DNA of 64,000 nucleotides from Chitinophagales bacterium (GTDB lineage Bacteria > Bacteroidota > Bacteroidia > Chitinophagales > JADIYW01): NCBI GenBank assembly GCA_023957245.1, contig JAMLHJ010000003.1:62001-126000 (forward strand). The letters are read 5' to 3'. A program made the translations under genes and the position numbers. Positions 1 through 64,000 of the stretch are shown piece after piece. Below the pieces are notes generated by a model. It made no database searches and was not told the DNA's origin. It saw only the letters and a list, made by a program, of their open reading frames with translations. Each line of letters begins with the position of its first letter. The first letter of the stretch is position 1.

Positions 1-88
1 CAATACGCATGTAAGTTGAATATTGATTATTGTATAATTTGTTGCAAATAAAATTAGAATAGAGTAAATTTATGTAAATCATTTTAAT

Positions 89-727
89 ATGTACCGTAAG
101 CATTTCCTTTTATATATGGTATTTATTTTGACATTGTCTTGTAATAAAGAGTTTATTAATGAATGTCAAGTGACAAATTTGAAAGTAGAACCTATTTCTT
201 GCAATTCTGATTCTACATATTCTTTGAAGCTAAATTTTGATTATTTCAATGTCAATAACAAATATTTTGATGTCTATGTGAGAAATAAACAACATATAGG
301 CTATTTTCTTTTAGACTCTCTACCTATAACTATTCCAGATTTTAAAAATAGTGGAAAAGAATATGATTTGATAGAAGTCTGTATCAATGATGAACCAGGC
401 TGTTGTGAGGTGATTGAATATTTATCACCCAAATGTAAAGATGAAAAATGTGCAATTTCTAATCTTATAGTGGATGCAGGTGAGTGTACTTCTGATAGTA
501 CGTATAGTATTACTTTGAATTTTGACACCAAACATCCAACTCAAAGCTCTTTTGATGTTTTTGTCAGAAACAATCAACATATTGGATATTATAAATTGAG
601 TGACTTGCCGATTACTATTCCTAATTTTGAAGTAAGTGGTAAAGATTATGACTTTATTAAAGTCTGTATCAATGATAATGCTGATTGTTGTGAAGCTGTC
701 GAATTTCTCACAAAAGACTGTAAATAA
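89..727 (+). CDS. Lipoprotein with two copies of a six-cysteine domain
   Basis: This is a 212-residue probable lipoprotein of unknown function. The N-terminus has a hydrophobic stretch ending in LTLSC, so Cys18 is the likely lipidation site. The mature part is an internal duplication: residues 26-116 and 121-211 align without gaps at an offset of 95. Each copy has six cysteines with identical spacing (12, 60, 7, 1 and 10 residues) and shared blocks such as DSTYS, QHIGY, LPITIP and VCIND. The even cysteine count suggests three disulfides per domain in an exported protein. I do not recognise the family. It stands alone, with a 222 bp gap before the next gene. The lipoprotein and duplication calls are firm; any binding role would be a guess. 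Confidence 0.8.
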   Translation: MYRKHFLLYMVFILTLSCNKEFINECQVTNLKVEPISCNSDSTYSLKLNFDYFNVNNKYFDVYVRNKQHIGYFLLDSLPITIPDFKNSGKEYDLIEVCINDEPGCCEVIEYLSPKCKDEKCAISNLIVDAGECTSDSTYSITLNFDTKHPTQSSFDVFVRNNQHIGYYKLSDLPITIPNFEVSGKDYDFIKVCINDNADCCEAVEFLTKDCK

Positions 728-949
728 TAATTTATGTTCATGATGTTAAATGTTTGTTTACTAATAGGTAGTGATATCTATTTAAAGTAATAAATGAAAT
801 TAAAAATGAAAGCTATTCTAATAAAACTATTTAGGATATTTTATTTGAAAGTATAATTAATAGATGAAATATTGGAGTGTTATTAAAAAGAGAGGTAAAG
901 AATAAATAGAATTCTTATCTTAGCAATCTTATCGTAAATATTTATAATC
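728..949. other. Intergenic gap, nothing recognised
   Basis: This AT-rich gap separates the cysteine-rich lipoprotein gene from the DUF3127 gene. I see no convincing ORF, hairpin terminator or complete Bacteroidota promoter. An 18-codon ORF that starts near 794 has no support. Confidence 0.5.
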
Positions 950-1336
950 ATGGAAATAGTAGGAATATTAACTAAAAAGTTGGCTTTAGAAAGTGGAACA
1001 AGTGCTAATGGTGCATGGCAAAAACAATCTTTTATTTTGGAAACTGAAGAGCAATATCCTAAAAAGATATGTTTTACTGCTTGGAAGCAAAGAGTTGATG
1101 AATTGAATAATTTTTCTGAAGGTTCAAAATTAAAAGTATCTTTTGATATTTCTTCTCGTGAGTATAATGAGCGTTGGTACACAGATATAAGCGCATGGAG
1201 AATTGAAGCTGCTACTGGTGCAAGTGCTAGTACTCATCAATCATACGTTGCTCCTGCAAGTGCACCTTCTTCGGCTCCTGTAGCTAATCCAGCTCCAGTC
1301 AGTCAAGATAATGTGGAAGATGATTTGCCTTTCTAA
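950..1336 (+). CDS. DUF3127 family protein, probable OB-fold nucleic-acid binder
   Basis: This 128-residue protein matches the Bacteroidota DUF3127 family. The N-terminal 85 residues (EIVGILTKKL to DISAWRIE) have the pattern expected of a small OB-fold. They are followed by an Ala/Pro/Ser-rich linker (about residues 88-118) and the acidic tail EDDLPF. That layout, a compact domain, a flexible linker and an acidic tip ending in Pro-Phe, is the layout of single-stranded DNA binding protein SSB, whose tip recruits repair enzymes. The family assignment is by recognition; the SSB-like role is inference. The gene is followed by a good terminator at 1364-1393, so it is probably monocistronic. Confidence 0.75.
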   Translation: MEIVGILTKKLALESGTSANGAWQKQSFILETEEQYPKKICFTAWKQRVDELNNFSEGSKLKVSFDISSREYNERWYTDISAWRIEAATGASASTHQSYVAPASAPSSAPVANPAPVSQDNVEDDLPF

Positions 1337-1363
1337 ATATAGTTTGAGAATATAATTAAGTAT

Positions 1364-1393
1364 AGGATTGCCAATGGCAGTCCTGTTTTTTTT
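1364..1393 (+). terminator. Intrinsic terminator after the DUF3127 gene
   Basis: A 9 bp stem (1364-1372 with 1376-1384, one G-T pair) closes a 3-base loop. Eight T residues follow at 1386-1393. It lies 27 bases after the DUF3127 stop codon. Confidence 0.8.
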
Positions 1394-1416
1394 AGTGAAA
1401 TTGGGTGAATCTTAAA

Positions 1417-2136
1417 ATGAGAGTTATTTTTTTGCATCATGCTGGAGGTGATAAATATTCATGGCGAAGATATAATGATGCTTTACCTGCTAGTATTGAA
1501 AAAATCTATTTAGAGCTACCTGGGCGTGGAGATAGGTTTTCAGAGTCTTTGTTGGACAGTACGCAATATATGATTGAAGATTTATTGAAGCAAGTTCTTC
1601 CTTATTTGAACGAACCCTATATACTTGTAGGAAAAAGTATGGGCGCACTTCACTCTTATTTATTGTTGCATAAAATTGTACAAGCAAATTTGCCTTTACC
1701 TATTCATGTCTTTTTGGGCTCGCGAAAAGCACCAGATGCTTATCGAAGTCATATAAAAATAGCTAAGCTGTCTAGCCTTGAGTTTTGGAAAGGGGTAGAA
1801 GCTTATGGAGGTGTTCCTACTGCTTTGTTACAACATAAAGAATTGATGGAATTATATGAGCCTATCTTAAGAGCAGATTTTCATTCTCTAGAAAGTTATG
1901 AATATAAACCTGCTGCTCAATTGCCTATTTCTGCGACTGTCATGGTAGGTAGAGAGGATAGTATCCAATTAAAAGAAGTGTTGACATGGCAGAATTGTTT
2001 TTCAAAAAATGTAGATTTTTTGGAATTGTCAGGTTCGCATTTTTTTATGCACGAACAAGCCTACCAAATCAGCCAAATGATAGAAGATAAGTTTTCAATA
2101 AATGGAATAGGAGTGGAGCATCTTGAAAAAAAATAA
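1417..2136 (+). CDS. Type II thioesterase (alpha/beta hydrolase), GrsT/SrfA-D-like
   Basis: The protein looks like the stand-alone thioesterases that clear mis-primed acyl groups from carrier proteins of nonribosomal peptide or polyketide assembly lines. It opens with FLHHAGG, the oxyanion segment. The nucleophile elbow is GKSMGA (the family usually has GHSMGA). A late GREDS block sits where the catalytic Asp region lies, and GSHFF supplies the catalytic His. At about 239 residues it has family length. I chose the ATG at 1417; an in-frame GTG at 1405 adds four residues with no family support. No NRPS, PKS or phosphopantetheinyl transferase gene lies in the window, so its partner is elsewhere or it acts on another carrier protein. 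Confidence 0.8.
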   Translation: MRVIFLHHAGGDKYSWRRYNDALPASIEKIYLELPGRGDRFSESLLDSTQYMIEDLLKQVLPYLNEPYILVGKSMGALHSYLLLHKIVQANLPLPIHVFLGSRKAPDAYRSHIKIAKLSSLEFWKGVEAYGGVPTALLQHKELMELYEPILRADFHSLESYEYKPAAQLPISATVMVGREDSIQLKEVLTWQNCFSKNVDFLELSGSHFFMHEQAYQISQMIEDKFSINGIGVEHLEKK

Positions 2137-2154
2137 AATGCTCCAATTCTTCTT
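2114..2154 (+). terminator. Weak hairpin terminator at the end of the thioesterase gene
   Basis: An 8 bp stem (2114-2121 with 2138-2145) spans the stop codon with a 16-base A-rich loop. A pyrimidine-rich run ending in TTTT follows. The long loop makes it a weak candidate. Confidence 0.35.
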
Positions 2155-2168
2155 TTAAGTGAAAAGAC

Positions 2169-2477
2169 TTAATTGCCGAATATGCTTTCTAACTCATTGA
2201 ACAACAGTCCACTTCCTCCTCCATAATGGTAGATGATAGCAGTAGAAGAAGTATTATTTTTTACCCATCTTTCAATTTTTTGCTCTTGATTTTCTGGAAT
2301 GCCACTACCGAGAATAATGGCATCAAATTTATTCTCAGATAAATACGAATTTGTGCTTGCTATATCTGAAGAAACATTTGGTTTGTAGTTAGGTGTCTTG
2401 AGCAAAATACGTTCAAGTGTGTTCAGTATTTCTTGGTGATAACAGATGACTAAAATCTTTTTAATGTCAGATTTCAT
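2169..2477 (-). CDS. Degenerate receiver-like protein lacking the phosphorylation site
   Basis: This small protein of about 102 residues has the alternating strand/helix pattern of a response-regulator receiver domain (KKILVICYHQEIL at the start, KFDAIILGSGIP in the middle). The key residues are missing. The acidic pair after strand 1 is replaced by Cys-Tyr-His, and the phospho-acceptor Asp after strand 3 is Gly57. I chose the ATG at 2477, which overlaps the upstream nitroreductase stop by 11 bases, over a start 39 bases further upstream that lies well inside that gene. It is the last gene of the pirin-nitroreductase operon and is probably translationally coupled. If the fold is right, it would be a phosphorylation-independent pseudo-receiver. 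The fold itself is inferred from pattern only. Confidence 0.55.
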   Translation of the reverse strand: MKSDIKKILVICYHQEILNTLERILLKTPNYKPNVSSDIASTNSYLSENKFDAIILGSGIPENQEQKIERWVKNNTSSTAIIYHYGGGSGLLFNELESIFGN

Positions 2478-3006
2478 GGCTAATATGTTGTATTCCTTTT
2501 CTTGATTTGTGCCCAATTTCTCTAGATTTATGAGGTTCAGGTAGAATGTCAGCTTCAGCTTTATACCCTAATGCTACAATAGTTAATGGTTGAAATTGTT
2601 CATCAAGTTGTGTGAGTTCATGTGCTTTTATGAAGTCAAAACCACCCATGAAATGTGAATAAATATCCATACTAAGTGCTTGTAACGCCAAAGCCATATT
2701 AGCTGAGCCAAGGTCAAGATCGGCCCAAATATTATTACCCTTTTCATTGGACTTTTGTGACGATGCAATCATTAGTATTGCTGCATTTTTTGCCCATTCT
2801 TGATTGCTTGGGTGCAGTGTGTTCAATATATTCTCAAATCCTTTTGAACCATGATGCGAATAAGTATAATGCCATGGCTGGAGGTTGGCAGCACTAAATG
2901 ATAGTGAAGCAGCTTCTATTATTGTCTGAATATTTTCTCTGGATATTGCATCGTTTTTGAATGTTCTTGGACTCCATCTGTTTTTGATAATATCTAATAT
3001 TGGCAT
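2467..3006 (-). CDS. Nitroreductase family FMN enzyme
   Basis: This 179-residue protein belongs to the FMN-dependent nitroreductase superfamily, whose members reduce nitro groups, quinones and enals with NAD(P)H. It has the N-terminal RWSPRTF segment that contacts the FMN phosphate and the SFSAANLQPWHY block that follows in the family. The segment DLGSANMALALQALSM is the usual central helix, and TIVALGYKAE is the C-terminal strand. The length fits the shorter subfamily. It sits 3 bases downstream of the pirin gene and overlaps the degenerate receiver gene, so the three are one operon. A redox-stress role fits that context but is inferred. Confidence 0.85.
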   Translation of the reverse strand: MPILDIIKNRWSPRTFKNDAISRENIQTIIEAASLSFSAANLQPWHYTYSHHGSKGFENILNTLHPSNQEWAKNAAILMIASSQKSNEKGNNIWADLDLGSANMALALQALSMDIYSHFMGGFDFIKAHELTQLDEQFQPLTIVALGYKAEADILPEPHKSREIGHKSRKGIQHISHEI

Positions 3007-3009
3007 TGT

Positions 3010-3738
3010 TTATTGTTTAGGTAGTTCCATGGAAATATCCATGATTAATATTTTTGAATGATTTTGTGTTGATTTGATGTTGATTGCTTCTAGCTCAGTG
3101 ATACTGATTGCATCTCTTCTTTGGAGAGATTTTCCTTCAATTTCGAAAGAGCCTTCGATGACAAATGCATAGATTCCATTTCCTTCTTTTTGAATTTGGT
3201 GTTGAATAGAAAAGTCCTTATCAAATTCACCTAAGAAGAACCATGCGTCTTGATGAATCCAAACACCTTGATCTTCTGCATTGGGAGATAAAATTTGAAC
3301 AAGTTGATTGGATTGAACAAGTTTTGAATAATCCCATTGGTCATATCTTGGAACTACATTTCTCTGCCTAGGAAATAACCATATTTGGAGAATTTCTGTA
3401 GGAGTATCTTTTAGATGATTGAATTCACTATGAAATATTCCTGTACCCGCACTCATTACTTGAATTTCTCCAGTACGAATTACAGATGAATTGCCCATGC
3501 TGTCTTTGTGTTCTAATGCTCCAGATAGTGGAATAGTAATGATTTCCATATTATCATGTGGATGTCTTCCAAATCCCATTCCGCCTTCTATATAGTCATC
3601 ATTTAGAACTCTGAGTGTTCCAAAATGAATATTGGAAGGATTGTAATATTGACCAAAACTGAAAGAATGATGAGTTTTTAACCATCCGTGGTCTGCACCG
3701 CCACGTAAATTTGCTGGATGTAAATTGATATTTTTCAT
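3010..3738 (-). CDS. Pirin family protein
   Basis: This 242-residue bicupin matches the pirin family. Residues near the start read RGGADHGWLKTHHSFSFG, a pirin hallmark. The metal site is visible as GRHPHDNMEI, with the later HSEFN block supplying the remaining His/Glu ligands. Bacterial pirins often have quercetin 2,3-dioxygenase activity or act as redox sensors; which applies here cannot be told. I chose the ATG at 3738. An in-frame extension to 3798 would code through the promoter and the palindrome at 3759-3770. It is the first gene of an operon with a nitroreductase and a receiver-like protein. Confidence 0.88.
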   Translation of the reverse strand: MKNINLHPANLRGGADHGWLKTHHSFSFGQYYNPSNIHFGTLRVLNDDYIEGGMGFGRHPHDNMEIITIPLSGALEHKDSMGNSSVIRTGEIQVMSAGTGIFHSEFNHLKDTPTEILQIWLFPRQRNVVPRYDQWDYSKLVQSNQLVQILSPNAEDQGVWIHQDAWFFLGEFDKDFSIQHQIQKEGNGIYAFVIEGSFEIEGKSLQRRDAISITELEAINIKSTQNHSKILIMDISMELPKQ

Positions 3739-3758
3739 ATTGCTTGTTTTTACAACAA

Positions 3759-3799
3759 TTGTATATACAAATATCATGTAAGTAAATCTTTTTGCCAAA
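3759..3799 (-). promoter_or_regulatory. Bacteroidota-type promoter with an overlapping 12 bp palindrome, upstream of pirin
   Basis: Read on the minus strand, TTTG (3796-3799) is followed after 20 bases by GATATTTG (3768-3775), a 7/8 match to the -7 consensus TAnnTTTG. The perfect palindrome TTGTATATACAA lies at 3759-3770. It overlaps the last bases of the -7 element and the expected start site. The layout fits an operator where a dimeric repressor would block transcription. The regulator is unknown. Confidence 0.5.
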
Positions 3800-3851
3800 A
3801 AGTTAAATGAGAATTGATGGTGTTTTAAGATTTATTATGGTTTGGTAGTAA

Positions 3852-3889
3852 AATAAAAAAGCGAACCGATAATGATTCGCTTTTTTATT
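3852..3889 (-). terminator. Strong intrinsic terminator downstream of the PUR-like gene
   Basis: A perfect 14 bp stem (3852-3865 with 3876-3889) has a 10-base loop. Its core GCGAA/TTCGC is flanked by six A and six T residues, so it can act in both directions. It lies just after the PUR-like gene stop at 3913 on the minus strand and insulates the pirin operon from that gene. Confidence 0.85.
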
Positions 3890-3912
3890 ATTGAATTATT
3901 TTTTGAAAAGGC

Positions 3913-4230
3913 CTAATATTTTTCATTGTTAGAACTACTATTATAATCTCTTTCTTCATTTGGATTATCAAAATCATAATCGGGAAGAAGTTCTGTTTTG
4001 ATATAGTCAACAGTTTCTTGTAGGGTGTTTACAAATTTTACAAAATCTTCTTTGTAAATAAAAATCTTATGACGTTCGTAGTCGTCATTAGGTAGTTTTT
4101 TGCTCTCTGTAATTGTCAGGAAGAAATCATTATTTTTAGTAGATTTTACATCAAAAAAATAAGTTCTTCTCTTTCCTGCTTTTAATCTTACAGAATGAAC
4201 ATCGTTTCGGTGTTTCTCTTCGTTTTCCAC
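3913..4230 (-). CDS. PUR-like DNA/RNA-binding protein (DUF3276)
   Basis: The protein matches the small Bacteroidota family related to eukaryotic Pur-alpha, single-domain proteins that bind single-stranded nucleic acid. The diagnostic core is SVRLKAGKRRTYFFDVKST followed by FFLTITESKKL, with the tail reading HKIFIYKEDFVKFVNTL. Start choice is uncertain. The open frame begins with TTG at 4257. A GTG at 4230 is preceded by AAGGAG three bases away and matches the usual family start better, so I took it. The acidic, Asn-rich C-terminus is probably disordered. It is followed by a strong terminator. Confidence 0.75.
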   Translation of the reverse strand: MENEEKHRNDVHSVRLKAGKRRTYFFDVKSTKNNDFFLTITESKKLPNDDYERHKIFIYKEDFVKFVNTLQETVDYIKTELLPDYDFDNPNEERDYNSSSNNEKY

Positions 4231-4298
4231 AATCTCCTTTTTACTTGTATTGAACAATAATGTAAAAAAAGTAAATATTCATTGAATATAAAAGCATT

Positions 4299-6086
4299 TT
4301 ATTCTGAATCTACTTCTTCTTGGAGTTGTAATTGATATAAATCGTAATAAATTCCCTTTTTAGAGTATAACTCATCGTGTTGTCCAATCTCTACAATAGT
4401 TCCATTGTCTAGTACGATAATTTTGTCAAAATTTTTAATTGTAAACAATCTATGTGTAATAGATATAACAGTTTTCTCTTTCCAATTTTTTTCAAAATTA
4501 GATAAAATAGCATTTTCTGTTTTAGAATCTACAGCAGAAAGGCAATCGTCTAATAATAATACATTGGGATTTTTGATTAATGCTCTAGCAATGCTGACTC
4601 TTTGTTTTTGACCTCCTGACAACATGACACCTCTTTCTCCTACAACGGTATCAAATTGTTTAGGGAGTGACATGATATCATCATAAACACTTGCTATTTG
4701 AGCAAAGTTTTCAATCTCTTTTTTTGAGGCATTGGGATTTCCAAAACTAATATTATTGTTGATGCTATCTGAAAATAAAAAGACTTCTTGTGGTACATAG
4801 CCCAAAAGGTTTCTAAAATGACTAAGTTGGTTATCTTTTAAAGGGCAATTGTTTATTAAAATTTCGCCTGAATTAGGATCATAATTTCTTACTAATAATT
4901 CTGCTATGGTACTTTTCCCAGAACCTGTTTTTCCTACTATGGCTATCTTTTCTCCTGCTTTGATTTCGAAGGATACATTATTTAATGCCATGATGCCTGT
5001 GTCTGGATAGATGAAAGTTACTTTGTCAAATTTGATACTTTCTATTTTGTCGATTTTATATTTATCTCCACTGACTATATCAGGGGATACTTGTAGAAAT
5101 TCATTGATTCTCTTTTGTGAAGCTGCAGCTCTCTGAACAAGAGAAACTGCCCAACCTAATGAAGCTACGGGCCATGTCAACATATTGATATACACTACAA
5201 ATTCAGCAATATTACCAGCAGTAAATCGACCTCTCGCAACTTCATTTCCTCCAATATAAATAGCTAATAAAGTGCTTATCCCTACTAATAAGAGCATTAA
5301 AGGACTGAAGAAAGCTTCGACCTTAGCAAGACTTAAAGATTCTTTTCTGTATTGTGTAGCCAATTCTTCAAATTCATTTTGCACAGATTGGTCTCTCGCA
5401 AAACCTTGAATGACTTTTATACCTGAATAGGATTCTTGAGCTTTGGAAGTTAATGTAGAAAGTGTCTTTTGTATTTGTTCGCTTTTTGTATTGACAATTT
5501 TACTTACTTTGAAAATCGAGTAGGATAGTAGTGGTAGTGGTATCAGTGTCCAGAAAGCGAGATAAGCATTAATACTTACCATCGAATAGATAACTAATGA
5601 AAATGTTATCACCAATCCAGAAATATACATGATTGCAGGTCCGACATACATTCGCACTCGTGATACATCTTCAGAAATTCTTGACATCATATCTCCAGTA
5701 GAATTTCGTTTGAAAAACGATGGCGTTAATTTTTGATAATGTTGATACAATTCATTTTTTTGGTCAAATTCTACGTGTCTAGACATTACAATCAAGGTCT
5801 GACGCATTAAAAACATCAAAATTCCTCTAATTAAAGTAGTTATAATGATGATAATGGAAATAATAGCAATTAATACATAAATCAAATCAATGTATAGATT
5901 TGAAATTTTTAATCCACTAAAAACATAAGTAAAAGGAAGGTAAATTTGAATTTGCTCTATTCCTATTCTGATAAGCTGCGGAAGAAAAAGTGCAAAAATA
6001 TTTGAAGTAATCACAAATATCATCCCTAATCCTAAAAGAATACGGTATTTATATAAGTAATGATTGAGAGCAAATAAAGACTTCAT
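4299..6086 (-). CDS. ABC exporter, fused permease and ATPase, MsbA-like
   Basis: This 595-residue half-transporter has about six membrane segments in the first 300 residues, then an ATPase domain. The ATPase shows Walker A GKTGSGKST at about residue 383, the signature LSGGQKQR at about 487, Walker B VLLLDDCLSAVD and the switch His in SITHR. It would work as a homodimer in the inner membrane. Sequence of this kind covers lipid A flippases (MsbA) and drug exporters, and the window does not decide between them. Its start is 65 bases after the stop of the acyl-CoA reductase gene on the same strand, so readthrough from that gene is possible. Confidence 0.88.
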   Translation of the reverse strand: MKSLFALNHYLYKYRILLGLGMIFVITSNIFALFLPQLIRIGIEQIQIYLPFTYVFSGLKISNLYIDLIYVLIAIISIIIIITTLIRGILMFLMRQTLIVMSRHVEFDQKNELYQHYQKLTPSFFKRNSTGDMMSRISEDVSRVRMYVGPAIMYISGLVITFSLVIYSMVSINAYLAFWTLIPLPLLSYSIFKVSKIVNTKSEQIQKTLSTLTSKAQESYSGIKVIQGFARDQSVQNEFEELATQYRKESLSLAKVEAFFSPLMLLLVGISTLLAIYIGGNEVARGRFTAGNIAEFVVYINMLTWPVASLGWAVSLVQRAAASQKRINEFLQVSPDIVSGDKYKIDKIESIKFDKVTFIYPDTGIMALNNVSFEIKAGEKIAIVGKTGSGKSTIAELLVRNYDPNSGEILINNCPLKDNQLSHFRNLLGYVPQEVFLFSDSINNNISFGNPNASKKEIENFAQIASVYDDIMSLPKQFDTVVGERGVMLSGGQKQRVSIARALIKNPNVLLLDDCLSAVDSKTENAILSNFEKNWKEKTVISITHRLFTIKNFDKIIVLDNGTIVEIGQHDELYSKKGIYYDLYQLQLQEEVDSE

Positions 6087-6151
6087 TATTTACAAAGCTA
6101 AAGAAAACACTTGTATATACAGATATTGTAAAAGTTAAAGTAATTGAATCT

Positions 6152-7159
6152 TTATATTTCAATTAGAAATTGCAAAGTATCTATGCCATCAGCATATTCA
6201 TCTAAATCGGGTGATTGACTTGCGCCAAAGTTGACATTTCTTTCAAAATTCTCGAAATTTACTACGCACTGAATCTGTTCATCATGCTCGATAAGCCACT
6301 TTGCAATCTCTGCTTCATCTTCATAATAAGCGAGATTTACACAAGATATTGGAGATGAAATGGATAAATTATCTACCATATTGACAAAGTCACAATCAAC
6401 AATAGGAGTTCCATTCATCAAATATATGGTACGCTGATAATCTAAATTATTTTTATACGAATTGAGCAACATCAGATTTGAAAATGGATGCCAAGCATCT
6501 AATAAATCTTCAAATCGGTATCCTTTGGGCAACCATAAAAGTGAGATATTTCTACAACCCAATCCAAAATATTCAAAAACATCTTTTCCTAATTGATACA
6601 ATTCATCTTTGTTTTCATCGCCTCTCAATACGGCAACTGAATGCCTATTTTTTCTAATAATATTGGGTTTTTGACCAAAATAATATTCAAAATATCTTCC
6701 ACTATTATTGCTTCCTGTAGCTATAACGCCATCAATTTCTTTCCATCTTTCATCTATTGTAATCAATGAAGACCATTCTGGTTGGATAGTGATAAGTTGA
6801 GTTAAAAGATGTTGGGTAAGAATATTATCTTTTTCTGAGGTTTTTAAATGTAAATTATGTCCACTAATCAATACGCATAAAATATCATGGAAGGAAACTA
6901 GGGGAATATTTCCAGCTGCTATGACACCAATATTTTTAGGCTTTACTTGACTAAAATCGTATTTTTTAATCCATGATTTTATTTTATCTTCTTCTAACAT
7001 TTGAGAAGTAATAGCATGAAGTGCCTTGTAACAATATTCTTGAGTAAACCAATGGTTTTTTAGCCCAGCTAATCTAATAGCTTGTTGTAATTTTTCAGTG
7101 TCCTCAGCTATATATTGCCCCAATTTAATAAGAGAGTCAACTCGATTTATCAATTCCAT
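6152..7159 (-). CDS. Acyl-CoA reductase, LuxC family
   Basis: This 335-residue protein resembles the LuxC-type acyl-CoA/acyl-protein reductase family, which reduces activated fatty acids to aldehydes with NADPH. Recognisable blocks are PKNIGVIAAGNIPLVSFHD near residue 75, LKTSEKD, and FGLGCRNIS near residue 200, which contains the Cys expected to hold the acyl thioester. Bacteroidota commonly carry this gene divergent from a two-cluster ferredoxin. Here that arrangement existed, but a 1.2 kb insert now separates the pair. The gene itself is intact, and its first 41 bases are repeated at 8436-8476. A -7-like TACTTTTG lies on its strand at 7205-7212. The physiological substrate is unknown. Confidence 0.75.
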   Translation of the reverse strand: MELINRVDSLIKLGQYIAEDTEKLQQAIRLAGLKNHWFTQEYCYKALHAITSQMLEEDKIKSWIKKYDFSQVKPKNIGVIAAGNIPLVSFHDILCVLISGHNLHLKTSEKDNILTQHLLTQLITIQPEWSSLITIDERWKEIDGVIATGSNNSGRYFEYYFGQKPNIIRKNRHSVAVLRGDENKDELYQLGKDVFEYFGLGCRNISLLWLPKGYRFEDLLDAWHPFSNLMLLNSYKNNLDYQRTIYLMNGTPIVDCDFVNMVDNLSISSPISCVNLAYYEDEAEIAKWLIEHDEQIQCVVNFENFERNVNFGASQSPDLDEYADGIDTLQFLIEI

Positions 7160-7238
7160 AAAGTAATAATTTGTTTATGTTTAGTATTTTAACCTAAACA
7201 GATACAAAAGTAATAAGACTATGGCTATTATAATCACT
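7119..7238. repeat. Left copy of a 120 bp direct repeat flanking the BRO cassette
   Basis: This copy contains the first 41 bases of the acyl-CoA reductase gene, the 61 bp divergent promoter region and the first 18 bases of the ferredoxin gene. It matches 8436-8555 with three substitutions in 120 positions and breaks at exact points on both sides. At the right junction the ferredoxin fragment reads MAIIIT and then meets a TAA stop. Two of the three differences fall in what is TATTTTTG in the right copy and TATTTTAA here. Confidence 0.95.
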
Positions 7239-8435
7239 TAAACTGTGTCAGTAATACTTTAACATGTCAACAGACTTATTCAGTGCCCTTTTTATTGTTG
7301 AATTACAACCATTGATGAATTTTAGTGTTGTTCTTTTTGTGGTTTAAAATTTTACAATCTAAGTATTTAAAATTATTGCTATTCGGAATAATATGTTTAC
7401 TTATCTTTTGGTGTTTTGTTTTCAATTTGTTTTGTTTCTATTTCTTTTAATGCTGTTTTTTCATTTAAAGCGGTAACTACTTTTTTGCCTGTTTGTTTTT
7501 CCAATGCTTTTCGGGCATCACCAGCAATCTTGCCACCTCGATGAGCCACTTTTGCACTTTGTTCAAAAGTTAAAGGGTTTTCAGCTTGTGAAATATCTTT
7601 GGTAGAAGCCTCTGCAAGCATATTTAGTATCAGTTCGGTGTTGGTCATATTGTCCCGAAGATTTTCTTTTTTCAAGCCTTTAAGAATTTTATACTCTTTG
7701 GTAGTCTTGCCACTCCACGCTTTGGTAATGATGTCAGTTAATGTTGCAAATTGTACACCTTCTTTTAAACCTAGTTTTTTCCATTCGTCTGTAAGTTCTT
7801 TGCGAATTTCAATACTCTTTAAGCGTTGGTTTATCCAGTTTTCAGAGTAACCCAATCTCATATATTGTTCTAATGCTCTGTCAATAGATAATTCTGGATC
7901 TTGCATTTCGTCTAAACGTTCAGAAGCTATTTGTGCTAACCATACTTTAAACGGCTCTGCTTTTGGTGATGGAATAGACTGAATTAAGCGGAAAAGTTGT
8001 TCGGTATCAGCGACATCGGTCTTGTAGAGTTTTCCGTCTGATGATTGCATTTTCAGTTGGCTACAATTTGTAGTCAACTCACTTCCTTCCTTTTTTAGAC
8101 GTGTTTTGAGAACACTCCAATATTTTCTTGGATTGGGACTGTTAGTCAAAACAGCAATGATATCCACTATGGAAAAATACCATTTCTCTTGTTCCTCATC
8201 CCAATGAGTGCGAACTTGTTTTTGCTCAAATATTTTTATAGTGTTTTCTTTGCTCATCATCTAAATCCTATCATGAACTAATATAATATTTTATCAAAGA
8301 GAATCATAGGCAAAGTTGAGGCAGATGTCAAATTTTACTATAAATGTGTAGTCTTTCTTTAAAAAAACATGTAAGTGTCAAAGTTGGAAAATATATTTTG
8401 ACTTTTATTGTAATAGATAAATAAGAGCCTGTTCT
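7239..8435. mobile_element. 1197 bp inserted cassette carrying a BRO-type gene
   Basis: This stretch lies between two 120 bp direct repeats of the surrounding reductase/ferredoxin junction, so it is foreign to the locus. It holds one gene (7397-8257) with about 158 bp of non-coding DNA on the left and 178 bp on the right. I found no transposase, integrase or terminal inverted repeats. The 120 bp duplication is far longer than usual transposon target duplications. Both neighbouring genes stay complete because each repeat copy supplies one intact 5' end. How the cassette moved is unknown. Confidence 0.7.
7397..8257 (-). CDS. BRO-N family antirepressor-like protein
   Basis: This 286-residue protein resembles the solitary BRO-N/prophage antirepressor-like proteins found in many Bacteroidota genomes. 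The N-terminal part (WYFSIVDIIAVL, NPRKYWSVLKTRL, then DVADTEQLFRLIQSIPSPKAEPFKVWLA) is the BRO-N pattern, expected to bind DNA. The C-terminal half (about residues 140-286) is a charged helical region ending in a Lys-rich tail, with the block TFEQSAKVAHRGGKIAGDAR typical of this group. It is the only gene in the inserted cassette, with no phage genes nearby. I took the second of two adjacent ATG codons as start. Its target and trigger are unknown. Confidence 0.75.
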   Translation of the reverse strand: MSKENTIKIFEQKQVRTHWDEEQEKWYFSIVDIIAVLTNSPNPRKYWSVLKTRLKKEGSELTTNCSQLKMQSSDGKLYKTDVADTEQLFRLIQSIPSPKAEPFKVWLAQIASERLDEMQDPELSIDRALEQYMRLGYSENWINQRLKSIEIRKELTDEWKKLGLKEGVQFATLTDIITKAWSGKTTKEYKILKGLKKENLRDNMTNTELILNMLAEASTKDISQAENPLTFEQSAKVAHRGGKIAGDARKALEKQTGKKVVTALNEKTALKEIETKQIENKTPKDK

Positions 8436-8555
8436 CCCAATTTAATAAGAGAGTCAACTCGATTTATCAATTCCATAAAGTAATAATTCGTTTATGTTTA
8501 GTATTTTTGCCTAAACAGATACAAAAGTAATAAGACTATGGCTATTATAATCACT
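8436..8555. repeat. Right copy of the 120 bp direct repeat
   Basis: This copy keeps the true ferredoxin start and carries a dead 41-base fragment of the acyl-CoA reductase 5' end, reading MELINRVDSLIKL on the minus strand from 8476. It differs from 7119-7238 at three positions. Confidence 0.95.
8502..8509 (+). promoter_or_regulatory. Probable -7 element of the ferredoxin promoter
   Basis: TATTTTTG is a perfect match to the Bacteroidota -7 consensus TAnnTTTG and lies 28 bases before the ferredoxin ATG. I see no matching TTTG at the -33 spacing. The equivalent site in the left repeat copy (7185-7192) reads TATTTTAA. Confidence 0.5.
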
Positions 8556-8885
8556 GATGAGTGTATAAACTGTGGAGCATGTGAACCAGAATGTCCCAAT
8601 AATGCGATTTATGAAGGTGGAGTGGAGTGGGCAATGTCAGATGGAACTGGTGTTAAAGGGATGTTTAAATTAATGAATGGTGTTGAAATTGATGCTAACG
8701 CCAAACAAAAACCTGTTTCAAATGAGATTTATTACATCGTTCCAGATAAGTGTACTGAGTGTGTTGGTTTTCACGAAGAACCTCAATGTGCAGCAGTGTG
8801 TCCAGTGGATTGTTGCGTTCCAGATCCTGATGTCGTTGAAACTGAAGAGCAATTGTTAGCTAAAAAAGCAAAACTTCACATATAA
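8538..8885 (+). CDS. Ferredoxin with two [4Fe-4S] clusters
   Basis: This 115-residue protein is an electron carrier of the bacterial-type two-cluster ferredoxin family. The first cluster motif is C9, C12, C15, C19 (ECINCGACEPECP). The second uses C72 and C75, then after an insertion (VGFHEEPQ) C84 and C88, with C92 and C93 following. The long central insertion between the motifs and the GFHEEPQCAAVCP block match the subfamily found beside LuxC-like reductases in Bacteroidota. Pairing suggests it supplies or takes electrons from the reductase at 6152-7159, although the two genes are now 1.4 kb apart. It has a weak terminator downstream. Confidence 0.9.
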   Translation: MAIIITDECINCGACEPECPNNAIYEGGVEWAMSDGTGVKGMFKLMNGVEIDANAKQKPVSNEIYYIVPDKCTECVGFHEEPQCAAVCPVDCCVPDPDVVETEEQLLAKKAKLHI

Positions 8886-8893
8886 AAATCTTT

Positions 8894-8920
8894 AAGTCTC
8901 TCTTTGAGGGGCTTTATTTT
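8894..8920 (+). terminator. Probable weak terminator after ferredoxin
   Basis: A 9 bp stem (8894-8902 with 8906-8914, two G-T pairs) with a 3-base loop is followed by TATTTT. It starts 9 bases after the ferredoxin stop. Confidence 0.5.
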
Positions 8921-8968
8921 AAAGCATATTTCTTAAGTATTTCATTGATGTATCTATAAATTGGAATT

Positions 8969-10255
8969 ATGACAGTAAAAAAAAGTTTTTCCGATTTGGG
9001 ACTTCATGCTACTTTGTTACAAGCTTTAGAGGAAATAAAATATACCCAACCTACAGATATTCAATTGGAATCCATTCCATTGGTATTGGAGCGTAAAGAT
9101 GTTTTGGGTTGTGCTCAGACGGGGACAGGAAAAACAGCGGCATTCGTTTTGCCAATTTTACACCAGATTTTGACACTTTTAGAGCAGAATTCCATTCAGA
9201 AGAAGGAGCTAAAAAGTATAGTATTAGCACCCACACGAGAATTGGCAATACAGATTAATGAATATCTTACAAAAATGGTCAAATATTCTAATATTCGTCA
9301 TTTGGTTGTTTTTGGAGGTGTAGATATTGAGGGTCAGATTCATCAAGTAAAGAAGATTCATCCACAAATTTTAATTGCCACACCAGGACGTTTACTGGAT
9401 ATTTATAGGCAGAGACTAATCAGTTTCAAACATGTTAAGTTCTTAGTTTTGGATGAGGCTGACCGCATGTTGGATTTGGGGTTTAAAGAAGATCTCAGTC
9501 AAATCATTAGTTTATTGCCCAAAGCTAGGCAGACATTGATGTTTTCTGCAACACTAAATGAAAAAACTAAGGTACTTGCAAAAGATATTTTAAGAGAACC
9601 TACTTATATAAAAGTATCTCCAGCGTCTTCAACATCCTTTCAAGTCAAGCAGTTTTTATATCCAGTATCAATTCATCACAAAGAAGAATTGTTGGTACAT
9701 CTTATTAAGAAGCTAAAACCTAAAAGTATGGTTGTTTTTACCAAAACGAAAGCAGGTGCAGACAATTTGGTGAAAGAATTGGGGAAGCTAAGGATTGAGG
9801 CTGAAGCACTGCATGGAGATAGGTCACAGCAGGTGAGGATTAGAATTTTAGCTGAATTTGCCAAAGGGAAGTTAAAAATATTAGTTGCTACTGATGTAGC
9901 TGCGAGAGGTTTGGATATTGAAGGAATTGAGTATGTTGTCAATTATGATGTACCTTTACATGCCGAAACTTATGTTCATAGAGTAGGGCGTACTGGTAGG
10001 GCAGAAGCAGAAGGAAGTGCTTTTACTTTTGTGAGTCCTGAAGAATGGCATCTTGTTGAAAATATTCAAGAATTGACGAAAGAAAATATTCCTTTTCAAA
10101 CAGGACATCCATTTACTATCCCATTGAATTTCACTAAATCTCCTAATGTAGAAAAACCGATAGAACTGCCTAAGCCTCCAGTGAAAAAGAAAAAGCCAAC
10201 ATCAAAAGAGAGGAGAAATAAAAAAGCTTTTCAAGATAGAAATAAGAATTCTTAA
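8969..10255 (+). CDS. DEAD-box RNA helicase, RhlE-like
   Basis: This 428-residue ATP-dependent RNA helicase carries the full set of motifs: Phe/Gln-motif region near residues 7-32, motif I AQTGTGKTA (49-57), PTREL, TPGR, DEAD at about 161, SAT, then in the second RecA domain ATDVAARGLDI and HRVGRTGR. The C-terminal 40 residues are Lys/Pro-rich (KPPVKKKKPTSKERRNKK), a basic extension typical of RhlE-type enzymes that work in ribosome assembly or RNA turnover and are often cold-induced. The gene ends 12 bases before the stop of the convergent DUF4412-like gene. Confidence 0.93.
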   Translation: MTVKKSFSDLGLHATLLQALEEIKYTQPTDIQLESIPLVLERKDVLGCAQTGTGKTAAFVLPILHQILTLLEQNSIQKKELKSIVLAPTRELAIQINEYLTKMVKYSNIRHLVVFGGVDIEGQIHQVKKIHPQILIATPGRLLDIYRQRLISFKHVKFLVLDEADRMLDLGFKEDLSQIISLLPKARQTLMFSATLNEKTKVLAKDILREPTYIKVSPASSTSFQVKQFLYPVSIHHKEELLVHLIKKLKPKSMVVFTKTKAGADNLVKELGKLRIEAEALHGDRSQQVRIRILAEFAKGKLKILVATDVAARGLDIEGIEYVVNYDVPLHAETYVHRVGRTGRAEAEGSAFTFVSPEEWHLVENIQELTKENIPFQTGHPFTIPLNFTKSPNVEKPIELPKPPVKKKKPTSKERRNKKAFQDRNKNS

Positions 10256-10267
10256 TAATGCTTCGGA

Positions 10268-11095
10268 TTACATCCCCATTTTTTTGTAATCAGAAGTTTT
10301 GAAAATAGTGGGCCTTTGTATGACTTGAGTCGCTTCCATTGTCATTGTCTGCTTTGTTTTTAAATCTGTTGTAACAGTTTTAAGCATCATGCCATTGGGA
10401 ATACCATTAATGGATGGAAAATTGGCTTTATTACTTTTATCCGTACTATTGAGTTTTTTAGCAAAATCCATATAATTATATTGCAAATCTTTGCTTATAG
10501 ATATGATAGATTCATTTTCGTCTGTTGTAACTTTATATTTATCGCAGGAATATCCCAAAATGGTTTCAGTTCCTATTTTCTCAATTTTATAAGGTTTTTC
10601 TTCTGTTGCTTGCGAATTTGCAGTTTCATTAATGTTCAATTTAATGCCCATATACGTTTTTTCATTTTCTTGGAAAATGACGGTACTATTATTATCAAAA
10701 TCAAAAATAATAACATTTTTTGCAATGGCATTTCCCATTCCTATATAGGAGTCTTTACCTACCCACATGGTAATCTCTTGAGAAGATTGCTTCCCCATAG
10801 CGGTTTTATAAGTTACTCCTAAATCAAAAATATATTCATCTTTCGTTTTAGTGTCAAAAGAGATACCCATACTTTTAAGGATAGCTTGCTCATCTATTTC
10901 ATTTTCATCAAAATCCTTGTCTAATGAGTCGTTATTTTTTTTATCTACTTTCTCATTAGTTTGGGTTTGATTTTTCTGAGAGATTTTATTGACTGCATTT
11001 TTCCATACTTGAGCCGTAGTCAAGTTTTGAGAAATAACCAATAGAATCACAAAGCTGATGAGTTTTTGGAGCGAGAGAGAATTTGTCGTATTCAT
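10268..11095 (-). CDS. Exported DUF4412-like protein
   Basis: This 275-residue exported protein has a hydrophobic signal (KLISFVILLVISQNLTTAQ) with likely cleavage after residue 29. The mature part starts with a charged, low-complexity Lys/Asn/Asp-rich linker to about residue 65. A β-rich domain follows (IFDLGVTYKTAMG, ITMWVGKDSYIGM, KTYMGIKLN, ILGYSCDKYKV), resembling the DUF4412 family found in many Bacteroidota. That family has no settled function; the KVTTDENES segment following YSCDKY is usual. It stands alone between convergent and same-strand neighbours. The family call is by pattern only. Confidence 0.55.
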   Translation of the reverse strand: MNTTNSLSLQKLISFVILLVISQNLTTAQVWKNAVNKISQKNQTQTNEKVDKKNNDSLDKDFDENEIDEQAILKSMGISFDTKTKDEYIFDLGVTYKTAMGKQSSQEITMWVGKDSYIGMGNAIAKNVIIFDFDNNSTVIFQENEKTYMGIKLNINETANSQATEEKPYKIEKIGTETILGYSCDKYKVTTDENESIISISKDLQYNYMDFAKKLNSTDKSNKANFPSINGIPNGMMLKTVTTDLKTKQTMTMEATQVIQRPTIFKTSDYKKMGM

Positions 11096-11212
11096 AGTAT
11101 TAATTTTTAGTTCATAATTACAAAAAGCAAACCATTTATCTGACTACTTAAATTGCATTAAATATATACTATTTCTTTCAAAATAGCAATATCATATTGT
11201 GAAATATATTAT

Positions 11213-12127
11213 CTATAAAATGAACTTATATAAGCTAAAGCAACTTAAAGAGATGATTAATATCCCTACTGCTATCATTGCTATTTTAACTGGGATTAAT
11301 CTAGTGATATAAGTACCTAAAGGTGCAGATAATGAACCGCCAATAATCAGTCCAAGAATGACCGAAAACATGTCTAGCAAGTTGTCGATATAGATGAAAA
11401 AAACAATTGAAGCTGTCAGTGCTACCAAAAATTTAGCAGTATTGACTGAGCCGATGACTTTTCGTGGATGATTGCCTGTTCCTATTAATGTTGCTGTAAC
11501 GACAGAACCCCATCCTCCGCCTCCAATTGCTGCTACAAAGCCACCAATCAAAGCCAAGATACTTGCACCTTTGTAGTTGTTGTCTTTGACATGTATGCGT
11601 TCTTTTATAGCCTTTAGAATGATGTAAATTCCCATCAATAATAAATATAAGGATACAAAAGGCTTTATCAGATGTCCATCAAATACAGAAAGTAAATAAG
11701 CTCCAGTTCCTGCACCTAATGCTCCTGGTATCAATAAGCTCAATAATAATCCTTTGTCCACATTCCCCATCCTGATATGAGATAGTCCAGAAACTCCGTT
11801 GGTGAAGATTTCTGATGTGTGAACTGCTGCACTTGCCATTTTGGGGTGAATACCTGTTGCCATAAGAAATGAAGTCGAACTGACTCCATACGCCATACCT
11901 AATGTACTATCTATTAATTGTGCAATAAACCCTACTGCTATAAATGAATAAATCTTATAGTCCAAAAATATAGTGGCTAATATTTCTTTTAATGCTAATG
12001 CTTTTTGTTGAGGTAATAAATCTATTGCTAAATAAGCCAATAACGCTATTGAAAGTAAGACAATAATGATAATTCCATACCAATGGATGAGGTCTTTTAT
12101 GCTTTTATTGGCTCCCTTTTCTGACAT
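11213..12127 (-). CDS. TauE/SafE-type sulfite exporter family permease
   Basis: This 304-residue integral membrane protein has about eight to nine hydrophobic segments. The family's repeated blocks are present: FIAQLIDSTLGMAYGVSSTSFLMATG in the first half and LIGGFVAAIGGGGWGSVVTATLIGTG in the second, each with the Gly-rich turn and Ser/Thr. Members export or import small sulfonates, sulfite or organic acids across the inner membrane. No sulfur metabolism gene lies nearby to suggest the substrate. The short cytoplasmic N-terminus (MSEKGANKSIKDLIHWYG) is followed directly by the first membrane segment. Confidence 0.8.
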   Translation of the reverse strand: MSEKGANKSIKDLIHWYGIIIIVLLSIALLAYLAIDLLPQQKALALKEILATIFLDYKIYSFIAVGFIAQLIDSTLGMAYGVSSTSFLMATGIHPKMASAAVHTSEIFTNGVSGLSHIRMGNVDKGLLLSLLIPGALGAGTGAYLLSVFDGHLIKPFVSLYLLLMGIYIILKAIKERIHVKDNNYKGASILALIGGFVAAIGGGGWGSVVTATLIGTGNHPRKVIGSVNTAKFLVALTASIVFFIYIDNLLDMFSVILGLIIGGSLSAPLGTYITRLIPVKIAMIAVGILIISLSCFSLYKFIL

Positions 12128-12296
12128 TGAATCGTATTTGAAAATGTAAATCTAAATACATTATTTTAAATAATCTACTACTTCAATAGAGTAAATAGAT
12201 AATTGCACAATTTTTATTACCTATTTATATGGATTGGAATAGGGGAGATTGTAATTTTATAATGTTGAAAGGTGTCTTTTTATTAATAAAAAGGGT

Positions 12297-12953
12297 TTAT
12301 GCTTCCATTTCAGGAACGAAATCAGGAACAAATAATTTTCCAGCAGTTTTGGATTGAATTTCTTCAATACTTACTCCTGGCGCTCTTTCTAAAAGGTGAA
12401 AAGCATTGTCTTTGACTTCAAAGACTCCTAAATCTGTAACGATTTTAGTAACACATCCTACTCCCGTCAATGGTAGATTACATTGAGGTAGAAGTTTAGA
12501 TTCTCCTTCGCGATTGGTATGTTGCATAGCTACAATGATATTTTTTGCAGAAGCCACAAGATCCATTGCTCCACCCATTCCTTTGACCATTTTACCTGGA
12601 ATCTTCCAACTCGCAATATCTCCATTTTGTGCAACTTCCATTGCTCCTAGTACTGTCAGATTAATTTTTCCTGCACGTATCATCCCAAAACTTTCTACGG
12701 AGTCAAAAAATGCTCCTCCCGGAAGTATAGTGACAGTTTCTTTTCCTGCGTTGATTAAATCTGCGTCAATATCAGCTTCTTTGGGATAAGGTCCCATGCC
12801 CAACATGCCATTTTCTGATTGTAACATGATGGTCATACCCTCCGGCACATAGTTGGATACAAGCGTAGGAATGCCAATGCCCAAATTGACATAATATCCG
12901 TCTTGTAATTCTTTTGCAATTCTTTTAGCGATGCCATATTTATCTAATGCCAT
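12297..12953 (-). CDS. scoB: 3-oxoacid CoA-transferase subunit B
   Basis: This 218-residue protein is the catalytic beta subunit of succinyl-CoA:3-ketoacid (or acetate/acetoacetate) CoA-transferase. The active-site Glu47 sits in SENGMLGMGPYP, the family signature, after LGIGIPTLVSNYVP. GGAMDLVASAKN and TGVGCVTKIVTDLGVFEV are further family blocks. It forms a complex with subunit A, whose gene is 101 bases upstream on the same strand. Together they would move CoA between succinyl-CoA and acetoacetate in ketone-body or fatty-acid use. Substrate choice cannot be read from sequence. Confidence 0.92.
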   Translation of the reverse strand: MALDKYGIAKRIAKELQDGYYVNLGIGIPTLVSNYVPEGMTIMLQSENGMLGMGPYPKEADIDADLINAGKETVTILPGGAFFDSVESFGMIRAGKINLTVLGAMEVAQNGDIASWKIPGKMVKGMGGAMDLVASAKNIIVAMQHTNREGESKLLPQCNLPLTGVGCVTKIVTDLGVFEVKDNAFHLLERAPGVSIEEIQSKTAGKLFVPDFVPEMEA

Positions 12954-13054
12954 AGTTCTTATGTTTTTATTTTAGTCTTCTTAGAATTTCGTATAGAGAT
13001 GTTACTTAAAAATTGTTTTTGCTAACTTTTTGTAACAACTTGAATATGAAAATT

Positions 13055-13747
13055 TTATAATTGTACGGTTCTTTTTTCAATTCTTTTTTCATAGTCTTTA
13101 CCTTGAAAAATCCTATGAACATATATGCCTGGCACATGAATATCGTCTGGGTCTATCTCTCCAGCAGGAACAAGCTCTTCAACTTCTGCGATAGTGATAT
13201 TTCCTGCTTTAGCCATTGCTACGCTAAAATTTCTTGTTGATTTTCTAAAAACAAGATTTCCTAGAGTATCGCCCTTCCAAGCTTTGACAAGACTGAAATC
13301 TGCATGTAAAGCATGTTCCATGAGGTACATTTTGCCATTAAATTCTCTAATTTCTTTACCTTCTGCTACTTCTGTCCCATAGCCAGCAGGTGTGTAGAAA
13401 GCTGGAATACCTAAACCTGCCATTGCAATACGAGTAGCTAGAGTTCCTTGTGGTATCAAATCAACTTCCAATTCGCCATTGAGGAGCTGTCTTTCAAACT
13501 CTTTGTTCTCACCTACATAAGAAGAAATCATTTTTTTGACTTGTTTGGTTTTTAACATTAACCCGATACCAAAATCATCAACTCCTGCATTATTGGAAAT
13601 GCATGTTAATTGACTTGCTCCTTTTTGAACTAATGCAGAAATTAAATTTTCTGGAATACCATTCAACCCAAATCCTCCCAACATTAATGTCGCTCCAGAT
13701 TCTATATCGAAAATTGCAGATGATGCATCTTTGAAAACTTTATTCAT
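13055..13747 (-). CDS. scoA: 3-oxoacid CoA-transferase subunit A
   Basis: This 230-residue protein is the alpha subunit partner of scoB. It starts [12 protein letters not shown], then has the CoA-binding glycine block [16 protein letters not shown] and the mid-protein pattern [25 protein letters not shown], both typical. I chose the ATG at 13747. The open frame reaches 13855, but that extension would overlap the divergent amidase gene start at 13838 and fill the shared promoter region. Subunit A is transcribed first, then scoB. The 90 bp between scoA and the amidase ATG must hold two promoters; I could not assign them confidently. Confidence 0.9.
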
Positions 13748-13837
13748 GAATATATAACTGTTTTTGGTTAGTGCTAATTTACAAAAGTTTTCACTTTTAA
13801 TGTTGATTATTGTATTTTTAAGCAATAACAATAAATC

Positions 13838-15262
13838 ATGTCCAAACAGATTCATGCCTTTACTGATGATGTATTAGGTAATTTAGATGCAGTAGGTATT
13901 GCTACAGCTATTCGTGATAAAAAAATATCTATTCAAGAAGTAACAAAAGCAGCGATTGATAGAGCAGAGAAAGTCAATTCACAATTAGGCGCTATTGTAT
14001 TGAAAACTTATGAAGATGCTGAAAATTTAAAGTATGTCAATAAGGAAGGATTTTTTTATGGTGTACCTACATTTATTAAGGATAACGAAAATATTAAAGG
14101 ATATCCCAGCCAATTTGGGACTGGTGTTTTTAAGGCAAAGGCTGCTAAATCCAATGGTAGCTTTACCAACCAGATGTTGCATACTGGTTTGAATTATTTA
14201 GGGAAAACCTCATTACCTGAATTTGGCTTGATATGTAGTACCGAGAATGAAAAATGGGGAATTACACGCAATCCTTGGCATACAGATTATACTACAGGAG
14301 GTTCTTCTTCGGGTTCTGCGGCTATGGTGGCAAGTGGCGTCGTTCCGATTGCACATGCCAATGACGGTGCTGGTTCGATCCGCATTCCAGCTTCTATTTG
14401 TGGTTTGGTAGGATTGAAGCCTTCAAGAAATAGATTGGTCAATTTTGATGGCTCTCAAGTATTACCGATTAATATTGGATATCAGGGCGTATTGACTCGT
14501 TCGGTAAGAGATACTGCTGCCTTTATGTATGAGGCAGAGAAATTTTTCAAAAATCCCAAAATTCCTTCTATCGGCAATGTAAAATCTCCTTTGAAGAAAA
14601 GGTTGAAAATAGCTTATTTTGAAAATGAACCGCCACATCTTCCAGGGCATATTGATGAAGATACACAGCGAGTTCTAAAAGAAACGGTCAATCTTTTGTC
14701 ATCATTGGGTCACATAGTAGAAGAAGTCAAAATACCTGTAGATGTAGAGAATATCAGAAGACATTTTTTGAACTATTATGGCTTTTTAGCTTATTTAGAA
14801 ACTAGAATGATGCATTTACTAGCAGGAGAGACACTTCGAAGTCGTCAGTTGGAGCCATTTAGTTACGGATTGAGTAATTTATTTGCCAAAAATCCACTTC
14901 GACTTCTAAATAGTATTAAGGTTTTGAAGGAAACAATCGGCAAAGCTGAGGAAGATTTAATGAAGAAATATGATGTATTGTTAACTCCTGTTACAGCTCT
15001 TAGAACACCAGAAATAGGTTATTTTTCACCTTTATTGTCTAGTAAAGAAATCATCAGAAGAGCTTCTCATTTTGCGCCATTTACGGGTATGCAGAATGTG
15101 TCAGGAGCACCAGCTATCTCTCTTCCTTTAGGGCAAGATAGTCGAGGATTGCCTTTGGGAATGCAGTTTTCAGCACCTTTGGGTCAAGATGCATTGTTAT
15201 TAGAATTGGCATACGAAATAGAAGAAGCACAACCATGGAAAAATTTGTTTGATGTGGGGTAA
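13838..15262 (+). CDS. Amidase signature family hydrolase
   Basis: This 474-residue amide hydrolase has the Ser-cisSer-Lys triad visible. Lys81 is in [11 protein letters not shown], cis-Ser156 in [11 protein letters not shown], and the nucleophile Ser180 in [11 protein letters not shown]; the 24-residue spacing between the serines is as in the family. The overall sequence resembles the amidases related to 6-aminohexanoate-cyclic-dimer hydrolase rather than GatA, because no gatB/gatC neighbour exists. No signal peptide is seen, so it is cytoplasmic. It is divergent from scoA and convergent with the YgjP-type gene. The natural substrate is unknown. Confidence 0.85.
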
Positions 15263-15292
15263 GGGAGGAAGGAATATAGATGTTAGTATAAT

Positions 15293-16030
15293 TTATATCC
15301 ACAAATCTCTGCTTTCGGTTTTTAGCCAGTGTAGATGTCTCTTGTAATCAGGCATAGCTTTTTCTACCAATGCCCAAAATCGCTCTGAATGATTCATTTC
15401 AAAGCGGTGTGCTAATTCGTGTATAATGACATAATCACAGACTATTTGAGGGACGAGTAGAAGTCTAGTGGATAGACTGATAGTGCCATTGCTAGAGCAA
15501 CTTCCCCATCTTGAAGTAGTGTATCTTAATGATATTTTTCCAATATCTGCTTGAAAATGCAGGCGATTGAGTTCGTGAACACGTTTTTGTATTGTGGTCA
15601 AAAAATATTTATTAAGACCTTTGATAAATAGGTTTTGAATGTGTTGATGCAACTCTTCTTTGTTATTGGAAAGATGAATGGGAAGTTGAAATTTTATTTG
15701 GTTTTGTTGGGCAAATCTCATAGCAGCTCGATTGCCAGAGACAAATTGTTGTTCAATGTTGTATGATTGCCCCAAAATTTCAATTTTACTCCCAGTTTCA
15801 AAATGATGAGTAGGCGATGCTGAATATAAATCCTTTTCGGCTATAGTTTTTTTTGCCCATTCAATAAGCTCTAAAGTAGATTTATCTCTCTGGGCTGCAC
15901 TCATTCCCTTTGGAATACGGATGATAATTTGCTTTTTTCTAAGCGCAATCCGTGCTGAAGATCTCGTCTCGATAATGATTTTCACAGGCACAGGCAAATC
16001 CTGAATTGCAAGAAGTGTTTTTTGGTTCAT
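15293..16030 (-). CDS. YgjP-type zinc metallopeptidase (M48/DUF45-like)
   Basis: This 245-residue protein matches the YgjP family of predicted minigluzincins. The zinc motif HELAH is at about residues 203-207, preceded by SRWGSCSSNGTISLSTRLLL, the strongest family signature, and followed by NHSERFWALVEKAMPDY, which supplies a further conserved Glu/His region. No signal peptide is visible, so it is probably cytosolic. Its start lies 36 bases after the stop of the upstream exported-protein gene, so the three may be one operon. The physiological substrate of YgjP proteins is not established. Confidence 0.85.
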   Translation of the reverse strand: MNQKTLLAIQDLPVPVKIIIETRSSARIALRKKQIIIRIPKGMSAAQRDKSTLELIEWAKKTIAEKDLYSASPTHHFETGSKIEILGQSYNIEQQFVSGNRAAMRFAQQNQIKFQLPIHLSNNKEELHQHIQNLFIKGLNKYFLTTIQKRVHELNRLHFQADIGKISLRYTTSRWGSCSSNGTISLSTRLLLVPQIVCDYVIIHELAHRFEMNHSERFWALVEKAMPDYKRHLHWLKTESRDLWI

Positions 16031-16066
16031 CTCTTTTGTCTTTCAATAGTTTGAATTACATCAAGA

Positions 16067-18199
16067 TTAATTCATCTCACTTTTTATCATGTGATTATAC
16101 GCTTGAATAAATATGGCTCCAAGGTTTTTATGTGGAGGTACATAGTCTAAAAATCTTTCATAACTTTTACCGCTACCTTTGAGTTTGCTGTCTAAGTCTT
16201 TCCATAGATTATTCCAAATCAATAGATTTTTATCTTTAAGCGTTTTGCTCATTTCAATCAATAAAGCATTATTGACAGTGTAAGTACCTATTTGTTTAGA
16301 TGCTATAATCTGAGCATTGGGCGCTCTTTTAATAACCTCTGAAAGGTTGTGATATCCTCCACAAGAACCTAGAAATACAACTTTTGCATATTCTGGAATC
16401 TGATTGATAGTGTTCATTGCATAATAGCTATGCCCTCTGTGAACAATTATAGAAGGATGAATTTCGCCATTTTGAACCTTATGCACCAATGCTTCCTGAC
16501 CTTCTCTTTCAAAAAGTGGTTTATTGGCATAGATAGTAGTAGATTGCTTGCCTTTTCCTTTTATTACGACAAAGTAATTTGAATCTAATATTTGATAACC
16601 AGCATTTTTGAAAGAGCTAATAAATGTACTGAAAGAAGTCAATCCATCTTCGTCATCAAAAAAGAAATGCATCTGAGTAGTTCCTAGTGAGTCTGCAAAA
16701 GATTCTATTGAAATTTGATCTACAGGCGGTAGTGTATAAGGGTTTAGTAAATCTACAAAGTTTGAATCTATATTGTTATTGCCAATTTTTTGATACAATA
16801 ATTTTAGTAATAAACCATATAAAGTTCTGTTGTCATTACTCATTTCAGGTAAGCAAAATTCTTCTTTTAGGTATGTTTCGAAAGTGTTGAGATAACTTAA
16901 ATTTTCTAAGCTTCCAAAAGTATCTGCAACATAAACAGCTTCTGAAATATTCCTGTCATCACCATTCAATTCGGAAACAAATTTTTTAAGAACTTCTTTG
17001 GCATTTTCCTCTGGCATAGTGGCTAAAAATGTCTCTAAAGCATTGTATCCTGCACATAATTTGATGAATGTTCTGAACTTATTAAAATTCACTTGTTCTA
17101 ATAAATAATAGCCATTTAGTCCTTCGCTTTTCATTTTTAATAGCAATCTTTCAAATAAACCATTGAATGTAGATGTGAATATTTCTTCTGGACTATAAAC
17201 AATTAGAGTGTATAATTCTGAAGCTCCCATAGTTCTTACATTGGCAAATCGTCTGCTCGTATCTGTCAAGTCATGCAATTCATTCACTTTTCTTACTTCT
17301 TCTAAAGCACGGATACTTAATTCCTGTTCAATATCATATTTGCCTATGGAATTATTTTGCTGTTTAGCTTGGATGAGTGCATTTAAATAAGTTTGAGGAT
17401 ATTGTGATATACTATTGAGGACATCTGGGGAAGTATTGTTGTGGTATATCATATCTATGAAATAATATACTTTTGATTCATTGCCATATTTGTTATACAA
17501 GTCCACCAGTAGTTGAACAATACTATCTTGACTTTCTGAAACTAAAGCATTCACACTGTTTTTGCTATTAAAATATTTTTTTACAGTCATGGGAGATACT
17601 TTAGCTACCTCTTCAACTATTTTCAATGCATAAGGCTCAGTAGAAAACAGATTTAAACTTTTTAGAACATCACTTGGGTAAACGAGTGCGGCTTTGAGCA
17701 AGAAGGTTTCAGCTTCAGGTGTCTCTTTATAGTAAGTAATATTATTGATAGAAGATAATATATCTCTGAGCAGATAACTTTGAAAATCTTCTTCCCCTTT
17801 ATGTTTTAGAATACTATAGATGTTTTTAAAAAGACGTTCATAATAATCTAAAAAGTGATAATTATAAGGAGTTATTTTTACCAATATACTATATGTCTGC
17901 AAAAGGTATCCATAACTGATAGCACCATCAGTGTTTTTATCTTCAATGACTTGCTGAATTGAATCAATTAAATTGATATACGTATTACTAGCTTTTTGTG
18001 TGAGTTTGGAATCTTTAAAAGTTACAATACTATCGTTAGTGCCATCAAGATTATCTAAATATTTCTGTAAATGGTCAATTTTTTCATGAAATGCCAATCG
18101 TTGAATATTAAACTTCTCTGCTTGCCCCCAAGTTGTATTGGAAGATAACAGCATGATTATCAATGAAAGATATAATTTATTTGATTTCCAAAATGTCAT
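16067..18199 (-). CDS. Exported protein with a His/Cys C-terminal domain, short paralogue
   Basis: I do not recognise a named family. The 710-residue protein starts with a Sec signal (LYLSLIIMLLSSNTTWGQ) and has a long helical middle. The last 190 residues form a domain shared with the neighbour at 18177-21158: FFFDDEDGLTSF, then IIVHRGHSYY (His587), VVFLGSCGGYH (Cys613) and DYVPPHKNLGAIFI. A His after one hydrophobic strand and a Cys after the next resembles the catalytic arrangement of clan CD (caspase/gingipain-like) peptidases. That link is inference. Its start overlaps the upstream paralogue's stop by 23 bases, implying one operon and translational coupling. Confidence 0.7.
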   Translation of the reverse strand: MTFWKSNKLYLSLIIMLLSSNTTWGQAEKFNIQRLAFHEKIDHLQKYLDNLDGTNDSIVTFKDSKLTQKASNTYINLIDSIQQVIEDKNTDGAISYGYLLQTYSILVKITPYNYHFLDYYERLFKNIYSILKHKGEEDFQSYLLRDILSSINNITYYKETPEAETFLLKAALVYPSDVLKSLNLFSTEPYALKIVEEVAKVSPMTVKKYFNSKNSVNALVSESQDSIVQLLVDLYNKYGNESKVYYFIDMIYHNNTSPDVLNSISQYPQTYLNALIQAKQQNNSIGKYDIEQELSIRALEEVRKVNELHDLTDTSRRFANVRTMGASELYTLIVYSPEEIFTSTFNGLFERLLLKMKSEGLNGYYLLEQVNFNKFRTFIKLCAGYNALETFLATMPEENAKEVLKKFVSELNGDDRNISEAVYVADTFGSLENLSYLNTFETYLKEEFCLPEMSNDNRTLYGLLLKLLYQKIGNNNIDSNFVDLLNPYTLPPVDQISIESFADSLGTTQMHFFFDDEDGLTSFSTFISSFKNAGYQILDSNYFVVIKGKGKQSTTIYANKPLFEREGQEALVHKVQNGEIHPSIIVHRGHSYYAMNTINQIPEYAKVVFLGSCGGYHNLSEVIKRAPNAQIIASKQIGTYTVNNALLIEMSKTLKDKNLLIWNNLWKDLDSKLKGSGKSYERFLDYVPPHKNLGAIFIQAYNHMIKSEMN

Positions 18200-21158
18200 A
18201 TAATGCTCTTATTAATATAGCTCCAGCATTTTTATGAGGAGGTATATAATCTTTAAAATATGGATTAGATCCTACTTGTTTGTTCATTTTATTCCAAAAT
18301 TCAGACCAAACTATATCTTTGCCACTTCGGATATCATCATTGATTTGTTTAAATAATGGATCATTGATATACATTGTCCCCACGTTTCTATTGCAAAGAA
18401 TTTGTGCTCCTGGAGCTCTCTCTATTGCTACTTGCTGAACATGGTATCCTCCACAAGAACCGTCCAATATCAGTTTGGTTGTGGAAGGAACTCTAGAAAA
18501 GGTTTTAAGGGTATGTGTACTCAATCCTCTATGAACTATAATTTGCGGGTCCAATGCATTTTTCTTCATATATTCGACCATGTCGGCAATTCCTTTTTCT
18601 CCTTCTCTGGCTTTATTGGCAAAAATATCAATCTTCTTTCCTGTTTTAGATTGTATGAGAACGAAGGTGCCTAAATCTTTTATACTCCATTCAATATTGC
18701 TGCGTTCATAAGAACGTATAAAATTGTTATATGAACCAATACCATCTTCGTCATTATAAAAATAATATTGTTGTACATTGGTCAATTGTTGATTGAATAG
18801 GGAATAAATAGGGAGTATATCTACATTGGGTAAAGCATATTTTTCAGCGGCATATTTAGCCCAACCATCTTCTATTTTTGGGGCAATCAAAGTAGATAAA
18901 ATTCCATAGATAGCCACTCCTTTATCTAATTTTTGAGATTCTACTCTTTCATATTCTATTTTGAGTTGCTGATGGAGTAATTGGACTATTGAAGGGCTAT
19001 TTAAACTAATAAAGATATCTGCAACTTGTATAGCATCATTCTCTGTTAAATTTTCAAGTCCTCCGAGAAGCATCTGAATGATTTGGTTTTTTTCGGATGT
19101 AGTAAATGCATTAAAGACAGTATCGAGAACATCGTAGTAGGCACATTTGCGTAAGAATTTTTTATAATTATTGAATCCTAGCTTTTTGATAAGTGGAAAA
19201 ATATTTCCTTGAGGCGATTTGGTAATCAAAGATTTAAGCATTTGATTGAAACTGCTTTGGATAATCTCATCTTCGCCGTAAGTGATAAATGTATATAATT
19301 CCTCTGGGCTGAGCACGTCTAATTGTTCGTTGAAATAGTTATCTGTGTTTTCAGAGATATTTAGGTTTCTAACAAATTTTAAAGCACGAACAGAAACTTC
19401 TTCTTCCAATGAATAACGTCCCATCACATTGGGATTGGAAAGCAAACTAATCATTTTGGCTGTCAATTGATTGCTGTTTTGGCAAATGCTATCTGCTTTT
19501 AAAATGGATAGTTTTTGATGGTAAATATCATCGAGAAGTAGATAAGCCCTAGTATTAATTCCTGCTATTTCATTGATTTTATATAGAGTTTTTATGACAC
19601 TATCTTGGCTATTTCTAAATAAATAATTCCAAGGATGTGTTGGCTGTATGATGTAGTTTTTTGTAGTTAATGGAGCAGTTTTTCCAATATTCTTGAGGGC
19701 ATCGATTCCTTGTTTTTTGAGTTTGATTTTATCTAGATTTTTGATAATTTCTAAAGGGTAGATTTTAGAAATATATTGAAGCAAATCATTTGCATAAGGT
19801 TCATCTATCCATTCTGTAATTTTTTCTAATGCATTATAGGGTGCATCTTTCCATTTGATGAGATTTTTCTCTTGCTCAGTCAAATTGAAATTATATGTTT
19901 TTATGATGAATGCAGGAGTTTTAGGTTTGGGAAGTGTAGGTTGAATAATCGATTTTGAATCAATATTGAAGGCAGAATTGAGCTTTTCTAATTGCTTAGG
20001 ATCGGCTTCTGCTCTTCTTTTCCTAATATAAGTTTTCAGCGTATCGGCTCCACATAAAGTCCCCCAAGTTTTTTGAAGTTGGTCATGTTCTATCCTTTCT
20101 TGAAATGCATAAATATCTTTTAACGAGATGGTATTCAAGTAATTTTCTACAATGACTGTATTTTTATTTTTTAAAAATATCCACTTCAAAAATGCATCAA
20201 GTTCTAATGGGCTAAGCATTTCATACATTACAAATAATGCTTGAATACGACTACTATCTTGTATGCTATCAAATGATTCCATCTGCCATTTGTCAGGACT
20301 TGAAGTTTTATATTGTTTGATTTTTCTAATATATTTTGAAGTAATCTCATCCCATTTTTGCTGAATTGCAGTAGATGCCAACATAGGAGGATTGATGACA
20401 AGTGGGAGTATATTATTAATAAGAGTTGATTCGTGTTTGGAGAGTTCTTCTGCTTGTTCGATACTCATTTGTTTTTTGGAGATATAGGGTAGGAGATAGT
20501 AGGGATGTTGACTATATCTGTATTTCTTATAGATATCAAATAAGATTTTTATATCTGAGTTGGTGCTTTTAGATAATTCAGTTTTTACAAGGTTGTTGTA
20601 GTGCATAAATTGGCTAAAAGTATTGGGGCTACTGAGGATTGCTGTTTCTAGATCTTTAGCGTCTAAGCAATAATCCATTTTTGAAAATTGTGCTATTAGC
20701 TCTTGAGGTCTTTCTTTTGCCATTTGTACAGTAGCTTCAGATGACACTTCTGATGGAGTTAAAATTTTCACAGCTGAATAATAAGTGGGTAAAAGTTGAT
20801 ACACCCAAGATTTCATATCAGTGTTCTTGTTATTTCCTGCTTTTAAGATATTAAGTGCTTGTTCAAAAATGTCATCATAGACACCTTGATTATATTTTTT
20901 ATAGTTAGATTTTGAAATTTGGGTAAGATATCGATTTAATAATTGGAAATAATTATCTGGTAGGTATTGAGGATTGCTGACCCATTCTTGAATTTCTTGT
21001 AGGTTTCTATAATTGTCTTCTGAAAAATTGAGGCTATCTGTTTGAAATCTTAGAATGTGGCTTGAAATGATATCAGATTCAGTAGTAGTAGCTCTAATAG
21101 AATTTATAGAGGAGAAAAATATAAAAAATAGTAAAATATATGTCGCTAATACTCGCAT
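18177..21158 (-). CDS. Exported protein with a His/Cys C-terminal domain, long paralogue
   Basis: This 993-residue exported protein (signal YILLFFIFFSSINSIRA) is first in the operon. It is collinear with the 710-residue neighbour over the C-terminal half, with an extra N-terminal helical region of roughly 280 residues. Shared landmarks are YNDEDGIGSY, IIVHRGLSTHT (His876), LILDGSCGGYH (Cys902) and DYIPPHKNAGAILI. His and Cys are 26 residues apart in both proteins. The rest looks like α-helical repeats with recurrent hydrophobic positions, possibly a solenoid. No lipobox, T9SS tail or membrane anchor beyond the signal is seen, so the protein is likely periplasmic. Function is unknown; a peptidase-like role is only a hypothesis. 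Confidence 0.7.
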   Translation of the reverse strand: MRVLATYILLFFIFFSSINSIRATTTESDIISSHILRFQTDSLNFSEDNYRNLQEIQEWVSNPQYLPDNYFQLLNRYLTQISKSNYKKYNQGVYDDIFEQALNILKAGNNKNTDMKSWVYQLLPTYYSAVKILTPSEVSSEATVQMAKERPQELIAQFSKMDYCLDAKDLETAILSSPNTFSQFMHYNNLVKTELSKSTNSDIKILFDIYKKYRYSQHPYYLLPYISKKQMSIEQAEELSKHESTLINNILPLVINPPMLASTAIQQKWDEITSKYIRKIKQYKTSSPDKWQMESFDSIQDSSRIQALFVMYEMLSPLELDAFLKWIFLKNKNTVIVENYLNTISLKDIYAFQERIEHDQLQKTWGTLCGADTLKTYIRKRRAEADPKQLEKLNSAFNIDSKSIIQPTLPKPKTPAFIIKTYNFNLTEQEKNLIKWKDAPYNALEKITEWIDEPYANDLLQYISKIYPLEIIKNLDKIKLKKQGIDALKNIGKTAPLTTKNYIIQPTHPWNYLFRNSQDSVIKTLYKINEIAGINTRAYLLLDDIYHQKLSILKADSICQNSNQLTAKMISLLSNPNVMGRYSLEEEVSVRALKFVRNLNISENTDNYFNEQLDVLSPEELYTFITYGEDEIIQSSFNQMLKSLITKSPQGNIFPLIKKLGFNNYKKFLRKCAYYDVLDTVFNAFTTSEKNQIIQMLLGGLENLTENDAIQVADIFISLNSPSIVQLLHQQLKIEYERVESQKLDKGVAIYGILSTLIAPKIEDGWAKYAAEKYALPNVDILPIYSLFNQQLTNVQQYYFYNDEDGIGSYNNFIRSYERSNIEWSIKDLGTFVLIQSKTGKKIDIFANKAREGEKGIADMVEYMKKNALDPQIIVHRGLSTHTLKTFSRVPSTTKLILDGSCGGYHVQQVAIERAPGAQILCNRNVGTMYINDPLFKQINDDIRSGKDIVWSEFWNKMNKQVGSNPYFKDYIPPHKNAGAILIRALYDILEIK

Positions 21159-21339
21159 AGTGAGCCTTGTAAAGTGTGTGAAATTAAGTCAAATAGTAAA
21201 GTTAGGAATAGTTATTCAATTGATTTATAAAACTCTGTTAAAGATGGGAAGAATGAGTTAAAATGACTTTTTTGTATTCAAAGTCATAAGTAGAGAAACT
21301 TACTTTTGGGAGTATATTTTAGAGGGTGAAACAAAACAA

Positions 21340-21368
21340 AAGAGGCCATCCTATAGGGACAGCCTCTT
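21340..21368 (-). terminator. Terminator of the rpsF-rpsR-rplI operon
   Basis: A stem AAGAGGC/GCCTCTT (21340-21346 with 21362-21368) closes an inner partly paired region containing CCTATAGG. On the minus strand it is followed by TTGTTTTG. It lies 20 bases after the rplI stop. Confidence 0.75.
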
Positions 21369-21388
21369 AAAAGTTATTTTATTGATGT

Positions 21389-21835
21389 TTATTCAGCAAC
21401 AACTTCAAATTCAAACTCTGCATTGATTTCTTTAAAGATATGTAGAGTAGCTTTGTAAGTACCTAAATCTTTAACTTCTACAGGGATATTGATTTTTTTA
21501 CGTTCTACTTCAACACCTATTTCATTTTTGATAGCATCCGCCAATTGTACGTTAGTTACACTACCAAACAATTTGCCAGAAGTACCCACTTTCGCACCGA
21601 TAGAGAATTTGGTTCCTGCAATTTTTTCAGCAAGAGCTTTGTATTCTTCTAATTGTTTAGCGATTTTGTTTACTTGTTGACGCTTAATTTCTTCTAAATG
21701 CTTTTTGTTAGAAGCATTAGCAATTTTAGCGAAACCTTTTGGAATCAAAAAGTTACGTCCATATCCAGGTTTTACCTTTACAAGGTCATACTTAAGACCT
21801 AGATTTTCAACATCTTGCAATAATATGATTTCCAT
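21389..21835 (-). CDS. rplI: 50S ribosomal protein L9
   Basis: This 148-residue protein has the bL9 start MEIILLQDVENLGLKYDLV and the conserved KPGYGRNFLIPKGFA block of the N-terminal rRNA-binding domain. The long connecting helix (about residues 40-75) and the C-terminal domain (KLFGSVTNVQLADAI, then a β-rich tail) are complete. It binds 23S rRNA at the base of the L1 stalk. It is third in rpsF-rpsR-rplI, 6 bases after rpsR, and is followed by a terminator. Confidence 0.97.
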   Translation of the reverse strand: MEIILLQDVENLGLKYDLVKVKPGYGRNFLIPKGFAKIANASNKKHLEEIKRQQVNKIAKQLEEYKALAEKIAGTKFSIGAKVGTSGKLFGSVTNVQLADAIKNEIGVEVERKKINIPVEVKDLGTYKATLHIFKEINAEFEFEVVAE

Positions 21836-21841
21836 AAGATT

Positions 21842-22108
21842 TTACTTTAAAAGGTCCGCAACATAAGGTAAGATAGCCAAATGACGAGCACGCTTAACAG
21901 CGGAAGCAATACGTCTTTGGAATTTCAAAGAGTTACCAGTAATTCTACGTGGAAGAATCTTTCCTTGTTCATTGATAAATTTCAATAAGAACTCAGGGTC
22001 CTTATGATCGATATAACGGATACCTGTTCTTTTAAAACGACAGTATTTTTTTCTGTTTTGACCAATTTTTGGTGCATTCAAGAATTTGATTGATTTGTCA
22101 GCAGCCAT
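21842..22108 (-). CDS. rpsR: 30S ribosomal protein S18
   Basis: This 88-residue bS18 shows [20 protein letters not shown] and the helix [19 protein letters not shown], both conserved family blocks. It pairs with S6 in the platform of the small subunit. Only one Cys remains at the N-terminal position where some S18 proteins have a zinc-binding pair, so it is the zinc-free type. The gene lies 2 bases downstream of rpsF. Confidence 0.97.
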
Positions 22109-22110
22109 GA

Positions 22111-22464
22111 TTATCCCTCCGTTTTTTCAATTTTTTTAGATAATTTGTCTTTTCTTTGTTGAGCATATTTTACTGCATATTTGTCCAATTTTACAGTAAG
22201 GAAACGCATGATGTTTTCATCGCGTTTGAACTCAATCTCTAATCGACGAATCAATTGTGGATCAATTTTGAATTCAATCAAGGTGTAGAATCCTGTAGTT
22301 TTCTTTTGGATAGGATAAGCCAATTGCTTAATACCCCAATCCTCTTTACTCACTAACTCGCCACCGTTTTTCTCCAAGAAGTCTAAGTACTTCTTTACGG
22401 TTCTTGCGTACTCGTCTGAGCTAAGTACGGGCGTTGTAATAAAAACCGCTTCGTAATGGTTCAT
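22111..22464 (-). CDS. rpsF: 30S ribosomal protein S6
   Basis: This 117-residue bS6 starts [15 protein letters not shown] and has the [23 protein letters not shown] strand region and a Lys-rich C-terminal tail typical of the family. S6 dimerises with S18 on 16S rRNA and in many bacteria binds its own leader RNA; I could not identify such a fold here. It is the first gene of the operon and has an exceptionally clear promoter at 22488-22518. Confidence 0.97.
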
Positions 22465-22487
22465 AATAAATAAATTAATTTAGGTCG

Positions 22488-22518
22488 CAAAGGTACGCTT
22501 TTTACTTGATTTTACAAA
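22488..22518 (-). promoter_or_regulatory. Consensus Bacteroidota promoter of rpsF
   Basis: On the minus strand, TTTG (22515-22518) and TACCTTTG (22488-22495) are separated by exactly 19 bases. Both match the -33 and -7 consensus perfectly. The -7 element ends 23 bases before the rpsF ATG. The IS element begins 39 bases upstream of the -33 box, leaving the core promoter intact. Confidence 0.85.
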
Positions 22519-22634
22519 TACTTGAATATTTTTTCTTGATTTTGTTCTATTGTTGATCAATCCTGTCCTAAATAAATTTTATCAGGAATAAATTTGACGT
22601 ATTTATTGGTTTGTATCAAGGTTTTTCATTTTTT

Positions 22635-23804
22635 TCAAAATAGAACCCTTTGTAGTGGATTCGTTTTAGGAGGTGGTTCGATATTAAAGGGCTCATTTAT
22701 CCATTTTATTAAATCTACTTTGACAAAAAGATTTAATCTTATAAATGCCACTAAATTTGAAAGATACCAATCATATTTTGCAATAGCTTTCAGATACTTT
22801 AAGATAAGTATTGTGATTAAAGCCGTCCATATTTGTATCATCACAGCATTATGTGAAGTTCCTATAAAAGATTTGATGTGTAAGAGTTGTTTTATCTCTC
22901 GAAAGAATATTTCCACCTGCCACCTCGCTTTATAAAGTTCACTTATCGTGTTTGCTGTCCAAGACATTTGATTGGTGATAAGTTCTATTTCCTGTTGATT
23001 CTCTTCATCCCAAATAGCTACTCTTCTCAATTGTTTTGGGTATTTGTTTTTGGCTTCATCTCTTTGTAATTCAATGATTTCATCTTTTAGTATATGTTGA
23101 TGTCGGTTATCGGGTAGCTCCCTCTCTTTAATACTTACAAACTTGAGATTCTCTTTATGTCTAACCACAAAAAACACTTCATTGCTGTCCCAAACGTGTA
23201 GAAGTGAAAAATCATTGTAAAAGCGGTCTGCTACTATTACACATTGTTTGATGAGCGGTATGTCATACGCTCCTTTATTATCTGCTGTTTTCCCATCTGT
23301 GACATTTACATAAGCTGGAAGCAGACCATCATATTCTAAGAGTGTATGCATCTTCACTGCTCCTTTGGCAGTTTTATACTTTGCCCAATCAAATAGGCTT
23401 AAACACAATGAAATGACCGTTGAGTCTAGTAAGAATATTTTTGACTTTATCTTGAATTTTATCCTTTTGCGAAAAGTCTGTTGTCCTAAAGTTTGAAGTA
23501 ATACATAATAGTATTCTCTGAATAATTCCCAGTTACGCCGTTGATTTTGATAGCTCACAGTTGATTTAGATGGGGCAGTTTCTATCCCTAAATGGTTGAG
23601 GTTGCCTGTAGCTGAGCGAAGCCCATTACTTATATCTCTTACTGATTGACTTTTGGCAAATTGGCAGAAAAGCATAGAGATTAAATGCGTCCAACTATTA
23701 AACCCCTTATTATGTTTGTCGGTATTCTTTTCTTTGACTATTTTATTGAAAGATGAACGGTCAAGTTTGCTAATTATTTGAGAAAATAACGTTACATTTG
23801 TCAT
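22635..23804 (-). CDS. IS4-family transposase
   Basis: This 389-residue DDE transposase has its catalytic triad at D127 (FLLDST), D193 (VVADRFYND) and E298. The IS4 signature Y-2-R-3-E-6-K is exact at Y291, R294, E298 and K305. The N-terminus (FSQIISKLDR, FNSWTHLISMLFCQFA, SVRDISNGL) matches the DUF4372 domain found on this subgroup. The frame is complete from ATG to stop with no disruption, so the enzyme may be active. It lies inside the inverted ends of the element at 22557-23889. Confidence 0.95.
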   Translation of the reverse strand: MTNVTLFSQIISKLDRSSFNKIVKEKNTDKHNKGFNSWTHLISMLFCQFAKSQSVRDISNGLRSATGNLNHLGIETAPSKSTVSYQNQRRNWELFREYYYVLLQTLGQQTFRKRIKFKIKSKIFLLDSTVISLCLSLFDWAKYKTAKGAVKMHTLLEYDGLLPAYVNVTDGKTADNKGAYDIPLIKQCVIVADRFYNDFSLLHVWDSNEVFFVVRHKENLKFVSIKERELPDNRHQHILKDEIIELQRDEAKNKYPKQLRRVAIWDEENQQEIELITNQMSWTANTISELYKARWQVEIFFREIKQLLHIKSFIGTSHNAVMIQIWTALITILILKYLKAIAKYDWYLSNLVAFIRLNLFVKVDLIKWINEPFNIEPPPKTNPLQRVLF

Positions 23805-23827
23805 GGGAGGATGTGTTTTTGTTCAAC

Positions 23828-23847
23828 CCCAAAATAATAATTTTGGG
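23828..23847 (-). promoter_or_regulatory. Hairpin in the transposase leader
   Basis: A perfect 8 bp inverted repeat CCCAAAAT/ATTTTGGG with loop AATA lies between the IS end and the transposase ATG. Many IS elements have such hairpins to stop transcripts entering from outside from expressing transposase. That role is inferred here. Confidence 0.45.
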
Positions 23848-23896
23848 ATAAATTCATCCTCCTTTTTAAAACGTTTAGGACGCTATTGATTGTTGA

Positions 23897-24198
23897 TGTA
23901 TGAATACGTTTACAATTCTTTTATATGAGCTTTATAAAGGTTTTTGGTATGCATAAGTATTGCAAATTGTAATATTAATTGCTATTGATAGTTCTATTTT
24001 TTTATGATTAGTAAAGATATATATAGTGTCCTTTAGTTAATTTTTTGTTATTTTGTTTTTTGTAGAATGCATAGTGATTTAAAAAATCTATTATTAAATT
24101 ATTTAATTTTATTTGATTATTAAGCATTTGCATAAATACATACTGTGAAATTGTAATTTATGTTTTCTTCTAAATAAAAAAAATATTTTCCTAAAACA
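23897..24198. other. Gene-free stretch between the IS and the HTH gene
   Basis: This region of roughly 300 bases is very AT-rich. Neither strand holds a convincing ORF or stable hairpin. It may be the original upstream region of rpsF, displaced by the IS, plus the distal promoter region of the 60-residue HTH gene. Confidence 0.5.
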
Positions 24199-24229
24199 TT
24201 TGTTTTATTCATTAAGTAGTGTATATTTA
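24199..24229 (+). promoter_or_regulatory. Bacteroidota-type promoter of the small HTH gene
   Basis: TTTG (24199-24202) is followed after 19 bases by TATATTTA (24222-24229), a 7/8 match to TAnnTTTG. The -7 element ends 29 bases before the ATG at 24259. This supports the 60-codon frame as a transcribed gene. Confidence 0.6.
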
Positions 24230-24258
24230 AACAAGAATTACGTGTAAAACAGAGAATT

Positions 24259-24441
24259 ATGATGAATGTAGAAAAGGCTAAAAAGATGCTTCTTGATGAT
24301 AGCCTCACATTAAGTGAAATTGCAAAGAAACTTAACTATGATAGTTTGCAAGTTATGTCTTCAGAATTTAAGAAATTAGTTGGAATGACACCTGCAAGAT
24401 TTAAGAGATTGAACTACGATCCTAATAAGGATAGTAAATAG
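24259..24441 (+). CDS. 60-residue AraC-type helix-turn-helix protein
   Basis: The protein consists almost only of one AraC-type HTH: EKAKKMLLDDSLTLSEIAKKL, then NYDSLQVMSSEFKKLVGMTPARFKRL. In full AraC regulators this is the second half of a roughly 100-residue two-HTH domain, preceded by a sensor domain. Neither the first HTH nor a sensor is present, and upstream DNA does not encode one. A good promoter and a strong terminator frame the gene, so it may be a genuine small DNA-binding protein rather than a remnant. Two ATG codons are adjacent (24259 and 24262). Its targets are unknown. Confidence 0.6.
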   Translation: MMNVEKAKKMLLDDSLTLSEIAKKLNYDSLQVMSSEFKKLVGMTPARFKRLNYDPNKDSK

Positions 24442-24514
24442 CAAATTGTTATATAGTTATTTGCTATTTATCGCATGGTCTTTTTGACCATAGCGTAGTT
24501 ATATCTTTCAATAT

Positions 24515-24565
24515 AAAAAACATTAGGTTCTAATTTATAATCAAAATTAGAACCTAATGTTTTTT
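24515..24565. terminator. Very long bidirectional terminator
   Basis: A perfect 22 bp stem (24515-24536 with 24544-24565) closes a 7-base loop. A-runs lie on the left and T-runs on the right, so it works in both directions. It separates the small HTH gene from ribH, which converge here. Confidence 0.9.
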
Positions 24566-24585
24566 TGTTTTTTTAAATATTAGAT

Positions 24586-25062
24586 TTATAAATCCATCAT
24601 TTTCAATAGGGTGACAGCAGCTTCTACGCCTTTGTTGCCATATTTTCCTCCAGCTCTATCTAAAGCTTGTTGTTCTGTATTTGGAGTCAGAACGCCGAAA
24701 ATAAAAGGAATATCGTATTGTATATTGAGGTTTTGTAGTGCCTGAGCTACTGAATGATTGATATATTCATCATGCTTAGTTTCTCCTTTGATAACGCAAC
24801 CAATACATATCACACCTGATAGATCATGTTGTAAAGCTATTTTTCTTGCTGCAAAAGGCAATTCAAAAGTGCCAGGTACAATGCTTAGGATAATATTATC
24901 AGGATGTACATCGTATTCTAATAATGTACTTTCGCAACCTTTCAATAATTCAAAGGTGATATGTTTGTTCCATTCAGCGACGACAATACCTATTTTTTTG
25001 CCTTTGCCACTAGGAACAGCGTTGATATCGTAGTCTGAAAGATTCTTTAAAGATGTAGCCAT
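24586..25062 (-). CDS. ribH: 6,7-dimethyl-8-ribityllumazine synthase
   Basis: This 158-residue lumazine synthase condenses the ribityl-aminouracil and dihydroxybutanone-phosphate intermediates in riboflavin synthesis. Conserved blocks are VAEWNKHITFELLKG near the start, VPGTFELPFAARKIA, GCVIKGETKHDEYI (the phosphate/substrate loop and catalytic His region) and PFIFGVLTPNTEQQALDRAGG. It is complete and of usual length. It lies 4 bases downstream of the TPR protein gene, in an operon driven from the promoter at 25775-25782. No other rib gene is in the window. Confidence 0.95.
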   Translation of the reverse strand: MATSLKNLSDYDINAVPSGKGKKIGIVVAEWNKHITFELLKGCESTLLEYDVHPDNIILSIVPGTFELPFAARKIALQHDLSGVICIGCVIKGETKHDEYINHSVAQALQNLNIQYDIPFIFGVLTPNTEQQALDRAGGKYGNKGVEAAVTLLKMMDL

Positions 25063-25066
25063 GATA

Positions 25067-25747
25067 TTATTTACTAGCTTCCATTTGAGCTAATTCTCTT
25101 TCTGCAGCTGAGCCTTCTAAAGTTGTAGGGAAATTTTCAATAAGTGTATTGTAACTTTTTACAGCTTCATCTACTTTTTTGTTAATGATTTGAACTTTCG
25201 CTAATTTATACAAATAGAAAGGTGCAGTGATTTCATTTTCTGCATTTGCATTGACAGCTTTTTGATAGTTTTCTTCAGCAGATTTCATGTCTTTTAATTC
25301 TGCTTTTGCATCACCAATACAACCATATTTTCTTGCATTCAAAAGTGCATCTTCTGAACTAAAATCTTCCAAATATTTTACTGCTTCTTCATAGCTTCCA
25401 ACTTGAAGAGCAGATATACCTGCATATAATTTAGCTCCATTTCCAGCTTTTGTGCTACCAAATTTGGAGATAATATCTTTAAATCCTAATGCCACACCAT
25501 CACCATTAAGTGCCAAATTGAATGAATCTTTTTCAAAGTATTGTTGAGCTTTAATCATTTGAACTTGTGCCTTATTTTCTTTAGGAACTGCGATTAATTG
25601 TTTATAGCCATATCCTAATATCACCAAAGCCAATACTAATATTGTTGCTCCAGTAATTATTTTACTGTTTCTCTCAAAAAAACTTCTTGTTTTCGCTTCT
25701 ACAATTTGTTCTGCTTCGTAAAATTTATCGGTCTCCTTTTTCGCCAT
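25067..25747 (-). CDS. Membrane-anchored tetratricopeptide repeat protein
   Basis: This 226-residue protein has an N-terminal cytoplasmic segment, one membrane helix (about residues 31-50, IITGATILVLALVILGYGY) and a helical domain with TPR-like repeats (LYAGISALQVGSYEEAVKYL, GDAKAELKDMKSAEENYQKA, KVQIINKKVDEAVKSYNTLI). The layout is that of YfgM-type proteins, single-pass inner-membrane anchors with a periplasmic TPR domain that assist chaperones and the Sec translocon. That function is inferred from layout. It is cotranscribed with ribH, an association with no obvious functional logic. Confidence 0.75.
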   Translation of the reverse strand: MAKKETDKFYEAEQIVEAKTRSFFERNSKIITGATILVLALVILGYGYKQLIAVPKENKAQVQMIKAQQYFEKDSFNLALNGDGVALGFKDIISKFGSTKAGNGAKLYAGISALQVGSYEEAVKYLEDFSSEDALLNARKYGCIGDAKAELKDMKSAEENYQKAVNANAENEITAPFYLYKLAKVQIINKKVDEAVKSYNTLIENFPTTLEGSAAERELAQMEASK

Positions 25748-25774
25748 GGAAGATGAGTTTTATAGTTTATTGGG

Positions 25775-25782
25775 CAAAGGTA
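25775..25782 (-). promoter_or_regulatory. -7 element of the TPR-ribH operon
   Basis: TACCTTTG on the minus strand is a perfect TAnnTTTG match ending 27 bases before the TPR protein ATG. No TTTG is present at the expected -33 spacing. Confidence 0.6.
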
Positions 25783-25831
25783 TAATTTTCATTGATTTAT
25801 TTATATATTCTCTCAACTCAAATAACATCTT

Positions 25832-25839
25832 TATCTTTG
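25832..25839 (+). promoter_or_regulatory. -7-like element abutting the recF start codon
   Basis: TATCTTTG matches TAnnTTTG and ends 4 bases before the GTG start at 25844. If used, transcription would begin at or next to the start codon. No -33 TTTG is seen. Confidence 0.35.
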
Positions 25840-25843
25840 TATT

Positions 25844-26962
25844 GTGGATAAAGGTCTATTTATAGAGCATTTGTTGTTGAGGGATTTTAAAAATTATCCT
25901 CATTTAGAGTTAAAATTTGATAATAATTTAGTGGCTTTTGCTGGAGAGAATGGTGTGGGTAAAACTAATATTCTCGATGCGATTTATTATATATGTACAA
26001 CCAAAAGTTATTTGAATACTACTGAGCAGTTTAATTTCAGACATGGTCAAATAGGGATGTTCTTACAAGCTGATGTTCATTTGTCTGATAGAGATTATAT
26101 AGTGCAAATGAAAGTTGTCAAAGGACGTAAAAAGGAGATACAACTCAATCAAGTCAAGGAAGATAAGCTGACTCAATATATTGGTAAGTTTCCTGTTGTG
26201 ATGATAGCTCCCAATGATAATATGATTATTCTGGGAAGTAGTGAGGAGAGAAGAAAGTTGATAGATAATATTTTATGTCAATCCGATTACAATTATCTTG
26301 AAGAGTTGATGCAGTACAATAAAATTTTGGCCAATCGCAATGCTCTTTTAAAGCAAATGGCTGAACAATCGAGTATGTCTTCAGATTTATTGGAAACACT
26401 TGATTTAATGTTATCAAATATTGCAGAACCTATCTATTTGAAGAGAAAAGCTTTTGTTGAAAAATTTTCAGTAAAATTTGAAAAAATATATCATCAGATC
26501 AGTCAGCGGAAGGAAAATATTGCCATTAGTTACAAATCTCATCTTCATGACAAATCGCTTTTGATGCTTTTAAAATCTCAAAGAACCAAAGATATATTAC
26601 TCCAAAGAACATCTTCAGGAATACATTTAGATGATTTGGATTTTACGTTGGATAATCAACCTTTAAAGAAAGTAGGCTCACAAGGACAACAGAAAACTTA
26701 TGTTGTAGCTATGAAGCTGGCTTTGTATTATCTATTAAGTGATAGAAAAAAAGTATCGCCAATATTGTTATTAGATGATATCTTTGAGAAATTTGATGAG
26801 AATAGGGTAGAGCAACTTTTTAAGGTTTTGAGTGAGCATCATTATGGACAAATATTTATTACTGATACACACGAAGAACGATTAAGTAAAATGCTCTCTT
26901 ATGTAGGAAAAACTTTTGAAATTTATAAGTTGGGAAAGGATTATGTCAAAAAGGAAGGATAG
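25844..26962 (+). CDS. recF: DNA replication and repair protein RecF
   Basis: This 372-residue RecF is the SMC-like ATPase that loads RecA at gaps with RecO and RecR. Walker A is GENGVGKTN (about 34-42), after the family start LLRDFKNYPHLELKF. The signature region reads KKVGSQGQQKTYVVAMKLA, and Walker B is ILLLDDIFEKFDENR, then ITDTHEERL. The start is a GTG at 25844; no ATG lies close enough to retain the conserved N-terminal strand. Its 3' end overlaps the DciA-like gene, the usual order in many genomes, although dnaA, dnaN and gyrB are not here. Confidence 0.95.
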   Translation: MDKGLFIEHLLLRDFKNYPHLELKFDNNLVAFAGENGVGKTNILDAIYYICTTKSYLNTTEQFNFRHGQIGMFLQADVHLSDRDYIVQMKVVKGRKKEIQLNQVKEDKLTQYIGKFPVVMIAPNDNMIILGSSEERRKLIDNILCQSDYNYLEELMQYNKILANRNALLKQMAEQSSMSSDLLETLDLMLSNIAEPIYLKRKAFVEKFSVKFEKIYHQISQRKENIAISYKSHLHDKSLLMLLKSQRTKDILLQRTSSGIHLDDLDFTLDNQPLKKVGSQGQQKTYVVAMKLALYYLLSDRKKVSPILLLDDIFEKFDENRVEQLFKVLSEHHYGQIFITDTHEERLSKMLSYVGKTFEIYKLGKDYVKKEG

Positions 26963-27257
26963 CGATATCAGATATAGTAGAAATATTTCTTTTATGGAAG
27001 CACTACAAGCTTTTACAAAGGAGAATCATTTGGATAAAAAACTAGAATCTGTAAAGGTGTCTGAAGCGTTTGTCAATTCAATTCCTGCTTCTTCAAGAAA
27101 ATATATTCAGAAGGTTGATTTTAGTAATGGAATAATAAGGGCGCAAATTGAAAGTGCATCCTTGCGACAAAATCTTCAAATGGCTTCGGCTTCTCTGTGT
27201 GATATTATAAATGAAAAGTTGGAAATGAACATTGTTCAGAAAATTTTGTTCTCATAG
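26943..27257 (+). CDS. DUF721/DciA-like protein
   Basis: This protein of about 104 residues matches the DUF721 family, which includes DciA, the ancestral loader of the replicative helicase DnaB. The pattern is SFMEALQAFTKENHLDKKL, then a β-rich KH-like core (IQKVDFSNGIIRAQIESASLRQNLQMASASLCDIINEKL). I chose the ATG at 26943, inside the last codons of recF (20-base overlap). An in-frame start at 26916 would overlap recF further. Position next to recF supports the assignment. Confidence 0.8.
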   Translation: MSKRKDSDIRYSRNISFMEALQAFTKENHLDKKLESVKVSEAFVNSIPASSRKYIQKVDFSNGIIRAQIESASLRQNLQMASASLCDIINEKLEMNIVQKILFS

Positions 27258-27294
27258 GAAATAAATTAGATTAATTTTTAAACTCAAATAAATT

Positions 27295-27615
27295 ATGGCA
27301 TTTAAAATCACAAATGACAATTTCCAATCAGAAGTATTGGATAGCAAGAAAGTTGCAATGGTAGATTTTTGGGCAGAATGGTGTGGTCCATGTAGAATGG
27401 TAGGCCCTGTTGTCGAAGAGCTTGCAAATGAATATGAAGGTAAAGCATTAGTCGCTAAATGTGACGTAGATGAGTATGGAGAAGTGGCTGCTCAGTTTGG
27501 TATTCGTAGTATTCCTACAATCCTATTTTTCAAAGATGGTGAACTTGTGGATAGAGTAGTAGGAGCAGTGCCTAAAGGTCAGTTGAAAGGTAAATTAGAC
27601 GGTCTTTTAGGATAA
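27295..27615 (+). CDS. trxA: Thioredoxin
   Basis: This 106-residue thioredoxin reduces protein disulfides in the cytoplasm. The active site WCGPC is at residues 29-33 within MVDFWAEWCGPCRMVGPVV, and the cis-Pro loop is RSIPTILFFKDGE. There is no signal peptide. It lies 37 bases after the DciA-like gene and is followed by a strong terminator, so it could be the last gene of the recF operon or have its own promoter. Confidence 0.96.
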   Translation: MAFKITNDNFQSEVLDSKKVAMVDFWAEWCGPCRMVGPVVEELANEYEGKALVAKCDVDEYGEVAAQFGIRSIPTILFFKDGELVDRVVGAVPKGQLKGKLDGLLG

Positions 27616-27637
27616 GCTAACAAGACTCTTTATACTT

Positions 27638-27672
27638 AAAAAAGGTTGTTCAATGATGGGCAACCTTTTTTT
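27638..27672 (+). terminator. Intrinsic terminator after trxA
   Basis: A perfect 11 bp stem (27638-27648 with 27661-27671) is A-rich on the 5' side and ends in seven T residues. It begins 22 bases after the trxA stop. Confidence 0.85.
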
Positions 27673-27711
27673 ATTAATTTCCACTAACTCTGCTAGTAGT
27701 GATTGAATATT

Positions 27712-27954
27712 TCAGGAAATAGTATCCTTATTTTCTTTCTTCTTTTGATTGATAAGATACATCAGATATATAAAATTAGTAAACATAATAATGGTTATAA
27801 CACCATGAATGTAAAACTCATTAGGCGTTAACTGTGGTCCTGTCTTTATCCCATATAAATCGAGCAGAATGAATGCCATAGAAGCATAAGCTGATATTTC
27901 TGTACGTTTATTTTTCCAAAATTTCTTTAACATAGCTTTTGTTTTAATTAGCAT
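27712..27954 (-). CDS. Small membrane protein coupled to the frameshifted lipoprotein
   Basis: This protein of about 80 residues has two probable membrane segments (AYASMAFILLDLYGI and VITIIMFTNFIYLMYLI), a basic N-terminus and a charged tail (QKKKENKDTIS). I chose the ATG at 27954 because it overlaps the upstream stop as ATGCTAA, a classic coupling arrangement. The open frame extends to 28056, but that part lies over the upstream gene in another frame and looks like a shadow. No family is recognised. The tight pairing with the Gly-rich lipoprotein suggests joint function, for example an immunity or anchoring partner, which is speculation. Confidence 0.55.
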   Translation of the reverse strand: MLIKTKAMLKKFWKNKRTEISAYASMAFILLDLYGIKTGPQLTPNEFYIHGVITIIMFTNFIYLMYLINQKKKENKDTIS

Positions 27955-28599
27955 GATAATGCTCCTAATCCAAGTCCAATAATAGCACCATGAAATCCAA
28001 ATTGAAGTCCAGCTAATATACCCATCCCCATTTGTCCCAAACAACGATATTGCCAATCTGTCAATCTAGCATTATTTGTATTTTCTAAAGCTTCATTATT
28101 AAGCATTGTCTGGTAGAGGATGTCTGTTGTAAATAACACATTTATTGCTAATTGTCTTTCTTTACTATTGCTAAGAAAGTTTGTATTGCTATTAAAATTT
28201 ATTATGTAGTTTTTATACTCTTGATATGAGTTAATTGAAGATATTAGCTCTTCATATTCATTAACAAAAGCAATGAATTCTTTTGAATATCCATTTAAAT
28301 CAATCTCAGTATTACTTCTTAAATTATTTGTTGCTATTTCTTGTGTACTGATATTTTTAGATTTTAAAAAAAGCAAATACTTTTCTTTTTTTAATTCAAT
28401 AGTACTTTCAGTTTTACTATACAATAAACCCTCAGCGACAATTGATAAATCGTCAAAGTACCCTTTGCTGATTTGGTCTTCCGAAAAATTTATTCTTAGA
28501 TTTTTTTGAATAAAATTGTCTTGAAAATTTACTTTTTCTTTAGTACAAGAAAAAAAGAATAGAATTAAAATTGGGGTTTTGAAAAAAAAACTTTATCAT
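27948..28599 (-). CDS. Lipoprotein gene frameshifted at a 9-base homopolymer
   Basis: The long frame (from about 28590 to 27948) encodes FKTPILILFFFSCTKEK, a lipoprotein signal with lipobox FFSC, followed by about 198 residues, but has no usable start in frame. An ATG at 28599 reads MIKFFF and then enters a run of nine T (A at 28582-28590 on the plus strand). With eight T the two join into MIKFFFKTPILILFFFSC, a standard lipoprotein signal, giving about 216 residues. With nine, it stops after 19 residues. The C-terminus has a Gly-rich hydrophobic segment (GMGILAGLQFGFHGAIIGLG). This could be phase variation, a mutation or a sequencing error. No family is recognised. Confidence 0.6.
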
Positions 28600-28716
28600 A
28601 ATTTTATTTTTTAATGTTATATAAATGTTAAGTGTTGCTAATCTATTGTAAGTATTTATATTTAGCTACTTTAAATTGTTAAATAGTGTTAACTTATTTT
28701 TTACTAGAAAATAAAA

Positions 28717-28740
28717 AGGGCAACTTTTGATAGTTGCCCT
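28717..28740 (-). terminator. Terminator of the 1387-residue secreted protein gene
   Basis: A perfect 9 bp stem AGGGCAACT/AGTTGCCCT (28717-28725 with 28732-28740) has a 6-base loop. On the minus strand it is followed by TTTTTATTTT. It lies 27 bases after the stop of that gene. Confidence 0.85.
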
Positions 28741-28767
28741 AATGATTGTGTGTGTAATTGTGTGTGT

Positions 28768-31700
28768 TTAATTTTTTATGAATTTGATATTCTGATTGTT
28801 GTTATCAGCATCTAAATAATGAAGAATATAAGCACCATTTGCAAGGTGATGAGTATTGATATTTAATTGATTCACACCTTTTGAGATAGTTTGTTCCCAA
28901 GAAAGAATGTTTTTACCTGAAATATCAGTAATTGACAATTGAGCTTTTTGATTGACATTAGAAGATATCCAGACACTTAAATCAGATTGAGTAGGATTAG
29001 GATATAATTTTACAAATCCATTTTTTAATGAATTATCATCTACTTCGACATTGATGATGGCACTCAATTCAAATGTCTGATCTAAATCAACCGTTTTTAA
29101 TCTGTAATAGTTGTTTCCGACTGCAATGTTTGCATCTTCAAATTGATAGAATTTTGGACTGTTAGAAAATCCATTTGCTGCGACTTTTCCTATAGATTGC
29201 CATGATTGTCCGTCAAGGCTTTTTTGTACTTCAAAATAATTAGCGTTGCTTTCTGATGCTGTAGTCCAAGTCAATTCATTGATATTTTTGCCTTTGTTAT
29301 ATATACCAGTGAATGAAGTCAGCTCAACAGGCAAAGGAGAAGTGCCGTATTTGTTAGAGTGGATATAGAATGTTGAGAAATCTTCTACTTCAAACTCTGC
29401 ATAAAAATCATCTCCAAGACTAACAATAGTAGATGGAATCAATTTGGCTGAGTCAGCAAACTGTCCAGGTAGTGGGAATACATTTTTAATTTTTGTTACA
29501 TTCAACTCTTGAGGGGTGCTGAATTCATAAGGAGTACCTTGACAAGCGTTTTTGAGATTGTTATATTCTTCCTCAGTGAAAAATATTCTTACTCTAGATT
29601 TTCCGTTGTTTTGAGGTGTAATGGCAACACTTCTTTGAAGATAAGGTTGTTCTTCAAATTCATCTGTCATAATTGTAGGTACAGTAATTTCAATTTTTGT
29701 ACAGATTTGAGTTTTTAATAGCTCAGGAGCGTCTGAAGATAAACTTTCAATTTCACCTATCAAATGACCGCTATTATTGCCATAGATTTTATTAGTTACA
29801 CCATCTGCAATGATACAAGAAGAACATTCGTTATTTTCTGAAACAATATTATCATTTAGAGTTGGAATAACAATATTGATACTTCCTGCAACAATATCTG
29901 CACAAGCACCACTAGATAGTTTAAGTTGGTATGTCGTAGTGGAGCCAGCAGTTAATCCTGTTACTGTCAATTCATTGCTTAAAGGTGAGCCAGTTCCATC
30001 TCCTGAAACCTTTTCCCAAGTCAATGTTGAAGTATTAGGAAGAATATTTGTTGCTTCTAGAACTGCACTTTTATTGCATAAAAACAAATCTTTTAATGAT
30101 ACAGTTGCAGTAGGTTGTTCATCTATTTGAATGGTTGCAGTATTGGAAATAGTATCACAACCGCTAACTGTATTTGTCAATATACATCTGATTGAAGTGC
30201 CATTCAATGATAATGGAGCATTATTAATAGATAAGGTTGCTAATTGATGTCCACTGAAAGTTGAATTTTCATTGGTATTCACCCAGTTTGTTCCATTATA
30301 GAATTGCCATTGGTAGGATGGTTGACTGATTGGAGTAACAATATTTAACGAGCCTGAACCTCCAGAGCAAATAGCAACAATAGCTGGTTGTGTAGTGATT
30401 TCTGGACTTGGAGGATTGGAGATGGTTACATTTCCAATATTTACAGAAGGTGAGCAAGAGCTATTGTTTTTTGTTTTCAATAGGACAGAATAGCTTCCAA
30501 TAGGTTTAGTGAAACTATTGGATGTTTGCCAGTTATTACCTCCATCAATACTATATTCGTATTGGTTATAAGCCCATAATGTAATATTATCCAAAGAATA
30601 GTTTTCTTTCATACCTCCTGTTTTAGCTGCTACAGCCAATTGCCAGCCTGTTTTGTCTATATTGACATAGTCGTTGGGTAGTTGAAGATTACTGAAAGCA
30701 GTTTTGGCTCCAATAGAAAGTGTAAGTTGGTTGGAAGAATTGATAGATAATTGGACATTTCTCCATGTTGCGCCTATCCAGTCATTGGTGTGTAGTGCAC
30801 AAGAACCAATTTGGACATTATTGTAATAAACAGATACAGCATGAGCACAATTAGTAGATGATCCTATCCATTCATTAAATGCAATTTCTAATCCATTGTT
30901 GTTACTTAAACCAGATGGAGTTCCTGTTGGAGAAGCAGGGATATCTCCAGCATAAGTGATACTCCATCCATCACCACCATTATTATTATCTGGTTGTGCA
31001 TAGAAGTCCATTTCAAATCTAATAGCTGTTGCATTATAATTGAGTGGATTTTTGAGTACTACAGTTCCTTGTTGGTTGTTAGAGTTATTGCTAGTCAATT
31101 TTAAATATCCATCTGCATTATAAGCTGCATTGCCATGGATAGTTTGAGTTCCTTCTTGAGCAATAGCGTCATTTGACGCAGAAGCATACCATAAAGTTGG
31201 AGTATGTGACGTAGGAGTAGCTGTAATCGTTCCATTGCCGCCACAAGTAGAAGGTTGAGTTGTCGCTAATGTTCCAGTAGGAGTCAGATTATCATTAGAA
31301 TATGTGATAATTAATTGAGGTTTTTCTGCTTGATTGTAACCTCTCCAATAAATAATATTTGATTCATTATTACCTGAATTGTTAGGTACGTGGTAAGTAA
31401 CATTTGCTGCAAGTGTAATAAAACCATTTCCAATTCTTGATAAGATTCTATTATTAGCTAATGGATAATTGATATTAAATTCCTTCCAGCCATTACTTCC
31501 TTCGATATAATCTCCTCCACCATTACATCCAGAACAATTAGGCGCAGTCGCCCAAACATCATAGCTGAGATATCTTTCCATATTGGTAATATCATTGTAA
31601 ATTTTTGCACGAGAATCTGGAACAGGGTCAGTATTTGCCCATCCAATGTCAAATTTTAGTCCATCGTTTCCATTTCCATTCAACCAATTGTATTGATTTA

Positions 31701-32931
31701 ACTTTAATTCTGAATTGATAATGCAAATATTAGCTGGAATACTGCTGATATTAAATTTTGAAAAAGCATCTCTTTGAATATCGTTATTGCCAGAATTATC
31801 TCTATCCCAGAAGCCACATTCCATATTATTTCCTAGATACCCATTATCACCAGAAGGTTGAGTGCCATTGGGCAATGTTCCTGTACAACCTGTCCAGCTA
31901 TTTGTATTATTTGGAATTGCACTTAAGGTAGGGTCAATAATAATTGGATAAGCAGTGTTTTCGTTGTTTAACCATGCCAAAGGTACTAGCATAGTAACGA
32001 TATATTTTTTGTTGTTGATTTTCTTTACAATATAATCTGCTTCTTCCTTAAGATGTTTTTTGTTCTTAGGAAAATAGAATAAATCTTTGTAAGTCAAAAT
32101 TTGATTGCCTTTAGCATCAATAAACACCAATTTTTTATTTTTTAATTTCAAAGCATTTGAGTTGTCGATGAATTGAGCTATTTCAACATCTTTGTCAAAA
32201 GAGATATATTCCTCAAATCCAACAAATCCTGAAGTTGACAAATCTGAAAAGATATTTTTCTCAATGATGTACTTAGATTCTATTTGATCTAAATATTGCT
32301 CTACAGAAAATGTAAGGTCAGCATTGAGTTGGAATAAAACTTCGTTATTCTGAGCAGATGATAAAAAGGGTAAGGTATTAGGAAATGATGTGATTGTCTT
32401 CAGAACATGTTTGTCTTCATTGTACAATTTTATATTTCCTGTTGTATAAGAAGCAATATGTTCATTGTTGCTTTTATAAAAAGAAACACCTTTATTCAAA
32501 TCACCATAATAGGTTTTAATTTGGTTATGAGTGTTTGAAAATTGATATCCATTCTTTTGTGCTTTTACGATTTGATTAGAAGCTGTTTTCCAAATTCCAT
32601 TTTCAAAATAGTGCATAGGACCAGCTGTAAGGAGAGCTGTTAATGTTCCATCATTATTCTCAAATGTCTTAGAAGTTTCAGTTCTTTTTGAAATGATTTC
32701 ATTTGCAGGATTAAACTTTGAGTATGGACCATTTTTTTCATAAAGCTCCATGACCACATTGTCGTTTAGCTCTTGTGGTAAAGTATTTTGGATATGATAT
32801 CCTGCACCACTAGCCAATGCTGATTGGGTGCAAATAAAAGACATCAATACAACACTGAGATAACTCTTTATTTTAGTTGAGTTTTTTAGGCTGTTGAATT
32901 GAGCAGATAAAAGGTGTAAAACTGTAACCAT
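28768..32931 (-). CDS. Large secreted protein with lectin-like domain and T9SS sorting tail
   Basis: This 1387-residue protein is exported by Sec (hydrophobic signal about residues 24-41) and then by the type IX system. Its C-terminus is a type A sorting domain starting at LYPNPTQSDL and ending with NGAYILHYL and a short basic end. Approximate layout: a β-rich N-terminal part (about 45-310); a DNRLRE-like β-sandwich region (about 320-550) after PIIIDPTLS; a legume-lectin-like region (about 587-790) with GDGWSITYAGD and GLEIAFNEWIG; Ig-like repeats (about 830-1100); and an FN3-like module (PVELTSFTG, FEVQKSLDG) before the tail. It probably ends up on the cell surface or outside as an adhesin or glycan binder. 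Domain names are by eye. Confidence 0.8.
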   Translation of the reverse strand: MVTVLHLLSAQFNSLKNSTKIKSYLSVVLMSFICTQSALASGAGYHIQNTLPQELNDNVVMELYEKNGPYSKFNPANEIISKRTETSKTFENNDGTLTALLTAGPMHYFENGIWKTASNQIVKAQKNGYQFSNTHNQIKTYYGDLNKGVSFYKSNNEHIASYTTGNIKLYNEDKHVLKTITSFPNTLPFLSSAQNNEVLFQLNADLTFSVEQYLDQIESKYIIEKNIFSDLSTSGFVGFEEYISFDKDVEIAQFIDNSNALKLKNKKLVFIDAKGNQILTYKDLFYFPKNKKHLKEEADYIVKKINNKKYIVTMLVPLAWLNNENTAYPIIIDPTLSAIPNNTNSWTGCTGTLPNGTQPSGDNGYLGNNMECGFWDRDNSGNNDIQRDAFSKFNISSIPANICIINSELKLNQYNWLNGNGNDGLKFDIGWANTDPVPDSRAKIYNDITNMERYLSYDVWATAPNCSGCNGGGDYIEGSNGWKEFNINYPLANNRILSRIGNGFITLAANVTYHVPNNSGNNESNIIYWRGYNQAEKPQLIITYSNDNLTPTGTLATTQPSTCGGNGTITATPTSHTPTLWYASASNDAIAQEGTQTIHGNAAYNADGYLKLTSNNSNNQQGTVVLKNPLNYNATAIRFEMDFYAQPDNNNGGDGWSITYAGDIPASPTGTPSGLSNNNGLEIAFNEWIGSSTNCAHAVSVYYNNVQIGSCALHTNDWIGATWRNVQLSINSSNQLTLSIGAKTAFSNLQLPNDYVNIDKTGWQLAVAAKTGGMKENYSLDNITLWAYNQYEYSIDGGNNWQTSNSFTKPIGSYSVLLKTKNNSSCSPSVNIGNVTISNPPSPEITTQPAIVAICSGGSGSLNIVTPISQPSYQWQFYNGTNWVNTNENSTFSGHQLATLSINNAPLSLNGTSIRCILTNTVSGCDTISNTATIQIDEQPTATVSLKDLFLCNKSAVLEATNILPNTSTLTWEKVSGDGTGSPLSNELTVTGLTAGSTTTYQLKLSSGACADIVAGSINIVIPTLNDNIVSENNECSSCIIADGVTNKIYGNNSGHLIGEIESLSSDAPELLKTQICTKIEITVPTIMTDEFEEQPYLQRSVAITPQNNGKSRVRIFFTEEEYNNLKNACQGTPYEFSTPQELNVTKIKNVFPLPGQFADSAKLIPSTIVSLGDDFYAEFEVEDFSTFYIHSNKYGTSPLPVELTSFTGIYNKGKNINELTWTTASESNANYFEVQKSLDGQSWQSIGKVAANGFSNSPKFYQFEDANIAVGNNYYRLKTVDLDQTFELSAIINVEVDDNSLKNGFVKLYPNPTQSDLSVWISSNVNQKAQLSITDISGKNILSWEQTISKGVNQLNINTHHLANGAYILHYLDADNNNQNIKFIKN

Positions 32932-33114
32932 TAGCTTTAAAATTTGGTGCTAAAGTTAGGTTGCGGTTATTGATTTACTATTTGATAAATGTTAAATAGC
33001 GGATAATTTTATCTTTATTTGACTATTGTCAATTGTGTAAAAATATTAATGTTCAATATTTGTCTTTTTTATGTTCTTACAAATAATAAAAATTAAATAA
33101 TGAGCAAAAATTAA

Positions 33115-35271
33115 TTATTCGCTATCTGATTTTTTGAATATAGAACCTATTTCTTTACCGATACGTTGAACAGCTTCTATACCTTTATTTAAAGGTTCTG
33201 TAGAGAAATCATTATAAGGTTCAGATAGGATATTGCTATCATATTCTTGAGGGTAAATAATTAATTTACTATTTGAAGTGAAATATTTATTCAGTTTATT
33301 TGGGAGATTGTCCAAAAGGCTCATGTATGAAGTTGCACCTTTTCTTGCTGAAACGAGAACAATCAAATCATCTTTTTGAATATTTCTTGACAATACTAAA
33401 AAATCTTCCCAATCTGTAAATTGATGATATTGAAAAGTGGCATTGAATTTTGCAATTTGAGCCGTTTTTTCTATTGCTTTTTTAGTAGTTTCATTGCTAT
33501 GGACTTGAATAGAAATACTCAATTCCTGTGCTAGTAGTACAATTTTACTTAGCCACAATCTAAATCCATTTTCATATTCTGCTAATGGTGGTACTGCCAA
33601 TACAATTCTTTTGTGTACAGCAATAGGTTTTTCTATGTGTCCTACAAATACAGTTTTTTCTGTAGAAGCGAGTACACTGTCAATTTTTTCACCTGCCAAT
33701 TTATCTAAAAAGCTAGTTTGTCTAGGCCATCTCATAATAATGATATTTGACATTATCTCCCTAGAAATACGACTGATACCACTTGCTGCATTATGGTCTA
33801 TCGTTGTGATGATATTCACTTTTGTTTCTGATGCTGAAGCTTGTTTGACAAATTCTTCTAATTTATTTCTAGTTTTTAAGAGATTTATTTCTGCTTCGTG
33901 GTCGTTAGATACAACAGATAAGACTGAAATTGGATTGGCTGATTTTTTATCTTTTATCAAGATTGTAAATTCAAGGATTTTCTCAATATTCTCTATTGTG
34001 GCAATAGGTAATAAAATATGTTCACTCTGCAATCCATTAGATTTAATATATTGAGAATCATCATCTTCAGATTCAATTAGAATTTGTTTAGCTGCTTTCT
34101 CAGTTGCAAAAGATGCTACAATACAAGTGATAAGAATGAGAATAATTGTCCCGTTCAGGATATTTTCATCTATAATATTTGCTTTATATCCTACTAATAT
34201 AACAGCTAATGTTGCAGCTGCATGTGCCCCACTTAATCCAAAAATAAGCTGACCTTGCGCTGAAGAATATTTTAAAGAAAACTGGGTAATCTTTGCGGCT
34301 ATCCATTTGCTTAATAATGCTACAGTAGATAATGTAGCAGCTACTATTAGAGCTCCTGGACCACTCAGAATAACTGTGACATCTACCAACATTCCTACGC
34401 TTATTAAGAAAAAGGGAATAAATAAAGAATTGCCGAAAAATTCAATTCTGTTCATTAAAGCCGAAGAATGGGGAATTAATCTATTTAATGCCAATCCAGC
34501 AACGAATGCACCTATAATTGCCTCTACTCCAGCGACTTCTGCTAAGAAAGCTGCAAAAAACATTATTGATAATACAAAAATATAGTGTGAGTGTTTTTCG
34601 CTTTCTAGTTTCTGGAAAAACCATTTGGCTATTCTAGGTATGATTAAAAACATGATGAGGCAAAAAATCAATAACGAGACTCCCAGCTTTATCCAAAATT
34701 CTTCATTAAGATTGCCTTGGCTATTGCCCATGATAACTGCTAGAATAATAAGTACAGCAGTGTCTGTCAATAATGTTCCTCCCACAGCAACCGCAACCGC
34801 TTGATTTTTGGATACGCCCAATTTGCTGACGATAGGATAAGCAACTAGTGTATGAGTGGCAAACATGCTTGCTGTCAAAAAACTAGTATTAAATCCATAA
34901 TCTAAAAAATAATAACATACTGGAAATCCAATACTTATAGGAATAATAAATGTAAAAAATCCAAATATTAAACTTTTGTTTTTATTGGCTTTAAATTCAT
35001 TCAAATCGAGTTCAAGACCTGCTATAAACATGATATAGAGCAGTCCAATAGTGGAAAATAAATCTATTGCTGAGTTTTTTTCTAATACCCCAAACCCATG
35101 TGGTCCAATGGCAACTCCAGCAATAATCAAACCTATTATGCCTGGAATATTAATCTTTTTGAGAAGTATAGGAGATAATAATATGATAAGAAGTATCAGC
35201 GAGAATATCAAAATTGGGCTATGGAGTGGCAATTGAAAGCTCTCTGCTAAATGACTGAAAAAATTCTCCAT
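33115..35271 (-). CDS. Cation:proton antiporter, CPA2 (Kef-like), with C-terminal USP-like region
   Basis: This 718-residue inner-membrane protein has about 12 membrane segments in residues 15-400, with family blocks PGIIGLIIAGVAIGPHGFG near the start, MFIAGLELDLNEF, and TDTAVL near residue 170, where the ion-binding Asp is expected. The C-terminal 300 residues are soluble and resemble two universal-stress-like domains, a common add-on in Bacteroidota members. No KTN/TrkA-N nucleotide site is visible. It would exchange K+ or Na+ for protons for pH or osmotic balance. It is a single gene, separated by about 120 bp from the SMR gene. Confidence 0.85.
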   Translation of the reverse strand: MENFFSHLAESFQLPLHSPILIFSLILLIILLSPILLKKINIPGIIGLIIAGVAIGPHGFGVLEKNSAIDLFSTIGLLYIMFIAGLELDLNEFKANKNKSLIFGFFTFIIPISIGFPVCYYFLDYGFNTSFLTASMFATHTLVAYPIVSKLGVSKNQAVAVAVGGTLLTDTAVLIILAVIMGNSQGNLNEEFWIKLGVSLLIFCLIMFLIIPRIAKWFFQKLESEKHSHYIFVLSIMFFAAFLAEVAGVEAIIGAFVAGLALNRLIPHSSALMNRIEFFGNSLFIPFFLISVGMLVDVTVILSGPGALIVAATLSTVALLSKWIAAKITQFSLKYSSAQGQLIFGLSGAHAAATLAVILVGYKANIIDENILNGTIILILITCIVASFATEKAAKQILIESEDDDSQYIKSNGLQSEHILLPIATIENIEKILEFTILIKDKKSANPISVLSVVSNDHEAEINLLKTRNKLEEFVKQASASETKVNIITTIDHNAASGISRISREIMSNIIIMRWPRQTSFLDKLAGEKIDSVLASTEKTVFVGHIEKPIAVHKRIVLAVPPLAEYENGFRLWLSKIVLLAQELSISIQVHSNETTKKAIEKTAQIAKFNATFQYHQFTDWEDFLVLSRNIQKDDLIVLVSARKGATSYMSLLDNLPNKLNKYFTSNSKLIIYPQEYDSNILSEPYNDFSTEPLNKGIEAVQRIGKEIGSIFKKSDSE

Positions 35272-35390
35272 AACTCTTATCTTTTTAAATTGAGCTAGGT
35301 AAAATAGTTAAATTTTACTGGAAAATATAACCTGTTAAGGTTTCTTAGTATCGTAATTAATTGCAATAAATTATAAAATAATTATAATAT

Positions 35391-35720
35391 CTATATATTA
35401 CTTTTTGAGAATAAGTTAATTACTATAACTCCTGCTAGTATTAGTGAAATTCCAATAATCGCTGGAAAATCTATTTTTTGATGAAATACAATAAAGCCTA
35501 TTAGTGTTATGAGTATAATTCCTATGCCTGACCATATTGCATAAGCTATACCTACTGGTATTGTTTTTAATGATACACTCAAAAAATAAAAAGTGGCTAT
35601 GTATCCCAATATACTCAAAACGGTGGGTAATGGACGAGTGTATTGTTCAGATGCTTTTAATAGTGATGTAGCAGCTGTTTCTAATAAAATAGCTATAAGA
35701 AGTGAAAGATATGGGTGCAT
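35391..35720 (-). CDS. SMR-family small multidrug exporter
   Basis: This 109-residue protein has four membrane helices and the SMR layout. Glu14, the essential coupled proton/substrate residue, is in LLIAILLETAATSLLKAS, and the GIAYAIWSGIG block of helix 3 is intact. SMR proteins work as antiparallel dimers exporting quaternary cations or guanidinium in exchange for protons. EmrE-type (drug) and Gdx-type (guanidinium) members cannot be told apart confidently here. It appears monocistronic, between the antiporter and the M16 protease gene. Confidence 0.9.
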   Translation of the reverse strand: MHPYLSLLIAILLETAATSLLKASEQYTRPLPTVLSILGYIATFYFLSVSLKTIPVGIAYAIWSGIGIILITLIGFIVFHQKIDFPAIIGISLILAGVIVINLFSKSNI

Positions 35721-35762
35721 GTGTCTATGTTTTATTTTTGCCTTGAAAATGGAAAATATTTG

Positions 35763-35810
35763 TAAAAATAAAAAATGGAATTATCAACTAAAATAGGCTG
35801 ATAATTCCAT
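35763..35810 (-). terminator. Strong terminator of the M16 protease gene
   Basis: A perfect 12 bp stem (35775-35786 with 35799-35810) has a 12-base loop. On the minus strand it is followed by TTTTTATTTTTA. It lies 20 bases after the M16 gene stop. Confidence 0.85.
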
Positions 35811-35829
35811 TGATAGGGACGAAATGTTT

Positions 35830-38751
35830 TTATTTTTCAGGACTCATGACGATACGTATAAAGTTAGTACCTATGAGATATTCTTGAAATGCTTTTTGTA
35901 TTTGGTCAATTGAAATGCTATTAACTTTTTGAAGATATTTGTCTGTATCTTTTATTGGCTCATTGAAAGCAATAGATTCTTTAATCGCACTGACCCAATA
36001 GCTGTTCTCTTTAACATCTAACTCTACTTCTCTTTTGATAGTTTCTTTGACTTTATTTAAAGTAACATCATCAATAGGGTTTTTCTTCAAGTTTTCGATA
36101 ACTTCCATCGCTGCTTTTTCAATATCTGCAGCTTGTTCTGGATCTGCATTATAAGTGAATAATTCGTGGTATTGCTGACTAGGTATCCTGTCAAATCCAC
36201 CTTGTACACCTACACCATATACGCCACCTTTGTCTTCCCTGAGAGCTTCTCTTAATTTGATGTTCAAAACACTTGTCATCATATCAAATACCAATTCATC
36301 ATCACTGCTCCATTTTTTATCTCCGCTGAAATAAAAGAGTGCATTGACTTTTGGAGCTGCTCCCATAGAGACTTCTTTATTGACTTTTCCTTTAGGAGGG
36401 TTCACTTTAGTATCTTTCCATTGCTCTTTTTTGCCTGTAGTAGGTAATGAAGCAATATATTGTTCTACTAAGCCTGATAGTTTGTCTGTGTCAACATTAC
36501 CTATGACTACAAAATTAAAATCAGAAGCATTATTAAATCTGTCTTTGTAGAATTGAAATGCGTTATTGAAATTGATTTTATCAAAGTCTTCTACAGCAGG
36601 GAATCTTTTTCTGATATTGTTTTGAAATAATGTCTCATAAATCACTTTCTGAAAATAGATAGCTGGATTGGCTAAAAGATTAGAATATAAGGCTTTGTTT
36701 TTATTGACATAAGATTGGAAAGCTGAGCTATCTTGCTTAGGTGCAGAAAAATTGAGATATAAAAGTTGGAACAATGTTTCAATATCTTTAGGTGTTGTTG
36801 AAGCATTGATACCTTCTTCAAGTTCTCTTACATAAGGAACAGAAACTACAGTTTTACCAGCTAAAGCTTTGTTTAAGCTGATTTTATCAAAATCTCCATA
36901 TCCACTTTCGCTTACTATTGGTGCTGCATTGCTGATAGAGAAGAAATCTGCATCTGAATATAATGAACTTCCACCTGGACTGAATGCATGTACTAGAATT
37001 TCATCATTTTTGAAATCTGTCTTTTTAACCCATACAGTTCCGCCATTGCTTAAAGTCCATTTTTCAAATCCATTAGTAGTGTTTTCTTTTTGGAGAATTT
37101 TACCAGCTGTAGGAAGAGTAGGTAACAATTGTGTGGAGACGACTTTCTCTTCAATTGGTTTGAGGTCTGATTGTGCTACTTCTTTTTGAATAGCCAAGAT
37201 TTTCTCTTTTGAAGGTAAAATATCTTTACTGCTTTCAGGTGACGTAACAATGACCACAGTATTTTTGTGAGTAATTATTTTTTTGAAATTGTCATTGATT
37301 TCTGCCAATGTGATAGTAGGTAGTAAAATTTGGACAAGTTGATTTTCAATTTCTATCCCAGGGCTAGCTTGACCAGAAAGATAAAAATCTACATATTCAC
37401 TCGCATAATTGGAAGACTCTGTTTTATCTTTTTCTTTCAAAGCAGTTTCATAGCTATTGATTAGTTCGGCAACAGCTCTATCATATTCACTTTGTGTGAT
37501 GCCAAATTTTTCTACTAAGTACATCTGCTCGAATAATGTCTTCAACATTGTTTCTGTTTTGTCAGGTGTACCAACAGCCATCGCTGCAAAAGCATCCAAA
37601 CCTCTTAATTGATTTTCATAACTTGACATAGCACCAAAAAATGGTGGAGCTGGCTGTTGTAAAATTTCATCTAATCTTTCATTGATAGCTAAATTGATGA
37701 TTTGGTGTTTGAGCATTTCTCTATATCCAATAATATTATCATTGTGATTAGCAGGATGCTTCTCAAATAGCATAACTTGGGTATATGGAGCTTCTTTATC
37801 TGTAACAATACTTATCAAGGTTTCTTGGTGAGGAGGAATAGGATAAAGCTCTTTTTTTCTTGGTGATGCTACTTCAGGAATGTCAGAAAATCTTTTTATG
37901 ATTTCCGCTTCTATAGTTTTAGGGTCAATATCACCAACTACAACTAGTGCCATCAAATCTGGTCTATACCAATCTTTGTAAAATCTTTCTATCACTTTAG
38001 GTGATGCATTTTTGATAATCGCTGTATCACCAATAGGCAGTCTTTCAGCATATCTAGAATCGTGGAAAAGGATTGGAAAATATTGGTTTTGCATTCTTTG
38101 TTGTGGACCTAGTGAACTACGCCATTCGGATACCACAACACCTCTTTCTTTATTAATTTCTTCTTCAGGTAAAGTCAATCCACTTGCCCAATCTTCCAAA
38201 ATCAATAAACTAGAATCAATAATCTCTGGCTTGTCGGTAGGTACTTGTAGCATGTAAACTGTCTCGTCAAAACTGGTATAAGCATTGAGGTGAGGTCCAA
38301 ATTTTGTTCCTATTCTTTCAACATAATTGACCAAATCATTTTTTTTGAAACTCTTGCTTCCGTTGAATGCCATGTGTTCCAAAAAGTGAGCTAATCCTTT
38401 TTGATCGTTATCTTCTTGATTAGAGCCTGCATTGACGACCAATCTAAGTTCCATGCGATTTTCTGGCTTTGAATTTTTCCTTATGAAGTACTGCATTCCA
38501 TTTGGCAATGTTCCATGAAGTACATTAGGATCTAGTGGTAAAATCTGTTTTTTTGCTTCTTCGATTAGACTATTTTCCTGAGATGATGTAGGACTTTCTT
38601 TTGCTGGAGCTATTTTTTGTTCTGTTGTTTTAGTTGCTTTAGCATTCTTGTGTTTTTTGCAATACGCTTCTACCGAATTAAAATTGGAGTATAAGGAAAG
38701 TGTAAAAATACTTCCTATCCCCAATACTAATACCTTTTTTACTTGATTCAT
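35830..38751 (-). CDS. M16 family zinc metallopeptidase, exported
   Basis: This 973-residue protein belongs to the pitrilysin/insulinase family, full double-domain form. The inverted zinc motif HxxEH is H122, E125, H126 (AHFLEHMAFNG), and the third ligand is E201 in KERGVVVSEW, 75 residues on. The second half repeats the fold without the zinc motif, as expected. The N-terminus has a signal-like hydrophobic stretch (VLVLGIGSIFTLSLYSNF), then a charged linker rich in Lys, Thr and Ser. It is likely periplasmic and degrades peptides. It is a single gene with its own terminator, divergent from pafA across a 249 bp gap. Confidence 0.92.
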   Translation of the reverse strand: MNQVKKVLVLGIGSIFTLSLYSNFNSVEAYCKKHKNAKATKTTEQKIAPAKESPTSSQENSLIEEAKKQILPLDPNVLHGTLPNGMQYFIRKNSKPENRMELRLVVNAGSNQEDNDQKGLAHFLEHMAFNGSKSFKKNDLVNYVERIGTKFGPHLNAYTSFDETVYMLQVPTDKPEIIDSSLLILEDWASGLTLPEEEINKERGVVVSEWRSSLGPQQRMQNQYFPILFHDSRYAERLPIGDTAIIKNASPKVIERFYKDWYRPDLMALVVVGDIDPKTIEAEIIKRFSDIPEVASPRKKELYPIPPHQETLISIVTDKEAPYTQVMLFEKHPANHNDNIIGYREMLKHQIINLAINERLDEILQQPAPPFFGAMSSYENQLRGLDAFAAMAVGTPDKTETMLKTLFEQMYLVEKFGITQSEYDRAVAELINSYETALKEKDKTESSNYASEYVDFYLSGQASPGIEIENQLVQILLPTITLAEINDNFKKIITHKNTVVIVTSPESSKDILPSKEKILAIQKEVAQSDLKPIEEKVVSTQLLPTLPTAGKILQKENTTNGFEKWTLSNGGTVWVKKTDFKNDEILVHAFSPGGSSLYSDADFFSISNAAPIVSESGYGDFDKISLNKALAGKTVVSVPYVRELEEGINASTTPKDIETLFQLLYLNFSAPKQDSSAFQSYVNKNKALYSNLLANPAIYFQKVIYETLFQNNIRKRFPAVEDFDKINFNNAFQFYKDRFNNASDFNFVVIGNVDTDKLSGLVEQYIASLPTTGKKEQWKDTKVNPPKGKVNKEVSMGAAPKVNALFYFSGDKKWSSDDELVFDMMTSVLNIKLREALREDKGGVYGVGVQGGFDRIPSQQYHELFTYNADPEQAADIEKAAMEVIENLKKNPIDDVTLNKVKETIKREVELDVKENSYWVSAIKESIAFNEPIKDTDKYLQKVNSISIDQIQKAFQEYLIGTNFIRIVMSPEK

Positions 38752-39000
38752 ATAGTTGTTTTATGATTAAAATATGAACTGAAAGGTACAGTTTTTAAAA
38801 TTATTATGATAAGAAATAAATGAAATCAAGTATAAAAATAGTTAAGTGTGAAATTCTCAGTTGTTGATAGATGCTATAAATAGAATAATGTTGATAATTT
38901 CATGAGAAGATGAAAGGGTAAGATTTTTTCTACCTGAGTGCGTATCTTTAATGAGAATTTTGAATTTTGTTAATTCAATAGATATTAAAATCTTAAATCA
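38752..39000. other. Divergent intergenic region between the M16 protease and pafA
   Basis: This gap must hold promoters for both genes. The best candidate is TATCTTTA at 38943-38950 on the plus strand, 7/8 to TAnnTTTG, 50 bases before the pafA ATG. No convincing -33 box or Pho-type site was found. Confidence 0.35.
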
Positions 39001-40656
39001 ATGAAAAAGCATTTTATAGTCATCATTTTTTTATTCTTTGGAGGGAGTTGGAGTGTTATGGCTCAACCCAATGGTGCTCAACCCAAGCTGATAGTTAATA
39101 TTGTCGTCGATCAGATGAAGCAAGATTATTTGTTTAGATTTTGGAATTTGTATGGCGAAGAAGGCTTCAAAAAGATGGTAAATGAAGGTTATAATTTTGC
39201 CAATTGTCAGTATAGTTATTTTCCTACATATACTGCTGCTGGACATGCTTGTATTGGTACAGGGACTACTCCTTCGGTCAATGGAATTGTCGGTAATGAC
39301 TGGTATGAAAATAATTCAGGTGAAAAAATGTATTGTGTCTCAGATAAAAGTGTGCAAAGCGTAGGTACAGAAACAGCATCAGGACAGATGTCTCCTAGAA
39401 ATCTTTTATCTTCTACCATAGGTGATGAATTGAGATTGGCCACTAATAATCGTTCAAAAGTTTTTGGTATTTCACTCAAAGATAGAGGAGCGATTTTACC
39501 TCCTGGACACTTGGCAAATGCTGCCTATTGGTTGGATCCCAATGAAGGAAATTTTATTTCTTCAACATACTACATGAGTGAATTGCCGTCTTGGGTCAAA
39601 GATTTTAATAAAAAGAATTTAGTAGATAAATATCTCAATCAGACATGGAAAACTTCTGTTTCTGTAAAGACTTTAGAAAAATATACAGAAGCAGATAATA
39701 GCCCTTATGAAAATATTCCTAAAGGTATATCTTCGCCAGTATTTCCTTATCAATTGAAAGAACTTAGAAAAGATAATGGAGATAAATCATTGATAATGAA
39801 TACGCCATTTGGGAATTCTTTATTGATGGATTTTACTGAAGCATTGCTTAAAAATGAAAAATTGGGAAAGATGAAAGACAAGGGAGATGCTCCAGATCTT
39901 TTGTATGTCAGTTTTTCTTCTACAGATTATATTGGTCATTTTTTTGGAATTCGCTCGGTGGAGATAGCAGATACTTATGTGCGATTAGATAAAGAAATAG
40001 CTAGTTTGATTAATTTATTAGAAAATCAATTGGGAAAAGATGATTTTGTTATCGTATTGACTGCCGATCATGCTGCTGCTGATAATCCCAAATATTTAGC
40101 ATCTAAAAAGATGGGAACAGATTTTTTTGATAACAATATTGTCAAAACTCAATTGAGAGCCTATTTAGAAAAGAAATTTGGTCAAGATTTGATTGATGGT
40201 TATAAAAACTCACAGATTTATCTCAATAAAGATGCAATCCACGCTTTGAATCTCAATGAAGAATCTGTTAAAGAAGAGATAATTGATTTTATGAAATTTC
40301 AACCTGGCGTTCAAAAAGTATTTTCTTCAAAATTACTTTCTGATGGAAGTATTACAGATGATATATTGAAATATTATAGTAAAGGTTATAATCCATTGCG
40401 TTGTGGAGATGTATTTATTTTGCTTCAACCAGGTTGGCTAGATATGAGTTGGTCACAATCTGGAACTACTCATGGATCGGTTTATGCTTATGACAAACAT
40501 GTGCCTTTGCTTTTTTATGGTAAGGGTATTCCAATAGGGAAAAGTTATGATATTGTCAGCCCAAGCCATATTGCACCTACATTGTCAGCGATGATAGGGA
40601 TAAGCCCACCCAATGGTTGTACGACTCCACCACTAATTAATTATTTTGGGAAGTAA
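39001..40656 (+). CDS. pafA: PafA-type alkaline phosphatase
   Basis: This 551-residue exported phosphomonoesterase belongs to the PafA branch of the alkaline phosphatase superfamily. It has a Sec signal (KHFIVIIFLFFGGSWSVMAQ). Active-site landmarks are the metal ligand in VVDQMKQDY, the nucleophile Thr78 in PTYTAAGH, Asn99 in GND, and Lys160/Arg162 in ISLKDRGA; the PafA equivalents are Thr79, Asn100, Lys162 and Arg164. TADHAAADNP and TTHGSVYAYDKHVPLLFYG supply the second metal site. PafA releases phosphate from many phosphate monoesters in the periplasm. It lies 13 bases upstream of the VCBS-repeat gene and is probably cotranscribed with it. Confidence 0.9.
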   Translation: MKKHFIVIIFLFFGGSWSVMAQPNGAQPKLIVNIVVDQMKQDYLFRFWNLYGEEGFKKMVNEGYNFANCQYSYFPTYTAAGHACIGTGTTPSVNGIVGNDWYENNSGEKMYCVSDKSVQSVGTETASGQMSPRNLLSSTIGDELRLATNNRSKVFGISLKDRGAILPPGHLANAAYWLDPNEGNFISSTYYMSELPSWVKDFNKKNLVDKYLNQTWKTSVSVKTLEKYTEADNSPYENIPKGISSPVFPYQLKELRKDNGDKSLIMNTPFGNSLLMDFTEALLKNEKLGKMKDKGDAPDLLYVSFSSTDYIGHFFGIRSVEIADTYVRLDKEIASLINLLENQLGKDDFVIVLTADHAAADNPKYLASKKMGTDFFDNNIVKTQLRAYLEKKFGQDLIDGYKNSQIYLNKDAIHALNLNEESVKEEIIDFMKFQPGVQKVFSSKLLSDGSITDDILKYYSKGYNPLRCGDVFILLQPGWLDMSWSQSGTTHGSVYAYDKHVPLLFYGKGIPIGKSYDIVSPSHIAPTLSAMIGISPPNGCTTPPLINYFGK

Positions 40657-40669
40657 ATTGTTGTATTGA

Positions 40670-42892
40670 ATGAGTTGCTGTAAGAAAATCTTTTTATGTT
40701 TTAGGTTATTCATTTGCTTTCATTTGGTATTGAATGTGAATGCGCAGACAACGCTAGTGTTTAAAGAGATAGATTATATCCCAGTCCGACAAAATGGCGT
40801 GTATCTAAAATATCCATGGGCGGGAGGATTGAATAGTGCTCAGTTTTGCGATTTGGATTTGAATGGAGATGGTTTGAGAGATTTAATGGTTTTTGAAAAA
40901 ACAGATTTTTCTAATCGTACATTTATTGCGACAGATAAAGGTCAATATTTACTAGATAGAAATTATTCACGACATATTCCAGCATTGCAAGGTTGGGTAG
41001 TCAATAAAGATATGAATTGTGATGGAATCGATGATTTATTGACTTATAATGAAGGTTCAATAGCAGTTTATAGAGGATTTTTAGACAATGATACTTTGAA
41101 ATATGAATTATGGTCAAATGAAATATTGTATCAGAGTAGTTCAGGGGCTATCAATCTCTATGGTACATTTGTAGATAGGCCTGCAGTCGCAGATTTTGAT
41201 TATGATGGTGACAATGATATTTTGACGTTTAATGTGAGTGCTAATAGAATGTTACTATACAAAAATATGCATGTGGAGAATGGTTTAGATTGTGATACGC
41301 TAGCTTTTACACTTTATGATAATTGTTGGGGCAATGTGTATGAATCAGGATTTAGCCCGATGATAGATATGCATGATACCTGTATGTATAAGATTTCAGG
41401 AGGAAGATATGCCGATACAGAAGATGAAGATTTTTCAAAAAAGCGACATGCTGGATCAACTTTGGAAGCTTTTGATATTCGAGGGAGAGGAGTTTTAGAT
41501 GTTTTGATGGGTGATGTTTCCTTTAATTTTATCAATCATTTGAGAAATGATGGCGATAGAAAATATGCTTCAATTTTAAGTCAAGACACTCTATTTCCTT
41601 CTTATGATGTGAGTGTTTCAACATCGTCCTTTCCGTTGGCTAAATTTATAGATGTGAATCATGACGGGAAAAAAGATTTGATTGTTACACCATTTGAAGG
41701 CTTGGGAGTGGATAATTATCACAATGTTTTATGGTACCGCAATGTAGGTGAAGACAATGTTCAATTAGAGTTTTTAACCCATTCATTTCTTGTAGGAGAT
41801 ATGATAGATATAGGGGAAAATGCTGCGCCAGCTATTGTGGATATTGATGGCGATGGTTTGAAAGATATTTTAATAGGAGGAGGTTATAGAAAGAATGGCA
41901 AATTAGATTATCGTTTACATTATTACAGAAATATAGGCTCTTCAACTTATCCAATTTTTAGATTAGAAGATGAAGATTTTTTAAAATTTAGCAATACTGC
42001 TTGGACCGAACCTATTCTTTCTGTTGGAGATTTAGATGGAGATAGCAAGGAAGATTTGTTGATTGGTTTGTACGATGGAAGAGTCTTATTTTATAAGAAT
42101 ATTTCTTCGAATAGTGGTTTTCAAGCTGCCGAACCTGTTTTTCTTCAATTGGGAGCGAATGTTTTGGATATAGGGCAAAATGCAGCTCCATGTGTTTTTG
42201 ATATAGATAGAGATGGTAAGGCAGAACTATTTATAGGAGAGTTCAATGGAAATATAAATCTTTATAAAAACACCTCTAATAATGCGCAGATTCAATTGGA
42301 ATTGGTGACAGATTCAGTAGGTAAAATTAAGACTGCAACTGATGCGTTGCCATTTGGTTATAGTAGTATAGCGATTGGTGATATAAATGGCGATGGAAAA
42401 TATGATTTAATAATCGGTTCATATCTTCAATTGAAATATGTTGATAATATTGAAGATAGCTTATTATTAAGAGTGAAAACTCAAGATTTCTCTTTTAATT
42501 TAGGTAGAAAAATAGTTCCAGTATTTGGAAATTTTTTATCGACAAAGGACAATACATTGCTATTAGGAGTACAGACAGGAGGGGTGAGGTGGTTGAGCCA
42601 AAATCCACCAGCTTATCAACCTGTAGGAGTGAAGGATAAATATTTTTCAGATATAAATTTTAAAATTTTCCCCAATCCTAATCATGGTGAAATCCAAGTA
42701 GAGTTACCTTCACAGATACAAGGAACGGAATGGATAATTTCCGATATGTTGGGTGCTGAATGTAAAAGAGGTCAAATGAATGGACAAATTGAAAAAATTT
42801 ATTTATCTTCTCTATCCAATGGGATTTATGTATTTCATTTAATAAATGGAGGACAATTGATAGGTAGCCAATTGTTCAGTAAAACACGATAA
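40670..42892 (+). CDS. Secreted VCBS/FG-GAP repeat protein with T9SS sorting tail
   Basis: This 740-residue protein has a signal peptide (LFICFHLVLNVNAQ). Its body is built of calcium-binding-like repeats of the FG-GAP/VCBS type, seen as DLDLNGDGLRDLMVF, DFDYDGDNDILTF, DVNHDGKKDLIVT, DIDGDGLKDILIG, DLDGDSKEDLLIG and DINGDGKYDLIIG. These form a β-propeller. The C-terminus (KIFPNPNHGEIQVEL to NGIYVFHLINGG) is a type A T9SS sorting domain, so it is sent across the outer membrane. Binding partner is unknown. It is the second gene after pafA and is followed 1 base later by the NAD(P)-binding protein gene. Confidence 0.88.
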   Translation: MSCCKKIFLCFRLFICFHLVLNVNAQTTLVFKEIDYIPVRQNGVYLKYPWAGGLNSAQFCDLDLNGDGLRDLMVFEKTDFSNRTFIATDKGQYLLDRNYSRHIPALQGWVVNKDMNCDGIDDLLTYNEGSIAVYRGFLDNDTLKYELWSNEILYQSSSGAINLYGTFVDRPAVADFDYDGDNDILTFNVSANRMLLYKNMHVENGLDCDTLAFTLYDNCWGNVYESGFSPMIDMHDTCMYKISGGRYADTEDEDFSKKRHAGSTLEAFDIRGRGVLDVLMGDVSFNFINHLRNDGDRKYASILSQDTLFPSYDVSVSTSSFPLAKFIDVNHDGKKDLIVTPFEGLGVDNYHNVLWYRNVGEDNVQLEFLTHSFLVGDMIDIGENAAPAIVDIDGDGLKDILIGGGYRKNGKLDYRLHYYRNIGSSTYPIFRLEDEDFLKFSNTAWTEPILSVGDLDGDSKEDLLIGLYDGRVLFYKNISSNSGFQAAEPVFLQLGANVLDIGQNAAPCVFDIDRDGKAELFIGEFNGNINLYKNTSNNAQIQLELVTDSVGKIKTATDALPFGYSSIAIGDINGDGKYDLIIGSYLQLKYVDNIEDSLLLRVKTQDFSFNLGRKIVPVFGNFLSTKDNTLLLGVQTGGVRWLSQNPPAYQPVGVKDKYFSDINFKIFPNPNHGEIQVELPSQIQGTEWIISDMLGAECKRGQMNGQIEKIYLSSLSNGIYVFHLINGGQLIGSQLFSKTR

Positions 42893-42893
42893 T

Positions 42894-43550
42894 ATGGCAA
42901 AGAATATTGCAATAGTTGCAGGAGGTACAGGATTGGTTGGGCAATATGTATTGGAATACTTATTGGAAGATGATGATTTCGAGAAGGTGTATATCCTCAA
43001 TCGAAGACATGTAGGTTATCAACATAGTAAAGCTCAAGAAATAGTAGTGGACTTTGATGAGATACTGAAGTCGATAAGTGATATTCAAGCGACACATGCT
43101 TTCTGTTGCTTGGGAACGACTATTAAAAAAGCTGGAAGCAAAGAAGCATTCAAGAAAGTAGATTATCAATATGCTTTCAATTTTGCACAAGCAGTTCATC
43201 AATTGGGTTGTGAGAATTTTAATGTTATTACTGCTTTGGGAACCAATAAACCTTCTTTGATTTTTTACAATCAAGTTAAATACGAATTGACACAATCATT
43301 GAAAGAGTTGAAATTTCATACATTGAATATTATCCAGCCTTCATTATTGATAGGAGATAGGGCTGATGTCAGATTTGGTGAAAAAATAGGTCAAAAGATT
43401 TTCGAACAAACAAGTGCATTGTGGATAGGTCCATTGAAAAAATATGCAGGTATTGAAGGTCGTCAAGTTGCAAAAGCAATGGTGGCTATTTCAAAGAAAA
43501 CACATAATGGTGTATTTCGATATCCTTCTAATATATTGCAGGATTATTAA
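42894..43550 (+). CDS. NAD(P)-binding Rossmann protein, HTATIP2/TIP30-like
   Basis: This 218-residue atypical short-chain dehydrogenase has the nucleotide-binding GGTGLVGQYV near the N-terminus, then LNRR after strand 2, CCLGTT after strand 4, and SLIFYNQVKYELTQ in the position of the Tyr-x-x-x-Lys motif (YNQVK). Downstream NIIQPSLLIGDR matches the TIP30/HTATIP2-like group. It is cytosolic. The gene begins 1 base after the stop of the secreted VCBS-repeat gene, so they are cotranscribed, though no functional link is evident. Substrate is unknown. Confidence 0.75.
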   Translation: MAKNIAIVAGGTGLVGQYVLEYLLEDDDFEKVYILNRRHVGYQHSKAQEIVVDFDEILKSISDIQATHAFCCLGTTIKKAGSKEAFKKVDYQYAFNFAQAVHQLGCENFNVITALGTNKPSLIFYNQVKYELTQSLKELKFHTLNIIQPSLLIGDRADVRFGEKIGQKIFEQTSALWIGPLKKYAGIEGRQVAKAMVAISKKTHNGVFRYPSNILQDY

Positions 43551-43618
43551 TCAAGCAGCAAATTACTTGCTCAGTAGGAGTGATACCAATCTTTCTCGAT
43601 ATGGACTATCGAAAATAT

Positions 43619-46417
43619 CTATGGTTTCATAAATTCAAATAAAGAATACTTAGCTGAATTTGCTTTTGGGTTTCTTTCAAAAGGTATTTCAAGATTAAAT
43701 AATTCGTCTAATAAGAGTACTAAATTTTCTTCAAAAACCTTACGGATATTATTGGGAATATTATTTCCATCATTAAGAAATTGAATTCCATCATTTAATT
43801 TTCTAATGGCATAAAAACCAATACTTGTATTTTCTTTTCCAAGTAGAAAATCATAAAATAAACCTTGAAAAGTCTGTTCTGAAGGATTTACCTGAAAAGG
43901 TGTAAATATTTTAGCAATTTTATCTTCTTTAAAATCCTTCTCTTCCAAAATATTGATTTTCCCACTCTTATAATCTAATATCCTATATCCTTTGCTAGTA
44001 CGGTCAACTCTATCTAATTTTCCTTGAAGTTCTACAACTCTTCCATCAGTCAATGTGATTGTTTTACGATATTCATTTTCTAATGATTCAATATAAAATG
44101 GTTCTTCCGATGCCATTTGTTTATCTATCTTTAAGATATCTACTATCACTTTTCTGATAATATCATAGGCTAAAAGATTTTTTCCTTTCAATTTTTCAAA
44201 TGATTGGTATTCAGAGTAAAAGGCGGTTTTTATATGCTCGTCAATTTCTTTTTCTGCTTGAGTAATTATTTCGCTAGTAATCAATTGATTTAATAACGGA
44301 CTAAAGATTAGTTCGAGGGCTTTGTGGAGAACATTACCAAAATCTGCTGCACTTAGTATTTCTTCAGTATTGTCTTCTTGAAAGATTTTTGCGATATATT
44401 GTAAGTAAAATTGTACTTGACATTTGATATACAAAGTAAGCGCACTAGGAGAGAATGACTTATCTTTTAAAATATCAAGATGTTCATTTGTTTTAGGAAT
44501 GATTAGATTTTCTTGATTTTCTTTTAAGATATTATTGGGGTAGTACCAATTGTTCTCTATGATTTGATTGGTAGGGGAGTTGAGTTCAAGTAGGATTTGA
44601 GATAAAAATCTACTTTTTTCAGATTGCAAGTTTTCAGATGCCGTATTATTATATACTAAATGAGCTTCTTTGGTTCTTTTTAATAATCTAAAAAAATGGT
44701 AAGCATAAACACTATCATATTCTTTCAGTGTAGGCAGGCCAAAAGGTGCTCTCAGGCTGTATGGAATATAAGAGTTGCCTCGTTTTGATTTAGGTAAGAT
44801 TTCTTCATTTGCACCCATAATAATAACTTTGTCAAAATCCATCAATCGAGTTTCTAGAAAACCCATGATTTGGATAGGTCTGGATTTTTCAGAAATAAAA
44901 GGTACTTGAGTGCTTCGTATATGAGCTATTAATAATTGATAAATAGCTTTAAAAGAAATTTGATTTTCATAATTGATTAATTGCAATTCTTTGTTTTGAA
45001 TAGCTGCAATGAAATAGGGTAGAATGATTTTTAGCTGATTGTTGTTATCATCGATATGCTGAATAAGTAAGCTTAATTGCTTTACCCAGTAACGACATAA
45101 GCCTTTCAATGAGAGGATGTTTTCCTTTTTATCAATAAGGATTTTGGGGATATAATTGGATAGTATTTTTGTACTGAAATAAAAAGTGTTGCTCCTCAAA
45201 ATAACTTTATTAAAAGATTCTGCTTCTTTGGCACTATGGAGCAAGCGAAAAAAATAATGTTGATATAGCCGTTCGAGGTCTGATTTGTGGATACTTTCAG
45301 TCTGATGAATCTTATATAAAATTTCCAGCCAATCAGTAATAGAAGACTGTCCAGCAGGCAAGCTCATGGTAATATTGACCTGTTGTTGTTGCCCGATTTC
45401 AAATAAAAGAGATTCTAAAACACTTTCATCTGTCAAAACAATTCCAGTAGAAAGATTTTCATTTGAAATATTATGAAGCAATTCTTTGACTACTTTATTT
45501 TGACCTTGGTTCATGGGAGCACCATGGAAGATATATTTTCTCTTATTATTTAGATCATCTCCCTGATTCCAAAAATGCTGTATTCCGCTGAAACTACTTT
45601 TGTATTTTCTTAAAAAATTTCCTGCCTCATGTTCGGGATTGTCCATGAAATAATCGTCAACATCCCAATGCATTGATAATGTCGCTGACTCAGCTATTTT
45701 TTTGATAAGACGTTCATCTATTTCTGTAAAAGCATTAAATCCTACAAAATGAATATTGGAAAATGGTAAAACTGTATGTTCATCATTTCTGATTTCGTCA
45801 TAATATGCTCTATAAGCCATGCCCTCATAAGCCATATTGTGCTGTTTGAGATGCTCTTTGAATAATGGATAGACTTTGCCGATTATCTCCCATGTGTTGA
45901 CAAATTCTTTTTCCAATTCTTTATCACTTTCGACAAGATTGATAAAGTGGCTTAATATTTCTCTCAATTCATCTTCTATAGAAAATAACGCATCTATCTT
46001 CTTTTCATCTTGAATGATGCTAAATAATCTTTTCGCATCTACATTATATTTATCAATCTCATCAAAATCACTCAACATCATCCTTCCCCACATTGCAAAG
46101 TCTTCAAATTCGAGATTTTCAGTCCATTGTGTTTTATAAACTTTGAATAGTTCTAAAAGCAAAATATCCTTGTCTGGAATGATATAATTGCTCAGTTGAA
46201 CCCAAAATTTATTGATTGTTTGAATTTCAGGTAGAATAAATGAAGAGTCTCTTCCCGAATTCATTAGATTTCTAAGATGTTCTTTTAGTATGAAACAAGC
46301 TCTTTGCGAAGGCAATATGACGACAGTATTCATCATATTGTTCCCATTGAGATTGGAAATATTTTCTGCTGCCCATTTTAGAAATGGAATATTTTGATCT
46401 TTAGATTTAGCATCCAT
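43619..46417 (-). CDS. AddB-like PD-(D/E)XK nuclease
   Basis: This 932-residue protein looks like the Bacteroidota version of AddB/RexB, the non-motor subunit of the recombinational repair nuclease. The C-terminal nuclease domain (about residues 680-900) starts SFSPSALTLYIKCQVQFYLQYI and has DFGNVLHKALELI and the catalytic run LQGKLDRVDR then YRILDYKSGK. The N-terminal part resembles an SF1 helicase fold, with no clear Walker A in the usual place. No addA-like UvrD gene is adjacent in this window, which is unusual because the two are normally paired. It is convergent with the Rossmann-protein gene. Confidence 0.75.
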   Translation of the reverse strand: MDAKSKDQNIPFLKWAAENISNLNGNNMMNTVVILPSQRACFILKEHLRNLMNSGRDSSFILPEIQTINKFWVQLSNYIIPDKDILLLELFKVYKTQWTENLEFEDFAMWGRMMLSDFDEIDKYNVDAKRLFSIIQDEKKIDALFSIEDELREILSHFINLVESDKELEKEFVNTWEIIGKVYPLFKEHLKQHNMAYEGMAYRAYYDEIRNDEHTVLPFSNIHFVGFNAFTEIDERLIKKIAESATLSMHWDVDDYFMDNPEHEAGNFLRKYKSSFSGIQHFWNQGDDLNNKRKYIFHGAPMNQGQNKVVKELLHNISNENLSTGIVLTDESVLESLLFEIGQQQQVNITMSLPAGQSSITDWLEILYKIHQTESIHKSDLERLYQHYFFRLLHSAKEAESFNKVILRSNTFYFSTKILSNYIPKILIDKKENILSLKGLCRYWVKQLSLLIQHIDDNNNQLKIILPYFIAAIQNKELQLINYENQISFKAIYQLLIAHIRSTQVPFISEKSRPIQIMGFLETRLMDFDKVIIMGANEEILPKSKRGNSYIPYSLRAPFGLPTLKEYDSVYAYHFFRLLKRTKEAHLVYNNTASENLQSEKSRFLSQILLELNSPTNQIIENNWYYPNNILKENQENLIIPKTNEHLDILKDKSFSPSALTLYIKCQVQFYLQYIAKIFQEDNTEEILSAADFGNVLHKALELIFSPLLNQLITSEIITQAEKEIDEHIKTAFYSEYQSFEKLKGKNLLAYDIIRKVIVDILKIDKQMASEEPFYIESLENEYRKTITLTDGRVVELQGKLDRVDRTSKGYRILDYKSGKINILEEKDFKEDKIAKIFTPFQVNPSEQTFQGLFYDFLLGKENTSIGFYAIRKLNDGIQFLNDGNNIPNNIRKVFEENLVLLLDELFNLEIPFERNPKANSAKYSLFEFMKP

Positions 46418-46478
46418 GATTTAAGATATAAAATAATCTCAAAAAATTACATCTAATATTTTTTATAAGCAAATATAT

Positions 46479-47282
46479 CTACCATCCTCCGCTAGCTCCA
46501 CCACCACCGAATCCACCGCCACCGAATCCACCGAATCCACCGCCACCACTGCTTCCTCCTCCAAATCCACCACCGAATCCACCGCCTCTACTGCCACCAA
46601 ATCCTCCTCCAATAAATGGAGGGAAAAAATCATCGTGACCTCTACCAGTGTATGTGTGGTTGCCATCGTCTTTGCGGTTGGAAATTATGATTAAGAGAAT
46701 TATAATGATGATAACAATAAAAATAATATTCATTGGAAGTCCTGAAGAATCTTTTTTGTCGGCTTTAAAATTGCCACTCAATAAGTCAATCATTCTATCA
46801 GTAGCCTCATCCAAGCCTTGATAATATTTTCCTTCTTTGAAGTTAGGAGTCAAGATTTCTCTTAATATTCTATTGGCATCAATATCAGAAATATATTGAC
46901 CTACTCGATATCCTGTCTCAATGTCAAATTTGCGTTCTTCTTTCGCAATAAGTATCAATATTCCATTATCTTTTTCCTTGTTTCCTATTCCCCATTTTCT
47001 AGCTAACCTGATTCCATATTCCTCCACTGGGTAATCTCCCAATGTTGGTACGGTGACAATAGCAATCTGTGTAGATGTACTGTCATTATATGCGACAAGT
47101 TTGTTTTCCAATGCTTGGATGTCTTGACTTTGTAACATGTTTGCGAAGTCATTGACCAACCGTGGAGGTGAACTTGGAGATACGATATCTTTATCTTCAA
47201 ATTGTGCTTGAGCATTGGCTATAACAATAGTGAAGATTGAGATAGTCAGGAATGTTAGATAAAATCTCAATTTAGACACCAT
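46479..47282 (-). CDS. TPM-domain membrane protein with Gly-rich tail
   Basis: This protein of about 267 residues has a signal peptide (FYLTFLTISIFTIVIANAQA), a TPM domain (about residues 40-170: RLVNDFANML, QIAIVTVPTLGDYPVEEYGIRLARKW, NGILILIAKEERKFDIETG, VGQYISDID), one membrane helix (IIFIVIIIIILLIII) and a tail of GGGFGG-type repeats. This YgcG/TPM_phosphatase layout is widespread; TPM domains have reported roles in photosystem repair in plants, but no general bacterial function is settled. I preferred the ATG at 47282 over 47294. It overlaps the upstream TPM gene by 11 bases and is last in the lemA-TPM-TPM operon. Confidence 0.85.
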   Translation of the reverse strand: MVSKLRFYLTFLTISIFTIVIANAQAQFEDKDIVSPSSPPRLVNDFANMLQSQDIQALENKLVAYNDSTSTQIAIVTVPTLGDYPVEEYGIRLARKWGIGNKEKDNGILILIAKEERKFDIETGYRVGQYISDIDANRILREILTPNFKEGKYYQGLDEATDRMIDLLSGNFKADKKDSSGLPMNIIFIVIIIIILLIIISNRKDDGNHTYTGRGHDDFFPPFIGGGFGGSRGGGFGGGFGGGSSGGGGFGGFGGGGFGGGGASGGW

Positions 47283-47709
47283 AGGAAATATCATCTTTTA
47301 AATCGTTGGTATCATTATTTTTGTTGTATGGAAAGTGACTTTTAAGCTTGTCGCCAATCTCTAATATTGCTTCAGTTATCCCTTTATCAAATTGATTTTT
47401 CTTAAAATGTTGAGTCAATTTGAAGATGGTTTCAGTCCAATAATCATTACCCACTTTAGCGTGAATATTAGCATCTCCTAATATGCAGACCTTATGATCT
47501 GATATAGAAATATAGATAAGCACTCCATTTTTTTGTGGCAACTCATGCATTTTGAGATGATGAAAAATAGCTTTAGTACGCTCCATCACTTCAATAGGAC
47601 ATTGAGATTCGACATGAACCTTGATTTCACCAGAGGTGCTTTGCTCAGCTTTATGAATGGCTTGAACTACCGCATCTGGATACTTGAAGAAAGCGTGAAC
47701 ATTGGACAT
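47272..47709 (-). CDS. Short TPM-domain protein
   Basis: This 145-residue protein is essentially one TPM domain without signal or membrane anchor: IHKAEQSTSGEIKVHVESQ, then MHELPQKNGVLIYISISDHKVCILGDANIH and a helical end. It resembles the TPM domain of the following gene but lacks the tail. Paired soluble and membrane TPM proteins next to lemA are a common arrangement in Bacteroidota. It starts 1 base after lemA ends. Function is unknown; the three proteins probably form one complex or pathway in the envelope. Confidence 0.82.
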   Translation of the reverse strand: MSNVHAFFKYPDAVVQAIHKAEQSTSGEIKVHVESQCPIEVMERTKAIFHHLKMHELPQKNGVLIYISISDHKVCILGDANIHAKVGNDYWTETIFKLTQHFKKNQFDKGITEAILEIGDKLKSHFPYNKNNDTNDLKDDISYGV

Positions 47710-47710
47710 A

Positions 47711-48292
47711 TTAGAACTTCACTTTCGGTGCTTTTTCAGCTCCAGCTTCTGATTTGAAGCCTTCTTTTGAGTTGAAACCAAATATTCTTGCAGTAATAAC
47801 AGCAGGGAAAGTACGGATAGAAGTATTATATGTTTTGACACTAGCGTTAAAGTCTCTACGAGAAATATTTATTTTCTGTTCTAATCGAGCCAATTGTGCT
47901 TGTAAATCCATGAAATGAGCACTCGCTTTTAAATCAGGGTATTTTTCAACAACCAACATTAATCGGCTCAATGAACCACTTAAAGCAGATTGTGCTTGCT
48001 CAAATTTTTCAATATTTGCTGGGGTGATATCATCTGCATTGAGAGTAACGCCAGTAGCTTTGGAACGAGCTTCAATCACTTGAGTTAAAGTTTCTTTTTC
48101 AAAATCGGCATATCCTTTCACTGTTTCCACAAGATTATCTACTAAGTCATATCTCTCTTGATATGCTGCTTCAACATTGGCCCATGATTCTTTTACAGTT
48201 TCGTCATTTTTTACTATACTATTGTAAGAGCAACTTGAAAATAATGTTGCAGAAGAAAATGCCATAACGGCAATAATCATTAAACGTTTCAT
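47711..48292 (-). CDS. lemA: LemA family lipoprotein
   Basis: This LemA protein of about 193 residues has a lipobox, SSCSYNSIVKNDETVKESWAN, so it is probably lipid-anchored rather than the usual single-pass form. The helical core has WANVEAAYQERYDLVDNLVETVKGY, the QAQLARLEQKINISRRDFN block and TYNTSIRTFPAVITARIFGF, all family signatures. I chose the ATG at 48292 because it begins the signal (MKRLMIIAVMAF); starts at 48301 and 48322 only add residues before it. It is first in the operon with two TPM proteins. The function of LemA is not established. Confidence 0.88.
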   Translation of the reverse strand: MKRLMIIAVMAFSSATLFSSCSYNSIVKNDETVKESWANVEAAYQERYDLVDNLVETVKGYADFEKETLTQVIEARSKATGVTLNADDITPANIEKFEQAQSALSGSLSRLMLVVEKYPDLKASAHFMDLQAQLARLEQKINISRRDFNASVKTYNTSIRTFPAVITARIFGFNSKEGFKSEAGAEKAPKVKF

Positions 48293-48420
48293 ATTTATCA
48301 TATTGAATTGGTTTGAGTGCATTAAGGTAATAAATCTTCTTACTTGTAGTATTTTTGATTAATATTTTTAACTAAAAGGAGATTAATGTATTAATGAAAT
48401 AATTTGGAGATGTGGTAGGT

Positions 48421-49085
48421 GAGAGAAAATTACGAATTACGAAGTAAAAATTCTGGTGCTTGAGTTTGCCTCGTAGAGGCTATCGCTTGGTAAAAATAAA
48501 CAAACAACATACTATTGCTCTGTAGGAGCTACCCTTTTATTGATTTCAAGAATATAGTCGCCCAAAATTTAACTGCAAAGGATACAAAGTTTTACGCAAA
48601 GGTCACGAAGTTTGTCGAAGTGCTTTTTCATACTTTTTCTTCTAAAGAAAAGTATGAAGAGAAAATGTAAAAGTAATGAATGGATTGCTTCGTTCCTCGC
48701 AAGGGCGATTTTCTTGGCTTGCTGATAAACATCTCTAAATTCATTAAAACAAATTACACGGTACGAAGTACGAGTTATCAATGAAAAATGCTGGTGCTTG
48801 TCGAAGCCCTATCTCCTTATTTTGTCATTCCCATGAAAATGGGAATCTCCAACCTAATTTTACCCTTCATGAGATTCCTGCTTTCGCAGGAATGACACTG
48901 CTCTTTTTGGGCATTCTGCTCTAAGAAATACAATTTAACCGCAAAGCACACTAAGTTTCACGCAAAGGTCACGAAGTTTGTCGAAGTGCTTTTGCATACT
49001 TTTTCTTCTAAAGAAAAGTATGAAGAGAAAATATTGAAGTCATGAATAGATTGCTTCATTCCTCACAATGATGATTTCCTTTCCC
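48421..49085. repeat. Modular intergenic repeat cluster, copy A
   Basis: This gene-free stretch between lemA and the lipoprotein gene contains several repeat modules. 48465-48535 holds the paired mini-hairpins GCCTC-GTA-GAGGC and GCTCTGTAGGAGC. A roughly 140 bp unit (ctgcaaag...) at 48574-48717 recurs at 48940-49078, offset 366 bases; each copy contains a 12 bp near-palindrome (48629-48656 and 48995-49022). Between the two lies a BIME-like element at 48824-48897. Modules recur at 51.3-51.7 and 58.8-59.3 kb. No coding capacity is seen. Confidence 0.85.
48824..48897. repeat. REP/BIME-like composite palindrome
   Basis: Two hairpins, ATTCCCAT-gaaa-ATGGGAAT (48827-48846) and ATTCCTGC-tttc-GCAGGAAT (48874-48893), are arranged head to head inside an outer inverted repeat GTCATTCC/GGAATGAC. 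This is the form of repeated extragenic palindromes seen in many genomes. I see one complete copy in the window. Confidence 0.8.
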
Positions 49086-49235
49086 CTTTATATTGAACTC
49101 GGTCAATGAAGATGTCAAACTATGTTCAATATGTTCATGAAAACAATGAACCTATATTAAATAAATTCCTATCATTTTCGTTATTATTCAACATAGAAAA
49201 AATTATTCACTAACTTTACAAATATTGTGAGTATA

Positions 49236-49952
49236 ATGAAATATATAAAACCATTCATTTTAATAGGAATACTTAGCGTTGTAGTTGCTTGTAAAAAAGA
49301 TTTAGACAATTCAGATATTGATTTTAAGTCCGATTATTTTGTTGACGAGATAGGAACTTTTATAGTTTATCAGGTAGATTCCACTTTGTATAATGATTTT
49401 ACTGGAGAAGTAACAAGTAAGTCTCTAACTGTCAAAGATAAAGTTGTAGAAGAGTTTCAAGACAATATGAATAGAGCATCCAAGCGCTGGGAGCGATTTG
49501 TTTATGATTCAACAAGTAAAGATTGGGTAGCTGCAAGGTCTTTTTATACAGTTGAACAAAAGCAATCTATTGAAAGAGTAGAAGAAAATATTCGATTTAT
49601 TAGTTTTGTTTTTCCTCCTAAGAAAGATTTGACATGGAAAGGCAATCGCTTTATTGAAGCAGTTGATAATCTAAAATATTTGGGAGATTGGACTTATCAA
49701 TTTACTTCAGTAGATGTGCCTCAAAATATTTTAGGTGAAAATTATAATCAGACAGCCTCAATTTTATTACGAGATAAAGAAACTGCTATTGAAAAAGTCT
49801 TTGCTAAAGAAATTTATGCTAGAGGTATTGGTCTAGTTTATAAAGAGTGGTGGCATTTAGAAACTCAAAAAATTTCTGATTTACCTTGGCAGGATAAAGC
49901 TGAAAGTGGTTATATAGTCAAGTGGCAAGCAATAGACTATGGAAAAGAATAA
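49236..49952 (+). CDS. Lipoprotein of unknown function, upstream of the subtilase
   Basis: This 238-residue probable lipoprotein has signal FILIGILSVVVACKK with the lipid Cys in VVAC. The mature protein is β-rich (GTFIVYQVDSTLYNDF, KSLTVKDKVVEEF, RFISFVFPPKKDLTWKGN) with conserved-looking aromatic positions. No family is recognised. I chose the ATG at 49236 over the GTG at 49227. Its end overlaps the start of the subtilase gene by 14 bases, so the two are cotranscribed and probably work together at the envelope, perhaps one anchoring or being processed by the other; this is inference. Confidence 0.65.
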   Translation: MKYIKPFILIGILSVVVACKKDLDNSDIDFKSDYFVDEIGTFIVYQVDSTLYNDFTGEVTSKSLTVKDKVVEEFQDNMNRASKRWERFVYDSTSKDWVAARSFYTVEQKQSIERVEENIRFISFVFPPKKDLTWKGNRFIEAVDNLKYLGDWTYQFTSVDVPQNILGENYNQTASILLRDKETAIEKVFAKEIYARGIGLVYKEWWHLETQKISDLPWQDKAESGYIVKWQAIDYGKE

Positions 49953-51306
49953 GGTATTTTACCTGTTTTTCTTTCTTTTCTTTTTGTTTGATGTGTATGC
50001 CGAAAATATTCCTTCAAAAGAATATATTTTAGTTTATTTCAAGGATAAGAATGTTATTTCAGAAGAACATTTAAAACAGTTTTTCTCTCCTGATGCTATA
50101 TTGCGTAGAGAAAGACAATCAATTGGTTTTGATGAAATAGACTATCCAATTAATCACGATTATGTTCAGAAGATTATTTCAAAAGATTACCAGATTGCCG
50201 ATTATTCAAAATGGCTAAATGCTGTTTTGTTAAAAAAAATACGATTTAGAAAGAGAGATATTAGAGATTTGAAAAAATGTGACTTTGTTGACAGAGTAGA
50301 ATATTTGGGAGGACAAGGTCAGTTGGAGTCATTTCGGATTTCAAACAATAAAAATTACAGCAATGAAGAAGTATCTCATTTGATGAATAGTTGCTATCAA
50401 AAAATGGGTTTGGATACATTACATACACTTGGGTATCAAGGAAAAGGTATTCATGTCGGTGTTATAGATGGAGGTTTTTGGGGAGTGAATAATTTGGAGC
50501 AATTTCAACATTTATTTCAGAATGGTCAGATTAAAGAAGTAAAAGATTTTACAGGTTCTGATGAGAATATTTTTAGCACATCATCACATGGAACTAAGAT
50601 ATTGAGTTTATTTTCCAGTAAGAATGGGGCAGATTTATTAGGAGGAGCACCTTTGTCCTCTTTTTCATTATTGAAGTCTGAATGGATATCAAGAGAGATT
50701 CCATTGGAAGAGTTCTATTTTGTGAAGGCAGTCGAGTTTTGTGATAGTATTGGTGTTGATGTGATCAATGTGTCTATAGGTTATAATTATTTTGAAGACA
50801 TAAGAGATAACTATTCTCGGAATGACTTATATACTAAAAAATCTATTTCTACACGTGTTGCTTCATTAGTAGCAAGTAGAGGAATAGTATTAGTAACTAG
50901 TGCTGGAAACGAAGGAAATCTTCCATGGAAAGAAGTGACTTTCCCTGCTGATGCTGATAGTATCTTGTCTGTCGGAGCTTTGAACTATGCTGGTTATCCT
51001 GTTGCTTATGCATCTTATGGCAATGTAAATAGCTCTGTTGTAAGCCCCAATTTGGCTGCTTTTGGAGATAAAGTTTATACAATCAATGAAGATGGCAATT
51101 ATGTGCTGTCTTATGGTTCTTCTTATGCTGCACCATGGGTAACATCTGTGGCAGTTTGCTTATGGGAAATGTTTCCACATTTGAAAGCTATTGATTTAAT
51201 TGAAGTACTTGAATGTACTGCTCATGATGCTTCAAATCCTCAACTTCAATCAGGTTATGGTCTTCCAGATTTGAAAAAAGCTATTCGTTTTTTGGAAGGG
51301 GAGTGA
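49939..51306 (+). CDS. Exported S8 family serine peptidase (subtilase)
   Basis: This 455-residue subtilase has a signal peptide (FYLFFFLFFLFDVYA), a short N-terminal prodomain-like region (about 25-130) and a catalytic domain with the triad D177 (VGVIDGGFWG), H217 (SSHGTKI) and S395 (YGSSYAAPW), plus the oxyanion Asn324 (TSAGNEG). The Ser motif has GSS where most have GTS. No T9SS tail is present, so it probably stays periplasmic. The gene overlaps the upstream lipoprotein gene by 14 bases and ends in the repeat-filled gap at 51307. Confidence 0.93.
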   Translation: MEKNKVFYLFFFLFFLFDVYAENIPSKEYILVYFKDKNVISEEHLKQFFSPDAILRRERQSIGFDEIDYPINHDYVQKIISKDYQIADYSKWLNAVLLKKIRFRKRDIRDLKKCDFVDRVEYLGGQGQLESFRISNNKNYSNEEVSHLMNSCYQKMGLDTLHTLGYQGKGIHVGVIDGGFWGVNNLEQFQHLFQNGQIKEVKDFTGSDENIFSTSSHGTKILSLFSSKNGADLLGGAPLSSFSLLKSEWISREIPLEEFYFVKAVEFCDSIGVDVINVSIGYNYFEDIRDNYSRNDLYTKKSISTRVASLVASRGIVLVTSAGNEGNLPWKEVTFPADADSILSVGALNYAGYPVAYASYGNVNSSVVSPNLAAFGDKVYTINEDGNYVLSYGSSYAAPWVTSVAVCLWEMFPHLKAIDLIEVLECTAHDASNPQLQSGYGLPDLKKAIRFLEGE

Positions 51307-51690
51307 TGAAACAATGTGGAGATTGGAAGATGTGAAGATGTGAAGATGTGAGAATGTGAAATGCTGGTGGTTGAGTGCTTCGACAAGACTCAGCAACCAC
51401 CTGCCGAAACCATGGAGAAGAATGAAAAATTAAAAGTTACGAAGTACGAGGTACGAATGAAATATGCGGTGCAGAGTTTGCCTCGTAGAGGCTACCGCTT
51501 AGTAAAAATAAATAGTCAACTAACTATTGCTCCGTAGGTGCTACCCTAAATAATAATGTTGTCAAATTTTACCACAAAGTTTCACAAAGTAGCACTGAGT
51601 TTCACAGAGAATATTGAAGCAATTAAATATTGAGTAGATTTCTTCGTTCTTCGCAATGGCTTTTCGTACTGCAACATATTGAACTAGTTC
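51307..51690. repeat. Modular intergenic repeat cluster, copy B
   Basis: This copy has four parts in order: short GATGTGAA-type repeats (51329-51360); a hairpin GGTGGTTG/CAACCACC (51366-51373 with 51394-51401); the GCCTC-GTA-GAGGC and GCTCCGTAGGTGC pair (51480-51546); and a unit with CACAAAGTTTCACAAAG and CACTGAGTTTCACA (51573-51610). The same order occurs in copy C. It fills the gap between the convergent subtilase gene and the 51736-52356 gene. Confidence 0.85.
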
Positions 51691-51735
51691 AGTGAATTCT
51701 GTAGCTATAGAAGAGATCTTGAATATTAAACTCAA

Positions 51736-52356
51736 CTATTTTCTGTCATTATTGATAATCTCATATTTGATCCCCATCTGTATCATTTTTTCCAAGTATG
51801 TCTTGCTTGTAGCTAATAAATTTTTAGAAGAAAAAATGGAAGATTTTGCTGACCAAAGTAATTGCAAAGTACCTTGTTCATAAATATTCATTTCAATAAA
51901 ATAACTTGCACTTTCTTCTGAGATATTATTTCGTTTGAGCTGTGCAGTATAATATCCCCAAAGGCTATTGTACGAAGGCGTTTGTAATGTAGGGGAGTAT
52001 ATTTTAGGTTCTTTTTCAAACCTTTTTGGAGTATGAGGAACAATAGAATAAGTCAAAATAGCATCTGCTGGAACAGATTTTATAGGTTGAATTTTGCTTT
52101 CATAGTTAAAATTACTGTCTGCAATTACAGAAGAACTTCCTTTAACAGTATTAAAATTTTCAGTTAATTCTGCTTCGACCCATTTTTGCAAAATAGAATC
52201 TTCAATCGGACTTTGATTGAAACCAAGAACATAAAATTCGTCAAATGGATTTTCAATTTTTAAAGTAGGTGATGTCCAATATTTGATTTTTTTTGCGTGT
52301 AATGACGTACTTATAAATAACGAAAATGATAATATTAAAATACTGTATTTCTTCAT
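51736..52356 (-). CDS. Exported protein of unknown function
   Basis: This 206-residue protein starts MKKYSILILSFSLFISTSLHAKK, a signal peptide with likely cleavage after HA and no lipobox. The mature protein (LKIENPFDEFYVLGFNQSP, ILTYSIVPHTPKRFEKEPK, YYTAQLKRNN, FIEMNIYEQGTLQLLWSAKSS) faintly resembles the DUF4136-type exported proteins, whose members end in a membrane-associated β-rich domain. That resemblance is weak. I chose the ATG at 52356; the open frame extends to 52455 over the promoter region. It ends next to repeat copy B and is divergent from hisG. Confidence 0.55.
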   Translation of the reverse strand: MKKYSILILSFSLFISTSLHAKKIKYWTSPTLKIENPFDEFYVLGFNQSPIEDSILQKWVEAELTENFNTVKGSSSVIADSNFNYESKIQPIKSVPADAILTYSIVPHTPKRFEKEPKIYSPTLQTPSYNSLWGYYTAQLKRNNISEESASYFIEMNIYEQGTLQLLWSAKSSIFSSKNLLATSKTYLEKMIQMGIKYEIINNDRK

Positions 52357-52637
52357 ATTTTTAAAAAGATGTAAATATATTAAAAACAATTTTATTTTTG
52401 TTTTGCTTTTTATTACTTTTGTATGCAAATGTGCACAGTATTTTTCTATACTCATTTATTTCATCATTCCTCTTGAGGGGGAAATGTGCATATCGTTAAT
52501 ACAAATAGTAGGTCTGAGTTGGCCGAATGATAAAGAAAAGTTTTCATTTGTTGAATAAGGCTTTTGTCTATATCAAATCTTTATAATTTATTCATTTAAA
52601 AGACCAAGAGATAAACAGTTTTTCTGTTTTGATTGGT
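52357..52637. other. Divergent region upstream of hisG
   Basis: This 281-base gap separates hisG from the divergent exported-protein gene. I looked for a histidine attenuator: no His-rich leader peptide or terminator/antiterminator hairpin is visible. An ORF through 52283-52558 has no His run and is taken as chance. Confidence 0.5.
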
Positions 52638-52645
52638 TAAATTTG
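52638..52645 (+). promoter_or_regulatory. -7-like element abutting the hisG start
   Basis: TAAATTTG is a perfect TAnnTTTG match ending 6 bases before the hisG ATG (52652). If used, the hisGDC mRNA would be nearly or fully leaderless. No -33 TTTG at the right distance was found. Confidence 0.4.
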
Positions 52646-52651
52646 CAAATC

Positions 52652-53509
52652 ATGGAAAAAATAAAATTAGCCATTCAAAAGAAAGGCAGACTCAGTGAAA
52701 AATCATTAGAGTTGATAGATGAATGTGATATCAGTTTTCCCAATAGTGCTGGACGTCTAATGACAGCAGCCTATGATTTTCCAATAGAAATATTGTTTTT
52801 GAGGGATGATGATATTCCTGGTTATGTTGAAGATGGTGTCGCTGACATCGGTATTGTGGGCGAGAATGTATTAGTCGAATCTGCCAAAAATGTAAATCTT
52901 GTCACCAAATTAGGTTTTGGGAGATGCCGTTTATCTATAGCAATTCCTAGAGGTGTAGCGTATAATGGTATATCAGATTTGAATGGTAAAGCAATTGCTA
53001 CTTCATATCCTAGATTGTTGAATCAATATCTAGCTGATAATCATGTGCAAGCTGAAATACACGAAATCAGTGGTTCTGTTGAAATTGCACCGAGCATAGG
53101 CCTTGCAGATGGTATTTGTGATATTGTCAGTACAGGAAGTACTTTATTGAGCAATGGTTTGAAAGAAGTCGAGCAAATATTTTCTTCAGAAGCTGTATTA
53201 ATAAGCAACAATAATTTGAGTGCAGCAAAATTGGAAATTTTAGACAAATTTATGTTTAGAATGAGTTCTGTTCGTAGAGCCAAAAAGAATAAATATATTT
53301 TGCTCAATGCTCCGAATGAGAAGTTAGATCAAATCATTTCTCTATTGCCAGGGTTGAGTAGCCCGACAGTACAATCTCTAGCACGAGAAGGTTGGAGTTC
53401 TGTTCATTCTGTTATTCAAGATCAAGATTTTTGGGAAAAAATTGAGCAGATAAGAGCTGCAGGAGCAGAAGGTATTTTAATAATGCCTATTGAAAAATTA
53501 ATTTATTAA
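52652..53509 (+). CDS. hisG: ATP phosphoribosyltransferase, long form
   Basis: This 285-residue enzyme does the first step of histidine synthesis, joining ATP and PRPP. It starts EKIKLAIQKKGRLSEKSLEL and has the PRPP-binding block EIAPSIGLADGICDIVSTGSTLL. The length and the C-terminal extension (SLLPGLSSPTVQSLAREGW to EGILIMPIEKL) mark the long, HisZ-independent form whose extra domain binds histidine for feedback inhibition. I chose the ATG at 52652 over the TTG at 52643. It is the first gene of hisG-hisD-hisC, with 7 bases to hisD. Confidence 0.96.
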   Translation: MEKIKLAIQKKGRLSEKSLELIDECDISFPNSAGRLMTAAYDFPIEILFLRDDDIPGYVEDGVADIGIVGENVLVESAKNVNLVTKLGFGRCRLSIAIPRGVAYNGISDLNGKAIATSYPRLLNQYLADNHVQAEIHEISGSVEIAPSIGLADGICDIVSTGSTLLSNGLKEVEQIFSSEAVLISNNNLSAAKLEILDKFMFRMSSVRRAKKNKYILLNAPNEKLDQIISLLPGLSSPTVQSLAREGWSSVHSVIQDQDFWEKIEQIRAAGAEGILIMPIEKLIY

Positions 53510-53516
53510 AATTTCG

Positions 53517-54797
53517 ATGAAAAAGATTTTTTATCCAGAACGAAGTCAATGGGATGAATTATTGTCACGACCAGTAATGTCTTTAGCAGACATAGAAGAA
53601 AGGGTCAGTCCAATAATGAATCAAGTTGCAAAAGATGGAGATAAAGCATTAAAAGCATTTGCTGCACAGTTTGATAAAGTTCAATTAGAAGCATTGGAAG
53701 TGACTGCTGATGAATGGGATAATGCAGAAAATTTAATTGCAGAAAATCTAAAAACAGCACTCCAACTTGCTGCAAAGAATATTCATCATTTTCATGCTAC
53801 TCAAATCAATAAAGAAGCAGTTGTTGAAACACAAAAAGGTGTTTTTTGTTGGAGGAAATCGGTAGGAATTGAGAAAGTTGGTTTATATATTCCTGGAGGT
53901 ACAGCTCCTTTGTTTTCTACAGTTTTGATGTTGGTAATTCCTGCTAAAATTGCTGGTTGTAAAGAGATTATTTTGTGTTCTCCTCCCAATCAAGAAGGTA
54001 AAATTCATCCTGCGATACTATATGCAGCAAAATTGACGGGTGTCGATAAAGTGTTTAAAGTAGGAGGTGCTCAAGCAATTGCGGCGATGACTTTTGGTAC
54101 AGAAAGTGTGCCTAAGGTGTATAAAATATTTGGCCCAGGCAATCAATATGTAATGGCTGCCAAGCAATTAGCCTTGAAATATGGTGTAGCTATTGATATG
54201 CCAGCAGGTCCTTCTGAAGTGGCTGTTATTGCTGATAAAACTGCTAATCCCGAATTTATTGCTGCAGATTTGCTTTCACAAGCAGAACATGGCAATGATA
54301 GTCAAGTGATTTTATTTACAAATGAAGAATCTCTCATCCATCAGGTGGAAGTGGCTGTTGAAAATCAATTGAAAGAACTTCCTAGAATTGGATTTGCTTC
54401 TAAAGCATTGGAAAATAGTAGGTTGATATTGGTGAATAACTTAGATGAAGCAATGGAAATGAGTAATGCTTATGCTCCAGAACACTTGATTTTACAAGTG
54501 GAAAATCCAGAACAATTGAGTGATAAAGTGGTCAATGCTGGTTCTGTTTTCCTCGGTCATCTTTCTCCAGAATCTTTAGGTGATTATGCCTCTGGAACCA
54601 ATCATACTTTACCAACAAATGGTTATGCTATGGCTTATAGTGGAGTTTCTTTAGATACTTTTGTTAAGAAAATTACTTTCCAAAAAATCACTGCTGAAGG
54701 TCTGAAAGGAATAGGAGGTACTGTTGAAATTTTAGCTGCTGCCGAAGAACTCGAAGCGCATAAAAATGCAGTATCCATTCGTCTTAAAAATTTATAA
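53517..54797 (+). CDS. hisD: Histidinol dehydrogenase
   Basis: This 426-residue zinc enzyme performs the last two oxidations of histidine synthesis, L-histidinol to L-histidine. Visible blocks are GLYIPGGTAPLFSTVLML, KVGGAQAIAAMTFGTESVPKVYKI, FGPGNQYVMAAKQLA, DMPAGPSEVAVIAD, the LSQAEHGNDSQVILFT region with the catalytic and zinc-binding Gln/His, and YAPEHLILQVENP with the active-site His. Length is normal. It is the middle gene of hisG-hisD-hisC, 9 bases before hisC. Confidence 0.97.
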   Translation: MKKIFYPERSQWDELLSRPVMSLADIEERVSPIMNQVAKDGDKALKAFAAQFDKVQLEALEVTADEWDNAENLIAENLKTALQLAAKNIHHFHATQINKEAVVETQKGVFCWRKSVGIEKVGLYIPGGTAPLFSTVLMLVIPAKIAGCKEIILCSPPNQEGKIHPAILYAAKLTGVDKVFKVGGAQAIAAMTFGTESVPKVYKIFGPGNQYVMAAKQLALKYGVAIDMPAGPSEVAVIADKTANPEFIAADLLSQAEHGNDSQVILFTNEESLIHQVEVAVENQLKELPRIGFASKALENSRLILVNNLDEAMEMSNAYAPEHLILQVENPEQLSDKVVNAGSVFLGHLSPESLGDYASGTNHTLPTNGYAMAYSGVSLDTFVKKITFQKITAEGLKGIGGTVEILAAAEELEAHKNAVSIRLKNL

Positions 54798-54806
54798 TTA
54801 ATATCC

Positions 54807-55856
54807 ATGTCATTTGATATACAAAAAATATTACGCCCACATTTAAGAAATTTCAAAGCATATTCTTCTGCTAGAACTGAATATACAGGAAAAGATGCTA
54901 TATTTTTAGATGCCAATGAAAACCCTTTTGGCTCTGCTTCTGGTGAAGAACTTAATAGATATCCTGATCCTTTGCAGTCTCAGTTGAAAGCCAAAATTTC
55001 TGAAATTAAGAATATTGCTACTGAGCAAATTTTTATCGGCAATGGGAGTGATGAAGTAATTGATTTGCTTTATAGAGCATTTTGTGAACCTGGAGTGGAC
55101 AATGTAATTATTTGCCCACCTACTTATGGTATGTATGAAACTTCGGCAAATTTGAATAATATTTCTATCAAAGAAGTCTATTTGACGAGAGATTTTCATT
55201 TGCAAACAGAACAAGTGATTGCTGCGATAGATGCACATACAAAAATGATTTTTATCTGTAATCCCAATAATCCTACTGGAAATTTATTAAAGGAAGAAGA
55301 TATAAAAGCTATTGTTGCTGCATTTGATGGTTTAGTAGTCATTGATGAAGCGTATATAGATTTTTCTAATGCTATTTCATGGATTTCCAAGTTGCAAGAT
55401 TATCCCAATGTAGTAGTGATGCAGACATTGTCTAAGGCATGGGGAATGGCTGGTATCAGAGTGGGGATGGCTTTTGCTTCTAAAGAGATTATTAAAATAT
55501 TGACAGCTATCAAACCTCCTTATAATGTGAGTGTTTTGGCTCAACAAGCAGCATTGAAAGCATTGGATAATGAAGCTGTAAAATTGGAAATGGCGGAAAT
55601 CATCATGTCAGAGAATACTCGATTGGTAGAGCTATTTGGTCAGCTAGATTATGTTCAAAAAATCTATCCTACACATTCCAATTTTATTTTAATGAAAGTC
55701 AAAGATCCTAATCATTTATATAAATATTTGACTGAGCATCAAGTGGTTGTAAGAAATAGAAATACAACACCACTATGTGAAGGTTGTGTTCGCATCTCTG
55801 TAGGAACTCCAGATGAAAATGTAGAGTTAGTAAAATGGATGCAGGCTTATCAATAA
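54807..55856 (+). CDS. hisC: Histidinol-phosphate aminotransferase
   Basis: This 349-residue PLP enzyme converts imidazole-acetol phosphate to histidinol phosphate. The PLP lysine is K210 in MQTLSKAWGMAGIRVG. Other family blocks are FLDANENPFGS, IFIGNGSDEVIDLLYRAF, CNPNNPTGN, VVIDEAYIDF and the C-terminal VRISVGTPDEN. It is the last gene of hisG-hisD-hisC in this window; hisB, hisH, hisA, hisF and hisI usually follow in Bacteroidota but here the next gene is a convergent DUF488 gene, so they must lie elsewhere. Confidence 0.96.
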   Translation: MSFDIQKILRPHLRNFKAYSSARTEYTGKDAIFLDANENPFGSASGEELNRYPDPLQSQLKAKISEIKNIATEQIFIGNGSDEVIDLLYRAFCEPGVDNVIICPPTYGMYETSANLNNISIKEVYLTRDFHLQTEQVIAAIDAHTKMIFICNPNNPTGNLLKEEDIKAIVAAFDGLVVIDEAYIDFSNAISWISKLQDYPNVVVMQTLSKAWGMAGIRVGMAFASKEIIKILTAIKPPYNVSVLAQQAALKALDNEAVKLEMAEIIMSENTRLVELFGQLDYVQKIYPTHSNFILMKVKDPNHLYKYLTEHQVVVRNRNTTPLCEGCVRISVGTPDENVELVKWMQAYQ

Positions 55857-55878
55857 AGCTGTTAAAAGTTTTTGTTTG

Positions 55879-56235
55879 TCAGATTTTGATGGACTCAAGG
55901 ACAGATTTTAATACTACTGCTTGATTGTGCAATTCATCTTTTGCACCAAATAGTAAGCAGACTTGTTGATTTAGTGATATTTTCTTTAGCCTTTGTAACT
56001 CAGTAGGAAAAGCTTCTAATTCTTTTTTATATCTGACAGTAAATTCTTCAAATTTGTCAATTTCATGATTGAACCATTTCCGCAATTCTGTACTTGGAGC
56101 GAGAATTTTGTCCCATTCATCCACTCTAGCATTGGCTTTGCTGACTCCTCGTGGCCACAATCTATCTACTAAAATTCTGTAACCATCACTTTCTGAAGGA
56201 GCGGAGTATATTCGTTTTAAGATAAATCCTTTCAT
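55879..56235 (-). CDS. DUF488 family protein
   Basis: This 118-residue protein matches DUF488, seen as FILKRIYSAPSESDGYRILVDRLWPRG near the start, then WDKILAPSTELRKWFNHEIDKFEEFTVRY and the C-terminal strand VCLLFGAKDELHNQAVVL. The family is small, widespread and of unknown function, with suggested nucleotide or metal binding. It is 5 bases after the SDR gene and is the last of a minus-strand run from the SDR/AhpD cluster. It converges with hisC. Confidence 0.85.
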   Translation of the reverse strand: MKGFILKRIYSAPSESDGYRILVDRLWPRGVSKANARVDEWDKILAPSTELRKWFNHEIDKFEEFTVRYKKELEAFPTELQRLKKISLNQQVCLLFGAKDELHNQAVVLKSVLESIKI

Positions 56236-56240
56236 AATAT

Positions 56241-56951
56241 TTATTTTGCCTGAGGTATCAAGGGGCGAATAATGATGGAGTCGATTAATACGTTGTCAGG
56301 AGTTTTGAGAATATGAATAATTGTTTCTGCCACATCATCGGCATGTAACATATTGCTATGTGTTTTTATGTCGGAGTTTTTGAAAAAATCAGTTTCGATA
56401 GAACCTGGATTGACACACGTCACTTTTATCTTATCATATCTGAGTTCTTTAAATAATGCTTCGCTGAATCCCTGCATAGCAAATTTTGTTGCGCTATATC
56501 CACTACTTTCAGGTTGTGCAATTGTGCCCATGATTGAGCCAATATTGATGATATGTTTAATATTGCCTTGTTTTTTCATCAATGGAATCACTTGAGATGA
56601 CATTAAAAATGTGCCATTCAAATTGGTGTCTATCATTGTTTTCCATTCTTCGTAGCTCATTTCATCTATTTTTCTAAAATATCCTACTCCTGCATTGTTG
56701 ATGAGAATTTGAGGAGATAATTTTTCAGAAAATGTATTTTTCGCCCAAGTATTGACAGCTTCGACATGTGTAATATCCAAACTAACAGGAATGAAATTTT
56801 CACCCAATCTGTCGGATAGCAAATGTAAGTTTTGGAGATTTCTTGCTATTCCATATACTTTTATACCTTGATGTACTAATGCTTTGGAAATAGCAGCACC
56901 CAATCCACTGCTTGCACCTGTAACGATTGCAATTTTATTTTTCAACTCCAT
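56241..56951 (-). CDS. Short-chain dehydrogenase/reductase
   Basis: This 236-residue NAD(P)-dependent oxidoreductase of the classical SDR type shows the cofactor motif TGASSGLGAAI, NNAGVGYF after strand 4, Ser in NIGSIMG, and the catalytic YSATK (Tyr-x-x-x-Lys), then VNPGSIETDFF. The Arg after strand 2 (GIARNL) suggests NADP preference. Substrate is unknown. It is followed by the DUF488 gene 5 bases later and preceded by an AhpD-like gene 3 bases upstream, so all three are likely cotranscribed. Confidence 0.9.
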   Translation of the reverse strand: MELKNKIAIVTGASSGLGAAISKALVHQGIKVYGIARNLQNLHLLSDRLGENFIPVSLDITHVEAVNTWAKNTFSEKLSPQILINNAGVGYFRKIDEMSYEEWKTMIDTNLNGTFLMSSQVIPLMKKQGNIKHIINIGSIMGTIAQPESSGYSATKFAMQGFSEALFKELRYDKIKVTCVNPGSIETDFFKNSDIKTHSNMLHADDVAETIIHILKTPDNVLIDSIIIRPLIPQAK

Positions 56952-56954
56952 GAA

Positions 56955-57404
56955 TTAAGGATTGTAAGTGCCAGGAATAGCTTTGAACCCGATAGCCAAT
57001 CTATTCCAACCATTGATAGCAACAATTGACATTGTGAGTGCAACCATTTCTTTCTCTGAAAATTGTGCTTTCACTCGGTCATACAATTCGTCCGAAATAT
57101 GATTTTGTGACACCAAAGTCAAAGCTTCAGTCCATTCCAGTGCTGCACGTTCTCTCTCGGAATAAAAAGGAGTCTCTCGCCATGCAGATAAAGCATAAAG
57201 TCTTTGCTCTGTTTCTCCATATTTTCTTGCGTCTTTGGTATGCATATCCAGACAGTAAGCGCATCCATTGATTTGCGAAGCTCTCGTTTTTACTAATTCA
57301 TAAAGACTACGTTCCAATCCTGAATGATGGACATAGGTTTCAAGTTCCAACATTCCTTTGAGTGCTTCGGGTGCGACTTTCTGATATTCTAATCTCGTTT
57401 TCAT
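56955..57404 (-). CDS. Carboxymuconolactone decarboxylase/AhpD-like protein, copy 1
   Basis: This 149-residue protein of the CMD/AhpD fold has the redox motif CAYCLDMH (CxxCxxxH) in SQINGCAYCLDMHTKDARK, and the helical end MVALTMSIVAINGWNRLAIG. AhpD-like proteins carry electrons to peroxiredoxins, which suits the OsmC and second AhpD-like genes nearby. Whether this copy acts as a peroxidase partner or a lyase is not decidable. It lies 8 bases after the DinB-like gene and 3 before the SDR gene, all on the minus strand. Confidence 0.88.
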   Translation of the reverse strand: MKTRLEYQKVAPEALKGMLELETYVHHSGLERSLYELVKTRASQINGCAYCLDMHTKDARKYGETEQRLYALSAWRETPFYSERERAALEWTEALTLVSQNHISDELYDRVKAQFSEKEMVALTMSIVAINGWNRLAIGFKAIPGTYNP

Positions 57405-57412
57405 TACTATAT

Positions 57413-57910
57413 TTATTTTTTATCATCTGCTGTTGGACCATATAATCCTGGCACTTTATTGCCTGTTGTTCTCAAATATGCGACCAATTCGCCACGGTGG
57501 TGGTATAGGTGATTGCATAATAAATTTCGAGCTACAACGACCTTTGGTGATGGAGGGATAATAATATGTTCACCTACTCTCATCGTCCATTTGTCAAATG
57601 CCTTTGACTCATCGAAATTTTCTAAAACGTCTTTTGCCTTGATGATATTTTCTTCGAATTTTGCCAAGATTCCACTTGTTTTAGAAATATCACCTTTGTC
57701 ATATTTGTAATGATTGAAATCGAGTTCATCATGATTAAAAAGGTAATCGTAAAGGTCATAGATGCCGACGATATGAGTAGCCAAATGAGCAATATCCCAA
57801 ATCTTTTCAGATGGTTTCCAAAACAATACATCGTCTGGAATCGATTTTAATAATTTTCTAGTGTTTTCGGATTCGAAGTTAAATTCTCCGATGAGACTCT
57901 TTTTTAGCAT
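57413..57910 (-). CDS. DinB family protein
   Basis: This 165-residue four-helix protein of the DinB/YfiT superfamily has the metal-binding His pattern IAHLATHIVGIYD near residue 45 and NHLYHHRGELVAYL near residue 136. Superfamily members include thiol-dependent transferases such as bacillithiol transferases, but individual function cannot be assigned. The name DinB here is unrelated to DNA polymerase IV. It lies between the two AhpD-like genes, in a minus-strand run that looks like a redox/detoxification operon. Confidence 0.85.
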   Translation of the reverse strand: MLKKSLIGEFNFESENTRKLLKSIPDDVLFWKPSEKIWDIAHLATHIVGIYDLYDYLFNHDELDFNHYKYDKGDISKTSGILAKFEENIIKAKDVLENFDESKAFDKWTMRVGEHIIIPPSPKVVVARNLLCNHLYHHRGELVAYLRTTGNKVPGLYGPTADDKK

Positions 57911-57943
57911 ATAAAGTTCTTTATGGTTTAAGGTAATGTTTTT

Positions 57944-58273
57944 TTATTCATTTTCCATTGCATCGAGAGCTATTGTAGCATGAGCATAAGCTGCTCCAGC
58001 ACGCATTTCAGCCGCCACCCAAATTGCTTCCATGATTTCTTGTTCAGTAGCTCCTTTGCGTTTTGCCATTGGTACATGGGCTTTTATACAGTATGGACAT
58101 TGGGTAACATGAGCAACTGCAACAGCAATTAATTGCTTAGTCTTTTCGTCTAAGACACCTTCTTTAAAAACGGTTTTACTGAAATTTCTCCATGCTTCAA
58201 TTTGTTTGGGAGCCAAACTTGCTTTTTTCTTAGCACTTTCGGCAGTAGCTTGAGAATATAATTCTTTTTCCAC
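57944..58273 (-). CDS. Carboxymuconolactone decarboxylase/AhpD-like protein, copy 2
   Basis: This 109-residue protein is the short AhpD-like form, with CPYCIKAH (CxxCxxxH) in the middle and a helical C-terminus (EAIWVAAEMRAGAAYAHATIALDAM). It is about 40 residues shorter than the copy at 56955-57404 and shares little beyond the motif, so they are distant homologues, not a recent duplication. It starts 17 bases after the OsmC gene stop. A role in thiol-based peroxide reduction with OsmC is plausible but inferred. Confidence 0.87.
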   Translation of the reverse strand: MEKELYSQATAESAKKKASLAPKQIEAWRNFSKTVFKEGVLDEKTKQLIAVAVAHVTQCPYCIKAHVPMAKRKGATEQEIMEAIWVAAEMRAGAAYAHATIALDAMENE

Positions 58274-58290
58274 GATAAATAGATTTAGGT

Positions 58291-58710
58291 TTACAATAGT
58301 TGAGCATCCAAACTGATTGTCAGATTCAATACTTTACTGATAGGGCAGTTGTCTTTTGCTGCATTGGCAATTTCAAGAAATTTTTCTATTGAGATATTGG
58401 GAATCTTTGCTTTCAAAGTTAGATGAGAGTGAGTGAGCTCCAATTTTGAAGGGTCCATAGTGACATCAGCTTGAGCTTCTATAGTATCAGGTGTGAATCC
58501 ATTTTGTCCCAAAATCAGACTTAAAGCCATTGCAAAACAACCAGCGTGAGCGGCGGCAATCAATTCATCAGGATTAGTGCCATTACCATTTTCAAATCTT
58601 GTTTTGAAAGAATAAGGTTGTTGGTTCAAGACTTTACTTTTAGTGCTAATTGTTCCATTACCTTCTTTAACCGAGCCGTTCCAAACGGCGTTTGCTGTAT
58701 GTTTTATCAT
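58291..58710 (-). CDS. OsmC/Ohr family peroxiredoxin
   Basis: This 139-residue OsmC-type hydroperoxide reductase uses two cysteines, the first in AAHAGCFAMALSLIL (about residue 56) and the second in NAAKDNCPISKVL near the C-terminus. The start HTANAVWNGSVKEGNGTI and the FENGNGTNPDELIAAAHAGC block fit the OsmC subgroup rather than Ohr. It reduces organic hydroperoxides in the cytoplasm. It is the first gene of a minus-strand run with two AhpD-like genes, DinB, SDR and DUF488; repeat copy C fills the upstream region. Confidence 0.92.
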   Translation of the reverse strand: MIKHTANAVWNGSVKEGNGTISTKSKVLNQQPYSFKTRFENGNGTNPDELIAAAHAGCFAMALSLILGQNGFTPDTIEAQADVTMDPSKLELTHSHLTLKAKIPNISIEKFLEIANAAKDNCPISKVLNLTISLDAQLL

Positions 58711-58844
58711 AATATTGATATTTAGATGAATAAAATCACTTTTATCTGTTGTACAATCTAGTGCGAATTGATTGATAAGAAACAGTTCATAGAAGTATTG
58801 TAATACTTATTTAGAACGAATCAAAAATGAAAATGTTTAAAAAA

Positions 58845-59331
58845 AATGTGTAGATGTGTAGATGTAGAAATGTGAAGATGTGAAGATTTGAAAATGTGAG
58901 AATGTGAAATGCTGGTGGTTGAGACGGTCATTGAGCTTGTCGAAATGCTGTCGAAATGCTGTCGAAACCATGGAGAAGGATCAAAAATTAAAAGTTAAAA
59001 GTACGAAATACGAATGAGGAAATGTGGAGGAAGAGTTTGCCTCGTAGAGGCTATAGCTTGGTAAAAATAAATAATCAACCAACTATTGCTCCGTAGGAGC
59101 TACCCCTTTATAGATTTCAAGAATATCGTCGTCCGAAATTTAACCGCAAAGAATGCTAAGTTATTCCACAAAGTTTCACAAAGAAGCACTGAGTTTCACA
59201 AAGAATTTGCTTTGAGTCTTTTGTGTCTTCTTTGTGTATTTTGTGAAATAGTTTGATTGAGCAGGTAGGTGGTTGATGTTTTCGATGTGCTTTTGTATGT
59301 TTTTCTTTAAAAAAAACAGGAAAATGTATTA
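58845..59331. repeat. Modular intergenic repeat cluster, copy C
   Basis: This copy has the order of copy B: ATGTGTAG/GATGTGAA-type repeats (58846-58908), a GCTGGTGGTTGAG module with TTGAGCTTGTCGAA (58910-58970), the paired mini-hairpins GCCTC-GTA-GAGGC and GCTCC-GTA-GGAGC (59039-59104), and the CACAAAGTTTCACAAAG unit (59167-59205). TTTCAAGAATAT at 59115 also matches copy A. It separates the OsmC gene from menE; no ORF is seen. Confidence 0.85.
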
Positions 59332-60429
59332 CTACAAATGTGAAAAATACCTCTGGACAGTGTCCTGCCGTTTGATTTTAGAGGAAAGTGTATAAGAAAA
59401 CTTATCAATAAAAAAGATAGCTTTCGGAAATTCATATTTATTGAGAGAAACTTTCAACTTGTCTCTGAAAGCAATTAATTGCTCTTGTTGGTACGCTGTA
59501 TGTTCTATAAAAAGACAGATTTTCTCTCCTAATATTTCATCTGGAAGTCCAATGAAAAAATAATTCTCTTGCAGTAAATTTTGAATTTTTCTTTCTAATT
59601 CTTCAGGGAAATATTTCAGCCCTCCGCTATTGATGACATTGTCAAATCTTCCTTTCCAGATAAATTCCTTTGAATTAAGTAGTTCCACAATGTCATTAGT
59701 GATAATTTTTCCAGTTATAAATGGAACGTCAATAACGAGACAATTTCTTTCATCTAGCTGAAATGTAACATTAGGAAGTGCTTTGAAAATATTTGAACGG
59801 TCATTGCCATTTACTTTTCTGATAGCTACATGACTCAATGTTTCTGTCATGCCATAGCTATGAAAAATTTCAGCTTTTAATGATTGAAATTCATCTTCTT
59901 GTTGAGTACTGATTGGAGCTCCGCCTAGTAAGATTGTTTTTATCTTTTTGGTGTTCTCGATGTCTTTCAATTGCATAGGTACAAATGCTGCAAAATGAAT
60001 ATTCATATCATCAGGAAGGTCATCTATTGGATGGCTGTTTTGAGCTTGAAGAATGACAAGGTTCATTTGGCTATATAAAGCTCTGATTATCATCATTTTT
60101 CCAGCAATAAATTTCACAGGAAGACATAAGTACATGTTCTCATTTTCTTTAAAATCAAAAAACTGAGCAGTAGCTGATGCACTTTGTAACATTTGATTTT
60201 TAAATACTTTGATTTTCTGTGGTTCGCCAGTAGAACCGCTTGTCTGCACTTCAATCTCAGGGTTTTCATCGAACCAGTCTGTAAGAAATAGAGCTATTTC
60301 TGAAAATAGAGCATGATTTTGTTCGATACAATATTGAATTATCTCTTTGCCTATTAATGTCTTCCCATTAATAGTTAATCGCTGAAATGCCTTATAATCT
60401 ATATTTTCGTGAGAAGTGAAAGATCCCAT
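59332..60429 (-). CDS. menE: o-Succinylbenzoate-CoA ligase, short form
   Basis: This 365-residue adenylate-forming enzyme activates o-succinylbenzoate with CoA in menaquinone synthesis. The ATP loop is TSGSTGEPQK at about 63-72, then HSYGMTETLSH (motif 5) and GRFDNVINSGGLKYFPEELE, with the C-terminal lysine region at KYEFPKAIFFI. It is shorter than canonical MenE (about 450 residues) because of a reduced N-terminal subdomain, a form common in Bacteroidota. It overlaps menC by 31 bases and is the last gene of the men operon. Confidence 0.9.
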   Translation of the reverse strand: MGSFTSHENIDYKAFQRLTINGKTLIGKEIIQYCIEQNHALFSEIALFLTDWFDENPEIEVQTSGSTGEPQKIKVFKNQMLQSASATAQFFDFKENENMYLCLPVKFIAGKMMIIRALYSQMNLVILQAQNSHPIDDLPDDMNIHFAAFVPMQLKDIENTKKIKTILLGGAPISTQQEDEFQSLKAEIFHSYGMTETLSHVAIRKVNGNDRSNIFKALPNVTFQLDERNCLVIDVPFITGKIITNDIVELLNSKEFIWKGRFDNVINSGGLKYFPEELERKIQNLLQENYFFIGLPDEILGEKICLFIEHTAYQQEQLIAFRDKLKVSLNKYEFPKAIFFIDKFSYTLSSKIKRQDTVQRYFSHL

Positions 60430-61445
60430 TTTTTTGAAGTGTGGTAATGAATTCCTTTGGCATCAACAGAATAAGGCGAAGGGAAATTATTGGTATAAAG
60501 TTGCCCTGTACCCAATCCCTGTGCATAATCTGTATAACCCAAAGCTGTGTATTGTGCTATCGCATTCAGACCTATATTACTTTCTAAAGCTGAGGTAATC
60601 ACCCAAGAACCAAGATATTGTTCTATCAGATTTTTCCATGTAGTACTACCCTGAAATCCACCGATGAGTGCAGGTTTAAGTATTAGTAGCTGAGGCGAAA
60701 TTGTTTGCATCATTTTCTCTTTCTCCTTTTGTGAAATAATGCCTATTAATTCCTCGTCTAAAGCAATTTTTATAGGTGATTTTTCAACAATATCTGCCAT
60801 TTCTTGCCATTGTCCAGCACGTATTGGCTGCTCAATATAACTTATCTGAAAATCAGCTAATTGATTTAATTTATCGAGCGCTTCATTTGCTTGAAAAGCT
60901 CCGTTAGCATCTAATCTAATCTCTACTTCTTGTTCATTGAACTGTTTTCTAATGTATTGAATAAGAGCAAGTTCTGTTTGAAAATCTATTGCGCCAATTT
61001 TTAATTTGATGGAAGTATATCCTTCTTCTAATTTTTGGGTAATTTGTTTCAACATAAAATCTTTTTCACCCATCCATATCAATGCATTTATAGGAATTGA
61101 AAAGCCTCCATTTTGTATAACTTCAGGAAAAATAATCTGTTGACAACCATTCTCCCAATCTTTTAATAGTGTTTCTACTCCAAAATATATTGAAGGCCAT
61201 TCTTCTAATTCGTCTAAAATATTTTCTCTTCTTTCAGATATTTTTTTGCAAACATCACTTAGTTTATCTTCATAAATTTCTCTATCGTCAAAAGATAGAT
61301 TTTTGAAGCGATTACATTCACCGTAGGCTATTTTCCCATTATCTTCTAATTTGATAATATAAGTATCTTTTTGGTGAAGAATACCTCTAGATGTTCCTCC
61401 TGGAATTTTAAATTGAAGTTTATATTTTATAAAATTACAAGTCAT
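60399..61445 (-). CDS. menC: o-Succinylbenzoate synthase
   Basis: This 348-residue enolase-superfamily enzyme dehydrates SHCHC to o-succinylbenzoate. Catalytic residues appear as IKLKIG (Lys-x-Lys) near residue 145, the metal ligands in RLDANGAF, YIEQPI and ALDEEL, and the final Lys in LILKPALIGGF. The N-terminal capping domain starts KYKLQFKIPGGTSRGI. It lies 11 bases after menA and overlaps menE, within the menDBACE run. Confidence 0.93.
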   Translation of the reverse strand: MTCNFIKYKLQFKIPGGTSRGILHQKDTYIIKLEDNGKIAYGECNRFKNLSFDDREIYEDKLSDVCKKISERRENILDELEEWPSIYFGVETLLKDWENGCQQIIFPEVIQNGGFSIPINALIWMGEKDFMLKQITQKLEEGYTSIKLKIGAIDFQTELALIQYIRKQFNEQEVEIRLDANGAFQANEALDKLNQLADFQISYIEQPIRAGQWQEMADIVEKSPIKIALDEELIGIISQKEKEKMMQTISPQLLILKPALIGGFQGSTTWKNLIEQYLGSWVITSALESNIGLNAIAQYTALGYTDYAQGLGTGQLYTNNFPSPYSVDAKGIHYHTSKKWDLSLLTKI

Positions 61446-61456
61446 CAGACTGTTTT

Positions 61457-62359
61457 TTAAACTAAAAGTCCTATCCCAAATAAGATACTAAATATAAGTG
61501 TACTGATAGCCAATTTTTTGAGTTCTGGGTCTAATAGTGCAGGGTTTTCGTTTTTTAAAACTATCATAATACTTCTTACTAAACCTATCAGTGAAATGAG
61601 ATATATCCATTTCCAAGAAGAGTTGCCATTAAAGGAAGTATAAATAATAGCACAGATTATCCCTAAAGATATAATTGTTGCATGATAAATTTTTGCAGTT
61701 TGAACGCCATATTTTACTACTAAAGTGTTTTTTCCAAATGATTTATCATTTTCTCTGTCTCTGAGATTGTTGAGGTTAAGAACTCCAGCACTGAAAAATC
61801 CGATAGACATAGCAGGTAGTATTTCTGCGAGAGTAATATGTTGAGTATGTAGAAAATAAGTTCCTAAAACACCTACCCAGCCGAAGAATAAAAATACAGC
61901 AATGTCGCCCCAGCCTGAATATCCATAAGGATTTTTCCCCATTGTATATTTAATGGCAGCCCATATTGCAACGAGTCCGATAAGGAGCATTACTAGTGCA
62001 TCTTTCAATTGTAAGCCTTTAGTGCCGACAATCAGAAGTAATAGTCCTGATATGAGAGATAATAGACTAAAGAGAATGACTGCAATTTTTATTTCTTTCA
62101 ATGAGATTTTTCCAGATTGCAAGCTTCTTTGGGGCCCGACTCTATTATGATTATCCACTCCGCTGACAGCATCTCCGTAATCATTTGCTAGATTGCTCAA
62201 AATCTGTAAAAACAGTGTGGTTAATACAGCGCCAATCAACACAGACCATTGGAATGAGTTGTGATATTTAGCTAGAAAGCTTCCTAGTAATATTGAAGAT
62301 AAGGATAATGGTAGTGTCCGCAATCGAAATGCTTCCAACCATGCAGATGCAGATGCCAT
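61457..62359 (-). CDS. menA: 1,4-dihydroxy-2-naphthoate prenyltransferase
   Basis: This 300-residue inner-membrane UbiA-family enzyme attaches the polyprenyl tail to DHNA to give demethylmenaquinone. It has eight or nine membrane helices and the Asp-rich metal motif NLANDYGDAVSGVDNHNRVG near residue 55, with the second motif region NLRDRENDKSFGKNTL near residue 195. The start MASASAWLEAFRLRTLPLSLSS is typical MenA. It sits between menB (9 bases upstream) and menC (11 bases downstream). Confidence 0.95.
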   Translation of the reverse strand: MASASAWLEAFRLRTLPLSLSSILLGSFLAKYHNSFQWSVLIGAVLTTLFLQILSNLANDYGDAVSGVDNHNRVGPQRSLQSGKISLKEIKIAVILFSLLSLISGLLLLIVGTKGLQLKDALVMLLIGLVAIWAAIKYTMGKNPYGYSGWGDIAVFLFFGWVGVLGTYFLHTQHITLAEILPAMSIGFFSAGVLNLNNLRDRENDKSFGKNTLVVKYGVQTAKIYHATIISLGIICAIIYTSFNGNSSWKWIYLISLIGLVRSIMIVLKNENPALLDPELKKLAISTLIFSILFGIGLLV

Positions 62360-62368
62360 TTTTAAATT

Positions 62369-63211
62369 TTATGGAAATTTAGGGTATTTGTCAAATTCTG
62401 GATCTCTTTTTTCCAGAAAAGCATTTCTTCCTTCTTCAGCTTCTTCAGTGGTGTATATCAATCGAGTAGCTTCTCCAGCATAAACTTGCTGACCCACTAA
62501 TCCATCATCAATCAAATTGAAAGCAAATTTGCTCATTTTTATTGCTGTTGGACTTTTGCTTAAAATCTCTTGTGCCCATTGATACGCCGTTTCTTCCAAT
62601 TCTTCATGAGGAACAACAGCATTGACCATGCCCATATCATAAGCTTCTTGAGCAGAATAAGAACGACCTAAAAAGAAGATTTCTCTAGCTCTTTTCTGTC
62701 CAACTTGTCTAGCAAGATATGCCGAACCAAATCCTCCATCTACACTAGCTACGTTGACATCTGTCTGTTTGAAAATAGCATGTTCTTTGCTCGCTAATGT
62801 GAGGTCGCAAACAACGTGAAGGCTATGTCCTCCACCTACTGCCCAACCAGGAACGACGGCGATAACAACTTTGTTCATGAATCTTATTTGTCGTTGAACA
62901 TCTAAGATATTAAAGCGATTGATGCCGTCTAAGCCTTTGTATCCAGTTTTGGAACGTACTCTTTGGTCACCACCCGAACAGAATGCCCATCCTCCATCTT
63001 TTTGTGAAGGACCTTCTGCACTGATAAGAACAACACCTATTTCTTGTGATTCGTGGGCAATGATTAAGGCTTCTAGGAGTTCAGAAACAGTTTCTGGTCT
63101 AAAAGCATTACGAACTTCTGGTCTGTTAAATGCTATTCTTGCAACACCATTGCGTTGCCTGAAAGTGATATCTTGATATGCTTTAATGGTTTTCCATTCT
63201 GTATGACTCAT
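62369..63211 (-). CDS. menB: 1,4-dihydroxy-2-naphthoyl-CoA synthase
   Basis: This 280-residue crotonase-fold enzyme closes the second ring of menaquinone. Landmarks are RIAFNRPEVRNAFRP, FCSGGDQRVR (the MenB-specific oxyanion and acidic loop), PGWAVGGGHSLHVVCDLTLAS and the MenB-type TDVNVASVDGGFGSAYLARQVG. The length and GGDQR motif separate it from ordinary enoyl-CoA hydratases. It is 2 bases after menD, so the two are translated as a pair. Confidence 0.96.
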   Translation of the reverse strand: MSHTEWKTIKAYQDITFRQRNGVARIAFNRPEVRNAFRPETVSELLEALIIAHESQEIGVVLISAEGPSQKDGGWAFCSGGDQRVRSKTGYKGLDGINRFNILDVQRQIRFMNKVVIAVVPGWAVGGGHSLHVVCDLTLASKEHAIFKQTDVNVASVDGGFGSAYLARQVGQKRAREIFFLGRSYSAQEAYDMGMVNAVVPHEELEETAYQWAQEILSKSPTAIKMSKFAFNLIDDGLVGQQVYAGEATRLIYTTEEAEEGRNAFLEKRDPEFDKYPKFP

Positions 63212-63213
63212 GG

Positions 63214-64000
63214 CTATGATTTATTTTTTAAATAATTCCAATACTGCTCTAAAACTAAAGGATTTTTCTCTGCATCTGTAAATATTTCCAATATTGTTCT
63301 TTGAGTTTTTTGTTGAAAAAATATTTCTAATATTTCGAGAAGTGATTTTTCATCTTTGGCAGACAAATAATTCCACTGATAATGTTCTGCTATTTTCTCA
63401 ACATTTGAATGCATAGAAGTTTCGAAAAAAGGTTTCATTTCTTTAACTTCTTTAGGCCCTGAAATGATACGGAAAATTCCACCACCTCCATTATTGATGA
63501 CGATAATTTTTAGATTTTTCAATGGAACTTCATTCCACAGTGCATTGATATCATAATGAAATGAAACATCTCCAGTAATGAGTAGAAAATCTTTTTCAGG
63601 ATAGCTTGAAGCTGCTCCAACAATCGTACTCGTGCAACCATCTATTCCGCTTGTTCCTCTATTGCACCACGTTTCTGATATATTTTTGTTGTCAAATAAT
63701 TGAGCATACCTGATAGGTGAGGAGTTGGAAAGATGCAAGCTAATATGAGATGGAATGGCTGATAAAATATGATGAAATACTTTAAAATCACTAAAATCGC
63801 TTGATGTTGCAAATTGCTGATGTAGGATTTGTAAGTTTTCTTTTTTCTGTAACCAAAGTTTTCTGTAATCTCCCTTTTTATTTTTGAGATGGGGAATGAA
63901 TTGCTTCAAGAAATCAATGGCATTGATAGAAATAGGATGTGTCAATGACTGATAAGTATTCATTAAAGCATCGTATTCGTCAATATTCCAATGGAAAGTA
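63214..64000 (-). CDS. menD: SEPHCHC synthase MenD, C-terminal part, cut by window end
   Basis: The frame stays open to the last base of the window on the minus strand, so the N-terminal half is outside; the ATG at 63963 is an internal Met, since the codons before it (NIDEYDAL) continue the frame without stop. The part present holds the TPP-binding domain: GTSGIDGCTSTIVGAASS, then ITGDVSFHYDINALWN, and NNGGGGIFRI. MenD is the thiamine-dependent first committed enzyme of menaquinone synthesis. It is the first men gene visible and lies 2 bases before menB. Confidence 0.88.
   Translation of the reverse strand, partial: TFHWNIDEYDALMNTYQSLTHPISINAIDFLKQFIPHLKNKKGDYRKLWLQKKENLQILHQQFATSSDFSDFKVFHHILSAIPSHISLHLSNSSPIRYAQLFDNKNISETWCNRGTSGIDGCTSTIVGAASSYPEKDFLLITGDVSFHYDINALWNEVPLKNLKIIVINNGGGGIFRIISGPKEVKEMKPFFETSMHSNVEKIAEHYQWNYLSAKDEKSLLEILEIFFQQKTQRTILEIFTDAEKNPLVLEQYWNYLKNKS

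Follow-up and report, generated by a model that had tools for sequence, protein, structure and literature searches.

A tandem pair of exported Chitinophagales proteins whose invariant His/Cys domain marks a probable variant of the caspase/separase-like peptidases

The window, the whole 64,000-nucleotide stretch of DNA analysed here, carries on its reverse strand two adjacent genes, A and B, whose open reading frames overlap by 23 bases and whose products are paralogues sharing 30% identity over 559 residues (BLASTP E 1e-79). Both proteins start with a signal-peptide-like sequence, so that the description in the initial annotation of two exported paralogues encoded by overlapping genes agrees with the reading frames, the N-termini and the alignment alike. 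The features of the locus are as follows.

15293-16030, minus strand: YgjP-like metallopeptidase gene, downstream and not counted in the A/B unit.
16067-18199, minus strand: gene A, an exported protein of 710 residues (ORF, BLASTP, AlphaFold, alignment) with a signal peptide, a helical solenoid at residues ~35-490 and a C-terminal His/Cys alpha/beta domain at ~505-710 containing Asp516, Asp518, His587, Cys613, Asn643, Trp662 and Trp666.
16070-16714, minus strand: conserved C-terminal domain of A, residues 496-710, as folded and searched.
18177-21158, minus strand: gene B, an exported paralogue of 993 residues (ORF, BLASTP, profile comparison) with the same His/Cys domain preceded by an extra solenoid copy at residues ~20-415.
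18180-18824, minus strand: conserved C-terminal domain of B.

The sequence blocks FDDEDG, IIVHRG and GSCGGYH are all present, and His587 and Cys613, correctly numbered in the initial annotation, lie 26 residues apart. The annotation had described shared DEDG, IIVHRG and GSCGGYH blocks and an invariant spacing, and had held that loss of the His or Cys in homologues would count against it; we found H-x-G-x-S and G-x-C-G in all 79 distinct homologous domains, with the His and the Cys in every case exactly 26 residues apart, a conservation far beyond chance. The His motif reads HRGHS in 75 of these, HRGLS in three and HRGYS in one, and the Cys motif reads GSCGG in 70, GSCGS in seven, and GSCGA and GGCGG in one each. 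With the motif definition of PMC12445089 for comparison, these are H-R-G and G-[SG]-C-G motifs as against the usual H-G of clan CD. In a 26-row cross-phylum alignment the invariant columns are F513, D516, D518, G519, H587, R588, G589 and S591 on the N-terminal side and G611, S612, C613, G614, N643, W662, W666, Y686 and P689 on the C-terminal side, S612 having one exception in the wider set of 79. The second His of HRGHS is replaced by Leu in B of the window's genus and once by Tyr, and this sequence variation indicates that it is not essential.

Within the order Chitinophagales, 175 of the 396 genomes sampled carry a match to the family (30 of 99 relatives did so in a first sample), and two near relatives are Chitinophagales MAGs. 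Among 395 Bacteroidota genomes sampled, the convincing matches all fall within Chitinophagales; weak phylum-wide matches, in G199 and G145, look like chance. Four megaplasmids of Azospirillum also gave tblastn matches to the domain (E 6e-27 to 1e-22), and these alphaproteobacterial relatives keep both the His and the Cys at ~29% identity, so that, judged by sequence similarity, the family spans more than one phylum. The Azospirillum proteins are annotated as hypothetical and are 631 and 738 residues long in two cases, and the solenoid is partly recognisable in them (hhalign E 1.7e-5, probability 79%). Of the megaplasmid loci L210-L212, L211 and L212 share an ethanolamine-lyase/LysE/GGDEF neighbourhood. 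No relative was found in viral contigs or phage records.

Profile comparison showed that B 20-415 matches both B 416-795 (E 5.5e-37) and the solenoid of A (E 7.8e-41), so that B is A with its helical solenoid lengthened by a second copy. The family tree separates long from short forms, with support of 94/90 for the long branch and a weak 43/49 for the short one, a split consistent with an old duplication. We fetched 14 loci at which B is followed by A on the same strand; 13 of them show a gap of -23 to +4 bases, as does the window, and in the fourteenth, L037, the start is misplaced. Since the B and A genes abut or overlap, their translation is presumably coupled. One further locus has the A and B forms in divergent orientation, and other loci have both forms at separate places or the short form alone.

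Nearly all family members, like A and B, begin with a signal-peptide-like hydrophobic stretch; the exceptions include A of L037, for which the start given is probably incorrect. Pfam matched no type IX sorting tail on A or B, and this, together with the signal peptide, points to the periplasm or cell envelope as the probable site of action. Elsewhere in the window such a tail (PF18962) is carried, with no other Pfam domain, by a protein of 1387 residues (28768-32931).

Scans of the family against Pfam, NCBIfam, PADLOC and PHROGs gave nothing credible, nor did a PDB sequence search with a single sequence and two profiles, and literature searches found no description of it. The family is real, old and unnamed. 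Against comparison profiles that we built from Bacteroidota loci, CHAT (PF12770), C14 caspase/metacaspase (PF00656) and C25 gingipain (PF01364) gave hhalign probabilities of 0.6%, at most 1.4% and 0.5%, respectively, and none of the three was matched by Pfam; C11 yielded only a few sequences. Families of this clan often lack profile homology to one another (YabG review, PMC12445089). Elsewhere, the window's genome encodes a single true CHAT protein and two peptidases of family C25 (G000:C12:37266-38015, G000:C1:457112-458215 and G000:C3:50174-51259).

The full-length AlphaFold model of A is of low quality (pLDDT 65, pTM 0.52); it shows an array of helices and then an alpha/beta domain, and in fold searches it matched helical repeats; the long helical N-terminal parts described in the initial annotation are seen in A as this predicted array. 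The domain modelled alone is of moderate confidence (pLDDT 67, pTM 0.70), having been built on six sequences and having a pLDDT of ~60-70 near the dyad. Its first half comprises strand 13-18, helix 22-37, strands 41-44, 48-52 and 60-64 and helix 66-81, and its second half strand 89-93, helix 96-105, strand 111-115, helix 121-130, strand 136-139 and helices. In this numbering His587 is His92, within strand 89-93, and Cys613 is Cys118, following strand 111-115, giving a predicted doubly wound alpha/beta order of b1-a1-(b-meander)-a2-b(His)-a3-b(Cys)-a4-b. The caspase/haemoglobinase core has its His after strand 3 and its Cys after strand 4 (PMC4357240), and the modelled A domain would share that order of elements, with an extra beta-meander ahead of strand 2.

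Fold searches with the domain returned small GTPases first (best Foldseek E 3.7e-3), with VIA-align Z scores of 8.5-10.8 to Arf, Rab and Rag over ~130-146 residues, and no caspase was among the 50 Foldseek and VIA-align matches listed. GTPases, too, have the doubly wound core order, and their matches therefore neither prove nor exclude a caspase fold; the fold evidence is compatible with one, not specific for it. A GTPase-like domain, as the VIA-align scores would suggest, is itself highly improbable: a P-loop is lacking, as DDEDG rather than GxxxxGK[ST] forms the turn that follows the first strand, the invariant residues are a His and a Cys, and export takes the protein to a place in which GTP is not expected. 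The interpretation put forward in the initial annotation is supported in part, in that the His and Cys end successive strands of a predicted alpha/beta domain; as to the clan CD fold it proposed, the fold matches listed are GTPases and profile homology to CHAT, C14 and C25 was not found.

Among known systems separase (MEROPS C50, PF03568), which is eukaryotic and intracellular, also ends a long helical N-terminal part with a C-terminal His/Cys domain. Human separase has its dyad at H2003/C2029, again a spacing of 26 (PMC12609080), and on the strength of this spacing and the solenoid-plus-C-terminal-domain layout separase is, by analogy, the closest counterpart of A and B in arrangement. A and B differ from it in being bacterial and exported, in having H-R-G-x-S and DxDG where separase has H-G, and in having no PF03568 match, for which reason we do not file the family as separase. 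Neither A nor B matches PF03568 at E<=10; the profile is absent from the families listed for 50 domain members, does not match two Azospirillum members at E<=1, and gave no match in a search of 148 Bacteroidota genomes, controls included. TPR-CHAT/Csx29 (PF12770) is bacterial and likewise closes an array of helical repeats with a caspase-like domain, but its H585 and C627 are 42 residues apart (PMC9729208) rather than 26 and it has no profile homology with A and B. Caspase-7 (H144/C186) and PmC11 (H133/C179) also differ from A and B in spacing (PMC4357240). Gingipain/PorU (C25, PF01364) are exported Bacteroidota His/Cys peptidases like A and B, although profile homology is absent and the genome's two C25 copies lie elsewhere. 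YabG (U57, proposed for clan CD) provides a precedent for a His-Cys peptidase that has neither sequence homology to clan CD families nor a strict His-Gly, but it is spore-specific and its H172 and C218 are 46 residues apart (PMC12445089).

On balance we lean towards A and B being a new family of exported, caspase/separase-like (clan CD-like) cysteine peptidases, and we regard the family as a probable variant of the caspase/separase-like peptidases, one that probably works as they do. The points in favour are the His before the Cys, at a spacing of 26 in 79 of 79 domains and kept in Alphaproteobacteria, the predicted order of elements, the equal spacing in human separase, the solenoid and C-terminal domain layout, the signal-peptide-like starts and the tandem B-A genes; the points against are the GTPases among the listed fold matches, the profile probabilities below 1.5%, the H-R-G motif and the moderate confidence of the six-sequence model near the dyad. 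In such a peptidase, Cys613 would be activated by His587 where the parallel sheet opens, the order and invariance of the two residues being observed and their geometry predicted, with the oxyanion site shaped by R588-G589-x-S591 and G611-S612. An acidic P1 pocket for Arg/Lys substrates, or else a calcium site, may be provided by the invariant D516-x-D518-G loop that follows the first strand, and the helical solenoid would hold or restrain the substrate. With the longer solenoid of B, the co-translated proteins might have different substrate reach or exert control over each other.

The same dyad could belong to an enzyme other than a protease that is built on a different Rossmann-like alpha/beta scaffold and would act on envelope polymers or lipoproteins, as an amidase, a thioesterase or an acyl/peptidyl transferase. 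The invariant G-x-C-G may resemble a nucleophile elbow, the nearest folds listed are doubly wound alpha/beta proteins and not caspases, and no peptidase profile matches. In glutamine amidotransferases, DJ-1 and alpha/beta hydrolases, however, the catalytic His comes after the nucleophile, whereas the sole invariant His here precedes the Cys by 26 residues, and we regard such an enzyme as unlikely, if worth keeping in view. Improbable, in our estimate, is a non-enzymatic exported scaffold in which the His, the Cys and the DxDG aspartates bind metal or sense redox and the solenoid is the working part. Its DxDG loop does look calcium-loop-like (there are weak EF-hand matches, in one domain member each), and an extracytoplasmic site beside a two-component kinase would suit a sensor, but a single Cys and a single His at an exact spacing within Gly-rich turns (HRGxS and G-x-C-G) seem more like an active site, and no further invariant ligand lies nearby in the sequence.

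If the peptidase reading is true, A and B represent an uncatalogued caspase/separase-like family found in 175 of the 396 genomes sampled of one order, would extend the bacterial caspase-like enzymes to a co-translated envelope pair, and would provide a bacterial protein with the spacing and layout of separase. Its strict catalytic signature would also make it easy to test.

The kinase mentioned above is a PhoR/PhoB-like sensor kinase, usually accompanied by a response regulator and so named from matches below the curated cut-offs for those names, which adjoins the family in four GTDB families of Chitinophagales (loci L041, L042, L044, L045, L048, L052, L054-L056, L059 and L060) and is absent at the window locus. 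For the L060 kinase, 15 genomes were tested; each contains a single clear best counterpart, which in eight of them (G021, G031, G056, G062, G077, G087, G090 and G093) is encoded no more than a few kb from the peptidase-like gene. The link may in part be inherited synteny and offers a lead for regulation. We put forward, tentatively, that exported separase-like peptidases of two phyla, made as a coupled long/short pair and encoded in many genomes beside a PhoR/PhoB-like pair, process envelope proteins, which would make them separase-spaced His/Cys peptidases at work outside the cytoplasm. The YgjP-type gene, which the initial annotation had suggested may belong to the same unit, adjoins A only in the window's genus; beyond that genus the neighbourhood gives it no support as a partner of A and B, and on this ground we set it aside. 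At window positions 22635-23804, upstream of small genes resembling rpsF and rplI, there is a DDE transposase (PF01609 with DUF4372); at the corresponding place in the related locus L057 no transposase ORF is listed.
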